Shown: positions 1 to 64,000 of the stretch, piece by piece
How positions within the stretch are numbered: position 1 is the stretch's first letter
Layout of the letters: each line of letters starts with the position of its first letter
Assembly: GCA_004570425.1 (NCBI GenBank)
Contig: SPQJ01000024.1
Span: forward strand, 1-64,000
Direction of reading: 5' to 3'
Origin: Bacillus sp. AZ43
GTDB taxonomy: Bacteria > Actinomycetota > Actinomycetes > Mycobacteriales > Geodermatophilaceae
DNA: 64,000 bases
The notes under the pieces: generated by a model
What the model was told of the DNA's origin: nothing
The model's input: the letters and a program-made list of their open reading frames with translations, nothing else
The model's database searches: none
Program-made: the position numbers and the translations under genes

Positions 1-400
1 TGGCGGGCGCGGGCTCCGTCACCGGTGCGGGTGCCGGGGCGGGGGCCGGCGCCGTGGTGCCGGGCAGCGACCGGGGCCCCGGCCGCTCGACCGTCTCGCG
101 GTCCCGGGTGGTCCTCGTGCCGGGTGCCGCGGAGGCCTCACCGGTGGCCGAGGAGAACGTCGCCGCCGTCGTCAGCCCGGCGAAGGCCCGGGAGGGGAGC
201 ACCTGCCCGTCCTGCCCGGGGGCGCCGGACGACGACGAGCCTCCGCCGACCACCGGGACGGCGAGCAGGAGCGCCGTGAGCCCCGCGCTCAGCGCGAGCC
301 CGAGGGCCAGCCGGCGGGTTCCCGGAGTGCGCTCGACCCGGGTCCGGTGCGCACCGGACCGGCGCGCGACGAGCGGGGAGCCACTGGGGGCGTGGTGCAC
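1..400 (-). CDS. Exported protein of unknown function, N-terminal part only
   Basis: An open frame starts at a GTG (398-400) and runs leftwards off the window, so only the first 133 residues are visible. A GAGG about 9 bases upstream could bind the ribosome. The protein begins with an Arg-rich stretch, then a hydrophobic segment at about residues 34-52 (LALGLALSAGLTALLLAVPV), which looks like a signal peptide or N-terminal anchor. A Ser/Gly linker follows, and then a low-complexity Pro/Ala region. Such linkers often precede cell-wall peptidase or LysM domains in actinobacteria, but no catalytic part is present, so no function is assigned. Confidence 0.6.
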   Translation of the reverse strand, partial: MHHAPSGSPLVARRSGAHRTRVERTPGTRRLALGLALSAGLTALLLAVPVVGGGSSSSGAPGQDGQVLPSRAFAGLTTAATFSSATGEASAAPGTRTTRDRETVERPGPRSLPGTTAPAPAPAPAPVTEPAPA

Positions 401-628
401 AGGAACAACCTCACGTAGCGCTTCGATCACGAATCGTTATCGGACCGAGGTTAGATGCTCCCCTGGGGTGACCGACAGTCCCCGGGCGATATTTCTGGGT
501 GACGAACCCCCCATCCCAGCCCGGGTGCGGGGGCACCCGCAGGCGCCACTCCCGCGGCCCGACCAGGCACCATGGAGGCGTCCACCGCCCGATCCGCCCC
601 ACCCGAACACCCGAGGAGCACGCCGCCG
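401..628. other. Divergent intergenic region
   Basis: This 228-base gap separates two divergent genes and must hold both promoters. On the minus strand a TAACCT (448-453) is a possible -10 for the exported protein. CGAT-N5-ATCG near 424-436 is an imperfect dyad. No riboswitch or RNA gene was recognised. Confidence 0.35.
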
Positions 629-1954
629 GTGAGCGACGTATGGCTCAACATCGTCATGGTCATCGTCTTCGTCCTGATCGGCGGAGTGTTCGCCGGCGCG
701 GAGATCGCCCTGGTCTCGCTGCGCGAGGGACAGGTGCGCGCCATGGCCGACCGGGGACGGCGCGGCCAGGCGGTGCAGCGGCTGCTCAAGGACCCCAACC
801 AGTTCCTCGCCGCGGTCCAGGTCGGCGTCACCCTCGCCGGGTTCTTCTCCGCGGCCTTCGGCGCCAGCACGCTGTCCCGGCCGCTGGCCGACTGGATGGA
901 GACCCGCGGGCTGAGCGAGGGGTTGTCCGGCACCGTGGCGCTGGTCCTGGTCACCATCGCGATCAGCTACCTGTCGCTCGTCGTCGGTGAGCTGACCCCG
1001 AAGCGGCTGGCCCTGCAGCGCGCCGAGGGCTTCTCCCTGCTGGTGGCGGCGCCGCTGAACGCGATCGCCAAGCTGTCGCGGCCGGTGATCTGGCTGCTCT
1101 CCAAGTCGACCAACGGCCTCGTCCGGCTGCTCGGTGGCGACCCCGGGCAGAGCGGCGAGTCGATCAGCCAGGAGGAGCTGCGCGACCTCGTGGCCGCGCA
1201 CGAGTCGCTCAGCAGCGACGAGCGCCGGCTCATCGACGAGGTGTTCCGCGCCGGCGAGCGCGAGGTCCGCGAGGTCATGACGCCGCGCACCGAGGTCGGC
1301 TTCCTCGATGCGTCGACCACGGCCAGCCGGGCGGCCAAGCAGGTCGCCGACTCCAACTGGTCGCGCTTCCCCGTCGCCGGCCGCGACCAGGACGACGTCG
1401 TCGGCTTCGTGCACGTCCGCGACCTGTTCCTGCCCAGCCACCCCGCCGGCCGGGCCGCCACCGTCGGCGACCTCGCCCGCGAGGTCAAGCGGCTGCCGGG
1501 GACCGCCGGCGTGCTCACCGCGCTCAGCGAGATGCGGCGGGAGAACCACCACCTCGCGATCGTCGTGGACGAGTACGGCGGCACCGACGGCATCGTCACG
1601 CTCGAGGACCTCATCGAGGAGGTCATCGGGGAGATCTACGACGAGTACGACGAGGAGGTCGCCCCGGAGGCCCGTCAGGCGCCCGGCGGCCCCCGGGAGG
1701 TGGACGGGCTGCTCAACCTCGACGACTTCACCGAGGCCACGGGGCTGGAGCTGCCCGAGGGGCCCTACGAGACGGTCGCCGGGTTCGTCCTGGCCGAGCT
1801 CGGCCGGCTGCCGGAGGTCGGCGACACCGTCGAGGTGGAGGGCCGCACGCTGACGGTCGTGGAGCTCGACGGCCGCCGGATCGCCCGGATCGAGGTCAGC
1901 GGGGCCCCCGAGCCGGCGGAGGACGACGCCGCGGAGGCCCCCGCGGGGAGCTAG
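629..1954 (+). CDS. CNNM/CorC-type membrane protein (DUF21, CBS pair, CorC_HlyC)
   Basis: 441-residue integral membrane protein of the hemolysin C/CorC/CNNM family, associated in other bacteria with magnesium or cobalt transport or resistance. The N-terminal DUF21 region has several hydrophobic segments, beginning with [19 protein letters not shown] pair follows, including the conserved [18 protein letters not shown] near residue 330, and then a C-terminal CorC_HlyC domain. The GTG at 629 is chosen because AGGAG lies 11 bases upstream; an in-frame ATG at 572 would add 19 unlikely residues. Its TAG stop shares the palindrome CTAG with the stop of the convergent galE. The ion transported cannot be told from sequence. 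Confidence 0.88.
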
Positions 1955-2901
1955 CTGCCCCGCACCTCCCAGGCGTCGCGGACGATCCCGACCAGGTCGG
2001 TGTGCCGCGGCGCCCAGCCCAGGTCGGCGCGGATCCGGTCGCTGGAGGCCACCAGCTGGGCCGGGTCGCCGGCCCGCCGCGCGCCCACCACCACCGGCAC
2101 GGGGTGCCCGGTGACCTCCCGGACGGCGTCGACGACCTCCTGCACGGAGAAACCGCGGCCGTTGCCGAGGTTGTAGATCCGGTGCTCGCCCTCCGCCGGC
2201 GCCGGCAGGGCGAGCAGGTGCGCGTCGGAGAGGTCGCCCACGTGCACGTAGTCGCGGATGCAGGTGCCGTCGGGCGTGGGGTAGTCGTCGCCGTAGACCG
2301 TCAGCGACTCCCGCTCCCCGGCGGCCACCTGCAGCGCCAGCGGGATGAGGTGGGTCTCGGTGGCGTGCCGCTCGCCGAGGCCGTGAGCGGCGCCGGCCAC
2401 GTTGAAGTACCGCAGACTCACCGCGGCGAAGCCGTGCGCGACCGCGTACGAGGTGAGCATGTGGTCGACGGCGAGCTTGGAGGCGCCGTAGGTGTTGGTC
2501 GGCCGGGTCGGCGCGTCCTCGCGGATCGGCACCGATTCGGGTTCGCCGTAGGTGGCCGCGGTGGAGGAGAAGACGATCCGCCGGCAGCCAGCCGCCCGCA
2601 TCGCCTCCAGCAGCGCCAGCGAGCCGCCCACGTTGGTGTCCCAGTACTCGTGCGGCCGCTCCTGCGAGACGCCGACGAGCGACTTGGCGGCGAAGTGCAG
2701 GACGGCCTCGGGCCGGACGTCGGCCAGCACCGGCGCCGAGTCGTGCAGCGCCACCTCGGCGAGGGTCGCGCCCGGCGGGACCGCGTCGGCGTGCCCGGTC
2801 GAGAGGTCGTCGAGCACCGTCACCTCGTGGCCGTCGGCCAGCAGTGCCGCCGTCACTACGCTGCCGATGTAGCCGGCTCCACCGGCGACGAGTACGCGCA
2901 T
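1951..2901 (-). CDS. galE: UDP-glucose 4-epimerase
   Basis: 316-residue short-chain-type epimerase interconverting UDP-glucose and UDP-galactose with bound NAD. The Rossmann motif GGAGYIG is at residues 7-13 and the catalytic YxxxK (YGASK) at 138-142. Ser/Thr residues at about 112-114 complete the active site, and length is normal for GalE. The gene is convergent with the CorC-type gene and divergent from the aminotransferase. A minus-strand TAGGGT ends 6 bases before the ATG, so the message is probably leaderless. UDP-galactose would feed arabinogalactan or exopolysaccharide synthesis. A related UDP-sugar epimerase cannot be excluded. Confidence 0.92.
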
Positions 2902-2913
2902 GCGGTCACCCTA
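2902..2913 (-). promoter_or_regulatory. Leaderless -10 of galE
   Basis: TAGGGT (2908-2913, read on the minus strand) is followed by 6 bases and then the galE ATG. The same bases include part of the AGGAGG ribosome-binding site of the divergent aminotransferase gene. Confidence 0.5.
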
Positions 2914-2924
2914 GGAGGTTCTCC

Positions 2925-4037
2925 GTGGTCAGCCCTCGCCCCGTGGTGGGCGCACTGCCCGCCTACCGGCCGGGGCGCAACCCGGCCGACCTCGCCCGCG
3001 AGATCGGGGTGGACCGCGCGGTCAAGCTGGCCAGCAACGAGGTCGCCTTCCCGCCGCTGCCCGCCGTCGTCCAGGCCGTGACGGCGGTCCTGACCGAGAC
3101 GAACCGGTACCCGGACAACGGCGCCGCCGTGCTCACGGGGGCGCTCGCCGAGCGCTACGCCATCGCGCCCGAGCAGGTCGCCACCGGCTGCGGCGCGGTG
3201 ACCCTGTGCCAGGAGCTGGCCCAGGCCTACACCGAGCCGGGCACCTCCCTCGCCTACGCCTGGCGCTCCTTCGAGATGTACCCGCTGCTCGCGCAGGTCG
3301 CCGGGGCGCGCGCCGTCGAGGTGCCGCTCGTGCCCGGCCGGGCGGGCGGGCCGGCCGACACCCACGACCTCGACGGGCTGCTGGCCGCCCTCGACGAGAC
3401 GACCCGCATGGTCTTCGTCTGCAACCCGAACAACCCGACCGGGACGGCGGTGCGGCGGGCCGAGCTCGAGCGGTTCCTCGACGCGGTGCCGGAGCACACG
3501 CTCGTCGTCCTCGACGAGGCCTACCGCGAGTTCGTCACCGACCCCGACGTCCCGGACGGCGTCGAGCTGATGCGCGGGCGGCCGAACGTCGCCGTCCTGC
3601 GCACCTTCTCCAAGGCCTGGGGGCTGGCGGGCCTCCGGGTCGGCTACCTGATCGCCGAGGACCCGGCGGTCACCGAGGCGGTGCGCAAGACGCACGTCCC
3701 GTTCAGCGTCTCGATGCCCGCGCAGGCCGCGGCCGTCGCCGCGCTGGCCAGCGAGGACGAGGTGCGTGCCCGCTGTGCCGCCGTCACCGCCGAGCGGGAC
3801 CGGCTCACCACCGCTCTGCGCGAGCGCGGCTTCGACGTCGCCGACAGCCAGGCCAACTTCGTCTGGCTGCCGGTGGGGGAGCAGGCCGCCGGGCTGGCCG
3901 CCGCGCTGGAGTCGCGCGCGGTCATCACCCGTCCGTTCGCCGGGGAGGGCGTCCGCATCACGGTCGGCAGCCCCGAGGAGGACGACGTCCTCCTGGCCGC
4001 GCTCGACGACGTCGCTGCCGGCAGCACGCCCCTCTGA
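2925..4037 (+). CDS. pat: Aromatic amino acid / histidinol-phosphate aminotransferase (Pat-like)
   Basis: 370-residue fold-type I PLP aminotransferase. The substrate-binding YPDNG is near residue 65, CNPNNPTGT near 167, LDEAYREF near 196, and the Schiff-base Lys230 lies in TFSKAWGLAGLRVGY. The segments GCGAVTLCQEL and AWRSFEMYP resemble, from memory, the mycobacterial HisC2/Pat protein, so an aromatic aminotransferase is preferred over a biosynthetic HisC; no his genes are nearby. GTG at 2925 follows a strong AGGAGG (2913-2918). The gene is 27 bases upstream of trpS, fitting an aromatic amino acid theme. Confidence 0.85.
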   Translation: MVSPRPVVGALPAYRPGRNPADLAREIGVDRAVKLASNEVAFPPLPAVVQAVTAVLTETNRYPDNGAAVLTGALAERYAIAPEQVATGCGAVTLCQELAQAYTEPGTSLAYAWRSFEMYPLLAQVAGARAVEVPLVPGRAGGPADTHDLDGLLAALDETTRMVFVCNPNNPTGTAVRRAELERFLDAVPEHTLVVLDEAYREFVTDPDVPDGVELMRGRPNVAVLRTFSKAWGLAGLRVGYLIAEDPAVTEAVRKTHVPFSVSMPAQAAAVAALASEDEVRARCAAVTAERDRLTTALRERGFDVADSQANFVWLPVGEQAAGLAAALESRAVITRPFAGEGVRITVGSPEEDDVLLAALDDVAAGSTPL

Positions 4038-5653
<1,616 letters not shown>

Positions 5654-5705
5654 CGAGGGGGCGGCTCGCAGAGCAGAGCCCTGGTCCAGGCCCCAGACTC
5701 GGCCG

Positions 5706-6647
5706 GTGAGCTCCACCGCGCCCGAGCAGCCGGCGCCGCCCCGGGAGCCCGTCTGGACCCGGGCGTGGACCCGCGTCGAGGCGACGATCGACGCGCTGCG
5801 GCTGCGCCACCGCTGGTTCGACCACCTCGCCCGGGCCGGCGGCAGGTACCGGCGCACCCAGGGCGACCTCATGGCCGCCGGGGTCACCTACTTCGTCTTC
5901 CTCGGCCTGTTCCCGGTGCTGCTGCTGGTGGCCTCGGTCATCGGGCTCTTCCTCGCCGGCAACGAGCTGCTCCGGGCCGAGCTGTTCGCCGCCATCCGCG
6001 ACGCCTTCCCGGGCACGGTCGGGCGGCAGCTGGTCCGCCAGCTGCGGGGCGCCATCGACGGCGCCGGCTTCATCGGGCTGATCGCCCTGGCCGGTTCGCT
6101 GTACGCGGGGCTGCGCGCCATGGACAAGCTGCGGATCGGCATGGAGCGGATCTGGAAGGGCCGCGTCGACGAGCCCGAGTTCCTCCGCGACAACCTGCAG
6201 GACCTGGTCTCGCTGCTCGCCCTCGGTGTGGTCGGGCTGACCAGCCTGGGCCTCACCGGCGGGGTCACCCAGGCGACGTCGTGGGTGCTCGAGCTCCTCG
6301 GGCTGGCCGACGAACCCGGCGTCGGGGTGCTGACCTGGGTCGTGGGCATCGCGCTCGCCGTCGCCGTCGACACCGCCGTCTTCCTCTGGCTGCTGCGCGT
6401 CGTGCCGTCGGTGAACCACCCGCTGCGCCTCCTGCTCCCCGGTGCGCTGTTCGGCGCGGCCGGCGTGGAGGCGCTCAAGCTCGTCGGCAGCTTCTACCTG
6501 TCGCTGATCTCCGACAGCGTGACCGCCTCGGCCTTCGGCGGCGCCGTGGGACTGCTGATCTGGATCAACCTCGTCGCCCGGTTCGCGTTCTTCACCGCCG
6601 CGTGGACGGCGACCCTCCGGCGGATCGAGAACCTCCCGGCGCAGTGA
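5706..6647 (+). CDS. YihY/BrkB-family inner membrane protein
   Basis: 313-residue membrane protein with about six predicted hydrophobic segments after a charged N-terminus. It contains the family-typical GVTYFVFLGLFPVLLL stretch near residue 57 and LIWINLVARFAFFTAAW near the end. The family was once annotated as ribonuclease BN, which is wrong; its role is unknown. GTG at 5706 follows CAGACT-N6, a weak leaderless -10. The last 56 bases overlap the end of the convergent D,D-carboxypeptidase gene. Confidence 0.87.
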   Translation: MSSTAPEQPAPPREPVWTRAWTRVEATIDALRLRHRWFDHLARAGGRYRRTQGDLMAAGVTYFVFLGLFPVLLLVASVIGLFLAGNELLRAELFAAIRDAFPGTVGRQLVRQLRGAIDGAGFIGLIALAGSLYAGLRAMDKLRIGMERIWKGRVDEPEFLRDNLQDLVSLLALGVVGLTSLGLTGGVTQATSWVLELLGLADEPGVGVLTWVVGIALAVAVDTAVFLWLLRVVPSVNHPLRLLLPGALFGAAGVEALKLVGSFYLSLISDSVTASAFGGAVGLLIWINLVARFAFFTAAWTATLRRIENLPAQ

Positions 6648-7845
6648 CCGCCCGGGTGACGCGGCGGCGCACGACGGCCGTCCCGCCCGCGGCCACCAGC
6701 GCCAGGCCGCCGAGGCCCAGGGGGAGCCACGGCCAGGGGTCCGCGGCCGAGGTGGCGTCGTCGTCGTCCCGCACCTCCGTCGGCCACGGACGCTCGGGTT
6801 CCGCGGGAGGGGGAGCGGGCCTCAAGTGCACGGCGGCCTCGGCCGGGTCGACCAGACGGCCCACGCCGGCGACCCCGGCCGGGACGGCGAAGCCCCAGTC
6901 GAGCAGCAGCGCCGCCTGGTCGGCCGCGCGCAGCGGGACGTTCTCGGTGTCCATGACGCTGACCACCAGGCGGCGGCCGTCCCGCTCGGCCGCGGTGACG
7001 AAGGTGTGCCGGGCGGCGTCGGTGAAGCCGGTCTTCCCACCGAGGTTGCCCGGCGTCCCGGCCAGCGGGTTCTGGTTCTGGATCTGGAACCCGGGGGAGC
7101 GCCCCTCCACCGCAGGGATCGTCGCGGTCGGCACGGTGAGCACCGCGGCCGCCTCCGGGTCGGCGAGGACCGCCCGGAAGATCAGCGCCAGGTCGTACGG
7201 CGACGACGACTGCCCGGCGACGTCGAGCCCCGACGGCGTCCCCGCGACGGTGTCGAAGGCGCCCAGGTCCTCGGCCGTCTCGTTCATCGCCGCGACCGTG
7301 ACCTCCACGCCGCCGGCCGTGCGGGCCAGCGCGTTCGCCGCGTCGTTGCCCGACTGCAGGATCAGCGCCTCGAACAGCAGCGACACCGGGTAGCGGCCGC
7401 CCTGCACCAGGCCCACCCGGCTGCCCTCGACGTTCTCGTCCTCCGCCGTCCCCTCGACGACGGTCGCCGGGTCGAGCAGGGGGTGCAGGGTCAGCAGCGT
7501 CAGGGTCTTCAGCGTGCTGGCCGGGTAGTAGCGGCCGTGCGGGTCGCGTGCCGCCAGGACGTCGCCGGTGACGGCGTCGGCGACCAGCCACCCGTTGGCG
7601 GCCAGCCCCTGGGGCAGGGCCGGGGCGCCGCGCGCGACGACGGTGGCCCGCGTGTCGAGCGCCTCGCCACCGACCGTGCGGCCGTCGGGCGCCGAGCCCT
7701 GCGGCGGGAGGCCGAGATGGGGAGCCGTCGGCGTCGGGGCGCCCGGGTCGGCGGTCGGGCGGGCGTCCTCGGCGACCGCGGGCCCGGGCAGGGCGACGGC
7801 GGCCGCGACCAGCGCGGCGAGAGCCCAGCGCCGGCGTCGGTCCAT
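6592..7845 (-). CDS. dacB: D-alanyl-D-alanine carboxypeptidase (S11 family)
   Basis: 417-residue penicillin-binding protein that trims the terminal D-Ala from peptidoglycan stem peptides. A signal peptide (RRRRWALAALVAAAVALPGP) is followed by the S11 triad: SxxK in PASTLK, SxN in SGNDAANA and KTG in GGKTGFTDA. A C-terminal hydrophobic helix (LPLGLGGLALVAAGG) and a basic tail anchor it with the catalytic domain outside. The ATG at 7845 sits 8 bases after TACGGT, suggesting a leaderless transcript. The gene is divergent from the nucleoside-binding lipoprotein. Confidence 0.92.
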   Translation of the reverse strand: MDRRRRWALAALVAAAVALPGPAVAEDARPTADPGAPTPTAPHLGLPPQGSAPDGRTVGGEALDTRATVVARGAPALPQGLAANGWLVADAVTGDVLAARDPHGRYYPASTLKTLTLLTLHPLLDPATVVEGTAEDENVEGSRVGLVQGGRYPVSLLFEALILQSGNDAANALARTAGGVEVTVAAMNETAEDLGAFDTVAGTPSGLDVAGQSSSPYDLALIFRAVLADPEAAAVLTVPTATIPAVEGRSPGFQIQNQNPLAGTPGNLGGKTGFTDAARHTFVTAAERDGRRLVVSVMDTENVPLRAADQAALLLDWGFAVPAGVAGVGRLVDPAEAAVHLRPAPPPAEPERPWPTEVRDDDDATSAADPWPWLPLGLGGLALVAAGGTAVVRRRVTRAVTAPGGSRSAGGSPSTRR

Positions 7846-7859
7846 GGCCCGAGACCGTA
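7846..7859 (-). promoter_or_regulatory. Leaderless -10 of dacB
   Basis: TACGGT (7854-7859 on the minus strand), then 8 bases, then the dacB ATG. Confidence 0.5.
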
Positions 7860-7974
7860 GGTGTTCCGGGACCGTCGCGTGCCGTCGGGTGACGCAGGAC
7901 ACCGGTGTGACCGGTGTTCGCAACGATCGCATCTCAGTCCGGCACCGGCCTGGGGACCTGGGCGGCCTCGCGGT

Positions 7975-7980
7975 TAGCGT
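7975..7980 (+). promoter_or_regulatory. Probable -10 of the nucleoside importer operon
   Basis: TAGCGT fits the actinobacterial TANNNT -10. It would leave a 5' leader of about 110 bases before the lipoprotein gene. No known riboswitch was recognised in that leader. Confidence 0.45.
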
Positions 7981-8097
7981 GCCCAGGTCTTGTGTTCCCG
8001 CGCCCTGCCCACGTCGGGCGGGGCGCCGCAGGATCGAACCAACCGATCGGGACAGCGCCCGGCACCACCGGCCCGTCCCCCCAGAGAGGAGATCGTC

Positions 8098-9156
8098 TTG
8101 CGCCGAGCGCGGATGACGAAGGCCGCGGCACTGCTGCTGGCCGGCAGCCTGGCCCTCGCGGCCTGTGCCAGCGACGAGGAGAACGGCGGTTCCGCCACCG
8201 AGAACGGCGGCGGCAGCAGCGAGGACCTCAAGGTCGGCGTCGCGTACGACACCGGCGGCCGGGGCGACCGCTCGTTCAACGACTCCGCCATCGCCGGCGT
8301 CGAGGCCGCGATCGAGGAGCACGGTGGCGAGGTCCGCGACCTCAGCCCCAACGCCGACGCCTCCAACCGCGTCGAGCTGCTCACCCAGCTCGCCGACGAG
8401 GGCTACAACCCCGTCATCGCCGTCGGCTTCGCCTACGGCGACGTGATCGGCGACGTCGTGGAGCAGTACCCCGACACGACCTTCGCGATCATCGACTCCT
8501 CGGTCGAGGAGATCGGCGCCGACAACCTCGTCGGTCTGCTGTTCGCCGAGGAGCAGGGCTCCTTCCTCGCCGGCGTCGCGGCCGCGCTGAAGACCGAGAC
8601 CAACAGCGTCGGCTTCGTCGGTGGCGTCGAGACCCCGCTCATCCAGAAGTTCCAGGCGGGCTTCGAGGCCGGCGTCGAGGCCGTCAGCCCCGACGTCACC
8701 GTCACCTCGCAGTACATCTCGCCGGCCGGTGACTTCTCCGGCTTCAACGACCCGGCCAAGGGCCAGATCGTGGCGCAGGGCATGTTCGACGCCGGTGCCG
8801 ACATCGTCTACCACGCCGCCGGCGGCTCCGGCCTCGGTGTGTTCCAGGCGGCCGCCGCCTCGAACGGCCGCGCGATCGGTGTCGACTCCGACCAGTACAA
8901 CACCGTCGACGACGCGGCCCTCAAGGCCGTGATCATGACCTCGATGCTCAAGCGGGTCGACAACGCCGTCCAGGCGTTCATCGACAGCTTCGTCGAGGGC
9001 GACGTCGAGGGTGGCTCGGACGTCGTCTACGACCTCGAGTCCGAGGGCGTGGGCCTGTCCACCTCCGGTGGGTTCATCGACGACATCCAGAGCGACATCG
9101 ACGAGTACCGCCAGCAGATCGTCGACGGCGAGATCGAGGTCCCCACGACCCCGTGA
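8098..9156 (+). CDS. BMP-family nucleoside-binding lipoprotein
   Basis: 352-residue extracytoplasmic solute-binding protein of the BMP/PnrA family, which deliver purine or pyrimidine nucleosides to ABC importers. The signal peptide ends in a lipobox LALAAC with the lipidated Cys23, followed by an acidic Gly/Ser linker. Family features include DTGGRGDRSFNDSA near residue 51 and a conserved AAGGSGLGVFQA segment. TTG at 8098 is chosen because AGGAG (8087-8091) lies 6 bases upstream and it supplies the positive n-region MRRAR; ATG 8113 is the alternative. It is the first gene of a six-gene run leading to cdd and deoA, supporting a nucleoside substrate. Confidence 0.9.
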   Translation: MRRARMTKAAALLLAGSLALAACASDEENGGSATENGGGSSEDLKVGVAYDTGGRGDRSFNDSAIAGVEAAIEEHGGEVRDLSPNADASNRVELLTQLADEGYNPVIAVGFAYGDVIGDVVEQYPDTTFAIIDSSVEEIGADNLVGLLFAEEQGSFLAGVAAALKTETNSVGFVGGVETPLIQKFQAGFEAGVEAVSPDVTVTSQYISPAGDFSGFNDPAKGQIVAQGMFDAGADIVYHAAGGSGLGVFQAAAASNGRAIGVDSDQYNTVDDAALKAVIMTSMLKRVDNAVQAFIDSFVEGDVEGGSDVVYDLESEGVGLSTSGGFIDDIQSDIDEYRQQIVDGEIEVPTTP

Positions 9157-9164
9157 TCCCGGAC

Positions 9165-9188
9165 GCGGACCCGCTCCGGCGGGTCCGC
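9165..9188 (+). terminator. Perfect 10-bp hairpin after the lipoprotein gene
   Basis: GCGGACCCGC, loop TCCG, GCGGGTCCGC. No U-tract follows, so this is more likely a partial terminator or RNA-stabilising stem within the operon than a full stop. Confidence 0.5.
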
Positions 9189-9205
9189 GGCGCACGTCGA
9201 TCCCC

Positions 9206-9256
9206 GACGGCGGGCCCGGGCACTGCATCTCGAGTGCGGAGCCCGGGCCCGTCGTC
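9206..9256 (+). terminator. Long imperfect hairpin (about 16-bp stem)
   Basis: GACGGCGGGCCCGGGC pairs with GCCCGGGCCCGTCGTC with one mismatch, and an inner GCACT/AGTGC extends the stem. No U-tract follows. It sits just downstream of the first hairpin. Confidence 0.5.
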
Positions 9257-9467
9257 GTCCCGCCCCACCCTCACGGGGCACCCACGACCGCCCCGCCCTC
9301 CCGGGCCGATCCCGGGATGCGGGATCATGCGGCGAGCACGTTCCCCCGTTGCCGGTCCGCGAGCGCCCGGTACCGGACTGCCGGCGGCGGCCGATCCCGC
9401 CCGCCCGGCGCAGACGGATGGACGTGCGCCACGACGCCGTGGCGCACCGACGAGGAAGAGGCCCACC

Positions 9468-11047
<1,580 letters not shown>

Positions 11048-11051
<4 letters not shown>

Positions 11052-12247
11052 CCGTCCTCCGCCGGATCGGCACGGCGGCCTTCGCGCCCGTCCTCGCCGT
11101 CGTCGTCGCGCTGGTGATCTCCTCGCTGGTGATGGCCGCCCTGCAGGTCAACCCCCTGCAGGTGTTCGAGGTGATGCTCGACTTCGGGGACTCGCCGGCG
11201 CAGCAGGTCACCGCGCTCGTCGTCATCGTCAACCGCGCGATCCCGCTGTTCCTCGCCGGGCTCGCCGTCGCCGTCGCCTTCCGCATGGGCCTGTTCAACA
11301 TCGGTGTCGAGGGCCAGTACCGGCTGGCGACGATCGTCGCGGCGGCCGTCGGTGCGGCCGTGGCCCTGCCGGGACCACTGCACATCCTGCTGATCGTCGC
11401 GGTGGCCGTCGTCGTGGGCGCCCTCTGGGCGGCGATCGTGGCCGTCCTGAAGGTGACCCGCGGTGTCAGCGAGGTCATCAGCTCGATCATGCTGAACTTC
11501 ATCGCCCTGGGTCTGGCGTCCTACCTGCTCACCGGGCCGTTCCGGGGGAGCGAGGAGGGCGCCTCGATCATCAGCACCGCCGAGATCCCGGAGTCGGGCC
11601 AGCTCGGCGGGCTGAACGCGATCTTCGGGGCGATCGGCCTGGCCAACCCGCCGCGTCAGCTCTACGGCTTCCTGCCGATCGCCATCGTCGTCGGGGTCCT
11701 GATCGCGGTGCTGCTCAACCGCACGCGGTTCGGCTACGACCTCAAGGTCAGCGGTCTGTCGCCGTCGGCGGCCAGCGCCAGCGGCGTCGACGCCCGCGGC
11801 ATGGTCATCAAGACCATGCTGCTGTCCGGTGCCGTGGCGGGCCTGATCGGCCTGCCCGACCTGCTCGGCAGCACGCACAGCTACACGACCGACTTCACCG
11901 CGGGGCTCGGCTTCCTCGGCATCGCCGTCGCCCTGCTGGGCCGCAACCGACCGCTCGGCATCGCCTTCGCGGCGCTGTTGTTCGGCTTCCTCGACCGCTC
12001 GCTGGTGCCGCTGCAGATCGCGGACTTCCCGGCGTCGGTCGTCACGATCATCCAGGGCACGATCGTGCTCGCCGTCGTCGTCGCCAACGAGATCGCCCGG
12101 CGGATCGCCCGTCGGTCGGCCGAGCGCGGCACGGCGCAGGCCGCCCCCGTGGCCGGGGACGGCGGCACGGGCGAGGCCCGGACGGCCACCGGCCCGGCGG
12201 GTCCGGCCGGCGGCGACACCGACGAGCGGCAGGGGGCCCGGGCATGA
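11048..12247 (+). CDS. Nucleoside ABC transporter permease 1
   Basis: 399-residue permease of the BPD_transp_2 family with about ten hydrophobic segments. It carries the family hallmark RMGLFNIGVEGQ near residue 80 and VTRGVSEVISSIMLNFIA near residue 138. It pairs with the next gene to form the membrane channel of the importer. Both ends overlap neighbours by four bases (ATGA), which indicates translational coupling. The C-terminal 45 residues are a polar Gly/Ala/Arg tail of no known role. Confidence 0.92.
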
Positions 12248-13524
12248 GCACCGTGGTGTCGTCACCGGAGGCCCGGCCCAGCCGGGGCCCCATCACCGAC
12301 CTGCTCACCGGTGGAGGCCGCGCACGGCGGCTGATCTGGTGGACGCTCGGTGCGCTCGTCGTCGTGTCCCTGGTGCGGACGATCAGCGGCGAGGAGGCGC
12401 TGACGTCGTCGTCGACGATGTCGGCCGCGCTGCTCCTGGCCGTGCCGATCGGCCTGGCCGCCCTCGGCGGTCTGTTCGCCGAGCGCGCGGGCGTGGTCAA
12501 CATCGGCCTCGACGGGATGATGATCCTGGGCACCTGGGGTGCCGGGTTCGCCGGCTACCAGTGGGGCTGGGCAGCGGCGCTGCTCGGCGGTGTGCTCTTC
12601 GGCGCGCTGGGCGGCCTGCTGCACGCGGTGGCGACGGTGACCTTCGGCGTCGACCACGTCGTCTCCGGTGTGGCGATCAACATCCTCGCGGCGGGTGTCG
12701 CGCGGTTCCTCTCCGAGCTGCTCTACACCGACAACGACGCCGGCGGCGGCGTCACGCAGTCGCCGGCGCTGTCCAGCGATCCGCCGGAGGTGTCGCTGCC
12801 GATCCTCTCGTCGGGCCCGGACCTGCTGGGCGACCTCGAGGGCCAGCACTGGTTCCTGGTGAGTGATCTCGCCGGCATCCTGCGCGGGTTCACCAGCGGC
12901 ATCGGCGTCCTGACGATCCTCGCGGTGCTGCTCGTGCCGGCGTCCTACCTGCTGCTGTGGCGGACGGCGTTCGGGCTGCGGCTGCGGGCCTGCGGCGAGA
13001 ACCCGGCCGCGGCCGACACGCTCGGCGTCGCGGTCTACAAGATGAAGTACATCGCGGTCGTCATCTCCGGCGCGCTCGCCGGCATGGGCGGCGTGTTCCT
13101 GGTCTTCATCGCCGGCATCTACCGCGAGAACCAGACCAACGGCCGCGGCTTCATCGGCCTGGCCGCGCTGATCTTCGGCAACTGGCGGCCGGGCGGCCTG
13201 GCCGCGGGCGCCGGCCTGTTCGGCTTCGCCGACGCGCTGCAGCTGCGCAGCCGCACCGCCGTCGTCGCGCTGCTGCTCCTGGTGGCGGTGCTGCTGGCCG
13301 GCGTCGCGGTGTGGCAGGCGGTGCACCGGCGGGCCGTGCGGGCGGTGCTGGCCTTCGCGTTCGCCGCCGCGTCGCTGACCGGCTTCCTCATGATCGAGGA
13401 GCTCCCGCCGGGGATCGTCTCCTTCACCCCGCACCTGACGACGCTGCTGGTGCTCTCGCTCGCCTCGCAGCGATTGCGCATGCCGCAGGCCGACGGGCTG
13501 GTCTACCGACGAGGAGAGCACTAG
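12244..13524 (+). CDS. Nucleoside ABC transporter permease 2
   Basis: 426-residue second permease of the BPD_transp_2 family, with the typical ERAGVVNIGLDGMMILG segment near residue 80 and about nine or ten membrane segments. ATGA overlap with permease 1. Its last codons overlap the GTG of cdd through the shared sequence CTAGTG. That physically links import and intracellular deamination in one message. Confidence 0.92.
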   Translation: MSTVVSSPEARPSRGPITDLLTGGGRARRLIWWTLGALVVVSLVRTISGEEALTSSSTMSAALLLAVPIGLAALGGLFAERAGVVNIGLDGMMILGTWGAGFAGYQWGWAAALLGGVLFGALGGLLHAVATVTFGVDHVVSGVAINILAAGVARFLSELLYTDNDAGGGVTQSPALSSDPPEVSLPILSSGPDLLGDLEGQHWFLVSDLAGILRGFTSGIGVLTILAVLLVPASYLLLWRTAFGLRLRACGENPAAADTLGVAVYKMKYIAVVISGALAGMGGVFLVFIAGIYRENQTNGRGFIGLAALIFGNWRPGGLAAGAGLFGFADALQLRSRTAVVALLLLVAVLLAGVAVWQAVHRRAVRAVLAFAFAAASLTGFLMIEELPPGIVSFTPHLTTLLVLSLASQRLRMPQADGLVYRRGEH

Positions 13525-13964
13525 TGGACGACGGGGTGGTGGGGCGGGTGGACGACGCAGCCTGGGACGCCCTGCGCGCGGCCGCGCGCGAGGCGATGAC
13601 CCACGCCTACGCCCCGTACTCGAAGTTCCCCGTCGGTGTCGCCGGGCTCGTGGACGACGGCCGCGTGGTCACCGGCTGCAACGTGGAGAACGCGTCCTAC
13701 GGGCTGGGCCTGTGCGCCGAGTGCGGCATGGTCAGCGACCTGGCGCGCACCGGCGGTGGCCGGCTCGTCGCCGTGGCCTGCGTGGGCGGGGACGGGCAGC
13801 CGCTGATGCCCTGCGGGCGCTGCCGTCAGCTGCTGTGGGAGCACGGGGGTGCCGACATGCTCATCGAGACGGTGTCGCTGGGCATCGTGCCCATGCGCGA
13901 GGTGCTGCCGGACGCCTTCGGTCCCGAGGACCTGGTCGCGGCGGCCGAGCGGGGACAGGGCTGA
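13524..13964 (+). CDS. cdd: Cytidine deaminase
   Basis: 146-residue tetrameric-type deaminase converting cytidine and deoxycytidine to uridine and deoxyuridine. The zinc site is Cys64 with catalytic Glu66 (CAECGM), plus Cys97 and Cys100 (PCGRC). Substrate residues are in GCNVENASYG. GTG at 13524 shares a base with the preceding TAG stop and follows AGGAGAG. The stop overlaps the deoA start (TGATG). All key residues are present. Confidence 0.96.
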   Translation: MDDGVVGRVDDAAWDALRAAAREAMTHAYAPYSKFPVGVAGLVDDGRVVTGCNVENASYGLGLCAECGMVSDLARTGGGRLVAVACVGGDGQPLMPCGRCRQLLWEHGGADMLIETVSLGIVPMREVLPDAFGPEDLVAAAERGQG

Positions 13965-15235
13965 TGGACGCGATCGACGTCCTCCGGACCAAGCGGGACG
14001 GCGGGGAGCTCAGCGCCGACCAGATCCGCTGGATCATCGGGGCCTACACCGACGGCGCGGTGCCGGACGAGCAGATGAGCGCGCTGCTCATGGCGGTGTT
14101 CTTCCGCGGCATGTCGCCCGACGAGCTCGCCGTCTGGACGCAGGCGATGATCGACTCCGGCGAGCGCAAGGACCTCTCGCCGCTGGGCCGGCCGACCGCC
14201 GACAAGCACTCCACCGGCGGCGTGGGCGACAAGATCACGCTGCCGCTGGCGCCGCTCGTCGCCGCCTGCGGCGTGGCCGTGCCGCAGCTGTCCGGCCGCG
14301 GCCTCGGGCACACCGGCGGCACGCTGGACAAGCTCGAGGCGATCCCCGGCTGGCGGGCCGACGTGCACGAGGAGGCCTACCTCCGGCAGCTGCGGGAGGT
14401 GGGCGCGGTGATCTGCGCCGCGGGCAACGACCTCGCGCCGGCCGACAAGAAGCTCTACGCGCTGCGCGACGTCACCGGCACCGTGGAGTCGATCCCGCTG
14501 ATCGCCAGCTCGATCATGAGCAAGAAGATCGCCGAGGGCGCCGACGCGCTCGTGCTCGACGTGAAGACCGGCTCCGGTGCGTTCATGAAGGAGCCGGCGC
14601 TCTCCCGGGAGCTCGCCCGGACCATGGTCGGCCTGGGCGAGGCGGCCGGCGTGAAGACGGTTGCCCTGGTGACCGCGATGGACCGCCCGCTGGGCCGCTC
14701 GGCCGGCAACGCGGTCGAGGTGGCCGAGTCGGTCGAGGTGCTCGCCGGCGGCGGACCGGCCGACGTCGTCGAGCTGACCCTGGCCCTCGCCCGCGAGATG
14801 CTCGCGGCCGCCGGGCGGGACGACGTCGACCCCGCCGACGCGCTCGCCGACGGCCGGGCGATGGACGTCTGGCGCCGCATGATCGCCGCCCAGGGCGGGG
14901 ATCCCGACGCGCCCCTCCCGAAGCCGGCGGAGACGCACGTGGTGACCGCCCCGGCCACCGGCACGCTGACCCGGCTGGACGCGTACTCGCTCGGTGTCGC
15001 CGCCTGGCGGCTCGGCGCCGGGCGGGCACGCAAGGAGGACCCGGTGTCGGCCGCGGCCGGCGTCGTCTGGACCGCCGGGGTGGGGGAGCACGTGACCGAG
15101 GGCCAGCCGCTCCTGGAGCTGCAGACCGACGACCCCGACCGCATCCCGCGGGCGCTCGAGGCGCTCGAGGGCGCGATCGGCGTCGACACCGACGACCGCC
15201 CCCTGCCGCTGATCCTCGACCGCATCACCGGATGA
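13964..15235 (+). CDS. deoA: Thymidine / pyrimidine-nucleoside phosphorylase
   Basis: 423-residue nucleoside phosphorylase family II enzyme that splits thymidine, deoxyuridine or uridine with phosphate to the base and pentose 1-phosphate. Motifs: DKHSTGGVGDKITLPL near residue 81, SGRGLGHTGGTLDKLEAIPG near residue 110 (the family signature), and KKIAEGADALVLDVKTGSGA near residue 186. It is last in the importer-cdd-deoA run, so imported deoxynucleosides would be deaminated and then cleaved. Confidence 0.95.
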   Translation: MDAIDVLRTKRDGGELSADQIRWIIGAYTDGAVPDEQMSALLMAVFFRGMSPDELAVWTQAMIDSGERKDLSPLGRPTADKHSTGGVGDKITLPLAPLVAACGVAVPQLSGRGLGHTGGTLDKLEAIPGWRADVHEEAYLRQLREVGAVICAAGNDLAPADKKLYALRDVTGTVESIPLIASSIMSKKIAEGADALVLDVKTGSGAFMKEPALSRELARTMVGLGEAAGVKTVALVTAMDRPLGRSAGNAVEVAESVEVLAGGGPADVVELTLALAREMLAAAGRDDVDPADALADGRAMDVWRRMIAAQGGDPDAPLPKPAETHVVTAPATGTLTRLDAYSLGVAAWRLGAGRARKEDPVSAAAGVVWTAGVGEHVTEGQPLLELQTDDPDRIPRALEALEGAIGVDTDDRPLPLILDRITG

Positions 15236-15237
15236 CG

Positions 15238-15251
15238 TCGGACCGGTCCGA
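15238..15251. promoter_or_regulatory. Palindrome upstream of the ABC exporter
   Basis: TCGGACCGGTCCGA is a perfect 14-base palindrome ending 33 bases before the exporter GTG, just upstream of a possible -10 (GAGACT, 15271-15276). It could be a repressor operator or the core of a small hairpin after deoA. No regulator gene lies next to it. Confidence 0.3.
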
Positions 15252-15284
15252 GGCACGGCAGGGCATGGGGGAGACTGTTCCCTC

Positions 15285-16181
15285 GTGACGAGTTCCACCG
15301 CGGTGCGCGGGCGCCCGCAGCCCGGCGACCCGCTGGACCCGGACGCGGCCATCTCGATCCGCGGCCTGGTCAAGCGGTACGGCGACTTCACCGCGGTGGA
15401 CGGCCTCGACCTGGACATCCAGCGCGGGGAGATCTTCGCCCTCCTGGGTCCCAACGGCGCGGGCAAGACCACGACGGTCGAGATCTGCGAGGGCTACCGC
15501 GGGCGCGACGCCGGCGAGGTCCGGGTACTGGGTGACGACCCGGCGGTCGGCGCCCGGCAGTGGAAGGCGCGGCTGGGCATCGTCCTGCAGTCCGGTGCCG
15601 GCGACAGCCAGCTCACCGTGCGCGAGATGCTCACCGCCCAGGCGGCGTACTACCCCGACCCGCGCGACCCCGACGAGGTGCTCCAGCTGGTCGGGCTGAC
15701 CGAGAAGGCCGGCGTCCGAGGAAGGGTGCTCTCGGGCGGCCAGCGCCGTCGGCTGGACGTGGCGCTCGGCATCGTCGGCCGCCCGACGCTGCTGTTCCTC
15801 GACGAGCCGACCACCGGCTTCGACCCGGAGGCGCGACGCCAGTTCTGGTCCCTGATCCGCTCGCTGCGCGACCTGGGCACCACCATGCTGCTCACCACCC
15901 ACTACCTCGACGAGGCCGAGGCGCTGGCCGACCGGGTCGGGGTCATCGCCCGCGGCCGGCTGGTCGAGGTCGCCGTCCCGTCGACGCTGGGCGGCCGCGA
16001 GTCGGCGCCCGCCGTCGTCACCTGGACCGAGGACGGCGTCCGGCGCACCGAGGCCACCGCCACGCCGACGGCGTTCGTCCGCGACCTCGCCGCGCGGTTC
16101 CCCGGCGAGGTGCCCGACCTCGCGGTGAGCCGCCCGACCCTCGAGGACGTGTACCTGCGCATGATCGGGGAGCCGTCATGA
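15285..16181 (+). CDS. ABC-2 exporter ATP-binding protein
   Basis: 298-residue DrrA/CcmA-like ATPase. Walker A GPNGAGKTT is near residue 56, signature LSGGQRRRLDVALG near residue 148, Walker B LLFLDEPTTGFDP near residue 168 and the H-loop is in LLTTHYLDEAE. It has the extra C-terminal domain usual for drug or lipid exporters. GTG at 15285 follows GAGACT-N8. Overlaps its permease by ATGA. The exported molecule is unknown. Confidence 0.92.
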   Translation: MTSSTAVRGRPQPGDPLDPDAAISIRGLVKRYGDFTAVDGLDLDIQRGEIFALLGPNGAGKTTTVEICEGYRGRDAGEVRVLGDDPAVGARQWKARLGIVLQSGAGDSQLTVREMLTAQAAYYPDPRDPDEVLQLVGLTEKAGVRGRVLSGGQRRRLDVALGIVGRPTLLFLDEPTTGFDPEARRQFWSLIRSLRDLGTTMLLTTHYLDEAEALADRVGVIARGRLVEVAVPSTLGGRESAPAVVTWTEDGVRRTEATATPTAFVRDLAARFPGEVPDLAVSRPTLEDVYLRMIGEPS

Positions 16182-16993
16182 GCGCCACCACCGAGCGGCC
16201 CCTGCCGTCCCTGGCAGCGGTCTACCGCACCCGCGGCGTCGTCGAGCTCAAGGAGTTCTTCCGGCAGCGCGAGTCGGTGGTCTTCACCCTGCTGCTGCCG
16301 GTGCTGCTGTTGGTCGTCTTCGGCGCGGTGCTGGACTTCGACCTCGGCTCCGGCGTCACCTTCACCCAGTACTTCATGGCGGGGATCATCGCCGCGGGCA
16401 TCCTCGGCGCGAGCCTGCAGAACATGGCGATCAGCATCGCCACGGAGCGGTCGGACGGGACGCTCAAGCACCTGGCCGGCACGCCCATGCCCAAGAGCGC
16501 CTACTTCGTCGGCAAGGTGGTGCAGGTCCTCGCGGTCACCGCCGCGAGCATCGTCGTCCTGCTGGCGATCGGCGTCGTCTTCTACGGCATCGACCTGCCG
16601 TCGGGTGGCGACTGGCTGACCTTCCTGTGGGTGGCGGTGCTCGGGGCGTCGGCGTGCACGCTGCTCGGGATCGCGATCTCCAGCCTGGCGAAGAACGGCC
16701 GCTCGGCGTCGGCCACGGTGACCCCGTTCGCGCTGCTGCTCCAGTTCATCTCGGGCGTCTTCTTCCAGTTCAGCGAGATCCCGACCTGGATGCAGACCGT
16801 GGCGGCGGTCTTCCCGCTCAAGTGGATGGCGCAGGGGTTCCGGTCGGTGTTCCTGCCCGACGCGCTCGCCGCCTCGGAGCCCGCCGGCACGTGGGAGCTG
16901 GGGCGCGTGGCGCTCGTCCTGGGGGCGTGGTGCATCGCCGGGCTCGTGCTCTGCGTGCTGACCTTCCGCTGGCAGGACCGCGCGAGCCGCTGA
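16178..16993 (+). CDS. ABC-2 exporter permease
   Basis: 271-residue membrane protein of the ABC-2 family with six hydrophobic segments (for example FTLLLPVLLLVVFGAVL and ITTM-like segments near 150-190) and the typical GVFFQFSEIPTWMQTVAAVFPLKW region near residue 192. Forms a heteromeric exporter with the preceding ATPase, to which it is coupled by an ATGA overlap. Substrate unknown. Confidence 0.9.
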   Translation: MSATTERPLPSLAAVYRTRGVVELKEFFRQRESVVFTLLLPVLLLVVFGAVLDFDLGSGVTFTQYFMAGIIAAGILGASLQNMAISIATERSDGTLKHLAGTPMPKSAYFVGKVVQVLAVTAASIVVLLAIGVVFYGIDLPSGGDWLTFLWVAVLGASACTLLGIAISSLAKNGRSASATVTPFALLLQFISGVFFQFSEIPTWMQTVAAVFPLKWMAQGFRSVFLPDALAASEPAGTWELGRVALVLGAWCIAGLVLCVLTFRWQDRASR

Positions 16994-17050
16994 GCGAGAT
17001 CTTCGGCTGGAACGCTCAAGCCGGAGCCTCGCCGTGACGAGTCCCGAGGT

Positions 17051-17506
17051 ATGCCGGATTCGCTGACCGCACTCGCGATCGTCGCCCTCGTCGGGCTCCC
17101 CGGGTACGTGTACATCGGGCTCGTGCCGCGGAAGGCCTCGGAGCAGCGTCGCAACCCGGGCCTGAACGTGAACTTCGAGATCGTCCTGTTCGGCCTCACG
17201 TTCGGCGTCACCGGCACGATGCTGGCGGTGTTCTCGGCCACTTCGCTGTGGGCCCGTGTCCTGGCCGCGTACACGTGGCCGGGCGCTGCGCTGACGGTGG
17301 CGAACGTCCTCGACTCGGTCCTGGCCGTGATCCTGGCATTCGTGGGCGCGCTGGGCGTCGCGACCCTTGCCGGAGGCGCCATGAGGCGCTTCTCGCGCGG
17401 GAAGAAGGGCGGGAAGACCCTGACGCTCGTGGTCGTGTCCGGCCTCGTCGTGGGCGGCTTCCTCGTGTTCGGCGTTCTCGGACTGTGCGGCGTGATCGGC
17501 GGCTGA
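17051..17506 (+). CDS. Orphan membrane protein of unknown function
   Basis: 151-residue protein with about four hydrophobic segments: LTALAIVALVGLPGYVYIG at the N-terminus, IVLFGLTFGVTGTMLAVF, ILAFVGALGVATLAGG, and LVVVSGLVVGGFLVFGVLG near the C-terminus. A basic cytoplasmic loop (RRFSRGKKGGK) precedes the last one. Third-position GC is high, so it looks coding, but there is no good ribosome-binding site: a CGAGG lies only two bases before the ATG. I do not recognise the family. It stands alone between the exporter and adenosine deaminase. Confidence 0.6.
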   Translation: MPDSLTALAIVALVGLPGYVYIGLVPRKASEQRRNPGLNVNFEIVLFGLTFGVTGTMLAVFSATSLWARVLAAYTWPGAALTVANVLDSVLAVILAFVGALGVATLAGGAMRRFSRGKKGGKTLTLVVVSGLVVGGFLVFGVLGLCGVIGG

Positions 17507-17529
17507 CCGATCGTGTGTTCCGCGTTGGG

Positions 17530-17542
17530 TAGCGTCGGACGG
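17530..17542 (+). promoter_or_regulatory. Leaderless -10 of add
   Basis: TAGCGT (17530-17535) followed by exactly 7 bases and then GTG at 17543. Confidence 0.55.
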
Positions 17543-18616
17543 GTGCCCGCACCGCTGAACGCCGAGAACGTCCGCCGCGCCCCGAAGGTCCTCCTGCACG
17601 ACCACCTCGACGGCGGCCTCCGCCCGCAGACGGTGCTCGAGCTGGCCGACGAGCTCGGCTACCGCGGCCTGCCGGCGGACGACGCGGAGACCCTGGGCCG
17701 CTGGCTCCGCGACGCGGCCGACTCCGGGTCGCTGGTGCAGTACCTGGAGACCTTCGCGCACACCGTCGGTGTGATGCAGACGCCGGACGCGGTGCACCGG
17801 GTGGCCCGCGAGTGCGCGCTCGACCTGGCCCGCGACGGCGTCGTCCACGCCGAGGTCCGCATGGCCCCCGAGCTGCTCGTGCCCGGCATGCCGATCGAGG
17901 CTGCCGTGGAGGCCATCCTCGACGGCTTCGCGCAGGGCAGCCGCGAGGCCGCCGAGGCGGGGACGCCGATCCGCGTCGGGGCGCTGCTGTGCGCCATGCG
18001 GCAGAACGACCGTTGGGACGAGGTCGCCGGGCTCGTCGTCCGCTACCGCGACGCCGGCGTCGTGGGCTTCGACCTGGCCGGCCCCGAGGACGGCTTCCCG
18101 CCCGACCGCATCCCGTCGGCGATCGCGCTGCTGGACCGCGAGGGCGCGCACCGCACGGTGCACGCCGGGGAGGCGGCCGGCATCCCCTCGATCCGCGCCG
18201 CGCTCGACGGCGCCCGCGCCGAGCGGCTGGGCCACGGCGTCCGGACGGCGGACGAGGTGCCCGTCGACGGCCCGCTCGGCCCGGTGGCGCAGCGGGTGCT
18301 CGACCAGCAGGTGCCCCTGGAGGTCGCGCCGTCGTCCAACGTGCAGACCGGCGCCTACCCGTCGCTGGCGGAGCACCCGGTCGACCGGCTGCACCGGCTG
18401 GGCTTCGCGGTCACCCTCAACACCGACAACCGGCTCATGAGCGGCGTCTCGGTCACCAGCGAGGTCACCGACGTCGCCACCACGTTCGGCTGGACCTGGG
18501 ACGACGTCCGGACGGTCACCGAGCGCGCGGTCGCGGCCGCGTTCCTGCCCGCGGAGGACAAGAAGCGCCTGCTCGAGGACGTCGTCCGGCCGGGGTTCGC
18601 CGCGCTCACCGCCTGA
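17543..18616 (+). CDS. add: Adenosine deaminase
   Basis: 357-residue metal-dependent deaminase converting adenosine and deoxyadenosine to inosine and deoxyinosine. Metal and catalytic motifs: HDHLDG with His19 and His21, HAGE near residue 206, LGHGVR near residue 230 and NTDN near residue 293. The GTG at 17543 fits the leaderless promoter; an upstream ATG at 17513 would add ten residues. Its inosine product is the substrate of the purine nucleoside phosphorylase encoded further right. Confidence 0.94.
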   Translation: MPAPLNAENVRRAPKVLLHDHLDGGLRPQTVLELADELGYRGLPADDAETLGRWLRDAADSGSLVQYLETFAHTVGVMQTPDAVHRVARECALDLARDGVVHAEVRMAPELLVPGMPIEAAVEAILDGFAQGSREAAEAGTPIRVGALLCAMRQNDRWDEVAGLVVRYRDAGVVGFDLAGPEDGFPPDRIPSAIALLDREGAHRTVHAGEAAGIPSIRAALDGARAERLGHGVRTADEVPVDGPLGPVAQRVLDQQVPLEVAPSSNVQTGAYPSLAEHPVDRLHRLGFAVTLNTDNRLMSGVSVTSEVTDVATTFGWTWDDVRTVTERAVAAAFLPAEDKKRLLEDVVRPGFAALTA

Positions 18617-18671
18617 GCCGGGTGCCCACCGTCACCCCCGTTCGCGGGAATCACGATCACGTCCCCGCTGC

Positions 18672-18677
18672 TACGGT
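18672..18677 (+). promoter_or_regulatory. Probable -10 of the helicase leader
   Basis: TACGGT fits TANNNT. Transcription would start near 18684 and give a leader of about 175 bases that includes the small reading frame and hairpin described below. Confidence 0.45.
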
Positions 18678-18726
18678 AGGTGCACCGGCACAAGGCCGGT
18701 CATCCTCCCGGACGGTTTGTCCGGGC

Positions 18727-18774
18727 ATGAGCGCATCCGTGCAGATCCCGCGTTCCACACCTGGGCGCAAGTGA
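18727..18774 (+). CDS. Possible 15-residue leader peptide
   Basis: A complete reading frame ATG...TGA encodes MSASVQIPRSTPGRK in the 5' leader of the helicase gene. It ends 10 bases before a strong hairpin, the geometry of a translated attenuator. There is no strong ribosome-binding site, and no codon run that names an amino-acid signal. Existence as a translated peptide is inference. Confidence 0.3.
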   Translation: MSASVQIPRSTPGRK

Positions 18775-18783
18775 TCGCCAAGT

Positions 18784-18818
18784 GAGGACGCCGGTACCTG
18801 CCGGTGCTCCTCCTCTTT
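18784..18818 (+). terminator. Attenuator-like hairpin in the helicase leader
   Basis: GAGGACGCCGG pairs with CCGGTGCTCCTC (18801-18812), 11 base pairs with one bulged C and a TACCTG loop. CTCTTT follows, a short U-rich tract. It lies 41 bases before the helicase ATG and could terminate transcription or mask the translation start. Confidence 0.45.
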
Positions 18819-18858
18819 CACGGGACGCGCTCCGAGCAGTATCGGAGCCCCACCCCGC

Positions 18859-20346
18859 ATGACGTTGGTCAACCCTGTCTCGTTCGAGTCGAACACGACC
18901 GAGAACGCTGTTCAGAACACCACCATTGAGAACACCGTCGACGCCCCCGCGGGCCCGACGTTCGGCCAGCTGGGTCTGCCCCAGCTGCTCGTGACCGCCC
19001 TGGAGCGGCGCGGCATCCACCGCCCGTTCGCCATCCAGACCTCCGCCCTGCCCGACGCTCTCGCCGGCCGCGACGTGCTCGGCAAGGCCGCCACCGGCTC
19101 GGGCAAGACCCTGGCCTTCGGCCTGCCGCTGCTCGCTCGCATCGGCGCCGAGGTCAAGCAGGGCCGCCGTGCCCCGCGCGGCCTCGTGCTGGTGCCGACC
19201 CGCGAGCTGGCCCAGCAGGTGCACGACAACCTCGCGCCGCTCGGCCAGGCCACCGGCGTGCAGCTCGCGACCGTGTACGGCGGCGCGCCCATGTACCGCC
19301 AGATCCAGCAGCTGCGCCGCGGCGTCGACGTCGTCATCGCCACCCCCGGCCGCCTGCAGGACCTGATCAGCCAGGGCGAGGCCACCCTCGCCGAGGTCGT
19401 CGTGACCGTGCTGGACGAGGCGGACTTCATGGCCGACCTGGGCTTCCTCCCGGTCGTCAAGGAGCTGCTCGACCAGACCGCCCGCGACGCCCAGCGGCTG
19501 CTCTTCTCGGCCACCCTCGACGGCGAGGTCGACGCCCTGGTGCGCCGCTACCTCAAGGACCCGGCCCGGCACGAGGTCAAGCGCGCCGGCGACGACGCCC
19601 CGCCCGCCGAGCACCTCGCCTTCAGCCTCGCCTTCCGTGACAAGCTGCAGGTGGCCACGGAGCTCGCCGGCCGTCCCGGCCGGACCATCGTGTTCGCCCG
19701 CACGCAGCTCGGTGTCGACCGGCTGACCGAGAACCTCAAGGCCGCCGGCATCAAGGCCGAGGCGATCCACGGCGGGCTCCCGCAGTCCGCGCGCCGCCGG
19801 GCCCTGGAGGAGTTCACCGACGCCCGCTCGCCGGTCCTGGTGGCCACCGACGTCGCCGCCCGCGGCATCCACGTGGACGACGTCTCGCTGGTCCTGCACT
19901 ACGACCCGCCGACGGACGCCAAGACCTACCTGCACCGCTCGGGCCGCACCGCCCGCGCCGGTGCCGCCGGCGTCGTCGTCTCGCTGCTCCTGCCCGACCA
20001 GGTCGGCCAGGCCAAGCGCCGGTTCCGCACCGCCAAGGTCGACCCCCGCGTCGACCGGATCCGCCCGGGCGACCAGGCGATCCTCGACCTCGTCGCCTCC
20101 GGTGTCGCGGTCGAGCCGAAGGAGCGCACCCAGCGCGACATGCGCCGCGGCGGCGGTGGCCCCGGTGGCCGCCCGCGTCGTGACGGCGACCGCCCCGGCG
20201 GTCACCGCGGTGGTCCGCGCCGGTCCTACGGCGACCGCCCGCGCGGCGAGCGCCCCTCCGGGGAGCGGTCCTCGGGCGGCTCCTACGGCGAGCGCGGCCA
20301 GCGCTCCGGCGGGCGGCCCGGCCGCCCGTCGCGCTACGGCAGCTGA
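18859..20346 (+). CDS. DEAD-box RNA helicase
   Basis: 495-residue ATP-dependent RNA helicase of the RhlE/DeaD type. Q motif region GIHRPFAIQTSALP, Walker A ATGSGKT (about 78-84), PTRELAQQ, DEAD box at 186-189 (VLDEADFM), SAT in LLFSATLDG, VATDVAARGIHV and HRSGRTARAG are all intact. The C-terminal 70 residues are an RGG/Arg-Gly-Ser-rich disordered RNA-binding tail. Such helicases remodel RNA in ribosome assembly, decay or cold adaptation. The long structured leader suggests autoregulation. Followed by a strong terminator. Confidence 0.95.
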   Translation: MTLVNPVSFESNTTENAVQNTTIENTVDAPAGPTFGQLGLPQLLVTALERRGIHRPFAIQTSALPDALAGRDVLGKAATGSGKTLAFGLPLLARIGAEVKQGRRAPRGLVLVPTRELAQQVHDNLAPLGQATGVQLATVYGGAPMYRQIQQLRRGVDVVIATPGRLQDLISQGEATLAEVVVTVLDEADFMADLGFLPVVKELLDQTARDAQRLLFSATLDGEVDALVRRYLKDPARHEVKRAGDDAPPAEHLAFSLAFRDKLQVATELAGRPGRTIVFARTQLGVDRLTENLKAAGIKAEAIHGGLPQSARRRALEEFTDARSPVLVATDVAARGIHVDDVSLVLHYDPPTDAKTYLHRSGRTARAGAAGVVVSLLLPDQVGQAKRRFRTAKVDPRVDRIRPGDQAILDLVASGVAVEPKERTQRDMRRGGGGPGGRPRRDGDRPGGHRGGPRRSYGDRPRGERPSGERSSGGSYGERGQRSGGRPGRPSRYGS

Positions 20347-20404
20347 AAAAGGACCCCGTCCTCCTCACCGCTCGCACGCTCGCGGTGAGCCTCTGGACGG
20401 GGCC
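20346..20404 (-). terminator. Terminator with U-tract for the leftward gene
   Basis: Read on the minus strand, GGACGGGG-type arms (20354-20361 with 20395-20402) enclose an inner CTCACCGC/GCGGTGAG stem, and the stem is followed by TTTTT (20346-20350). It serves the acidic protein gene and lies immediately after the helicase stop. Confidence 0.6.
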
Positions 20405-20449
20405 GAGCGGCCGGTCCCGGGATCTCCCGGGGCCGGCCGCTCCGTCTTT
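20405..20449 (+). terminator. Terminator of the helicase gene
   Basis: GAGCGGCCGG (20405-20414) pairs perfectly with CCGGCCGCTC (20433-20442), with further pairing of CCCGGGA/TCCCGGG-like bases inside. CGTCTTT follows. Confidence 0.65.
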
Positions 20450-20511
20450 CCGGCCCCCTTCCAGGGGCCCGCCCCGCGCCTGCGAGGGGTGGGGAGGAAG
20501 GGGGTCCTCTT

Positions 20512-21819
20512 TCAGTCGCGGAAGACCAGCGCCGTGCCGATCTGGGTGACGACCTCGTCCCACTGGCGGCGCAGCTCGGCGGCGTCCTCCTGGCGGAGCG
20601 GCGCCTGCGGGTCGGTCTCGCCGCGGGCGACGGCCCGGCCCAGCGCCGACGACGGCGCGAGCAGCTCGTCGACCCGCGTGAGCCCCGCGTACTCGGCGAG
20701 GTCGCGCACACCCTCGACGGGCTGGGCGAACGCGCTGTGGCCCACCAGCCCGGCCGCGCCGTCGGCCACCTCGCCGAGGACCTCCGACAGCTCGGTCAGG
20801 TCGTAGCGGTCCTGGTCGGCCGGCAGCGGCGGGACGTCGGTGTCGGCGACCTCGGCCCAGGACGCGATCTCGGTGAGGTCGTGGCCCTCGGTGCCCCGGA
20901 CGAAGCGGGTGAGCGCCGCGGGGGTGTCGAAGAGGAACACCTCGCCGTCGCGGCCCAGGAAGCGGGCGACGTCCTCGACGTAGCAGCGCAGGGTCAGCCC
21001 CGCGCCCTCCGGGACGACGACCTCGACCGGCAGGATGCCGACGGCCTCCCAGAACTTCGCGGCCTCGGCGACCTCGGCGGCCGACGCGGTCAGCCGGCCG
21101 CCGCGGGCGATGCTGCTCACCGGCGCCGCGGCGCCGGGCTCGTCGTCGTCCACGAGGACGACGTCCTCGGCCGCGTCGTCGATCTCGGAGGCCGCCGGGT
21201 AGTCGTCGAGGGCCGCCGATCCGGCACCGGTCCAGTCGAAGTGCTCCTGGAGCTCCTCGACGACGTCCTCCCAGAGGTCGTCGAGGATGCCACCGACGCC
21301 GATCCACGCGTCCTCGCCGGAGCGGCCGACGAACGCCTCGACGCCGAGACCCAGCGAGCCGATCTCCGGCTTGGCGACCAGTTCGGCGACGGCCTCGAAC
21401 TGGGTCTCGTCGTCGTCCTCGTCCGCGGTGGTGTCCAGGCACTCGGCGAGCCGGCTGACCATGTCGACCGTGGCCGCCAGCTCCTCCACGGCCCAGCGGT
21501 CGGGGTTGTCGGCGGCGACGTCGTAGACGCCGTCGAGGTCGAACCGGTGGTCGTCGTCCGGCGTCAGGTCGTCGGGGCCGAGGCCGACGACGACCGGCCA
21601 CACCGGGTGGTCGGCGAGGTCGTGGTCGGTGCTGGTGCGGCAGAACGCCGCCAGCGCCGCGGGGGAGGGGAAGAGGTGGACCTTCGCGACGTCCCCGTCG
21701 GTGGTGCCGAGGAACGCCTGCCACTCCTCCCCGTCCTCCTCCCACGGCGGCGCCCACAGGGTGTACCCGGTGCGGTCGTCGAGGGTCAGTGCGATGGGAA
21801 CGATGCTGGGCCTGGCCAC
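20512..21819 (-). CDS. Acidic cytoplasmic protein with internal duplication, unknown function
   Basis: 435-residue protein rich in Asp and Glu, with no signal peptide or membrane segment. Residues about 20-140 and 280-400 are similar to each other: each has a FLG..DG-V...LF..PAAL..F.R....HDL pattern followed by a D-D-H/Q-R-(F/Y)-D-L motif and a Glu-Leu-rich helix. The two halves are joined by a very acidic stretch (LDDYPAASEIDDAAEDVVL). GTG at 21819 is preceded by CAGGGT and 6 bases, a weak leaderless signal. I do not recognise a characterised family. It could act as a scaffold or nucleic-acid mimic, but that is a guess. Confidence 0.75.
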   Translation of the reverse strand: MARPSIVPIALTLDDRTGYTLWAPPWEEDGEEWQAFLGTTDGDVAKVHLFPSPAALAAFCRTSTDHDLADHPVWPVVVGLGPDDLTPDDDHRFDLDGVYDVAADNPDRWAVEELAATVDMVSRLAECLDTTADEDDDETQFEAVAELVAKPEIGSLGLGVEAFVGRSGEDAWIGVGGILDDLWEDVVEELQEHFDWTGAGSAALDDYPAASEIDDAAEDVVLVDDDEPGAAAPVSSIARGGRLTASAAEVAEAAKFWEAVGILPVEVVVPEGAGLTLRCYVEDVARFLGRDGEVFLFDTPAALTRFVRGTEGHDLTEIASWAEVADTDVPPLPADQDRYDLTELSEVLGEVADGAAGLVGHSAFAQPVEGVRDLAEYAGLTRVDELLAPSSALGRAVARGETDPQAPLRQEDAAELRRQWDEVVTQIGTALVFRD

Positions 21820-21863
21820 GGGGACACCCTGCCAGATGAGGCCGGACCGGGGACCGGCGCTGG

Positions 21864-23267
<1,404 letters not shown>

Positions 23268-23279
23268 GGATCGAGGGTA
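23268..23279 (-). promoter_or_regulatory. Leaderless -10 of lpd
   Basis: TACCCT (23274-23279, minus strand), 6 bases, then GTG. Confidence 0.5.
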
Positions 23280-23301
23280 GTGCCGTCGCGGACGGCCCGG
23301 C

Positions 23302-23781
23302 TCAGGCCCTTCCGCGCTCGGTCCTCCTCGGGTGCGGCGCGGGCCGCACCACGAGGACCGGGCACGGCGCGTAGTGCTGGACGCGCTCGGCGGTGCTGCC
23401 GACGAGGAAGGAGTCGCTGAGCCCGCGGCCACCCGCCGCCACCACGACGAGGCCGGCTCCGGACTCCTTCGCCGCCTCGATGATCTCGCCGGCGGGCGAC
23501 CCGCTGCGGATCTGCCGGTCGACCACCGGGCCCCAGCCGTCGAAGACGGCCGCCACCGCGTCGACGGCGCCCTGGGCCGCCTCGCGGAAGCTGCCCGTCC
23601 ACTCGCCGGCACGGCCCTGCTGGGCCTCGGAGATCTCGTCGGCGAACGCGACGGAGGCCAACGGCCGGATCACCGCCACCACCGAGATCCCGGTGATCTT
23701 CTGCGGGTCGGCGAAGGACCGCAGGTGCCGGGCGGCGGCCAGCGACTGGGGTGACCCGTCGGTGGCCACGACGACGTGCAT
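23302..23781 (-). CDS. Universal stress protein
   Basis: 159-residue UspA-domain protein. It begins [19 protein letters not shown] and has the ATP-binding pattern [22 protein letters not shown] followed by [10 protein letters not shown] near residue 140, so it is probably of the nucleotide-binding type. The ATG at 23781 is chosen because GGAGGGG lies 9 bases upstream, inside the last codons of the permease gene. The stop of the permease lies one base before the ATG, so the pair is translationally coupled. It may tune the permease. Confidence 0.9.
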
Positions 23782-23782
23782 C

Positions 23783-25210
23783 TCAGGCTCCCCTCCGGGA
23801 CGCGGCATCCGGGTCGCCGCGCTCCACGCCCTCGGGGCGGTTGCGCGAGCCGACGGTGTACTCGATCAGGAACAGCACGACGCCGATGGCGACCAGGCCG
23901 GCGCACCAGAGCAGGGACGAGGGGTCGTCGTAGATGGAGAACCCGAGGATCGCGAGGTTGCCGACGAGGCCCACGACCAGCAGGGGCGTGTTGGCGCGGT
24001 AGGTGCGCCCGTCCTCGTCCTGCCCGCGGAGCTTGAGGCACGCGACGATGACCAGGGCGTAGATGGCCAGGAGCAGGACGACGGTCACGAGGGCGAGGGT
24101 GTTGACCAGGTCGATGCCACCGGCACTGACCACGATGCTGCCGGCGATCAGCAGGCCCGCGACCACCGCCGCGCTGAACAGCAGGCCGACCCACGGGCTG
24201 CGGCGGGTGGCGTGGATCCGGGCGAAGACGCCGGGGACGACGTCCTCCTTGGCCATGCCGTAGAGGATCCGCGGCTGGGTGACGATCGTGACCAGCGTCG
24301 TGTTGGTGATCGCGATCAGGGCGATGATCGAGAACAGCGTCGTCATGAAGTCCGTGGAGAACGGCAGGATGCCCTGCCTGACGACCTCGAGCAGGGCCGC
24401 GTCGGAGTCCGCCAGCTGGTCCGTGGGCACCGTGAGCGCCGCCGCCATGGAGACCAGGACGTAGACGAGGCCCGCGACGACCATGCCGCCGACCAGCGAC
24501 CGGGGGAAGGCGCGGTGCGGCTCGATGGTCTCCTCCGCGACGTTGGCGGTGTTCTCGAAGCCGGTCATCGCGAAGAACGAGAACGCGATGCCGGCGAGGA
24601 CCGCGAGCGCCGGGTTGCCCGAGACGCTGATGTCGACGAGGACGCCGAAGTCGGCGTCGCCCTGGGCGATGAACCAGACGCCGATCACCATGATGATGAG
24701 CAGGCCGGCGACCTCGACGAAGGTCATCAGCATGTTCATCACCACCGACTCGGTGATGCCGATGAAGTTGACGACCACCAGGGCCAGCAGGAAGACCAGG
24801 GACACCAGCAGCGCGGGCGGGCCCTCCCACAGCGTGGCGAAGTAGGAGGCGAACCCGGTGGCCAGCGAGCCGGTGGCCGCGAAGCTGGCCGACAGGAACG
24901 ACACGGTGACCAGGAAGGTCAGCGCCGTGCTGCCGAAGGCCTTCTTGACGTAGAGCGCGGCGCCGGCGGCCTGGGGGTACTTCGTCACCAGCTCCGCGTA
25001 CGCGGACCCGGTGATGGCCGCGACCGTGACGCCGAGGCCGAAGGCGATCCAGAACGCACCGCCGACGGCCGCCGCGACCAGGCCGATCAGGACGTAGATC
25101 CCCGACCCCAGGACGTCGCCGAGCGTGTAGAAGAACAGCTGCTTGCCGGTGATGGACCGGCGGAGACCGGCCTCCTCCCGGTCGGCCGTGGTGGGGCGGC
25201 TGTCGGCCAC
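23783..25210 (-). CDS. APC-family amino acid permease
   Basis: 475-residue membrane transporter of the amino acid-polyamine-organocation superfamily with about 12 hydrophobic segments. The first helix carries the substrate and sodium/proton site pattern GDVLGSGIYVLIG near residue 31. AYAELVTKYPQAAGAALYVKKAFG near residue 71 and SFFAMTGFENTANVAEE near residue 220 are family hallmarks. The substrate is not predictable. It forms an operon with the universal stress protein. Confidence 0.92.
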   Translation of the reverse strand: MADSRPTTADREEAGLRRSITGKQLFFYTLGDVLGSGIYVLIGLVAAAVGGAFWIAFGLGVTVAAITGSAYAELVTKYPQAAGAALYVKKAFGSTALTFLVTVSFLSASFAATGSLATGFASYFATLWEGPPALLVSLVFLLALVVVNFIGITESVVMNMLMTFVEVAGLLIIMVIGVWFIAQGDADFGVLVDISVSGNPALAVLAGIAFSFFAMTGFENTANVAEETIEPHRAFPRSLVGGMVVAGLVYVLVSMAAALTVPTDQLADSDAALLEVVRQGILPFSTDFMTTLFSIIALIAITNTTLVTIVTQPRILYGMAKEDVVPGVFARIHATRRSPWVGLLFSAAVVAGLLIAGSIVVSAGGIDLVNTLALVTVVLLLAIYALVIVACLKLRGQDEDGRTYRANTPLLVVGLVGNLAILGFSIYDDPSSLLWCAGLVAIGVVLFLIEYTVGSRNRPEGVERGDPDAASRRGA

Positions 25211-25303
25211 GGGTCCCTCGCTTCGGCGACGGCGGAGGTGCTGGGGGGTCGATCCTGCCGCCGCCGCCGAGCCGGCGCTCGGTGAACGCTGGGGAGGGGC
25301 CGC

Positions 25304-26173
25304 TCAGACGCCCATCGGATGCCAGACCGTTTTCGTCTCGAGGAACGGGGTCATGCGGGACAGGCCGGGGTCGGCGGTCCAGTCCGGCTCGGGATACTCG
25401 GGGCGCAGCACCCGCTTCACCGTGCCGGCGGCCTCGCGCTCGAACTCCATTGCCCGGCCCGTGGGGGCGCCGGTGAGGTCGATGGCGTCGACGTCGGCGT
25501 GCTCGGCCAGCCAGGTGCCCAGCTCCGCGGCGTCCCCGGTCAGCAGGTTCACCGTGCCGGCGGGGACGTCGCTGGTCGCGAGCACCTCGGCCAGCGTGAC
25601 GGCCGGGATCGGCCGCTCCTTCGACGTCACGACGACGGCGGTGCTGCCGGTCGCCAGCACCGGGGCCAGCACGCTCACCAGGCCCAGCAGCGAGGACTGC
25701 TGCGGCGCGAGGACGGCGACCACACCGGTCGGCTCGGGCATCGAGAAGTCGAAGTACGGGCCGGCGACCGGGTTGGCCCCGCCGAGCACGGCGGCCAGCT
25801 TGTCGGTCCAGCCGGCGTACCAGACCCAGCGGTCGATGGCGGCGTCGACGGCGGCGCGGGCCTTGGACGACGAGAGCCCCTCGCCGGCCGCGACCTCCTC
25901 GCAGAACTGGACGTGCCGGCCCTCCATCACCTCGGCCACCCGGTAGAGCACCTGGCCGCGGTTGTAGGCGGTGGCGCCCGACCACTTCGGGAAGGCCGCG
26001 CGGGCGGCGACGACGGCGTCACGCGCGTCCTTGCGCGAGGCCCACGCGGCGTTGGCCAGGAAGTGGCCCTTGGTGTCGGTGACCTCGTAGGTGCGCCCCG
26101 ACTCCGAGCGCGGGAAGGCGCCGTTGACGTAGAGCTTGTAGGTCTTGCGGACGGCGAGGCGGTCGGAGCTCAC
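25304..26173 (-). CDS. Short ALDH-fold protein lacking the catalytic Cys (ALDH16 C-terminal-like)
   Basis: 289 residues against about 480 for a normal aldehyde dehydrogenase. It covers the N-terminal and NAD-binding part (TYKLYVNGAFPRSESGRTY, then PTGVVAVLAPQQSSLLGLVS) and stops before the position where the nucleophilic Cys would be. No GQxC motif is present. GTG at 26173 overlaps the stop of the full-length ALDH (GTGA). Fusion proteins of the ALDH16 family have just this arrangement in one chain: an active domain followed by a Cys-less one. I infer a split ALDH16 whose second half is structural. A decayed duplicate is the alternative. Confidence 0.85.
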   Translation of the reverse strand: MSSDRLAVRKTYKLYVNGAFPRSESGRTYEVTDTKGHFLANAAWASRKDARDAVVAARAAFPKWSGATAYNRGQVLYRVAEVMEGRHVQFCEEVAAGEGLSSSKARAAVDAAIDRWVWYAGWTDKLAAVLGGANPVAGPYFDFSMPEPTGVVAVLAPQQSSLLGLVSVLAPVLATGSTAVVVTSKERPIPAVTLAEVLATSDVPAGTVNLLTGDAAELGTWLAEHADVDAIDLTGAPTGRAMEFEREAAGTVKRVLRPEYPEPDWTADPGLSRMTPFLETKTVWHPMGV

Positions 26174-27615
26174 TGGTCGTTGCCCTTCAGGTACGCGGCC
26201 AGGCCGTGGCGGCCGCCCTCGCGGCCGTAGCCGGACTGCTTGTAGCCGCCGAACGGCGAGGTCGGGTCGAACTTGTTGAACGTGTTGGCCCACACCACAC
26301 CGGCGCGGAGCTGGTTGGCGATCTTGAGGATGCGCGAGCCCTTCTCCGTCCAGATGCCGGCCGACAGGCCGTAGGTCGTGTTGTTCGCCTTCGCGACCGC
26401 CTCGTCGGGCGTGCGGAAGGTGAGGACCGAAAGCACCGGCCCGAACACCTCGTCACGGGCGATCCGGTGGGCGGGGGAGACGTTGGTGAAGACCGTCGGC
26501 GGGAACCAGAAGCCACGTTCGGGGAGCTCGCAGTCAGGCTGCCAGCGCTCCGCGCCCTCGGCCACGCCGTAGTCGGACAGTTCGCGGATGCGCGCGAGCT
26601 GCTCGGCCGAGTTGATCGCGCCGATGTCGGTGTTCTTGTCCAGCGGGTCGCCGACGCGCAGGGTGCCGATCCGCCGCTGGAGGCTCGCGATCACCTCGTC
26701 GTGGATGTTCTCCTGCACCAGCAGGCGCGAGCCGGCGCAGCAGACGTGGCCCTGGTTGAAGAAGATGCCCTGCACGATGCCCTCGACGGCCTGGTCGATC
26801 GGGGCGTCGTCGAACACGATGTTCGCGGCCTTGCCGCCGAGCTCCAGGGTGAGCTTCTTGCGGGTCCCGGCGACCGCGCGGGCGATCTGCTTGCCGACCT
26901 CGGTCGAGCCGGTGAACGCGACCTTGTCGACGTCCCCGTGCTCCACGACGGCGCGGCCGGTGTCGCCGGCGCCGGTGACGATGTTGACCACGCCCGGCGG
27001 CAGGTCCGCCTGGCGGCAGACCTCGGCGAACAGCAGCGCGCTCAGCGGGGTCGTCTCGGCCGGCTTGAGGACGACGGTGTTGCCGGTGGCCAGCGCCGGG
27101 GCGACCTTCCACGCGAGCATCAGCAGCGGGAAGTTCCACGGGATGACCTGCCCGGCCACGCCCAGCGGGCGCGGGGCCGGTCCCAGGCCCGCGTGGTCGA
27201 GCTTGTCGGCCCAGCCCGCGTGGTAGAAGAAGTGCGCCGCGGCCAGGGGGACGTCGACGTCGCGGGACTCCCGGATCGGCTTGCCGTTGTCGAGCGACTC
27301 GAGGACGGCGAACTCGCGGGCCCGCTCCTGCAGGATCCGCGCGATGCGGAACAGGTACTTGCCGCGGTCGGCGGGACGCATCGGGCCCCAGACGCGGGTG
27401 AACGCCCGGCGGGCGGCGGCGACCGCGCGGTCGACGTCGGCGGTGCCGGCCGACGAGACCTCGGTGAGGACCTCCTCGGTGGCCGGGTTGACGGTCTTGA
27501 ACGTCTCGCCGGTGCCGTCGACGAACTCGCCGTCGATGAACAGGCCGTAGGACGGCGCGATGTCGACGATGGACCGCGACTCGGGCGCGGGGGCGTACTC
27601 GAAAACGCTGGTCAT
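26170..27615 (-). CDS. Aldehyde dehydrogenase (catalytic; ALDH16 N-terminal-like)
   Basis: 481-residue NAD(P)-dependent dehydrogenase with all key residues: PWNFPLLMLAWKVAPALA (oxyanion Asn), ELGGKAANIVF (general-base Glu) and nucleophilic Cys in NQGHVCCAGSRLLV. Four bases separate it from the deoC stop, and its own stop overlaps the short ALDH gene. Deoxyribose-phosphate aldolase releases acetaldehyde, so oxidation of that acetaldehyde to acetate is the obvious role. That is inference from the operon. Confidence 0.93.
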   Translation of the reverse strand: MTSVFEYAPAPESRSIVDIAPSYGLFIDGEFVDGTGETFKTVNPATEEVLTEVSSAGTADVDRAVAAARRAFTRVWGPMRPADRGKYLFRIARILQERAREFAVLESLDNGKPIRESRDVDVPLAAAHFFYHAGWADKLDHAGLGPAPRPLGVAGQVIPWNFPLLMLAWKVAPALATGNTVVLKPAETTPLSALLFAEVCRQADLPPGVVNIVTGAGDTGRAVVEHGDVDKVAFTGSTEVGKQIARAVAGTRKKLTLELGGKAANIVFDDAPIDQAVEGIVQGIFFNQGHVCCAGSRLLVQENIHDEVIASLQRRIGTLRVGDPLDKNTDIGAINSAEQLARIRELSDYGVAEGAERWQPDCELPERGFWFPPTVFTNVSPAHRIARDEVFGPVLSVLTFRTPDEAVAKANNTTYGLSAGIWTEKGSRILKIANQLRAGVVWANTFNKFDPTSPFGGYKQSGYGREGGRHGLAAYLKGNDQ

Positions 27616-27619
27616 CTGG

Positions 27620-28615
27620 TCAGTCCACCGTGACGTAGTCGGGGCCGGAGTAGTGGCCGGTGCGCAGCTTCTGCCGCTGCAGCAGGAGGTCGTTGAGCAG
27701 GCTGGAGGCGCCGAAGCGGAACCAGTCGGGGTCGAGCCAGTCGGCGCCGGCTGTCTCGTTGATCAGCACGAGGTGCTTGATCGCGTCCTTCGTCGTCCGG
27801 ATGCCGCCCGCGGGCTTGAACCCGATCTGGCGGCCGGTGGCGGCCCGGAAGTCCCGGACCGCCTCGAGCATGACGAGGCTGACCGGCAGGGTCGCGGCAG
27901 GGCTGACCTTGCCGGTGGAGGTCTTGATGAAGTCGCCGCCGGCCAGCATCGCGATCCAGCTCGCGCGGCGGACGTTGTCCAGCGTCATCAGCTCGCCGGT
28001 CTCGAGGATCACCTTGAGGTGGGCGGACCCGCAGGCCTCCTTGACGGCGACGATCTCCTCGTAGACGTCGAGGTAGCGGCCGGCCAGGAAGGCGCCGCGG
28101 TCGATGACCATGTCGATCTCGTCGGCACCGTTCTCGACCGCGTCCCGGACGTCGGCGATCTTCACCGCCCGGCTGGCGCGGCCGCTGGGGAACGCGGTGG
28201 CGACGGCGGCGACGTGGATGCCGGTGCCTTCCAGCGCCTCGCGGGCGACGCCGGCGAGGTCGCCGTAGACGCAGACCGCGGCCACCTGCGGGCAGCCGGG
28301 GTCGCTCGGGTCGGGACGGCGGGCCTTGGCGGCGAGGCTGCGGACCTTGCCCGGGGTGTCGGCCCCTTCGAGGGTGGTGAGGTCGACCATCGAGATGGCG
28401 GTGTCGATGGCCCAGGCCTTCGCGGTGGTCTTGATCGACCGGGTGCCCAGCATGGCGACGCGCGACTCCGCGCCCACCTGGTCGACGCCGGGCAGGCCAT
28501 GGAGGAACGCGCGGAACGCCGCGTCGGAGCGCGTGACGTCGTCGTACGGCGGGAGCGGCGCCATCAACGCGCGCGCGTCGTCGGGCAGCGCGTCGGGGTC
28601 GAGCACGTGGGTCAT
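27620..28615 (-). CDS. deoC: Deoxyribose-phosphate aldolase
   Basis: 331-residue class I aldolase splitting 2-deoxyribose 5-phosphate to glyceraldehyde 3-phosphate and acetaldehyde. The Schiff-base Lys is in FIKTSTGK and the second active-site Lys in IGFKPAGGIR; DLTTLEGADT and VCVYGDL are the N-terminal barrel motifs. It belongs to the longer DeoC type, with about 70 extra N-terminal residues. ATG 28615 is preferred since AGGGGA lies 11 bases upstream; ATGs at 28624 and 28627 are alternatives. It heads an operon with two ALDH genes. Confidence 0.94.
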   Translation of the reverse strand: MTHVLDPDALPDDARALMAPLPPYDDVTRSDAAFRAFLHGLPGVDQVGAESRVAMLGTRSIKTTAKAWAIDTAISMVDLTTLEGADTPGKVRSLAAKARRPDPSDPGCPQVAAVCVYGDLAGVAREALEGTGIHVAAVATAFPSGRASRAVKIADVRDAVENGADEIDMVIDRGAFLAGRYLDVYEEIVAVKEACGSAHLKVILETGELMTLDNVRRASWIAMLAGGDFIKTSTGKVSPAATLPVSLVMLEAVRDFRAATGRQIGFKPAGGIRTTKDAIKHLVLINETAGADWLDPDWFRFGASSLLNDLLLQRQKLRTGHYSGPDYVTVD

Positions 28616-28633
28616 GCCGATCATCATCCCCTG

Positions 28634-28652
28634 TCCGGAGTCCGGATCCGAA
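28634..28652. promoter_or_regulatory. TCCGGA repeats upstream of deoC
   Basis: TCCGGA-G-TCCGGA-TCCGAA is a cluster of short palindromic hexamers immediately upstream of the deoC start. It may be an operator for a deo-type repressor or part of the 5' leader. No regulator was identified. Confidence 0.25.
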
Positions 28653-28767
28653 TGCCGCTCACCCCACGGAGCGTGCCCCGGTGTGGCGGCTGCGGACTGC
28701 CCTCGTCTGGATCTGTGGACAAGCTGCTGACCTGGGGATTCGTGCTGCGCCGCACCTCGATCGGAGG

Positions 28768-28789
28768 TAGAATTCGAACACGTGATCGA
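28768..28789 (+). promoter_or_regulatory. -10 and SOS-box-like operator of the HNH gene
   Basis: TAGAAT (28768-28773) is a good -10. It is directly followed by TCGAAC-ACGT-GATCGA (28774-28789), which matches the actinobacterial LexA box TCGAAC-N4-GTTCGA at 11 of 12 defined positions. A repressor here would block promoter clearance. LexA control is inference. Confidence 0.6.
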
Positions 28790-28806
28790 ACAGGTGGGGA
28801 GGCGTC

Positions 28807-30018
28807 GTGCTGGAGCTGCTGCAGTCCCTCCTGGACTCCCTGCAGGCCGAGCCGCTCGACGACCTGGTGACCGCCGACCAGGTCCTGGACCGGACGTCTC
28901 TGCTGGTGGCCGTGCGCAACGCGGTCGACGCCGAACTCACCGCCAGCGTGCGGCGGGCCGAGAACGTGCAGGCGCCCGAGCGCGACGGGATGAGGTCGAT
29001 GCGTTCCTGGCTGCGGGGGCACTCGCGGCTGTCGGCTCGGGATGCGGCGCGGATCGTCGGCAACGGGCGCGCGCTGGAGCAGTTGCCCGCGGTGGGGGCC
29101 GCGTTCGCCGCCGGTGCGGTGACCGCGGAGCAGGTGAGCGTGATGGCACCCGTCGCGGCGGTGGATGTGCAGGCGGAGGCGGTCGGCCAGGGCGTCGACC
29201 TGTCCGAGGTGGACCGAACCCTCGCCGAGGTCGCGTCCACGCAGGTGCACGCCGCCCTCGGCGCGGTCGTGCAGCACTTCCTCGCGCGGCTGGACCCCGA
29301 CGGCACCGAGCCGGACCCGACGGAGCGGCGTGCTCTCGCCATCGCCCGGCACCACGACGGCAGCGTCACCGGCCGGTTCGAGCTCGACGCGGTCGGTGGG
29401 GAGAAGTTCTGCACCGTGCTGGAGTCGATGGTCCAGGTTTCGCGCCCGGCCGGTGATCTCCGAACCCGCTCGGAGCAGCTGGGCGACGCGCTGGTGCAGT
29501 GGGCCGACAACACCTTGGCGTCCGGGACGCTGCCGATCCTGCGCACGGTCAGGCCGCACGTGATCGTCACGATCCCGCTGGCCGACCTCGTCGACGCCAC
29601 CACCGTGCCGGGCGCGGCCGGCACCGCCTTCGGCGCGCGGATCTCGGCAGCGCGGGCCCGGATGCTGGCCTGCGACGGCAACGTCACCCGGATCGTGCTC
29701 GGCCCCGAAGGCCAGCCCCTCGAAGCGGGGCGCACCAGGCGGGTGTTCCCGCCGCACCTCCGCCGGGCCGTCGAGGTCCGGGACCACCACTGCGTGTTCG
29801 CCGGATGCGACGCCCCGAGCTTCTGGTGCGACGTCCACCACCTGATCCACTGGGCCCACGACGGGGACACCGACGTCGGCAACGGTGCCCTGCTCTGCGA
29901 GCGGCACCACACGAAGGTCCACCACGGCTTCCGCATCGAGCGGCAACCCGACGGCCGATGGCGCACCTGGCGTCCCGACGGCAGCGAGATCCTCATCGGC
30001 GAACCGCTGCGGATCTGA
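28807..30018 (+). CDS. DUF222 and HNH endonuclease domain protein (13E12-like)
   Basis: 403-residue protein. Residues about 20-300 form the DUF222 helical region, with MRSMRSWLRGHSRLSARDAARI near residue 60. The C-terminal HNH nuclease has RDHHCVFAGCDAPSFWCDVHHL near 325, DGDTDVGNGALLCERHH near 353 and a final KVHHG. The two Cys (CVFAGC) fit a metal-bound HNH fold. GTG at 28807 follows GGGGAGGCG. The family is multi-copy and mobile-like in actinobacteria and its biological role is unsettled. An SOS-box-like site overlaps the promoter. Confidence 0.9.
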   Translation: MLELLQSLLDSLQAEPLDDLVTADQVLDRTSLLVAVRNAVDAELTASVRRAENVQAPERDGMRSMRSWLRGHSRLSARDAARIVGNGRALEQLPAVGAAFAAGAVTAEQVSVMAPVAAVDVQAEAVGQGVDLSEVDRTLAEVASTQVHAALGAVVQHFLARLDPDGTEPDPTERRALAIARHHDGSVTGRFELDAVGGEKFCTVLESMVQVSRPAGDLRTRSEQLGDALVQWADNTLASGTLPILRTVRPHVIVTIPLADLVDATTVPGAAGTAFGARISAARARMLACDGNVTRIVLGPEGQPLEAGRTRRVFPPHLRRAVEVRDHHCVFAGCDAPSFWCDVHHLIHWAHDGDTDVGNGALLCERHHTKVHHGFRIERQPDGRWRTWRPDGSEILIGEPLRI

Positions 30019-30035
30019 GCGGACAGGGCTGCCGA

Positions 30036-30048
30036 TACGGTGTCGCGC
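30036..30048 (+). promoter_or_regulatory. Leaderless -10 of upp
   Basis: TACGGT (30036-30041), 7 bases, then GTG at 30049. Confidence 0.55.
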
Positions 30049-30672
30049 GTGCAGCTCACCGTCGTCGACCACCCGTTGGCCCGTGCCCGCCTGACCCGCA
30101 TGCGGGACGAGCGGACGGACAACGCCATGTTCCGGGCCGCCCTGCGCGAGCTCACCCAGATGCTCGTGTACGAGGCCACCCGCGACCTCGCCGTCGCCGA
30201 GGAGCCGATCACCACCCCGGTCGTCGAGACGACGGGCTACCGCCTGGCGGCCCCGCCGCTGATCGTGCCGGTGCTGCGCGCCGGGCTGGGCATGGCCGAC
30301 ACCGCGCACGGGATGCTGCCCGAGTCGCAGATGGGCTTCGTCGGCCTGGCGCGCAACGAGGAGACCTTCCAGCCCGAGGCGTACATGGCCTCGCTGCCGG
30401 AGTCGCTGGTCGGCCGGCACGTCTTCGTCCTCGACCCGATGCTGGCCACCGGTGGCTCGCTGGTCCACTGCTGCGGCCTGCTCACCGCGCGCGGCGCCAC
30501 GGAGATCACCGTGCTGTGCGCCCTGGCCGCCCCCGAGGGCATCCGCCGGTTGGAGGAGAGCGGCCTGCCGCTGCGGGTCTTCACCGCCAGCGTCGACGAG
30601 GGCCTCAACGACAAGGCCTACATCGTCCCCGGCCTCGGCGACGCCGGCGACCGCCAGTTCGGCGCGGTCTGA
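30049..30672 (+). CDS. upp: Uracil phosphoribosyltransferase
   Basis: 207-residue salvage enzyme making UMP from uracil and PRPP. PRPP loop [11 protein letters not shown] near residue 128 and uracil-binding [11 protein letters not shown] at the C-terminus are intact. GTG 30049 gives the usual length and fits the leaderless promoter; GTG 30040 is an alternative. Uracil released by the pyrimidine phosphorylase encoded at 14 kb would be recaptured here. Two bases separate it from the next gene. Confidence 0.95.
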
Positions 30673-30674
30673 CC

Positions 30675-31565
30675 GTGCGCTTCGGGGTGCTCGGCACCGG
30701 TCACTGGGCCCGGACGGTCCACGCGGCCGCGCTCGCCGAGCACCCGACCGCCGAGCTCGTCGGCGTCTGGGGCCGCGACGTCGCCAAGGCGCAAGCGGTC
30801 GGCGCGGAGTTCGACGTCCCCGGGTTCGCCGACGTCGACGAGCTGCTGGCCCGGGTCGACGCCGTCGCCCTGGCGCTGCCCCCGGACGTCCAGGCGCCGC
30901 TGGCCGAGCGGGCCGCGGCAGCGGGCAAGCACCTGCTGCTCGAGAAGCCGATCGCGCTGGACCTCGCCGCGGCCGACCGGGTGGTGGCGGCGGTGGCCGA
31001 CGCGGGCGTCGCCTCGGTCGTGTTCTTCACCTTCCGCTTCCAGCCGCAGACCTCGACCTGGCTGAGCCAGGCCGCGCGCACCCAGCTCGCCGGCGGCTCG
31101 GGCTCGTGGCTGTCCTCCCTCGCGGGCACGCCGTTCGCCGCCTCGCCGTGGCGCCAGCAGCACGGCGCCCTCTGGGACATCGGCCCGCACGCCCTCTCGG
31201 TGCTCGTGCCGGCCCTCGGCCCCGTGGTCGAGGTGCAGGCCGGACGCGGCGTCCGCGACACCGTCCACCTCGTGCTCACCCACGCCTCCGGGACGGCGTC
31301 CACGGTGACGCTCTCGCACACCGTCGCCCCGATGTCGGCGGGCATCGAGTTCTTCGTGCACGGCGACGCCGGACGGCTGGTGCTCCTGCCCGACACGGAG
31401 GCACCGGTCGAGGCGTTCACCACCGCCGTCGACGAGCTCTCCGCGGCCGCGCTCACCGGAGGGACGCACCCGTGCGACGTCGCGTTCGGCCGCGACGTCG
31501 TCGCGGTGCTCGCGACCGCCGCGCGCGCCCTCGACTCAGGCTGCCGGGAGCCCGTCGGCACCTGA
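30675..31565 (+). CDS. Gfo/Idh/MocA-family oxidoreductase
   Basis: 296-residue NAD(P)-dependent sugar or inositol dehydrogenase-like protein. It has an N-terminal Rossmann motif FGVLGTGHWARTVH (residues 3-16), the EKP motif in LLEKPIALDLA near residue 88, and the WDIGPHALSVL segment with a conserved His. Substrate unknown. It is probably cotranscribed with upp, and its final 30 bases overlap the end of the convergent Lrp gene. Confidence 0.88.
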   Translation: MRFGVLGTGHWARTVHAAALAEHPTAELVGVWGRDVAKAQAVGAEFDVPGFADVDELLARVDAVALALPPDVQAPLAERAAAAGKHLLLEKPIALDLAAADRVVAAVADAGVASVVFFTFRFQPQTSTWLSQAARTQLAGGSGSWLSSLAGTPFAASPWRQQHGALWDIGPHALSVLVPALGPVVEVQAGRGVRDTVHLVLTHASGTASTVTLSHTVAPMSAGIEFFVHGDAGRLVLLPDTEAPVEAFTTAVDELSAAALTGGTHPCDVAFGRDVVAVLATAARALDSGCREPVGT

Positions 31566-32030
31566 CCCGTCGGGGGAGGCCGGGGGGACGTTCGGCCGGC
31601 GCACCATCACCGACAGCAGCATCGTCGTGTCGGTCTGCTGCACGTACGGCAGCGCGCGCAGCCGGCTGATCACCCGTTCCAGGTGCGGCACGTCCCCGGC
31701 CACCACCCGCACCATCGCGTCGGCGGCGCCGGCCACGGTGAACGCCTCGACGATCTCCGTCACGTCCTCCAGGTCGGCCCGCATCGTGCGGAAGGGCACC
31801 GTGCCGTTGGTGTACAGCTGGACGACCGCCTCGATGTCCCAGCCCATGGCATGCGGCTCCACCACGGCGGTGAAGCCGCGGATCGCGCCGTCGCGGAGGA
31901 GCCGGTCCACGCGGCGCTTGGCCGCCGACGCGGACAACCCCACGTGGTCGCCGATCTCGGCGTAGGAGCTCCGCCCCTCCTTCAGCAGCACGCGCAGGAT
32001 CCGGTGGTCGAGGTCGTCGGTCGGAGGCAC
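31536..32030 (-). CDS. Lrp/AsnC-family transcriptional regulator
   Basis: 164-residue regulator with an N-terminal winged helix-turn-helix (LDHRILRVLLKEGRSSYAEI, then SAAKRRVDRL) and a C-terminal AsnC/RAM ligand domain (TVAGAADAMVRVVAGDVPHLERV). GTG at 32030 is adjacent to the divergent M20 peptidase gene, whose promoter it probably controls in response to an amino acid. The upstream AACGAT is a weak -10. Confidence 0.9.
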   Translation of the reverse strand: MPPTDDLDHRILRVLLKEGRSSYAEIGDHVGLSASAAKRRVDRLLRDGAIRGFTAVVEPHAMGWDIEAVVQLYTNGTVPFRTMRADLEDVTEIVEAFTVAGAADAMVRVVAGDVPHLERVISRLRALPYVQQTDTTMLLSVMVRRPNVPPASPDGSGADGLPAA

Positions 32031-32119
32031 GCCGGATCGTTGCGCCGCAGGCCCAGGAACGCAAGGAATCCGCGCACGGACGCCGCGATCCGCAATGCCG
32101 CCGCGCCGGCGGCGAGCCC

Positions 32120-32132
32120 TACGGTGTGCCGC
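32120..32132 (+). promoter_or_regulatory. Leaderless -10 of the M20 peptidase gene
   Basis: TACGGT (32120-32125), 7 bases, then GTG at 32133. It lies in the short gap divergent to the Lrp gene, a likely target for that regulator. Confidence 0.5.
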
Positions 32133-33410
32133 GTGCCCGACCTGACCCGCGCCGAGGAGCGTGCCCTCGCCGCCATCGACCGCTCCGCCGTCGTGGCGTC
32201 CCTCGTCGAACTGCTCGCCGTCCCCAGCATCAGCGGCAGCGACGCCGAGTGCGACGTGCAGCACCGGCTCGCCAAGGACCTGCACGCGCTCGGCCTCGAC
32301 GTCGACCTCTGGTCGATGGACCTCGACGACCTGACCGCCGCCGACGGTTTCCCCGGCACGGAGGCGCCGCGCACCGAGGCGTGGGGTCTCGTCGGCACCC
32401 GGGCGGGGGAGTCCGGCGTCCCGGCGCTGATCCTGCAGGGGCACGTCGACGTCGTCCCGCCGGGCGACCCGGCGCACTGGCGGACGGCGCCCTTCGAGCC
32501 GACCCTGCGGCAGGGGAGGATCCACGCCCGCGGTGCCTGCGACATGAAGGCCGGCGTCGTCGCCAACCTCGCCGCCGTGCGCGCGATCCGCGACTCCGGG
32601 GTCCGCCTAAGCGAGGGCCTCGCCGTGCACCTGGTGATCGGCGAGGAGGACGGCGGCCTGGGTGCGTTCGGCACGCTGCGCCGGGGGCACACGGGGAGCG
32701 CCTGCGTCATCACCGAACCCACCAGCGGGACGTTGGTCACCGGCGCGGCCGGCGCCCTCACCTTCACCCTCGAGGTCCCGGGCTCGGCCACCCACGCCGC
32801 CACGCCGTACGCCGGGTCGAGCGCGATCGACTCCTACGTCCGCCTGCACATGGGGTTGCAGTCGCTCCAGGCCGAGCGCAACCGGATCGTCGAGCCGCTG
32901 ATGCGCGAGTACCCGACGCCGTACCCGCTGGTCGTCGGCCGGGTCCAGGCGGGCGACTGGTCCAGCAGCGTCCCCGACCGGCTGGTGGCCGAGGGCCGGC
33001 TCGGCCTGCGGATCGAGGAGGACCCGGCGGCCGCCCGCGCCGAGCTCGAGTACTGGGTCGGCGTGGTGGCCGAGGCCGACCCGTACCTGCGGGACCACCC
33101 GCCCGTCGTCACCTGGTCCGGTGGGCAGTTCGCCGGCGGGCACCTCCCGCCCGGCCACCCGCTGGCCGGCGTCGTGGCCGGCGCGCACGCCGACGTCACC
33201 GGAGGGCCGGCGCCCCGGGAGCGGGGCGCCCCCTACGGCAGCGACCTCCGCCTCTACGCGGGCGGCGGCATCCCGACCCTGCACTACGGGCCGGGCGACG
33301 TCCGGCTGGCCCACGGGCCCGAGGAGGCCGTCGACGTCGACGAGGTGGTGCAGGTGGTCGAGGCGCTCGTGCTCACCGCGCTGCGCACCTGCGGCACGCA
33401 CGAGAGCTGA
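32133..33410 (+). CDS. M20 family metallopeptidase (ArgE/DapE-like)
   Basis: 425-residue zinc-dependent deacylase or dipeptidase. Metal-binding motifs: GHVDVVPPGDP near residue 104, RGACDMKAG near residue 131 and EEDGGLGAFG near residue 170. The dimerisation domain carries the conserved SATHAATPYAGSSAID. It could be an acetylornithine deacetylase or succinyl-diaminopimelate desuccinylase homologue; context with an Lrp regulator favours amino-acid or peptide catabolism. Ends with no gap against the next, convergent gene. Confidence 0.88.
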   Translation: MPDLTRAEERALAAIDRSAVVASLVELLAVPSISGSDAECDVQHRLAKDLHALGLDVDLWSMDLDDLTAADGFPGTEAPRTEAWGLVGTRAGESGVPALILQGHVDVVPPGDPAHWRTAPFEPTLRQGRIHARGACDMKAGVVANLAAVRAIRDSGVRLSEGLAVHLVIGEEDGGLGAFGTLRRGHTGSACVITEPTSGTLVTGAAGALTFTLEVPGSATHAATPYAGSSAIDSYVRLHMGLQSLQAERNRIVEPLMREYPTPYPLVVGRVQAGDWSSSVPDRLVAEGRLGLRIEEDPAAARAELEYWVGVVAEADPYLRDHPPVVTWSGGQFAGGHLPPGHPLAGVVAGAHADVTGGPAPRERGAPYGSDLRLYAGGGIPTLHYGPGDVRLAHGPEEAVDVDEVVQVVEALVLTALRTCGTHES

Positions 33411-33956
33411 CTACGGCCGCCGGACCGCGTGGCGCAGCATGACGACACCGGTGCCGAAGGTCCGGCTCTCCACCAGCTCCAGGTCCGTGGGCGCGTCCGC
33501 GGGATCGAACAGCCGGCGCCCGCGGCCGAGCAGCACGGGGTTGACGAACAGCCGGTACTCGTCGATCAGGTCGTGCCGCCGGAACGTCCGGATCAGCTCT
33601 GCTCCTCCCACCGTCATGTCACCGCCCGGCTGCTGCTGCAGCGCCCGGATCTCCTCCGGGTCGACCTCGCGGTGCACGGAGGTGGCCCACTCGTCCTGCT
33701 CGAGCGTGCGCGAGAAGACGATCCGCGGGATCCGGCGGTAGATGTCGGGGAACTCCCGGTCGTCGTCGGCGGTGGACCAGGCCTCGGCCATGAGCTCGTG
33801 GGTGACCCGCCCGAAGAGGAACGCGCTCGTGGTCGCGAGGTACTCGTCGATGGACGCGAGCATCTCGTCGTCCATGCGGTGCCAGCTGATGTCCCGGTCG
33901 GGCCCCTCGAAGAACCCGTCGAGCGACACCGCGAGATGGACGACGATCTTCCGCAC
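33411..33956 (-). CDS. Dihydrofolate reductase family (RibD C-terminal-like) protein
   Basis: 181-residue single-domain reductase-fold protein (RKIVVHLAVSLDGFFEGPD at the N-terminus, LFGRVTHELM near residue 48, GGAELIRTFRRHDLIDEYRL near residue 117 and VLLGRGRRLFD). Members bind NADPH but their substrates are mostly unknown. It is not a canonical DfrA. Tail-to-tail with the M20 gene with no spacer. Confidence 0.87.
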   Translation of the reverse strand: MRKIVVHLAVSLDGFFEGPDRDISWHRMDDEMLASIDEYLATTSAFLFGRVTHELMAEAWSTADDDREFPDIYRRIPRIVFSRTLEQDEWATSVHREVDPEEIRALQQQPGGDMTVGGAELIRTFRRHDLIDEYRLFVNPVLLGRGRRLFDPADAPTDLELVESRTFGTGVVMLRHAVRRP

Positions 33957-33985
33957 AGCATTCCTCCAGGCGTGGCGACGGGTCG

Positions 33986-36091
33986 TCAGCGAGGACCGGG
34001 CGGGCTCCCGGAACTCATCGCCGGCGCCCCCTCCCAGCCGGTCACGGCCAGCAGATCCGCCTCGAGCAGCGGCGTCACCGTCCGCAGGTAGGTCGTCGTG
34101 AGGTGCGTGTCGTCCAGGTAGACTCGCAGGTTGCCCACGAGCGCCGGGCAGACGTCATCGGCGCAGAAGTAGCGGCTGGTGTCGAGCAGGGTCACCCCCG
34201 CCGGCAGGCGGGTGTCGAGGACGGCGTCGTCGTAGGCGACGTCCCGGTCGAGGGCGCAGTCGGTGAACTCGTCCTCGGCCTCGGCGAGGCAGTCGGGGAC
34301 GTCGTAGGTCCGTCGTGGGGTGTCCCGCATGGCGATGACCCGCACCCCCCGGTCGGCCAGCTGCCGCCACGCCTCGACGAACCCGGGCGGCACCACCTCG
34401 TCCGCCGCCGCGCCGGCCGTGGTCCGGGTCCCGAGCGCGACGACCGCGTCGGGCCGCAGTGCCGTGATCCGGTCGACCAGCTGGGACCGCCAGGCCGCGC
34501 AGCCGGCGTACTCGGGCTCGTCCTCGTCGAGGAACTCCGATCGCGTCGACAGGTTGCAGCCGGGCCGCACCAGGCCGACGAGCTGCCAGCCCCGCTCGCG
34601 GGCGAGGTCGGACAGGGGCGGGAGCCAGTGGGCCGAGTGCGAGTCGCCGACCACCACGATCCGGCGCTCGGCGTCGTCGGGGCCCAGCACGCAGACCTCG
34701 TGGGTGTAGGCGACCGGCACGGTCACCTCCTCGACGCGGCAGTCGGACTCGCCCACCATGCGCGCTCCGTCCAGGCGGATGGACGCCAGTCCGGGCGCGG
34801 GCTCCACGTCGTCGATGCCGCCGGTGGCCACGTCGGGACCGAGGAGCGCGGCCGCCCCCGGGTACCGCGGGTCCCCGGGCTCGGGCACGAACCGGGCCGC
34901 CTCGCCGTCCAGTCGCTGCTGGGTGGTCACGCCGGCGACCAGCAGCGGCCCGACGAGCACCGCCACCAGGACGAGCGTCCCGACCGGCCGCTGGGACCGC
35001 AGCAGGGTGCCGGCCGGCCGCTCGACCAGGCGGTAGGTGACCGCGGTCAGGAGCAGCGAGCCGAGGATGATCGCGGACCCGGCCACGAGGGACGGCGTCT
35101 CCCGGTCCGCCGCGGCCAGGTAGAGCACCAGCACGGGCCAGTGCCACAGGTACAGCGAGTACGACCGCAGCCCCAGCCACTTCAGCGGCCGCAGCGCCAG
35201 CACCCGGTGCACCCCGGCACGCCCCCCGGCGTCGGCGGCGACGAGGACCCCCAGGGCGCACAGCACCGGCCAGGCGGCCTGCCATCCGGGGAAGAGGCGG
35301 GCGCCGTCGACGAGGGCGCCGCAGGCGACCAGGGCGAGGACGCTGACCCAGCCGATGACGACGGCGGTCCGCGGCCCCGGGCGCACGCGGGAGAGCAGCA
35401 GCGCGGCCAGGGCGCCGGCGCCGATCTCCCAGAGCCGCGGCAGGGTCGAGAAGTAGGCGGCCCGCTGGTCGGCCTCCGTGGTGACCACGGACCAGGCGAA
35501 CGACGCCGCGGTCGCCGCCAGCACCACCCCGACGGCGAGGGGGCGGCCGTACCGGCCCCACGACCCGCGCCAGGCGACGGCGGCGACCAGCAGCGGGACG
35601 ACGACGAGCACCTGCACCTGGATCGACAGCGACCAGAACTGCTGCATCGGGCTCGTGGCCGCGTCCCGGGCGCCGTAGGTCACCGCCTCGTCGACCAGCC
35701 GGAGGTTCTCCGTGAACGTGAGCGAGGAGATCAGGTGCGCGGCGATGTCGCGCCAGCGCGTCTCCGGCAGGATCACCGCCGCCGCGGCAGCGGTCACCGC
35801 CAGGACGACGGCCGCGGCCGGGACCAGCCGGGACAGCGACCGCACGATCGGGGTCACCGGGTCGATCCGTCCGGTGCGGCGGTGCTGGCCCACCAGGCCC
35901 TGCACCAGGAAGAAGCCGGTGAGCACGAGGAAGACGTCGACGCCGCCGGAGACGCGGCCGGTGAAGACGTGGTAGCCGACGACGAGGGCCACCGCGAGCG
36001 CGCGCAGCCCGTCGATCTCCGGCCGGCGGACGGTCGGCGTCGGCGCGGGACGGGCGGGAACCTCGGCGTCGGGAAGGGCGACCGCCGTCAT
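33986..36091 (-). CDS. Acyltransferase 3 / SGNH-hydrolase fusion protein (OafA-like)
   Basis: 701-residue membrane protein. The N-terminal acyltransferase-3 domain (about 20-380) starts with PEIDGLRALAVALVVGYHVF, the usual first helix with its essential His, and has about ten or eleven membrane helices. The C-terminal extracytoplasmic SGNH domain has GDSHSAHW near residue 478, with Asp and His in DDTHLTTTY near residue 670. Such proteins O-acetylate cell-wall or exported polysaccharides. The acceptor is unknown. Confidence 0.9.
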   Translation of the reverse strand: MTAVALPDAEVPARPAPTPTVRRPEIDGLRALAVALVVGYHVFTGRVSGGVDVFLVLTGFFLVQGLVGQHRRTGRIDPVTPIVRSLSRLVPAAAVVLAVTAAAAAVILPETRWRDIAAHLISSLTFTENLRLVDEAVTYGARDAATSPMQQFWSLSIQVQVLVVVPLLVAAVAWRGSWGRYGRPLAVGVVLAATAASFAWSVVTTEADQRAAYFSTLPRLWEIGAGALAALLLSRVRPGPRTAVVIGWVSVLALVACGALVDGARLFPGWQAAWPVLCALGVLVAADAGGRAGVHRVLALRPLKWLGLRSYSLYLWHWPVLVLYLAAADRETPSLVAGSAIILGSLLLTAVTYRLVERPAGTLLRSQRPVGTLVLVAVLVGPLLVAGVTTQQRLDGEAARFVPEPGDPRYPGAAALLGPDVATGGIDDVEPAPGLASIRLDGARMVGESDCRVEEVTVPVAYTHEVCVLGPDDAERRIVVVGDSHSAHWLPPLSDLARERGWQLVGLVRPGCNLSTRSEFLDEDEPEYAGCAAWRSQLVDRITALRPDAVVALGTRTTAGAAADEVVPPGFVEAWRQLADRGVRVIAMRDTPRRTYDVPDCLAEAEDEFTDCALDRDVAYDDAVLDTRLPAGVTLLDTSRYFCADDVCPALVGNLRVYLDDTHLTTTYLRTVTPLLEADLLAVTGWEGAPAMSSGSPPGPR

Positions 36092-36226
36092 CCCGCGAAC
36101 CTCAGCGTCACGCCGTCACCCTCCGTGTCCGTGCAGAACTGCTGGGAGACTACGGAGGCTCAGAACCGGAGCGGCGCAACGGCCGGGCGAGTCACCCGAC
36201 CGGAGCACCTCGTCCGGGGCGGGACG

Positions 36227-37864
36227 TCACAGCCCCAGCGCCGCGGACATCTCCGCGCGGAGCTGGTCGAGCTCGTCCTCGCCGCGGCCGCGGGCGGCGA
36301 TCAGGCCGGCGTCCTCGTGCACCGGGACCACCGTCTCCAAGTAGGCCTTGAGCTTGGGCTCGGTGCCGCTGGGCCGGACGATCACCCGGACGCCGTCGCC
36401 GAGCAGGCGGACGGCGTCGACCGGCTGCTCCTCCAGGGCCAGGTCGGCGTAGGCGACCGGCCGCCCGAGCAGGGTCGACGGCGGCTGCGCCCGCAGCCGC
36501 TCCATCGCCGAGGAGATCACCGACAGGTCCTCGACCCGCACCGACAGCTGGCCGGTGACGAACAGCCCGTGCTCGCCCGCCAGCTCGTCGAGCCGGTCGA
36601 GCAGCGTCCGCCCCTCGGCCTTCAGCTCGGCGGCGAGCAGGGAGACCGCCAGCGCGGCCGAGATGCCGTCCTTGTCCCGCACCACGGAGGGCGCGACCGA
36701 GTAGCCCAGCGCCTCCTCGTAGCCGTAGACCAGCGGCGCCTCCGGCGACCCGGCGCGCACGATCCACTTGAACCCGGTCGGCGTCTCCGCCGAGGGCTGC
36801 CCGGCGGCCTGCGCGACCACGTGCATCAGCGAGCCGCTGACCAGCGACGACGCGTACGTGCCGCGCACCCCGCGGCGGAGCAGCCAGTCGGCCAGCAGCG
36901 CGCCGGTCTCGTCGCCGGTCAGCTGGCGTCCGCCGCAGACGACGGCGCAGCGGTCGGCGTCCGGGTCCTCGGCGATCGCGACGTCGGCGGCCACGCGGGA
37001 GGCCAGCGCCTTCAGCAGGTCCGTCGCGCCCGGCTCCTCGGGGTTCGGGAAGGCCACGGTGCGGAAGGTCGGATCGGGCTCGTCCTGCTCGGGCACGCTG
37101 ACCGGCTCGGCCAGGCCGGCGGCGGCGAACACCGCGCGCGTGGTCTCCGCGCCCACGCCGTGCATGGCCGTGTATGCGACGACGAGGTCGCCGCGCGCCG
37201 GCACCCGTGCGGGTTCGAGCGCCGCGACGACGGCGGCCACGTAGTCGGCCTGCACGTCGTCGCCGAGGGTGACCCACTCGTCGGACAGCGGCACCTCGTC
37301 CGCCGGGCCGGTGGCGGCGATCGCGGCCTCGATCAGCCGGTCGGCCGGTGGCACCAGCTGGGCACCGTCGCCGAGGTAGACCTTGTAGCCGTTGTCGTCG
37401 GGCGGGTTGTGGCTTGCGGTGACCATCACGCCGGCCACGCACCCGAGGTGCCGGACGGCGAAGGCCAGCACCGGGGTCGGCAGCGCCTTCGGCAGCACCT
37501 GCACCGCGAACCCGGCGGCGGCCAGCACCGCCGCGGAGACGTGCGCGAACTCGTCGGACCGGCGGCGCGCGTCGTAGCCGATGACCACGCCGCCACCGGC
37601 GTGCCCCGAGTCGGTCAGGTACCGCGCCAGGCCGGCGGCGGCCCGGGTGACGACGGCGGCGTTCATCCCCGCGGGCCCGGCGCGCAGCGGTCCGCGCAGC
37701 CCGGCCGTCCCGAAGGTGAGCGGCCCGGCGAACCGGCGGCCCAGCTCGGCGGTGTCGCCGGCGGCGATCAGCGCCTCGATCTCGGCGCGGTCGCCGGGGT
37801 GCGGGTCGGCCGCGGCCCAGGCGCGGGCGGTGGCCAGGACGTCCCCGGTCATGTCGAGGCTCAT
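36227..37864 (-). CDS. pmmB: Phosphohexomutase family, PGM2-like (probable phosphopentomutase)
   Basis: 545-residue alpha-D-phosphohexomutase. FGTAGLR near residue 50, phosphoserine Ser151 in TASHNPPDDNGYKVY, metal loop EDPDADRCA and phosphate loop RPSGTEPKLKAY are intact. The pattern of TASHNPxxDNGYKVY, EFGTAGLR-type start and VPEQDEPDPTFRTVAFPNPEEPGA resembles the PGM2 branch, which in animals is a phosphopentomutase. Its ATG overlaps the previous stop (ATGA) in an operon with purine nucleoside phosphorylase. I infer it converts ribose or deoxyribose 1-phosphate to the 5-phosphate, since no deoB is seen. Phosphomannomutase is the alternative. Confidence 0.88.
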   Translation of the reverse strand: MSLDMTGDVLATARAWAAADPHPGDRAEIEALIAAGDTAELGRRFAGPLTFGTAGLRGPLRAGPAGMNAAVVTRAAAGLARYLTDSGHAGGGVVIGYDARRRSDEFAHVSAAVLAAAGFAVQVLPKALPTPVLAFAVRHLGCVAGVMVTASHNPPDDNGYKVYLGDGAQLVPPADRLIEAAIAATGPADEVPLSDEWVTLGDDVQADYVAAVVAALEPARVPARGDLVVAYTAMHGVGAETTRAVFAAAGLAEPVSVPEQDEPDPTFRTVAFPNPEEPGATDLLKALASRVAADVAIAEDPDADRCAVVCGGRQLTGDETGALLADWLLRRGVRGTYASSLVSGSLMHVVAQAAGQPSAETPTGFKWIVRAGSPEAPLVYGYEEALGYSVAPSVVRDKDGISAALAVSLLAAELKAEGRTLLDRLDELAGEHGLFVTGQLSVRVEDLSVISSAMERLRAQPPSTLLGRPVAYADLALEEQPVDAVRLLGDGVRVIVRPSGTEPKLKAYLETVVPVHEDAGLIAARGRGEDELDQLRAEMSAALGL

Positions 37865-38679
37865 GCGGAGAAGTGCTCGCTGTCGAACTCGGCGGTCGTG
37901 TACTCGCCGCCCACCGTGCGGTGCACCTGGTCGGCGAGGTCGGGCTCGCCCAGCTGCTCGATCAGCGCCTCGGCGTACACCTCGGCGTCGTCCTGCGGGT
38001 CGTAGCCCAGGGCGCGGGCGGCGGTGAGGTCCCACCAGTTGCGGGTGTTGTCCGAGACGCCCCAGACCACGGCGAAGCCGGGCGCGGGGGCCGACAGCGC
38101 CGCGTGAACCAGGGACACGGTGTCGGCGGGGGAGAGCCACGTCGACAGCTGGCGGGTGGTGGTCGGCTCGGCGAACGCGCTGCCGATCCGCAGGCAGACG
38201 ACGTCGAGGCCGTAGCGGTCGGCGTAGAGCGACCCGAGCCCCTCCATCGCCACCTTCGAGACGCCGTAGTAGGTGTCCGGCCGGTGGGGCGCATCGGCCT
38301 CGCGCAGCAGCCCGCCGTCGGGACGCGGCGTGTACCCGGTGGCGTGGTTGCTGCTGGCCAGCACCACCCGCGGGACGCCGGCCAGCCGGGCGGCCTCGAG
38401 CGCGCAGTAGGTGCCGTCGATGTTGGCGTGCCGGATCGCCGGCCACGTCGACTCGCCGGAGATGCCGGCCAGGTGCACGACCGCCGAGGCGCCCTGCGCC
38501 GCGTCGACCATCGCCACGAGGTCGGTGGCGTCGGCGACGAACTGCTCCTCGCCGGGGCGCTCGTCGGCCACCGGGACGATGTCGAGGCAGCGCACCGCCC
38601 AGCCGCGCTCGGGCAGCCCGCCGCGCAGCACGGTGCCGATCCGGCCCGCCGCGCCGGTGACGAGAACGGGCCCGGTCAC
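37861..38679 (-). CDS. NAD-dependent epimerase/dehydratase, uronate dehydrogenase-like
   Basis: 272-residue SDR protein. Rossmann motif VTGAAGRIG near residue 7, VVHLAGIS near 72, [12 protein letters not shown] near 110 and catalytic YYGVSK near 138. The motifs HLAGIS, SSNHxxGY, RIGS..EP and R.LSTW.S..D.VSL resemble those of uronate dehydrogenases, which oxidise glucuronate or galacturonate to the lactone. Overlaps both neighbours by four bases. Why it sits between two nucleoside-salvage genes is unclear. Confidence 0.85.
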
Positions 38680-39485
38680 GGGAGCCGCCCGATGAGCTGC
38701 ACGAGGAACTCCCCGAGCCGGCCGGCGGCGGCCTTGCCCGCCGCGAGCACCTCCGTGTGGTCGAGCTTCTCCCCGGTGATGCCGGCGGCGGCGTTGGTGA
38801 CCATCGAGAGGCCGAAGACCTCCAGTCCGGCCGCGCGGGCCGCGATGGCCTCGAGCGCCGTCGACATGCCGACCAGGTCGGCGCCCAGGGTGCGCAGCAT
38901 GCGGATCTCGGCGGGGGTCTCGTAGTGCGGGCCGGGCAGCGCCGCGTAGACGCCCTCGGTCAGCGTCGGGTCCAGCTCCAGGGCCAACGCCCGCAACCGG
39001 GCGGAGTAGAGGTCGGTGAGGTCCACGAAGTTCGCGCCGACCAGCGGCGAGCGCGCCGTCAGGTTCAGGTGGTCGCTGATGACGACCGCCTGCCCGACGC
39101 GGTGCTCGGGTGCCAGTCCACCGGCGGCGTTGGTCAGGATCACCGTCTTCACCCCGGCGGCGGCCGCGGTGCGCACGCCGTGCACCACCGGGTCGACGCC
39201 GCGGCCCTCGTAGAAGTGGGTGCGGCCGAGGAAGAGCAGCACGCCCTTCTCGCCGACCCGCACCGACCGGACCTCGCCGCCGTGCCCGACGGCCGTGGGG
39301 GCGGCGAAACCGGGCAGGTCGCCGATCGCCACCGAACCGCCGGCGGGACCGAACGCGTCGGCCGCCGGGGCCCAGCCCGAGCCCATGACGACGGCCACGT
39401 CGTGCGGGCCGCCGACGGTGCGGGCCAGCTCCTCGGCGGCGAGGGTGGCGAGGGTCTGGGGATCGGTTCCGGGAGGCTGGCTCAC
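38676..39485 (-). CDS. punA: Purine nucleoside phosphorylase
   Basis: 269-residue trimeric-type enzyme (PNP/MTAP family 2) that cleaves inosine and guanosine and their deoxy forms with phosphate. VMGSGW with the phosphate-binding Ser near residue 36, GRTHFYEG near 87, TNAAGG near 118, GPHYETPAE near 190 and [10 protein letters not shown] near 208 are present. The GTG start follows TAGCGT-N6. First of a three-gene overlapping unit with the uronate dehydrogenase-like and PGM2-like genes. Confidence 0.94.
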
Positions 39486-39497
39486 GCACGGACGCTA
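39486..39497 (-). promoter_or_regulatory. Leaderless -10 of the purine phosphorylase operon
   Basis: TAGCGT (39492-39497, minus strand), 6 bases, then GTG. Confidence 0.55.
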
Positions 39498-39598
39498 ACG
39501 CAGCGGCACTGCTGACGGACGCAGAAGGCCCCGTCCACCGGCCGGGTGATCATGGTCGCGCGCCTGCATCTCGGCGAGTGGGGAGGGGGGATCGTCCC

Positions 39599-39611
39599 TA
39601 GACTTCCGGAG
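39599..39611 (+). promoter_or_regulatory. Leaderless -10 of the YbdK-type ligase gene
   Basis: TAGACT (39599-39604), 7 bases, then GTG at 39612. Divergent from the purine phosphorylase promoter across a gap of about 100 bases. Confidence 0.55.
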
Positions 39612-40772
39612 GTGGAGATCCCCTTCCGTAGCTCGGAGCGCGCCAGCCTCGGCGTCGAGTGGGAGCTGCAGCTCGTCGACCGCGAGACCCGCGAGCTCGC
39701 GTCCGGCGCCGTGGAGATCCTCGAGGAGATCCGGCCCGAGGGTGCCGACGAGCACCCCAAGGCCAAGCACGAGCTGCTGCAGTCGACCGTCGAGATCATC
39801 ACCGGGGTCTGCACGACGGTCAGCGAGGCCAAGGCCGACCTCGCCGGCACGCTCGCCGAGGTCGTGGCCGCCGCCGACCGGCACGGCCGCGGCGTGATGT
39901 GCGCCGGCAGCCACCCCTTCACGCGCTGGGACTCGCAGGAGATCTCGCCCAGGGAGCGCTACCAGGAGCTCGTCGAGCGGATGCAGTGGCTGGCCCGCCG
40001 GCTGCAGATCTTCGGCGTCCACGTGCACGTCGGCGTCCGCTCGCCCGACAAGGCGATCCCGATCGTCAACGCGCTCACCCAGTACCTGCCGCACTTCCTC
40101 GCGCTCTCGGCGTCGTCGCCGTTCTGGGCCGGCTGCGACACCGGCCTGGCGTCGTCCCGCACCAAGGTGTTCGAGGGCATGCCCACCGGCGGCCTCCCGC
40201 ACCAGCTCGCCGACTGGGCGGAGTTCGAGGAGTACATGGAGACCCTCATCCGCGCCGGCGCGATCGAGAGCGTCCGCGAGGTCTGGTGGGACGTCCGCCC
40301 GCACCCCGACTTCGGCACCGTCGAGCTGCGGGTCTGCGACGGCCTGCCCACCCTCGACGAGATCGGCGCCGTCGCCGCCCTGACCCAGTGCCTGGTCGAC
40401 CAGTTCGACACCCAGCTCGACCGCGGCTACACCCTGCCCACCCCGGCGGAGTGGGTGGTGCGGGAGAACAAGTGGCGGGCGGTCCGCTACGGCCTCGACG
40501 CCGAGATCGTCGTCGACGAGAAGGGCACCGTCCGGCCCGTCCGCGAGGCGATCGCCGACCTGGTCGAGGAGCTCATGCCCACGGCCAAGCGGCTGGAGTG
40601 CGAGGCCGAGCTGTCCGACGTCACCCGGATCCTCGCGGCCGGCGCCTCCTACCAGCGGCAGCGCGAGGTGGCGGCCGCGTCCGGCGGGAAGCTGGAGGCG
40701 GTCGTCGACAGCCTGCTGGCCGAGCTGCGCGACGGGCTGCCCGCCGACGTTCCCGGGGGGCACGCGGCATGA
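39612..40772 (+). CDS. Carboxylate-amine ligase YbdK (glutamate-cysteine ligase type 2 family)
   Basis: 386-residue ATP-grasp-like GCS2 protein. GVEWELQLVD near residue 14, CAGSHPFTRW near 97, VHVHVGVRSPDKAI near 137 and the WWDVRPHPDFGTVELRVCD block near 224 fit the family. It has weak glutamate-cysteine ligase activity in E. coli, but the real substrate is uncertain and actinobacteria usually use mycothiol. GTG 39612 fits the leaderless promoter; in-frame codons upstream are unlikely. Overlaps the amidohydrolase by ATGA. Confidence 0.9.
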   Translation: MEIPFRSSERASLGVEWELQLVDRETRELASGAVEILEEIRPEGADEHPKAKHELLQSTVEIITGVCTTVSEAKADLAGTLAEVVAAADRHGRGVMCAGSHPFTRWDSQEISPRERYQELVERMQWLARRLQIFGVHVHVGVRSPDKAIPIVNALTQYLPHFLALSASSPFWAGCDTGLASSRTKVFEGMPTGGLPHQLADWAEFEEYMETLIRAGAIESVREVWWDVRPHPDFGTVELRVCDGLPTLDEIGAVAALTQCLVDQFDTQLDRGYTLPTPAEWVVRENKWRAVRYGLDAEIVVDEKGTVRPVREAIADLVEELMPTAKRLECEAELSDVTRILAAGASYQRQREVAAASGGKLEAVVDSLLAELRDGLPADVPGGHAA

Positions 40773-42058
40773 CGCCGGTCGTCGAGAAGCTCGGCGCCGC
40801 CGTCGACGACTGGGTCGCCGCCCACCACCAGCAGCTGGTCGCCACCCGGCGGCACCTGCACGCCCACCCCGAGCTGGCCTTCGCCGAGTTCGAGACGACC
40901 TCCTTCCTCGAGCAGCGGCTGCGCGCGCACGGCCTGATGCCCCGCCGGCTGCCCACCGGCACCGGCCTGGTGTGCGAGGTGGGCTCCGGCGACCCGGTCG
41001 TGGTGCTGCGCGCCGACATCGACGCGCTCCCGCTGGCCGACCTCAAGGACGTGCCCTACGCCTCCACCCGCGAGGGCCTCTGCCACGCCTGCGGCCACGA
41101 CGTCCACACCACCGTCGTCCTCGGCGTGCTCGTCGCGCTGGCCGCGATGGACGGGCTGCCCGGCACCGTGCGCGCGGTCTTCCAGCCGGCGGAGGAGACC
41201 GTTCCCGGCGGAGCCACCGAGGTCGTCGCCTCGGGCGTGCTGGACGGCGCCTCGCGGGCCTTCGCGCTGCACTGCGACCCGTCGGTGCCGGCCGGGAAGA
41301 TCGGCCTGCGCACCGGCGCGATCACCGCGGCCTGCGATCGCATGGACGTCACCCTCACCGGGCCCGGCGGGCACACCGCCCGCCCGCAGCTCACCGTCGA
41401 CCTCGTCGACGCCCTCGGCCGGCTGATCACCGACCTGCCGGGACTGCTGTCCCGCCAGGTCGACCCCCGGGCCGGGATGTCGCTCGTGTGGGGCGCGGTC
41501 AACGCCGGCGTCGCGGCGAACGCCATCCCGCAGCGCGGCCAGCTGCGCGGCACGGTGCGCGTCCTCGACCGCGAGGCGTGGAAGGACGCCGAGGACCTGA
41601 TGCGCGCGCTGGTCGAGCGGGTCGCCGCCACGACCGGCGCGGAGGTGGACGTGGACTACATCCGCGGTGTGCCGCCGGTGGTGAACGACCCGCGCTCCGT
41701 GGCCCTGCTGCGCAACGCCGCCCTGGAGACCGTGGGCACCGACAATCTGGTGCTCTCGCCGCAGTCGATGGGCGGCGAGGACTTCGGCTGGTTCGCCGAC
41801 GTCATGCCGATCGCCCTCGCCCGGCTGGGCACCCACGGCGGTGGCGCGCCCCTCGACCTGCACCGCGGCACCTTCGACGTCGACGAGCGGGCGCTCGGGG
41901 TCGGCGTCCGGCTGCTGGCCCGCACCGCGCTGCACGCCCTGGAGGCCGATTCGGCACCCCCTCGCACCGGGCGGAGGGCTCCTGGGGACACTTCTGCCCG
42001 ACGACCGGTCGACGAGAGGCGGGAACCCGACGATGAGTTCCACCGACCAGCAGGCTGA
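40769..42058 (+). CDS. M20D amidohydrolase (AmiB/hippurate hydrolase-like)
   Basis: 429-residue metal-dependent amidohydrolase. CGHDVHTTVVLG near residue 109, QPAEETVPGGATE near 137, LHCDPSVPAGKIG near 167, GGHTARP near 205 and MGGEDFGWF near 335 supply the metal site and lid. It removes acyl groups from N-acyl amino acids or related amides. The last ~35 residues form an Arg/Pro-rich polar tail, and the final 26 bases overlap mutA in another frame. In position it matches mycobacterial amiB1. Confidence 0.89.
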   Translation: MTPVVEKLGAAVDDWVAAHHQQLVATRRHLHAHPELAFAEFETTSFLEQRLRAHGLMPRRLPTGTGLVCEVGSGDPVVVLRADIDALPLADLKDVPYASTREGLCHACGHDVHTTVVLGVLVALAAMDGLPGTVRAVFQPAEETVPGGATEVVASGVLDGASRAFALHCDPSVPAGKIGLRTGAITAACDRMDVTLTGPGGHTARPQLTVDLVDALGRLITDLPGLLSRQVDPRAGMSLVWGAVNAGVAANAIPQRGQLRGTVRVLDREAWKDAEDLMRALVERVAATTGAEVDVDYIRGVPPVVNDPRSVALLRNAALETVGTDNLVLSPQSMGGEDFGWFADVMPIALARLGTHGGGAPLDLHRGTFDVDERALGVGVRLLARTALHALEADSAPPRTGRRAPGDTSARRPVDERREPDDEFHRPAG

Positions 42059-43918
42059 CGCACCCGCGCCGGCCGACGCCGAGGTCCCGGCCGAGCACGA
42101 GGTCCCCAGCGACCTGGCGCTCGCCGCCGAGTTCGAGGCGGCCACCCGCGACCAGTGGCGGGACCTGGTGGCCGGGGTGCTGCGCAAGGCCGGCCGGGAC
42201 GAGCTGCCCGACCCCGTCGAGGAGGCGCTGACCCGCACCGTCGCGACCGGCGTACGGGTGGCGCCGCTCTACACCGCCGACGACGCCGCCGACCTGCCCG
42301 CGGCGGTCGGGGTCCCCGGCCTCGCGCCGTTCGTGCGCGGCGCCCGGGCAGGCGCCGCTCCCGACTCGGGCGTGCCCGGCGGATGGGACGTCCGCCAGCG
42401 GCACGCCCACCCGGACGTCGCCGTCACCAAGGAGGCCATCGCGGCCGACCTCGAGAACGGCGTCACCTCCCTCTGGCTCGTCGTCGGCGACGGCGCGGTG
42501 CCGGCCGACGCCCTCGGGGACGTGCTCTCCGACGTCTACCTCGACCTCGCCCCGGTCGCGGTCTCCGGCGGGCTGCCCGCCGCCGAGGCGTTCCTCGCCC
42601 TGGTGGAGGGCCGCGACGACCTCGCCCCCGGCGGCTCGCTGGGCCTCGACCCGCTCGCGGTGCACGCCGCCACGGGGGAGGCGCAGGACCTCTCCGGCCT
42701 GGCCGACGTCGCCCGCCGCGCCGCGGCCCACCCGGGTCTGCGCACGCTCGTCGTCGACGCGACCGTCTACCACGACGCCGGCGCCAGCGTCGTCGAGGAG
42801 ATCGGCTGCTCGCTCGCCGCGGGCGTCGCCTACCTGCGGGCGCTGACCGACGGCGGCCTCTCCGTCGACGAGGCGTTCGACCAGCTCGAGTTCCGCTACG
42901 CCGCGAGCGCCGACCAGTTCACGACCATCGCCGGGCTGCGCGCCGCCCGCCGGCTGTGGGACCGCGTCGGCGAGGTCAGCGGCGCCTCGCCCGAGGCGCG
43001 CGCCCAGCGCCAGCACGCGCTCACCTCGTCGGTGATGACGACGAAGCGCGACCCGTGGGTCAACATGCTGCGCACCACGGTGGCCTGCTTCGCGGCCGGC
43101 GTGGGCGGCGCCGACGTCGTCACGGTGCAGCCGTTCGACGCCGCGCTCGGCCTGCCCGACTCGTTCTCCCGCCGCATCGCCCGCAACACCCAGAACCTGC
43201 TGGTCGAGGAGGGCCACCTGGCCCGCGTCCTCGACCCGGCCGGCGGCTCCTGGTACGTGGAGTCGCTGACCGATCAGATCGCGCGGGCCGCCTGGGACTG
43301 GTTCACCGAGATCGAGCGCGCCGGCGGGCTGACCGCGGCGCTGGACTCGGGCCTGGTCCGCGACCGGATCGGCGAGGCCTGGGACGCCCGCGCGAAGCGG
43401 CTGGCCACCCGCGCCGACGCGATCACCGGCGTCAGCGAGTTCCCCAACCTGACCGAGAAGCTGCCCGCCCGCGAGCCGTACGCCTGGTCCGCGCCCGGAG
43501 GCGGGCTGCCGCGCGTGCGGGCGGCGCAGGAGTTCGAGGCGCTGCGCGACGCCGCGGACGCCGCCGCGCAGCGGCCGGCCGTGTACCTCGCCACGATCGG
43601 CCCGGTCGCGAAGCACACCGCCCGGGCCACGTTCGCCGGCAACCTGTTCCAGGCCGGCGGCATCGCGACCCCCGCGGGCGACGGCGCCTCCGGTCTGGCG
43701 GAGGCCGGCACGACGGTGGCCTGCATCTGCGGCACAGACAAGGACTACGCCGAGTCCGCCGCGGGTCTGGCCGAGGAGCTGCGCGCGGCCGGGGCGACGT
43801 CGGTGTGGCTGGCCGGGAAGCCCGATCTCGCCGTCGACGGCGTCGACGGCTACGTGTTCGCCGGGTGCGACGCCCTGTCCGTACTGCGTACCGCGCACGA
43901 GCAGCTGGGAGTGCAGGC

Positions 43919-43922
<4 letters not shown>
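42033..43922 (+). CDS. mutA: Methylmalonyl-CoA mutase small (beta) subunit
   Basis: 629-residue structural subunit of the heterodimeric mutase. It has the TIM-barrel fold ([23 protein letters not shown] near residue 286, [22 protein letters not shown] near 366) and a C-terminal B12-domain remnant lacking the DxHxxG cobalamin motif, as expected for the small subunit. ATG at 42033 follows GAGAGGCGGG. Overlaps mutB (ATGA). No B12 riboswitch was recognised upstream. Confidence 0.95.
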
Positions 43923-46125
<2,203 letters not shown>

Positions 46126-46126
<1 letters not shown>

Positions 46127-47112
46127 TGGCCCCTCTGGAGGTTCCCGAGCTGGTCGAGGGGGTGCTGGCCGGCGACCGGCGGGTGATGGCGCGCGCCATC
46201 ACGCTCGTCGAGTCCCGGCGGGGCGACCACCGGGAGAAGGCGCAGGAGCTGCTGGTCGAGCTGCTGCCGCACGCCGGCGGAGCCCGTCGGGTCGGCATCA
46301 GCGGCGTTCCCGGGGTCGGGAAGTCGACCTTCATCGACCAGCTCGGCGTGGACCTGACGGGGGAGGGGCACCGGGTGGCGGTGCTCGCCGTCGACCCGTC
46401 GTCGGCGCGGTCGGGCGGGTCGATCCTCGGGGACAAGACGCGGATGGCGCGGCTGGCGGTCGACGAGCGCGCGTTCATCCGGCCCTCGCCCACCTCGGGC
46501 ACGCTCGGCGGGGTCGCGCAGGCGACGCGGGAGTCGATGGTGGTCGTGGAGGCCGCCGGCTACGACGTCGTCCTGGTGGAGACCGTGGGGGTCGGGCAGT
46601 CGGAGATCGCCGTCGCCGAGATGGTCGACTCCTTCCTGTTCCTGACCCTGGCCCGCACCGGCGACCAGCTGCAGGGCATCAAGCGCGGCATCCTCGAGAT
46701 CGCCGACGTCATCGCCGTCAACAAGGCCGACGGCGAGGGCGCCCCGGGCGCGCGGAAGGCCGCCCGCGAGCTGGCCGGCGCCATCCGGATGCTGCGCGGG
46801 CACGACGAGAGCTGGGACGTCCCGGTGCTCACCTGCGCCGGGCTGACCGGCGACGGCCTCGACGAGGTGTGGGCCAAGCTGGTCGAGCACCAGGACCGGA
46901 TGACGGCGTCCGGCGCGTTCGACGAGCGGCGCCGCGCCCAGCAGGTGCGGTGGACCTGGCAACTGGTCCGCGACTCCCTGGAGCACCGGTTGAGGGCCCA
47001 CCCGGGGGTGCGGTCCGCCGTCCCGGACCTGGAGAAGAGCGTGCTGTCGGGGGAGCTCACGCCGGCCCTGGCCGCGCGGCGGATCGTTGACACCTTCCTG
47101 GCCGCACCCTGA
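46126..47112 (+). CDS. meaB: Methylmalonyl-CoA mutase-associated GTPase MeaB
   Basis: 328-residue G3E-family GTPase that protects the mutase and gates cofactor loading. Walker A GVPGVGKST (60-68), AVDPSSARSGGSILGDKTRM, ETVGVGQSE and the NKAD base-recognition motif are all present. The C-terminal dimerisation helices are full length. TGATG overlap with mutB. The stop codon lies within a 12-bp hairpin. Confidence 0.96.
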
Positions 47113-47137
47113 CCCCCTCCGGCTCGGAGGGGGTCAG
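47109..47137. terminator. Bidirectional 12-bp hairpin between convergent genes
   Basis: CTGACCCCCTCC (47109-47120), loop GGCTC, GGAGGGGGTCAG (47126-47137). The meaB TGA is inside the left arm and the stem ends two bases before the end of the convergent gene. No U-tract on either side. Confidence 0.6.
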
Positions 47138-47138
47138 C

Positions 47139-47594
47139 TCAGAAAGCGGAGCGGCACTCGCGCGAGCGCAGGGCCACCACGTAATCGGTGGGCGCGCCCG
47201 CGGCTTCGGCGGCGTCGGCGATCCCGCCCAGGTGCCGGGCCGAGGGCAGACCGCCCTCGAACGCGTCCAGCACGTAGACGTAGGCCACCACGTCGCCAGC
47301 CAGCGTGTGCACGCGCAGGTGCAGCTTGCGGTAGAGACCGTGGTCGGCGCCCTCCCAGGCGTCCAGCTCCCGTTCGTCGGCCTCCGTGAGGTCGTAGAGC
47401 GCGACGAAGACGCCCGGGTCCTCGAACTCGTCGGGCACGAGCGTGGCGAGGGCACCCTCCCAGCCGAACTCCTCGGCGCCGAAGGTGAGCCGCCAGCCTC
47501 GGATCCAGCCGGTACCCGTGTGCGGGGACGAGGGACAGCGGCGCAGCATCTGCGCCGGATCCATGTTCGACCCGTACGCGGCGTAGAGGCCCAT
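47139..47594 (-). CDS. Gamma-glutamylcyclotransferase-like protein
   Basis: 151-residue protein of the GGCT/AIG2 fold. The substrate-binding YGSNM motif is at residues 7-11 (YAAYGSNMDP), and the conserved region DLTEADERELDAWEG carries the expected acidic residues near 86. A TAACCT eight bases before the ATG gives a leaderless start. The true substrate is not known for most bacterial members. Convergent with meaB. Confidence 0.85.
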   Translation of the reverse strand: MGLYAAYGSNMDPAQMLRRCPSSPHTGTGWIRGWRLTFGAEEFGWEGALATLVPDEFEDPGVFVALYDLTEADERELDAWEGADHGLYRKLHLRVHTLAGDVVAYVYVLDAFEGGLPSARHLGGIADAAEAAGAPTDYVVALRSRECRSAF

Positions 47595-47608
47595 CACCGC
47601 TGAGGTTA
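47595..47608 (-). promoter_or_regulatory. Leaderless -10 of the GGCT-like gene
   Basis: TAACCT (47603-47608, minus strand), 8 bases, then ATG. Confidence 0.45.
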
Positions 47609-47707
47609 ACCATCGGCCCGCAGGAGCCGATGCACCAGTGACGGCCAGTGCCCCCCGGATGGGGACAATGGCCACGACCCACCTGCACCGCGACGGAGAA
47701 GGACCTC

Positions 47708-49111
47708 ATGACCCGCATCGTCATCATCGGCGGCGGCCCGGCCGGCTACGAGGCCGCACTGGTCGCCGCGCAGCTCGGCGCCGAGGTCACCGTCATCGAG
47801 CGGGACGGCATCGGCGGGGCGAGCGTCCTCACCGACTGCGTGCCCTCCAAGACCCTGATCGCCTCCGCGGGGGCCATGACGTCGGTCCGCGATTCCGCCG
47901 CGCTCGGCGTGCACGGCGCGGAGCTGGCCACCGTGGGTCTCGATCTGCCCGCGGCGAATCAGCGGGTCAAGCACCTGGCCATGGCGCAGTCGGCCGACAT
48001 CCACGCCCGGCTCGAGGGCGAGGGCGTGCGGATCGTGGCCGGCCGGGCGCGGCTCAAGGACGAGATCCGCGGACTGGCCGCGCACCGCGTGGAGGTCCTG
48101 GACGCGACCGGCGCGGTCACGGGGGAGTTGGAGAGCGACGTCGTCCTGATCGCGACCGGCGCCGACCCGCGCGTGCTGCCCGGAGCCGAGCCCGACCACG
48201 AGCGGATCCTGGACTGGCGCGACGTCTACGACCTCACCGAGCTGCCCCAGCACCTCGTCGTCGTCGGGTCTGGCGTCACCGGTGCCGAGTTCGCCTCCGG
48301 CTACCTGGAGGCCGGCATCCCGGTCACCCTCGTCTCCTCCCGCGACCGCGTGCTGCCCGGCGAGGACTCCGACGCCGCCGAGGTGCTCGAGCAGGTCTTC
48401 CAGTCCCGCGGCGGCCGCCTCGAGCGCGGCCGGGCGGCGGCCGTGCGGCGGGCCGAGAAGGGCGTGGTCGTCGAGCTCACCGACGGTCGCACCGTCGACG
48501 GCTCGCACGCGCTGATGACCGTCGGCACGGTGCCCAACACCGCCGGCCTCAACCTCGAGCAGTGCGGGGTGCAGCTCAGCGAGTCCGGTCACGTCGTCGT
48601 CGACCGGGTCTCCCGGACGTCGGTGCCCGGCATCTACGCCGCCGGTGACGTCACCGGCGTCTTCCAGCTCGCCTCGGTCGCGGCCATGCAGGGCCGGATC
48701 GCGATGTGGCATGCGCTCGGGGAGGCTGTGGCGCCGATCCGGCTCAAGACGGTGGCGGCCAACGTCTTCACTCATCCCGAGATCGCCACGGTGGGCGTGC
48801 AGGAGAAGAGCCTGCCCGACGAGGCCGACGTCGAGGTCGTCCGGCTGCCGCTGGCCACGAACGCCCGGGCGAAGATGGGCGACCTGCAGGACGGCTTCGT
48901 CAAGCTGTTCGCCCGGCGGTCCACCGACGTGGTGGTCGGTGGGGTGGTGGTGGCCCCAGGGGCGTCGGAACTCATCCTGCCGATCGCTCTCGCCGTCACC
49001 AAGGGCCTGACTGCGGCCGATCTCGCGCAGACCTTTGCCATCTACCCGTCGCTCTCCGGGTCGATCACCGAGGCCGGTCGCCGGCTCATGGGCGGCGACC
49101 ACCTCGCCTGA
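47708..49111 (+). CDS. lpdA: NAD(P)H-quinone dehydrogenase, LpdA-type flavoprotein
   Basis: 467-residue flavoprotein disulfide reductase homologue. FAD motif GGGPAGYEAALVA (8-20) and NAD motif GSGVTGAEFA are present. The redox CxxxxC is broken: the sequence is S39-V-L-T-D-C44, so the first Cys is Ser, and the C-terminal HxxxxE of true E3 enzymes is replaced (AIYPSLSGSITEA). This matches the M. tuberculosis LpdA (Rv3303c) type, which reduces quinones rather than lipoamide. ATG 47708 follows GGAGAAGG. Confidence 0.9.
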   Translation: MTRIVIIGGGPAGYEAALVAAQLGAEVTVIERDGIGGASVLTDCVPSKTLIASAGAMTSVRDSAALGVHGAELATVGLDLPAANQRVKHLAMAQSADIHARLEGEGVRIVAGRARLKDEIRGLAAHRVEVLDATGAVTGELESDVVLIATGADPRVLPGAEPDHERILDWRDVYDLTELPQHLVVVGSGVTGAEFASGYLEAGIPVTLVSSRDRVLPGEDSDAAEVLEQVFQSRGGRLERGRAAAVRRAEKGVVVELTDGRTVDGSHALMTVGTVPNTAGLNLEQCGVQLSESGHVVVDRVSRTSVPGIYAAGDVTGVFQLASVAAMQGRIAMWHALGEAVAPIRLKTVAANVFTHPEIATVGVQEKSLPDEADVEVVRLPLATNARAKMGDLQDGFVKLFARRSTDVVVGGVVVAPGASELILPIALAVTKGLTAADLAQTFAIYPSLSGSITEAGRRLMGGDHLA

Positions 49112-49217
49112 CCCGGGACTCCCGGGGCCGACGTGGCCTCGGTGGTCGATGGGCCGGATGTGACGGCAGTTCCGCTCAATATTCGGGCGACGGTGCCGAT
49201 GGGGTCCGGCCCCGCCG

Positions 49218-50870
49218 ATGTCGAAGGGGATGCGTGCTGACCAGCTCCTCCCCAGCCCCCGCAGGCGCGGCCTGCTGCGTGCCGTCGTCGCCGGTTCGGC
49301 GGTGGCCGCCTCGGTGCTGCTGCCCACGACTGTCGCCGCAGCCGACGAGCCGACCGGCGGCACCGTCGTCGGCGAGCTCGTGCAGGCATGGGCGGAGGCC
49401 GCGCCCGGCGACCACGAGGAGCGCGGCGAGCACGGCGACGACGGGCTGACCAGCTGGGTCCGCACCGCGGAGGGCGACACCATCGCCGTCCCCAGCAGCG
49501 ACGTCGAGGGCGTGCCTTCGGGCGCCACGGTCCAGGTCACCACGGACGGCGACGGCAGCGCCGGAGCCGCCCCGGAGGGCAGCGACGTCGAGGTGCTGGA
49601 GCTGCCGGCGGCGCCGGTCCTCACCCGCACCGCCGGCGTGAGCAACCGGGTCACCGTCGCGCTCGTCGCCCCCGGCGGTGTCGCCGGCGACGCCACCCCG
49701 GTCCAGCGCCTGGTCGACGTCGTCGACGGACCGGTCGCGCAGTTCTGGGCGGAGCAGAGCGACGGCGCGATCCAAGTCGGCGTCACCGCTGCGGCCCCCG
49801 GCTGGGTCACTACCGCGGCCAGCTGTGCCAGCCCCTCGGTTCTGTGGGACGAGGTGGCCGCCAAGGTCGGGTTCGTGCCCGGTCCGGGCAACCACCTGCT
49901 CCTCTACGTGAGCCCGGCCGCGCCTGGCTGCGCCTACGCGCTGGCCGAGGTCGGCGCCGGTCCCGGCAGCGGCGGGCGGATGTACGTCCGGGACGTCGGG
50001 ACGTCGGTCATCGCCCACGAGCTCGGCCACAACTTCGGCCTGGGTCACTCCTCCGGCCGGCAGTGCGACGCGGCGGTCGAGTCGGACTCCTGCCGCACGG
50101 TCTCCTACCGCGACTACTACGACGTCATGGGCGTCTCCTGGGCGCAGCTCGGCTCGCTGACCGCTCCGCAGGCCGCCCGGCTGGGTGTGCTGCCCCCCGC
50201 CGCCCGGCAGCTGGTCTCCACCGCAGACGCGCCGGTCACCGTGACTCTCGCCCCCGTCTCCGGCCGCAGCGGGACGCGCGCCGTCCGGCTCACCGACGCC
50301 GAGGGCGCGGAGTACTGGCTGGAGTACCGCCCGGCGGCCGGCCGAGACGCCTGGCTGGGCACCTCGACCAACTTGTACGGCCTGGATGCCGGTGTGCTTC
50401 TGCGCCGCAGCGGGGGGCTGCCCGACACGTCGGTCCTGCTCGACGGCACCCCCACCGGCTCGGCGGGCTGGGACGCGGATCGTCAGGCGGCCCTCCCCAC
50501 GGGAACGGCCGTGCCGGTCTCCGGCGGGGACTTCACCGTCGTCGTCGACAGCGCCGGGCCGGACTGGGCCGTCGTCACGGTGACCCCGGTCGGGGGTCCC
50601 GCGGCGGCGACCGCGCCGGTCCCGTCCCCGGTCGACGCGGCGTCGCCGCCGGCCGTCCTGCCCGGTAGCGACGCCCCGGCGGTGGCGCAGGAGTCCACGC
50701 CCCGGCTGCCCGTCCTGTCGGCCCAGGCGGCGTTGGCCGCCCCCCTCCTCGATCCCGCATCGGACGCCGGTGTCCCCACCGGCGTGGTGGTGGTGCTGGC
50801 CGCGGCACTGCTCGGAGGGGCGACGGTGCTGGTCGTCCGGGTGCTGCGCAGGGGCGCCTTCTCCCGCTGA
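49218..50870 (+). CDS. Secreted, membrane-anchored metalloprotease, M11/metzincin-like (paralogue 1)
   Basis: 550-residue exported protein. A signal peptide (GLLRAVVAGSAVAASVLLP, cleavage near AAADEP) is followed by a pro-region with GELVQAWAE. The zinc site HELGHNFGLGHS has His267, Glu268, His271 and His277, and a Met-turn YYDVMG lies about 34 residues on. TAPQAARLGVLP after it is typical of gametolysin-like peptidases. A Pro/Ser linker leads to a C-terminal membrane helix (GVVVVLAAALLGGATVLVV) and a basic tail. The ATG start lacks a clear ribosome-binding site. Substrate unknown. Confidence 0.85.
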   Translation: MSKGMRADQLLPSPRRRGLLRAVVAGSAVAASVLLPTTVAAADEPTGGTVVGELVQAWAEAAPGDHEERGEHGDDGLTSWVRTAEGDTIAVPSSDVEGVPSGATVQVTTDGDGSAGAAPEGSDVEVLELPAAPVLTRTAGVSNRVTVALVAPGGVAGDATPVQRLVDVVDGPVAQFWAEQSDGAIQVGVTAAAPGWVTTAASCASPSVLWDEVAAKVGFVPGPGNHLLLYVSPAAPGCAYALAEVGAGPGSGGRMYVRDVGTSVIAHELGHNFGLGHSSGRQCDAAVESDSCRTVSYRDYYDVMGVSWAQLGSLTAPQAARLGVLPPAARQLVSTADAPVTVTLAPVSGRSGTRAVRLTDAEGAEYWLEYRPAAGRDAWLGTSTNLYGLDAGVLLRRSGGLPDTSVLLDGTPTGSAGWDADRQAALPTGTAVPVSGGDFTVVVDSAGPDWAVVTVTPVGGPAAATAPVPSPVDAASPPAVLPGSDAPAVAQESTPRLPVLSAQAALAAPLLDPASDAGVPTGVVVVLAAALLGGATVLVVRVLRRGAFSR

Positions 50871-50988
50871 GCGGATCCGGCCTACCGATCCGGCGGCAGC
50901 GACGACAGCCGATCGGGCCGCCGCGGTGCTCCCGCGGGGCGCGGCTGCCGATGACGAAGGAGGTCGTCCACACCCCAGGAGTTCCGTC

Positions 50989-53319
50989 GTGCGCCCTGCT
51001 CACCGTGCGTTATACCTGCGTGCGCTCCTCGTGGGGCTGTGCGTGGTCATGACCGTTCCCGTCCTCAGCCCGCACCACCCGGCGACCGCGGACGAGCCCG
51101 CGGCAACCGGGCACACGCTCGTCGGCGAGCTCGTGCAGGCCTGGGCGGAGCCGGAGAACCACGACCACGTGCACGACGGCGCGCACGCGGAGCCCCTGTC
51201 GTGGATCGAGTCGCCGACGGGTGACTCGGTGCGGGTACCCACAGAGCAGGTCGAGCACGTTCCCCTCGGCGCCACCGTCGAGGTCGCCGTCGGGGAGGAG
51301 GTGACCGATGCCGCGACCACGGAGACCGGTGTGGAGCCGGCGCGGGAGGTCCTGAGCGCGGACGTCATCGAGCTCGCGCCCGCCGAGGAGACCGTCACCG
51401 CCCCGGCCGCCGGCAGCGTGACCCACCAGGTCACCGTGGTCATGGTCGTGCCGGCAGGTGGGGTCCAGGACGGGCGGACCCTGAGCGAGGTCGTCGACGC
51501 GGTCAACGGCCCGGTCGCCGACTTCTGGTGGAGGGAGAGCCACGGTACCGTGGGCATCGGCGTGGTCGCTGGCCACGACTGGATGTCCACGACGGCCGCC
51601 TGCTCGCAGCCGACGGATTTGTGGAACGAGGTCGCCGCCGCCGTCGGGTTCACCTCCGGCCCGGGCGAGCACCTGATGCTGTACGTGACGAGCTCGCCGT
51701 CGGACCTGACGGGGTGCTCCTACGGCCTGGCCGAGGTGCGGTCCGGTCCCGGCGCCGGCGGCCGGTCCTACGTCCGCGACACAGCGACCTCGGTGATCGC
51801 GCACGAGCTGGGGCACAACTTCGGGCTCGGTCACTCCTCTGCCCGGCAGTGCGACCGGACGATGGAGACCGGCAGCTGCCGCACCGCCGGCTACCGAGAT
51901 CTCTACGACGTCATGGGCCTTTCCTGGGAGCAGGTCGGCTCCCTCAACGCGCCGCAGGCCCACCGGATGGGCGTGCTGCCGTGGTCCCAGCAGAGGACGC
52001 TGTCCGCCACTGACGCCTCCACCGACGTCTCTCTGGCTCCCGTCTCCGGGCGGTCCGGCCTGCGGGCGCTGCGCCTGGTCGACGCCGAGGGCGCTCCGTA
52101 CTGGCTCGAGTACCGGACACCGTCCGGCCAGGACGGCTGGCTGAGCACGGACAACACCCACGGCCTGGAGTCCGGTGTGCTGCTCCGCCAGGCACGTTCG
52201 GGGGACGACTCCTCGCTGCTGCTGGACGGCACCCCGTCGGACGACTCCCAGTGGGACAGCGACCTGCAGACGGCGCTGCCGTTGGGAACCGGCGTGCGGG
52301 TGTCCGGCGGCGACTTCACCGTGACCGTCGTGGGCACCTCCAGCTCGGCGGCCACGGTGAGGATCGTGACGGAACAGGCGCCGGTCGGGTCCCTGGACGA
52401 CGTCACCCTGTCCGGCGCCACCTTGTCGGTCCGCGGCTGGACGTTCGACCCCAACACCCCGACTACGGCCGCGCCGGTGCACGTCTACGTGGGCGACCAG
52501 GGCGTCGCCCTCACGGCTGACCGGTCACGACCGGACGTGGGCCGGGCCTATCCTGTCGCCGGCGACCTGCACGGCTTCTCCTTCTCCACACAGCTGTCCC
52601 CGGGCAGCCACAAGGTCTGCGTGTACGGGCTGGACACCAGCGGATCGGGGTACACCCGCCTCGGGTGCACGACCGTGACGTTCACCTCGCGGCAGCCGGT
52701 CGGCTCCCTCGACTCCGTCGGGCTGTCCGCCGACGGCAAGCTTTCCCTGCGTGGCTGGGCGCTGGACTCCGACACCCCCACGACCAGCGGAGCTGTGCAC
52801 GTCTACGTCGACGTGGCCGGCGTTCCGCTGACCGCGAAGGACAACCGTCCCGACGTGGGGGCTGCGTTCCCCTCCGCCGGTAGCGCGCACGGCTACTCCT
52901 TCTCGACGGCGGTCCGGCCCGGACCGCGTCGCGCCTGCGCCTACGCCATGGACACGTCGGGGGCGGTGCCCACGCTGCTGGGCTGCCGGAGCGTCACCTA
53001 CGTGCCGCGCCTGCCCACCGGGTCCCTGGACGGTGTCGCCGTCTCCGGCGGCACCCTGACGGTGCGCGGGTGGACGTACGACCCTGACGGGCCGACGGCG
53101 CCGGTCCAGGTGCATCTGTACATCGGCACCCGGGGCGTCGCGCTGACGGCGGACGGCTACCGGTCCGACGTCGGTGCGGCCCACCCGTCCGCGGGTACGC
53201 ACCACGGCTACACCTTCTCGACGCAGCTGCCCCCCGGTGACCACCGGGTGTGCGCCTACGGCATCGACACCGCGGGGCACGGCAGCACGCTGCTCGGCTG
53301 CCGGACGGTCACGGGCTGA
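50989..53319 (+). CDS. Secreted metalloprotease with three C-terminal repeats (paralogue 2)
   Basis: 776-residue paralogue of the preceding protein, with signal peptide, GELVQAWAE pro-region and catalytic HELGHNFGLGHS (His272, Glu273, His276, His282) plus YDVMG. Instead of a membrane anchor it has three tandem repeats of about 100 residues (near 465-566, 568-672 and 674-776). Each starts (P/T)GSLD-V, then VRGW-DP or RGWALDSD, (V/L)HVYV or LYI, RPDVG, HGY or HGF, and ends CxYxxDT..LGC. GTG 50989 follows AGGAG by 7 bases. The repeats may bind cell wall or polysaccharide. Expected to be fully secreted. Confidence 0.88.
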   Translation: MRPAHRALYLRALLVGLCVVMTVPVLSPHHPATADEPAATGHTLVGELVQAWAEPENHDHVHDGAHAEPLSWIESPTGDSVRVPTEQVEHVPLGATVEVAVGEEVTDAATTETGVEPAREVLSADVIELAPAEETVTAPAAGSVTHQVTVVMVVPAGGVQDGRTLSEVVDAVNGPVADFWWRESHGTVGIGVVAGHDWMSTTAACSQPTDLWNEVAAAVGFTSGPGEHLMLYVTSSPSDLTGCSYGLAEVRSGPGAGGRSYVRDTATSVIAHELGHNFGLGHSSARQCDRTMETGSCRTAGYRDLYDVMGLSWEQVGSLNAPQAHRMGVLPWSQQRTLSATDASTDVSLAPVSGRSGLRALRLVDAEGAPYWLEYRTPSGQDGWLSTDNTHGLESGVLLRQARSGDDSSLLLDGTPSDDSQWDSDLQTALPLGTGVRVSGGDFTVTVVGTSSSAATVRIVTEQAPVGSLDDVTLSGATLSVRGWTFDPNTPTTAAPVHVYVGDQGVALTADRSRPDVGRAYPVAGDLHGFSFSTQLSPGSHKVCVYGLDTSGSGYTRLGCTTVTFTSRQPVGSLDSVGLSADGKLSLRGWALDSDTPTTSGAVHVYVDVAGVPLTAKDNRPDVGAAFPSAGSAHGYSFSTAVRPGPRRACAYAMDTSGAVPTLLGCRSVTYVPRLPTGSLDGVAVSGGTLTVRGWTYDPDGPTAPVQVHLYIGTRGVALTADGYRSDVGAAHPSAGTHHGYTFSTQLPPGDHRVCAYGIDTAGHGSTLLGCRTVTG

Positions 53320-53336
53320 CGGAGCCGGCGAGGGCC

Positions 53337-55100
53337 TCAGTCCTGGGCGTCGGCGATGGTGCAGATGACCGCGCCGCTGGTGACAGCGGCGCCCACCTCG
53401 GCCGACAAGCCGGAGATGGTGCCGGCCTTGTGGGCGGTGATGGGCTGCTCCATCTTCATCGCCTCGAGGACGACGACCAGGTCGCCGGCCTCGACGGTCG
53501 CGCCCTCCTCGACGGCGACCTTGACGATCGTGCCCTGCATCGGCGAGGTGAGGGAGTCGCCCGACGCCGCCGAGCCGCCGCCTCCGCCGCCGCGCTTGCG
53601 CGGCTTGGCGGCCGCACCCGGCGCGGCACCGCCGCTGGCGGCGGCGAGACCGACCGGCAGCGACACCTCGAGCCGGCGGCCGCCGACCTCGACGACCACG
53701 GTCTGCCGCGGCGTCTCCTCGTCCTGCTCGGCCGGGGCGGCGTCGTAGGGCGGGACCTGGTTGTCCCACTCGGTCTCGATCCACCGGGTGTGCACGGTGA
53801 ACGGCTCGGTGGTGAACGCCTCGTCGCGGACCACGGCGCGGTGGAACGGGATGACCGTCGGCATGCCCTCGACGACCAGCTCGTCCAGCGCGCGGCGGGC
53901 GCGCTCCAGCGCCTGCCCGCGGGTGGCGCCGGTGACGATGAGCTTGGCCAGCATCGAGTCGAACGCGCCGGCGACCTCGCCGCCGGTCTCGACGCCGGAG
54001 TCCCAGCGCACGCCGGGCCCCTGCGGGATCTCCAGGCGGGTCACCGGGCCGGGGGCCGGCATGAAGTTGCGGCCGGCGTCCTCGGCGTTGATCCGGAACT
54101 CGATGCTGTGCCCGCGGGGCTCCGGATCCTCGGTGATCTCGAGCTTCTCGCCGCGGGCGATGCGGAACTGCTGGCGGACCAGGTCGATGCCGCTGGTCTC
54201 CTCGCTGACCGGGTGCTCCACCTGCAGGCGGGTGTTGACCTCGAGGAAGGAGATCGAGCCGTCGGCGCCCACGAGGTACTCGACGGTGCCGGCGCCGTGG
54301 TAGCCGGCCTCGGCGCAGATGGCCTTGGCCGACTCGTGGATCCGGGCCCGCTGCTCGTCGGTCAGGAACGGCGCGGGGGCCTCCTCGACCAGCTTCTGGT
54401 TGCGGCGCTGCAGCGAGCAGTCGCGCGTGCCCACGACGACGACGGTGCCGTGCGTGTCGGCGAGCACCTGCGCCTCGACGTGGCGGGGCTTGTCCAGGAA
54501 CCGCTCGACGAAGCACTCGCCGCGACCGAAGGCGCTGACGGCCTCCCGGACGGCTGAGTCGAAGAGCTCGGGGATCTCCTGCTCGGTGCGGGCGACCTTG
54601 AGGCCGCGCCCGCCGCCGCCGAACGCGGCCTTGATCGCGACCGGGAGGCCGTGCTCCTTGGCGAACGCGAGAACCTCGTCGGCGTCCTTCACCGGGTCCT
54701 TGGTTCCCGGCACCAGGGGGGCGCCGGCCTTGGTGGCGATGTGGCGGGCCTGGACCTTGTCGCCGAGGGCGATGATCGCCTCGGGCGAGGGGCCGATCCA
54801 GGTCAGCCCGGCGTCGATGACCGCCTGGGCGAAGTCCGCGTTCTCGGAGAGGAACCCGTAGCCGGGGTGGATCGCGTCGGCGCCGGACTTCTTCGCGGCG
54901 TCGATGATCTTGTCGATCACCAGGTAGGAGTCGCCCGGCGTCGTCCCGCCGAGGGCGAAGGCCTCGTCGGCGACCCGTACGTGCAGGGCGTCCCGGTCGG
55001 GGTCGGCGTAGACGGCGACGCTGGTCAAACCCTCGTCCTTGCAGGCGCGCGCCACGCGCACCGCGATCTCCCCGCGGTTGGCGATCAGGACCTTCTGCAC
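53337..55100 (-). CDS. accA3: Acyl-CoA carboxylase alpha subunit (biotin carboxylase and BCCP)
   Basis: 587-residue fused subunit. The biotin carboxylase part (1 to about 445) has [13 protein letters not shown], the ATP-grasp loop GGGGRGLKV and [18 protein letters not shown]. The C-terminal carrier domain has biotinylated Lys549 in EAMKM, joined by a Gly/Pro/Ala-rich linker. It carboxylates biotin for AccD-type transferases making malonyl- or methylmalonyl-CoA. GTG 55100 follows AAGGAG. It is last in the accD-accE-maf run with a 54-base gap, and birA nearby modifies it. Confidence 0.96.
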
Positions 55101-55154
55101 CGGCGTGCTCCTTCGTGACGTCGATCGGTCGGACAGTGGTTCGCTGGACGGCGC

Positions 55155-55763
55155 TCAGCGGCGCCAGAGGTCGGTGATGGCCAGGCCGCGCTTGGCGAGC
55201 TGCGTGCGCAGCACGGTCAGCGAGAGGCCGACCACCGCGGCTGGGTCGCCCTCGACGCGGCGGACGAACGGGGCGCCCAGGCCGTCGAGGGTGAAGGCGC
55301 CGGCGACCGCCAGCGGCTCACCGGTGGCCAGGTAGGCCTCGATCTCGGGCCCGGTCGGGGTGGCGAAGTAGACGACGGTCGAGGCGACGGCGATGTCCCG
55401 GCTGACGACGGCGCCGTCCCGGACGTCGAAGAGCGCCTGGCCGGTGTGCAGGATCCCCGAGCGGCCGGCCATGCGCTGCCAGCGGTCGCGGGCCTCGGCG
55501 GCGTCGGCCGGCTTGCCCAGGGGGCGGCCGTGGAACTCCAGCAGCGAGTCGGCACCGATGACCAGGGCGTCGGTCTCCTGCTTGGCCACCGCGGCGGCCT
55601 TGGCCGACGCCAGCAGCGCGACGTGCTCGGCGACGCGGGGCGCGGAGTAGGTGCTCTCGTCGACGTTGCTGACGACGACCTCCGGGGCCAGGCCCGCCTG
55701 GCGCAGCAGGGACAGCCGCGCGGGGGAGGCCGAGGCCAGGACGAGACGTCGGTCGCTGCTCAC
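55155..55763 (-). CDS. maf: Maf-family nucleotide pyrophosphatase
   Basis: 202-residue protein with the N-terminal signature LVLASASPARLSLLRQAGL, ADSLLEFHGRPLGKP near residue 73 and GDPAAVVGLSL near the end. Maf proteins hydrolyse non-canonical or modified nucleoside triphosphates. GTG 55763 follows GGGGAGG by about 9 bases and overlaps the accE stop (GTGA). Its place beside accE and accD is conserved in mycobacteria. Confidence 0.92.
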   Translation of the reverse strand: MSSDRRLVLASASPARLSLLRQAGLAPEVVVSNVDESTYSAPRVAEHVALLASAKAAAVAKQETDALVIGADSLLEFHGRPLGKPADAAEARDRWQRMAGRSGILHTGQALFDVRDGAVVSRDIAVASTVVYFATPTGPEIEAYLATGEPLAVAGAFTLDGLGAPFVRRVEGDPAAVVGLSLTVLRTQLAKRGLAITDLWRR

Positions 55764-55990
55764 CCGGCGAACCTCCCCGACGCACCCCAGCCGCCGTGGC
55801 CGACGGTCACCGGGCGGCGGTGCCCGTCGGCGTAGGACGCCCACGCCCCCACCGGCGTGGGGCGCTTCCGGGACCGCCGCTGCGACATGGCCGCGACGAC
55901 CACGGTGAGCGCGGCGAGCTCCTCGGCCGAGGGCTCGCCGCGCACGACCCGCAGGAGCGGCGGAGCCTGCTGCTCGCTGGTCTCGGCCAT
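55760..55990 (-). CDS. accE: Acyl-CoA carboxylase epsilon subunit
   Basis: 76-residue small subunit typical of actinobacterial acyl-CoA carboxylases, where it stabilises the alpha-beta complex. It has LLRVVRGEPSAEELAALTVV near residue 12 and a C-terminal WASYADGHRRPVTVGHGGW with conserved Trp residues. It overlaps accD by one base (TGATG) and maf by four bases. Identity rests on size, position and the RGEPSAEELAAL core. Confidence 0.9.
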   Translation of the reverse strand: MAETSEQQAPPLLRVVRGEPSAEELAALTVVVAAMSQRRSRKRPTPVGAWASYADGHRRPVTVGHGGWGASGRFAG

Positions 55991-57618
55991 CACAGCGGGA
56001 TGTTGCCGTGCTTCTTCGGCGGCAGGGTCTGGCGCTTGTTGGCCAGCACCCGCAGCGCCTTGGTCACCTGGACGCGGGTGTGCGACGGCGGGATGACCGC
56101 GTCGACGTAGCCGCGGTCGGCCGCGATGTAGGGGTTGGCGAGGGTGTCCTCGTACTCCGAGATCAGCTCCGCGCGGCGGGCGTCGGGGTCCTCGGCCGCG
56201 GCCAGCTCCTTGCGGTAGAGGATGCCGACGGCGCCCTGGGCGCCGACGACGGCGATCTGCGCGGTCGGCCAGGCGAGGTTCACGTCGGCGCCGAGGTGCT
56301 TGGACCCCATGACGTCGTAGGCGCCGCCGTAGGCCTTGCGGGTGATGACGGTGACCTTGGGGACGGTGGCCTCGGCGTAGGCGTAGATGAGCTTCGCGCC
56401 GCGGCGGATGATGCCCTCCCACTCCTGCGACGTCCCGGGGAGGAAGCCGGGGACGTCGACGAAGGTGAGCACCGGGATGTTGAAGGCGTCGCAGGTGCGC
56501 ACGAAGCGCGCGGCCTTCTCGCTGGCGTCGATGTCGAGCGTGCCGGCGAACTGCGTGGGCTGGTTGGCCACGACGCCGACCGGCCGGCCCTCCACCCGGC
56601 CGAAGCCGATGAGGATGTTCGGCGCGAACAGCGGCTGCACCTCGAGGAACTCGCCGTCGTCGAGCACGTGCTCGATGACGGTGTGCATGTCGTAGGGCGT
56701 GTTCGCCGAGTCGGGGATGAACGAGTCGAGCTCGAGGTCCTCGTCGGTGAGGGCGTCGGGCAGGACCGTCTCGGCCGGGGCGACGTCGAGCGCCGGCAGC
56801 GGGTCGAGGTTGTTGCTCGGCAGGTAGGAGAGCAGCGCCTTGACGTAGTCGAGGGCGTCCTCCTCGTTCTCGGCGAGGTAGTGGGCGACGCCGGACTTGG
56901 TGTTGTGCGTCCGGGCGCCGCCGAGCTCCTCGAGCGAGACGTCCTCGCCGGTCACGGTCTTCACGACGTCGGGCCCGGTGATGAACATCTGGCTGGTCTT
57001 GTCGACCATGACGATGAAGTCGGTGAGCGCGGGGGAGTACACGTGCCCGCCGGCCGCCGGGCCCATGACCAGCGAGATCTGCGGGATGACGCCCGAGGCG
57101 TGCACGTTGCGCTGGAAGATCTCGCCGTAGAGGCCGAGCGAGACCACGCCCTCCTGGATGCGGGCGCCACCACCCTCGTTGATGCCGATGATCGGGCAGC
57201 CGTTCTTCATGGCGAAGTCGAGGATCTTGACGATCTTCTCGCCGTACACCTCGCCGAGGCTGCCGCCGAAGACGGTGACGTCCTGGGAGAAGATCGCGAC
57301 CGGCCGGCCGTCGACGGTGCCGTAGCCGGTGACCACGCCGTCGCCGAAGGGCCGCTTCTCGGCCATCCCGAAGTTGGTGGACCGGTGCCGGGCGAACTCG
57401 TCGAACTCGGTGAACGAGCCCGGGTCCAGCAGGGCCTCGATCCGCTCGCGGGCGGTCATCTTCCCCGCGGCGTGCTGCTTCTCGACGGCGCGCTCGGAGC
57501 CCGCGTGCTGCGCCTCCTGCACCCGCCGCTCGAAGTCGGCGAGCTTGCCGGCGGTCGTGTGGATGTCGATGTCGTCGGGGACGTGCTCCCCGGCGTTCTC
57601 GAGTTCGGCGGCACTCAC
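55990..57618 (-). CDS. accD5: Acyl-CoA carboxylase beta subunit (carboxyltransferase)
   Basis: 542-residue biotin-dependent carboxyltransferase of the propionyl/acetyl-CoA type. It has [18 protein letters not shown] near residue 58, [18 protein letters not shown], an oxyanion [10 protein letters not shown] segment near 150, and [21 protein letters not shown] near 405. GTG 57618 follows AGGAGAAG. With AccE and the biotin subunit it makes (methyl)malonyl-CoA; propionyl-CoA is the likely main substrate given mutAB nearby. It heads the accD-accE-maf operon. Confidence 0.95.
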
Positions 57619-57703
57619 GCGGTCTTCTTCTCCTCGCTGGCGCTCGTCGGCCGCGGTCGCGGCAGCCCGTGGACGATCGGGGCCGAGCCCGATCACGGGC
57701 CGT

Positions 57704-57709
57704 AGCGTA
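57704..57709 (-). promoter_or_regulatory. Probable -10 of the accD-accE-maf operon
   Basis: TACGCT read on the minus strand would start transcription near 57697 and give a leader of about 80 bases before the accD GTG. Confidence 0.4.
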
Positions 57710-57815
57710 GGCGAGCCCGCACCGGCCCTCATGTCGTGGTCCCGGCGGCCGGACGGGTTCACCCCTGGGCGTGAGGCGCGCACGCGCGCGGGCGATGGGC
57801 GCTCGCCCGCGCGAC

Positions 57816-57828
57816 TAGCATTCCGGCG
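57816..57828 (+). promoter_or_regulatory. Leaderless -10 of ubiA
   Basis: TAGCAT (57816-57821), 7 bases, then ATG at 57829. Confidence 0.55.
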
Positions 57829-58761
57829 ATGGCCGCACCCCGCTCCGCCGCGCCGTCCTCCGCCGCCGGGGTGCGAGCCGACCGCCCCTCGCTGGCCGGG
57901 GGGCTGGTCCGCGCCGTACGCCCGCAGCAGTGGGTGAAGAACGTCCTCGTCTTCGCCGCCCCGCTGGCCGCCGGGCGGGTCCTCGAGGCCGACGTCCTCG
58001 GGCCGACGATCGTCGCCTTCGTCCTGTTCTGCCTGGCGTCCTCGGGCGTGTACCTGGTCAACGACAGCCTCGACGTCGAGGAGGACCGCCGGCACCCGAC
58101 CAAGCGGAACCGGCCGATCGCCTCGGGGGTCGTGCCGCGCTGGCTGGCCGTCTCGCTCGCCGGGGTGCTCATCGCCGTCGCCCTCGTCGCCGCGGTCCTG
58201 CTGACCCGGCCGCAGCTGGCCGGCGTGCTGGGCACCTACGTCGTCCTCCAGCTGGCCTACTGCCTGGGGCTGAAGAACCAGGCGGTGCTCGACCTCGCCG
58301 TCGTCGCGTCGGGCTTCCTGCTGCGCGGCGTGGCCGGCGGTGTCGCCGCCGGCCTGGTGCTCTCGCAGTGGTTCCTGCTGGTGGCGGCGTTCGGCTCGCT
58401 GTTCATGGTCGCCGGCAAGCGGTACTCGGAGCTGGTGGTCGTCGGCGACGTCGCGCAGACCCGCCGGACCCTGCAGGAGTACTCCGCCAGCTACCTGCGC
58501 TTCGTGTGGAGCCTGTCGGCCGGCGTCGCCTGCACGACCTACAGCCTGTGGGCGTTCGAGCTGGGCACCGCCGAGACGGGCGGCGTCCCGTGGTCGGCGG
58601 TGTCGGTCGCGCCGTTCGTCCTGGGGATCCTGCGGTACGCCGTGGACGTCGACAAGGGCACCGCCGGCGCGCCCGAGGAGCTCGCGCTGCGCGACCCGGT
58701 CCTCATCGCGCTCGGCGCCGCCTGGGCCGTGACCGTCGGGCTGGGCGTCCTCGGTGGCTGA
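57829..58761 (+). CDS. ubiA: Decaprenyl-phosphate phosphoribosyltransferase (UbiA family)
   Basis: 310-residue membrane prenyltransferase with about nine helices. [16 protein letters not shown] near residue 31 and the acidic [20 protein letters not shown] near residue 75 form the metal/PRPP site; a second motif is in [11 protein letters not shown] near 200. It transfers 5-phosphoribose from PRPP to decaprenyl phosphate, the first step to decaprenyl-phosphoryl-arabinose. The assignment is firm because dprE1 and dprE2 follow in one overlapping unit. Confidence 0.94.
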
Positions 58762-60109
58762 CCGTCCGGCGGTGGCGCTGACCGGGTGGGGCCGGACCGC
58801 TCCCACCCGCGCCGACCTGGTGCCCGTGCGCGGGGAGGACGACGTCCGGGCGGTCCTGGCGCAGGGCGGCCCGCGCGGCGTCGTGGCCCGCGGTCTGGCC
58901 CGCAGCTACGGCGACGCCGCCCAGAACGCCGGTGGCTCGGTGCTCGACATGACCGGCGCCGACCGGGTGCTCGACGCCGACCCGGTCACCGGGGAGGTCG
59001 AGGTCGAGGCGGGCGTCTCGCTGGACCGGCTGATGACCCTCTTCGTGCCGCAGGGCTGGTTCGTGCCGGTCACCCCGGGAACCCGCTACGTCACCGTCGG
59101 CGGGGCGATCGCCGCCGACATCCACGGCAAGAACCACCACCGCGCCGGCAGCTTCGCCCAGCACGTGGCGTGGGTGGACCTGCTGCTGGCCGACGGCACG
59201 GTGCGGCGGGTGGGGCCGGACCGGGACGCCGACCTGTTCTGGGCGACGGCGGGCGGCATGGGGCTGACCGGGGTGATCCTGCGCGCCCGCGTGCGGATGA
59301 AGCCGATCGAGAGCTCGCGGCTCGTCGTCGACACCGACCGCACGCCCGACCTCGACTCCCTGATGAACCTGCTCGCGGGGACCGACCACCTCTACGACTA
59401 CTCGGTCGCCTGGATCGACTGCGTGGCGAAGGGCCGGCGGATGGGCCGCTCGGTGCTCACCCGGGGCCGGTTCGCCCGGCGCGAAGAGCTCCCGGCGCGG
59501 CAGCAGGCCGACCCGCTGCGCTACTCCGGCGCGGTGCGGCTCTCCGTGCCCGACGTCTTCCCGCCCGGGCTGCTCAACGTCGCGACGGTCTCCGCCTTCA
59601 ACGAGCTCTGGTACCGCAAGGCGCCGCGGCGCCGGCGCGACCAGCTGCAGAGCATCCCGGCCTTCTTCCACCCGCTGGACGGCGTCGGGGCGTGGAACCG
59701 GATCTACGGGCCGCGGGGCTTCGTGCAGTACCAGTTCACCGTCCCCTTCGGCCAGGAGGCGGCGATGCGGGAGGCGCTGGAGCGGATCAGCGGCTCCGGG
59801 CACGCCTCGTTCCTCGCCGTCCTCAAGCGGTTCGGCCCCGGCAACCCGGGGCTGCTGTCCTACCCGTCGCCAGGCTGGACCCTGGCGCTGGACATCCCCG
59901 TCGTGACCGGCCTGGCCGCGCTGCTGGACCGGCTCGACGAGCTGGTCGTCGCGGCGGGCGGCCGCATCTACCTGGCGAAGGACTCCCGCGTGCGGCCGGA
60001 GCTGTTCGCGCGGATGTACCCCGAGCTCGACCGGTTCCGCGCCGTGCGCGAGCGGGTCGATCCCCACGGCGTGTTCACCTCCGACCTGGCCCGGCGGCTG
60101 GCGCTGTGA
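58754..60109 (+). CDS. dprE1: Decaprenylphosphoryl-ribose 2'-oxidase DprE1
   Basis: 451-residue FAD oxidase (VAO type). [15 protein letters not shown] near residue 47 and [23 protein letters not shown] near 112 bind FAD and substrate, and [20 protein letters not shown] near 358 precedes the active-site strand. The residue equivalent to Cys387 of the M. tuberculosis enzyme, target of benzothiazinones, is Ala378 here (WTLALDIP). Overlaps ubiA by 8 bases and dprE2 by four (GTGA). Confidence 0.95.
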
Positions 60110-60861
60110 TCGACGCCCTGGGCTCGGTGGGCTCCCTGCTGCTCGTCGGCGGGACGTCGGACATCGCCGTCGCCACCGCCCGCCGCTACCTCGCCGAGCG
60201 GCCGCTGCGCGTCCTCCTCGCGGCCCGGGACACCCCGCGCCGCACCGCCGTCGCCGGCGAGCTGCGCGCGGCCGGCGCAACGGTCGACGTCGTGGACTTC
60301 GACGCCGACGACCCCGCCGCCCCCGCACGGATGGCGGACGCCGCGTTCGCCGCGGGCGACGTCGACGTCGCGGTGGTGGCCTTCGGCCGGCTCGGGGACG
60401 CCGACCGGCTGCGCGCCGACAGCGCCGCCGTCGCGGACCTCGCGCGGGTCAACTACGTCGCCCCGGTCGCGGTGGGCACCGAGCTGGCGGTCCGGATGCG
60501 GGCCCAGGGCCACGGCGTCATCGTGGCGCTGTCCTCGGTCGCGGGAGAGCGCGCCCGGGCCTCGAACTTCGTCTACGGCTCCACCAAGGCCGGCGTCGAC
60601 GCGTTCTACAGCGGCCTGGGCGACTCGCTGCGGGGGAGCGGCGTCTCGGTCCTGGTCGTCCGGCCGGGGTTCGTGCGCTCGAAGATGACCGCCGGCCTGG
60701 CCGACGCCCCGCTAGCCACCACGCCCGAGGCGGTGGCCGAGGCGATCGTCATCGGCGTGCGCACCGGCCGGCACACCGTGTGGGTCCCCGGTGCGATGCG
60801 CTGGGTGATGACCGTGCTCCGGCACCTGCCGCGGCCGCTGTTCCGTCGGCTGCCGATCTGA
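60106..60861 (+). CDS. dprE2: Decaprenylphosphoryl-2-keto-ribose reductase DprE2
   Basis: 251-residue SDR reductase completing the epimerisation to decaprenyl-phosphoryl-arabinose. NAD(H) motif GGTSDIAVATARRYL near residue 15, and catalytic Ser (ALSSVAGERAR) and YGSTK near 160. The C-terminus (MTVLRHLPRPLFRRLPI) is amphipathic and probably membrane-associated. GTG 60106 overlaps the dprE1 stop. Confidence 0.94.
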   Translation: MIDALGSVGSLLLVGGTSDIAVATARRYLAERPLRVLLAARDTPRRTAVAGELRAAGATVDVVDFDADDPAAPARMADAAFAAGDVDVAVVAFGRLGDADRLRADSAAVADLARVNYVAPVAVGTELAVRMRAQGHGVIVALSSVAGERARASNFVYGSTKAGVDAFYSGLGDSLRGSGVSVLVVRPGFVRSKMTAGLADAPLATTPEAVAEAIVIGVRTGRHTVWVPGAMRWVMTVLRHLPRPLFRRLPI

Positions 60862-60875
60862 GATCGGCCGGGTCG

Positions 60876-60887
60876 TAGCGTGACCGG
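60876..60887 (+). promoter_or_regulatory. Leaderless -10 of birA
   Basis: TAGCGT (60876-60881), 6 bases, then GTG at 60888. Confidence 0.5.
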
Positions 60888-61715
60888 GTGACCGACGCCC
60901 GTTCCTCCCGCTGGTCCGACCTCGAGCGCCCGGCGCTCGACGGCCCCGCCCTCACCGCAGCCCTCACCCGCGACAGCGACCTGTGGCGGTCGCTCGAGGT
61001 GGTCGAGGAGATCGGGTCGACCAACGCCGCGCTCGCCGCCGCGGCCGCCGCCGACGCCCCCGAGGGAGCCGTCCTCGTCGCCGAGCACCAGGTGGCCGGG
61101 CGCGGTCGGCTGGACCGGGTGTGGACCTCGCCGCCCCGCGCCGGGCTGACCGTGTCCTTCCTGCTGCGCCCGGACGTGCCGGCGGCCCGCCGCGGCTGGC
61201 TGCCGCTGCTGACCGGCGTGGCGCTGGCCGAGGCCGTCGGCGAGGTGGCCGGGGTGCGCGCCTCGCTGAAGTGGCCCAACGACCTGCTGGCGCTCGACGG
61301 GCGCAAGCTGGCCGGGATCCTGGCCGAGTCGAGCGGGACCGCCGTGGTCGTCGGCGTCGGCCTCAACGTGTCGACGACGGCCGACGAGCTGCCCGACACC
61401 GGCACCTCGCTGTCCCGCGTCGCCGGTGGGACGGTCGACCGGGCGCCCGTGCTGCTCGCCTTCCTGCGCGCGGTCGAGCGCCGCTATCGCCGCTGGACGA
61501 CGGCCCTCGGCGACCCGGTGGCCTCGGGGCTGGCGGCCGACTACCTCGCCTGGTCCTCCACGGTCGGCACCGAGGTGCAGGTGAGCCTGCCCGACGGATC
61601 GACCCTCACCGGGACCGCCACGGCGGTCGACTGGGACGGACGCCTCGTGGTGGCGACGGCCGAGGGACAGGTGGAGCTCGCCTCGGGGGACGTCCGGCAC
61701 GTGCGCCGGGCCTGA
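60888..61715 (+). CDS. birA: Biotin-[acyl-CoA carboxylase] ligase
   Basis: 275-residue monofunctional (group I) biotin protein ligase without an N-terminal DNA-binding domain. Biotin-binding GSTNAALAAAA near residue 42, the adenylate loop GRGRLDRVWTSPP near 69 and KWPNDLLALDGRKLAGILAE near 126 are intact, followed by the C-terminal SH3-like domain. It biotinylates Lys549 of the carboxylase alpha subunit encoded nearby. Confidence 0.95.
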   Translation: MTDARSSRWSDLERPALDGPALTAALTRDSDLWRSLEVVEEIGSTNAALAAAAAADAPEGAVLVAEHQVAGRGRLDRVWTSPPRAGLTVSFLLRPDVPAARRGWLPLLTGVALAEAVGEVAGVRASLKWPNDLLALDGRKLAGILAESSGTAVVVGVGLNVSTTADELPDTGTSLSRVAGGTVDRAPVLLAFLRAVERRYRRWTTALGDPVASGLAADYLAWSSTVGTEVQVSLPDGSTLTGTATAVDWDGRLVVATAEGQVELASGDVRHVRRA

Positions 61716-61766
61716 CGGGGCGCGCCGCACCCGCCCGGCGGGGCCAGGCTGCGTCATCCTGGGCCC

Positions 61767-62336
61767 ATGGCCTATCCCGACAAGGTCCTCGCCGAGGACG
61801 AAGAGGTCATCCGCCACCTGCATCCGCACTGGCTGACCGTCTTCTGGCCGGTGGTCCGCCTGCTGCTGATCGTCGGGGCCGCGTCGTTCGGCATGGCCGC
61901 GATCCCCGCCGGGCGGCAGCAGGGTGTTTTCCGCATGCTCGTGCTCGCCGTGGCGCTCGTCCTGCTGGTGACCGTGGTCCTCGTGCCGCTGCTGCGCTGG
62001 CGCACCACGCACTACGTGGTCACCACGCACCGGCTGCTCTTCCGGGAGGGCATCCTGGCCCGCCGCGGCCGCGACATCGGGCTGGCGCGGATCACCGACG
62101 TCTCCTACCGGCAGTCGCTGTGGGAGCGGATCATCAACTCCGGGACGCTGACCATCGAGTCCGCGGGCGACAGCGGGCCGACGGTGCTGCGGCAGATCCC
62201 CGACAGCGACGGCGTCCAGCAGCTGCTCAACCACATGATCGAGGAGGACGCCGACCGCCGGGCCCAGGAGAGCGCCGGCTACCTCGGCGAGTACTACGCC
62301 GGTCCGCACGGCACGGCGCCCCAGCGGTACGTGTGA
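61767..62336 (+). CDS. bPH2 (YdbS-like) membrane protein
   Basis: 189-residue protein with two close hydrophobic helices (LTVFWPVVRLLLIVGAASF and MLVLAVALVLLVTVVLVPLL) followed by a bacterial PH-like domain (TTHYVVTTHRLLFREGILARRGRDI). The function of the family is unknown. A similar gene stands next to birA in mycobacteria (Rv3278c, from memory), supporting the call. No clear ribosome-binding site; possibly leaderless. Confidence 0.85.
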   Translation: MAYPDKVLAEDEEVIRHLHPHWLTVFWPVVRLLLIVGAASFGMAAIPAGRQQGVFRMLVLAVALVLLVTVVLVPLLRWRTTHYVVTTHRLLFREGILARRGRDIGLARITDVSYRQSLWERIINSGTLTIESAGDSGPTVLRQIPDSDGVQQLLNHMIEEDADRRAQESAGYLGEYYAGPHGTAPQRYV

Positions 62337-62402
62337 GGACGGCGACGCAGCGGGACCGGTCCGTCACGGCGCGTCCGCACGGGTTCTGTCGGTAGGGCGA
62401 CC

Positions 62403-62415
62403 TACCGTCGCTCCC
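62403..62415 (+). promoter_or_regulatory. Leaderless -10 of sbcD
   Basis: TACCGT (62403-62408), 7 bases, then ATG at 62416. Confidence 0.55.
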
Positions 62416-63561
62416 ATGCGCCTGCTGCACACCTCCGACTGGCACATCGGCCGGTCGCTGCACGGCACCGACCTGCTCGCCGAGCAGGAGCAGGTGCTGG
62501 GTGGCCTGGCCGACGTCGTCGCCGCCGAGGGCGTGGACGCGGTGCTGGTGGCCGGCGACGTGTACGACCGGGCCATCCCGCCGGCGGAGGCGACCGCGGT
62601 GCTCAGCCGGGTCGTGGCGCGCATCCGCCGCGCCGGCGCGACCGTCGTCATGACCCCGGGGAACCACGACTCCGCCCGCCGCCTGGGCGCGTTCTCCGAG
62701 CTCCTCGCCGCGGGCGGGCTGCACGTCCGCGCCGAGACGCCGCGCCTCGACGAGCCGGTGCTGCTGACCGACGAGCACGGGGAGGTCGCGGTCTACGGGC
62801 TGCCGTTCCTGGAGCCCGAGGTCGCCCGGTTCGAGCTGGGCCTGCCGGGGGCCCGCAGCCACGAGGCGGTGCTCACCGAGGCCATGGACCGCGTCCGCGC
62901 CGACCTGTTCCTGCGGCCGGGCACCCGGTCGGTCGTGCTCGCCCACGCCTTCGTCGGCGGCGGGCTGCCGAGCGACAGCGAGCGCGACATCACCGTGGGC
63001 GGTGTGGACCTGGTGCCGGCGCCGGTCTTCGACGGCGTCGACTACGTGGCCCTCGGGCACCTGCACCGGCCGCAGACGCTCTCGCCGAGGCTGCGCTACA
63101 GCGGCTCGCCGCTGGCCTACTCCTTCGGCGAGGCCGGCCAGCAGAAGCAGGCGTGGCTGGTCGACCTGGACGCCGGGGGGCTGGCCGACGTCCGCCCGGT
63201 CCTGCTGCCGACGCCCCGGCCGCTCACCCTGCTCGCCGGGACGCTCGAGGAGCTGCTCGCCGACCCCGCGCACGCCGTCGCCGAAGGGCACTTCGTCTCC
63301 GCCCGGCTCACCGACGCGGTCCGGCCGGCGGACCCCATGCGCCGCCTGCAGGCCCGGTTCCCGCACTGCGTGCACCTGGAGTGGGCCGGGTCCGCCGCCG
63401 CGCCCGACACCCGCAGCTACCAGGAGCGGCTGCGCGGCCGGAGCGACCTCGACGTCGTCGGTGAGTTCGTCACGCACGTGCGCACGGTGCCGGCGACCGG
63501 CGCCGAGAAGGAGCTGCTGGGGCGGGCGCTGGCCGCCGCGGGGCGCGAGGCCGACGCATGA
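62416..63561 (+). CDS. sbcD: Exonuclease SbcCD subunit D
   Basis: 381-residue Mre11-type metallophosphoesterase nuclease. DWHIGRSL (8-15), GDVYDRAIP near residue 50, TPGNHDSARRL near 77, AHAFVGGG near 176 and GHLHRPQ near 215 are the five metal-binding motifs. With SbcC it cleaves hairpins and protein-blocked DNA ends. Overlaps sbcC by ATGA. Confidence 0.96.
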   Translation: MRLLHTSDWHIGRSLHGTDLLAEQEQVLGGLADVVAAEGVDAVLVAGDVYDRAIPPAEATAVLSRVVARIRRAGATVVMTPGNHDSARRLGAFSELLAAGGLHVRAETPRLDEPVLLTDEHGEVAVYGLPFLEPEVARFELGLPGARSHEAVLTEAMDRVRADLFLRPGTRSVVLAHAFVGGGLPSDSERDITVGGVDLVPAPVFDGVDYVALGHLHRPQTLSPRLRYSGSPLAYSFGEAGQQKQAWLVDLDAGGLADVRPVLLPTPRPLTLLAGTLEELLADPAHAVAEGHFVSARLTDAVRPADPMRRLQARFPHCVHLEWAGSAAAPDTRSYQERLRGRSDLDVVGEFVTHVRTVPATGAEKELLGRALAAAGREADA

Positions 63562-64000
63562 GGCTGCACACCCTGTCCCTCACCGCGTTCGGGCCCTTCC
63601 CCGAGACCGTCGAGGTCGACCTCGACGACGCCGGCCGCGACGGGCTCTTCCTGCTCTGGGGGCCCACCGGCGCGGGCAAGACGACGCTGCTCGACGCGGT
63701 GGTGTTCGCCTTCTACGGCACCGTCCCCGGCGCCCGCGGCGAGGAGAAGCGGCTCCGCAGCGACCACGCCGCCGCCGGCGTCCGCACCGAGGTCGCCGTC
63801 GAGGTGACCCTCGGGACGGAGCGCCTCCGCGTGATCCGCCGGCCCGAGCAGCAACGCCCCAAGAAGCGCGGCGACGGCTGGACCAAGGAGCAGGCGGCCC
63901 TGACGGTGCAGCGCTGGACCGGGTCGGACTGGGCACCGGTCAGCACGCGGATCGACGAGGGATCGGAGTACCTGCGCACCCGGCTCGGGCTCTCGGCCGA
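63558..64000 (+). CDS. sbcC: Exonuclease SbcCD subunit C, N-terminal part only
   Basis: The first 147 residues of a Rad50-type SMC ATPase, cut by the window end. LSLTAFGPFPETVEVDLD is the typical N-terminal strand and Walker A is GPTGAGKTTLLDAVVFA near residue 35. ATG 63558 overlaps the sbcD stop. The coiled coil, zinc hook and Walker B lie outside the window. Confidence 0.95.
   Translation, partial: MRLHTLSLTAFGPFPETVEVDLDDAGRDGLFLLWGPTGAGKTTLLDAVVFAFYGTVPGARGEEKRLRSDHAAAGVRTEVAVEVTLGTERLRVIRRPEQQRPKKRGDGWTKEQAALTVQRWTGSDWAPVSTRIDEGSEYLRTRLGLSA

Follow-up and report, generated by a model that had tools for sequence, protein, structure and literature searches.

The window, the whole 64,000-nucleotide stretch of DNA analyzed here, comes from a member of the Geodermatophilaceae; its best named relatives belong to Blastococcus, with a helicase approximately 90% identical. 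The locus of interest contains a gene for a DEAD-box RNA helicase of 495 aa (18859-20346, plus strand), for which the nearest NCBIfam models, CshA and RhlE1, score below their cut-offs, and an upstream adenosine deaminase gene that ends at 18616, leaving 242 bases between the two. Within this interval we found, on the plus strand, a -35 element, GGGAAT (18646-18651), resembling that of SigR/SigH-type ECF promoters, and an extended -10 element, TGC-TACGGT (18669-18677). The initial annotation had placed a -10 at 18672, and TACGGT indeed occupies 18672-18677, with the TGC just before it making it an extended -10. Transcription probably starts at A18684, 7 nt downstream of the -10, which would give the helicase mRNA a structured 5' leader of 175 nt (18684-18858, plus strand; supported by covariance model R1 and alignments A3 and A4), directly before the helicase ATG at 18859 and in line with the approximately 175 bases first estimated.

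We extracted 85 such leaders from genomes, 74 of them distinct. GGAA(T/C) stands at a constant distance from +1 in nearly all 74, and TANNNT is found at -12 (once at -13) in every one. Across these leaders the helicase promoter reads GGGAAT/GGAAC at -35, a fixed spacing, and TG(C/T)TAnnnT at -10. The consensus for SigR/SigH-type ECF promoters is GGGAAT, 16 nt, and SGTTG (PMC3489674); the -35 and the spacing of the helicase promoter fit it, whereas TGCTA (TGTTA in L039, L048, and L098) replaces GTT. Such a promoter suggests that the helicase gene may belong to a heat or thiol-stress response. Upstream of the promoter, at approximately 18620-18639, an imperfect inverted repeat (GGGTG...CACCC) is present at 40 of the 74 loci; it could serve either as an operator or as the terminator of the preceding gene.

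Our data indicate that the leader is a family-wide companion of this helicase. When 200 genomes of the order were searched at the DNA level, it was detected in 30, 28 of which are within Geodermatophilaceae. Covariance model R1, built from 39 leaders, matched 102 of 112 Geodermatophilaceae genomes, in exactly one place each. The covariance search suggested in the initial annotation therefore finds the leader conserved in this family upstream of the same helicase, which lies directly downstream at all 74 distinct leaders; such a fixed position upstream of one gene class is typical of a structured cis-regulatory mRNA leader. The ten genomes without an R1 match are mostly incomplete metagenome-type assemblies, and their best helicase matches are only 42-51% identical, the level seen for the second paralog in leader-bearing genomes, so the helicase ortholog itself is missing there. 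Two loci that lack the upstream adenosine deaminase gene still have the leader, indicating that it goes with the helicase, and a BLAST search of the leader against its own genome returned itself as the sole match.

Beyond this family, R1 gave no strong match among the other families represented in a class sample of 395 genomes and none above chance at 31 helicase loci of other families. A bipartite motif consisting of GCGCATCCGTGC (block A), a gap of 62-92 nt, and CACGGGACG (block B) is carried by 71 of 397 order genomes, all of them Geodermatophilaceae, and by 0 of the 395 other genomes sampled across the phylum; the backward control of the motif had zero matches in both the order and phylum samples. 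A DNA search with one mycobacterial-type leader showed that it is not conserved throughout the family it belongs to. Within Geodermatophilaceae, identity between genomes is 86-90% in the conserved leader parts, compared to 67% at the fourfold sites of these helicase genes and 42% just upstream of the promoter (the last from an ungapped comparison, and so a lower bound). By this family comparison, conservation of the leader is far beyond chance.

The predicted free energy of the window leader is -83.6 kcal/mol, while dinucleotide shuffles average -69.2 +/- 4.3 kcal/mol (z = -3.4). In a structural alignment of 55 leaders (A4), the extreme 5' end forms hairpin P1 (ACCGGC/GCCGGU, 18684-18700, plus strand, as are all elements below), with compensatory A-U/G-C as well as one-sided changes; its closing pair alone breaks, in 6 of the 55 sequences. 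P3 (CCCGGAC/GUCCGGG, 18707-18725) also carries compensatory changes, its A-U pair at 18712/18720 having become G-C at least two times on the tree, and has zero broken pairs among the 55 sequences. Block A is the P4 hairpin (GCGC-AUCC-GUGC, 18731-18742). Its stem is invariant in 55 of 55 sequences, which makes covariation impossible there, and its loop has lost one base in L111 and changed one in L063. P5 (18744-18776) is a GAUC/GAUC helix capped by a variable hairpin. In separate lineages double changes have turned this helix into the GGCC/GGCC or the GACC/GGUC type, and the 55 sequences include no mismatch and one gap.

The compensatory changes in P1, P3, and P5 were matched by 0 of 500 controls for both score and changed cells, and shuffled and slid controls were clearly lower. 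The double changes fall on several branches of the helicase tree and comprise few independent events, and a measure of further pair types had no excess over shuffles. Conserved structure, a second mark of structured cis-regulatory mRNA leaders, is thus supported by compensatory changes in P1, P3, and P5, and by folding of individual sequences for P6. A closing helix, P2 (18703-18707/18784-18788), was part of model R1 and was dropped since divergent members, L194 among them, break the pairing.

Downstream of the P4/P5 junction lies the hairpin that had drawn attention to this leader. The bulged hairpin and the CTCTTT after it are both present: P6 (18784-18795/18800-18812) has 12 pairs and one bulged base, with CTCTTT at 18813-18818, followed by the nearly invariant block B, CACGGGACGCGC (18819-18830). 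P6 folds in all 73 leaders that retain the region (mean z = -2.6); its sequence varies, and its arms vary together between lineages. The hairpin therefore belongs to a real structured leader, as proposed; the best conserved elements (P1, P3, the P4/P5 junction, and the hairpin over the Shine-Dalgarno described below) had gone unmentioned.

The initial annotation considered P6 attenuator-like, and P6 with its U-rich stretch could serve as an intrinsic terminator that forms in a regulated manner. Apart from P6 with its CTCTTT, no terminator-like site was found in this region of the window, and in many Blastococcus leaders 4-6 of the 8 nt immediately preceding block B are T. However, these 8 nt contain at most one T in 32 of the 74 leaders, and block B and the downstream hairpin P7, which lie 3' of the stretch, are the most conserved part of the leader. 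The competing upstream pairing that an attenuator would use, UCCUC/GAGGA (18703-18707/18784-18788), is moreover broken in several divergent members. A hairpin followed by a U tract is thus not the pattern over the 74 leaders, and is found in part within Blastococcus. Since Geodermatophilus and its relatives lack the U-rich tail, terminator attenuation cannot be the general mechanism, although premature termination is possible in Blastococcus; attenuation as an account of the leader is improbable. The structural half of the earlier proposal stands, because the hairpin is real and kept in the family; its terminator half does not extend across it.

A 15-codon frame with an ATG and a TGA, MSASVQIPRSTPGRK, is present in the window at 18727-18774 as first described, and its translation was proposed to act as the sensor. 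If so, a conserved small frame would be expected among the relatives. Only 43 of the 74 distinct leaders have the ATG, the remaining 31 reading ACG, CAC, TAG, AGA, and others at this position, and no Shine-Dalgarno-like sequence precedes it. Where the ATG is present, frame length varies between 10 and 57 codons, and the stop is not conserved. The common MSASVQ- start (MSASVQI) arises because the invariant P4/P5 RNA spells it, and we regard the frame as a by-product of RNA conservation and reject it as a conserved gene. A leader peptide is therefore hardly credible as the regulator, despite the existence of the frame in the window; of the two features whose conservation was to decide the matter, the hairpin is kept and the small frame is not. 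A second frame seen by eye, from a GTG at 18782 to a TGA overlapping the helicase ATG, cannot be general, as helicase starts of the form ATGT or TTGT eliminate the TGA.

The 3' end of the leader is occupied by P7 (18822-18851), a predicted hairpin of the GGGAC...CCGA/UCGG...GUCCC type with a mean z of -2.1 over the 74 leaders. It sequesters the Shine-Dalgarno GGAG (18844-18847), which is present in all 74 leaders, 11 nt from the ATG in the window and 7-13 nt from the start codon in relatives. The predicted probability that GGAG is unpaired averages 0.125 over the 74 leaders, compared to 0.37 for the whole leader, and is 0.002 in the window. The form of P7 differs slightly between Blastococcus and the other genera, and GGAG is predicted to be paired in both variants. 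Covariation in P7 is scant, its pairs being mostly invariant, and the pair 18825/18848 is open in Blastococcus. By prediction, then, the Shine-Dalgarno is paired in the default fold across relatives, as in translational control by Shine-Dalgarno sequestration. The helicase start codon is TTG instead of ATG in 14 of the 74 distinct leaders (e.g., L103-L106, L112-L115, L043, and L048), where the spacing to the Shine-Dalgarno is shorter.

Our data suggest that the leader is an undescribed cis-acting regulator that would limit helicase translation by covering the ribosome-binding site, a reading to which we assign a probability of roughly 0.6. The leader mRNA would be transcribed from its own conserved promoter and fold into P1, P3, the P4/P5 junction, P6, and P7. 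Since P7 covers the Shine-Dalgarno, the ribosome-binding site would be closed by default and translation held down. P1 to P5, and block A above all, would act as the receiver of a signal that alters how well P7 holds. As the likeliest signal we hypothesize the helicase or the activity in which it takes part, through negative feedback, stress, or cold. The action on translation is our inference, as is the modulation of P7 by the upstream part.

How the upstream part would modulate P7 is suggested by block A and block B, which may pair with each other. The two could form 10 pairs (-14 kcal/mol), and block B is the best complement of block A within the leader. This complementarity is modestly unusual (reached by 1.6-4% of shuffles) and is retained in the divergent leaders L111, L107, and L194. 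The paired state lies approximately 2.8 kcal/mol above the minimum on average. Forcing the pairing did not free the Shine-Dalgarno in the model (0.17 versus 0.13), and lower temperature favored the P7 state further; for these two reasons we do not claim a switch between block A:block B and P7, and such a step would be a weak part of the model. A bolder version, in which a new RNA family toggles between P7 (Shine-Dalgarno closed) and a long-range block A:block B pairing with the helicase setting the balance and thereby sensing its own unwinding capacity, is unlikely.

The same calculations bear on whether temperature could act on the leader directly, as in a thermosensor or cold-shock leader that works without a trans factor. 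DEAD-box helicases are often cold-induced, and the leader combines a stable structure with a near-isoenergetic alternative, the block A:block B state. Yet the modeled shift toward P7 at lower temperature is the opposite of what cold induction would require, and the promoter looks like a stress/heat type and not a cold type. We consider a temperature response of this kind quite unlikely.

P1 to P5 might instead form the aptamer of a riboswitch for a small molecule or ion, with P6/P7 as its expression platform. The compact junction, the invariant unpaired or loop bases (AUCC, CAUCC/CUCC), and the variable expression region are consistent with this. Known riboswitches, however, usually spread over several genes, and this leader would control one helicase gene and no metabolic gene and was found, in the order and phylum samples, in one bacterial family only. 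A search of Rfam 15 yielded no family at gathering score, the matches being at chance level and on the other strand (E of 3-5), which agrees with the earlier remark that no known riboswitch class explains the structure. A riboswitch is thus distinctly improbable.

Apparently, then, Rfam lacks this RNA family. Its kind, the structured cis-regulatory leader, is known, and within that kind we class it as new. The literature searched contained no paper on it, and the surveys of bacterial structured RNAs that we searched (the 2017 survey of 224 motifs being outside the comparison) mention no DEAD-box helicase leader. It shares with ribosomal protein leaders and the Escherichia coli rne 5' UTR (mentioned in PMC10989929) the control of translation or stability of one gene by a cis-acting folded 5' UTR; unlike these, it has no sequence or structure match in Rfam, and any trans factor is hypothetical. 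Similarly, uORFC-6-1 in Bacillales places a structured RNA and a small frame before an RNA helicase gene, hflX (PMC8632094), but its peptide is conserved, the frame in our leader is not, and both phylum and helicase differ.

Among the signals considered under translational control by P7, the helicase is the natural candidate. It might bind or remodel its own leader (e.g., at P4/P5 or P7) and so limit its own synthesis, a plausible special case that corresponds to the feedback loop envisaged in the initial annotation and would be compatible with the leader structure. There is one leader per genome, present only with this helicase, although such co-occurrence is expected for any cis-element of the helicase gene. 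The DEAD-box helicase CrhR of Synechocystis offers a precedent, as it regulates its own expression, partly after transcription; however, the authors of that work conclude that CrhR has no direct association with the turnover of its mRNA, it belongs to another phylum and responds to temperature and redox signals, and the available part of that report describes no conserved structured leader family (PMC3485376). Taken together, we regard helicase feedback as a tentative possibility on the unlikely side. How bacteria set the amounts of their RNA helicases is poorly known. Since this leader is compact, one-copy, family-wide, and found in culturable bacteria, one could use it to test directly whether an RNA helicase gauges its activity by acting on the mRNA that encodes it.

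Two further observations concern relatives outside the family. A draft genome assigned to another family (G134, 82% complete) contains a close helicase and leader (L107, 560-697, minus strand); this leader is missing the P5 3' strand and P6 but still has P1, P3, and block A, together with an altered block B, and it could represent a transfer, misbinning, or a decaying copy. In addition, short hairpin-like elements, GACGTG..CACGTC or GGGACGTGCCGTCGTC, were seen by eye beside the Shine-Dalgarno of helicase orthologs in other families (L137, L138, L139, and L140), and may be further helicase leaders built on the same principle.
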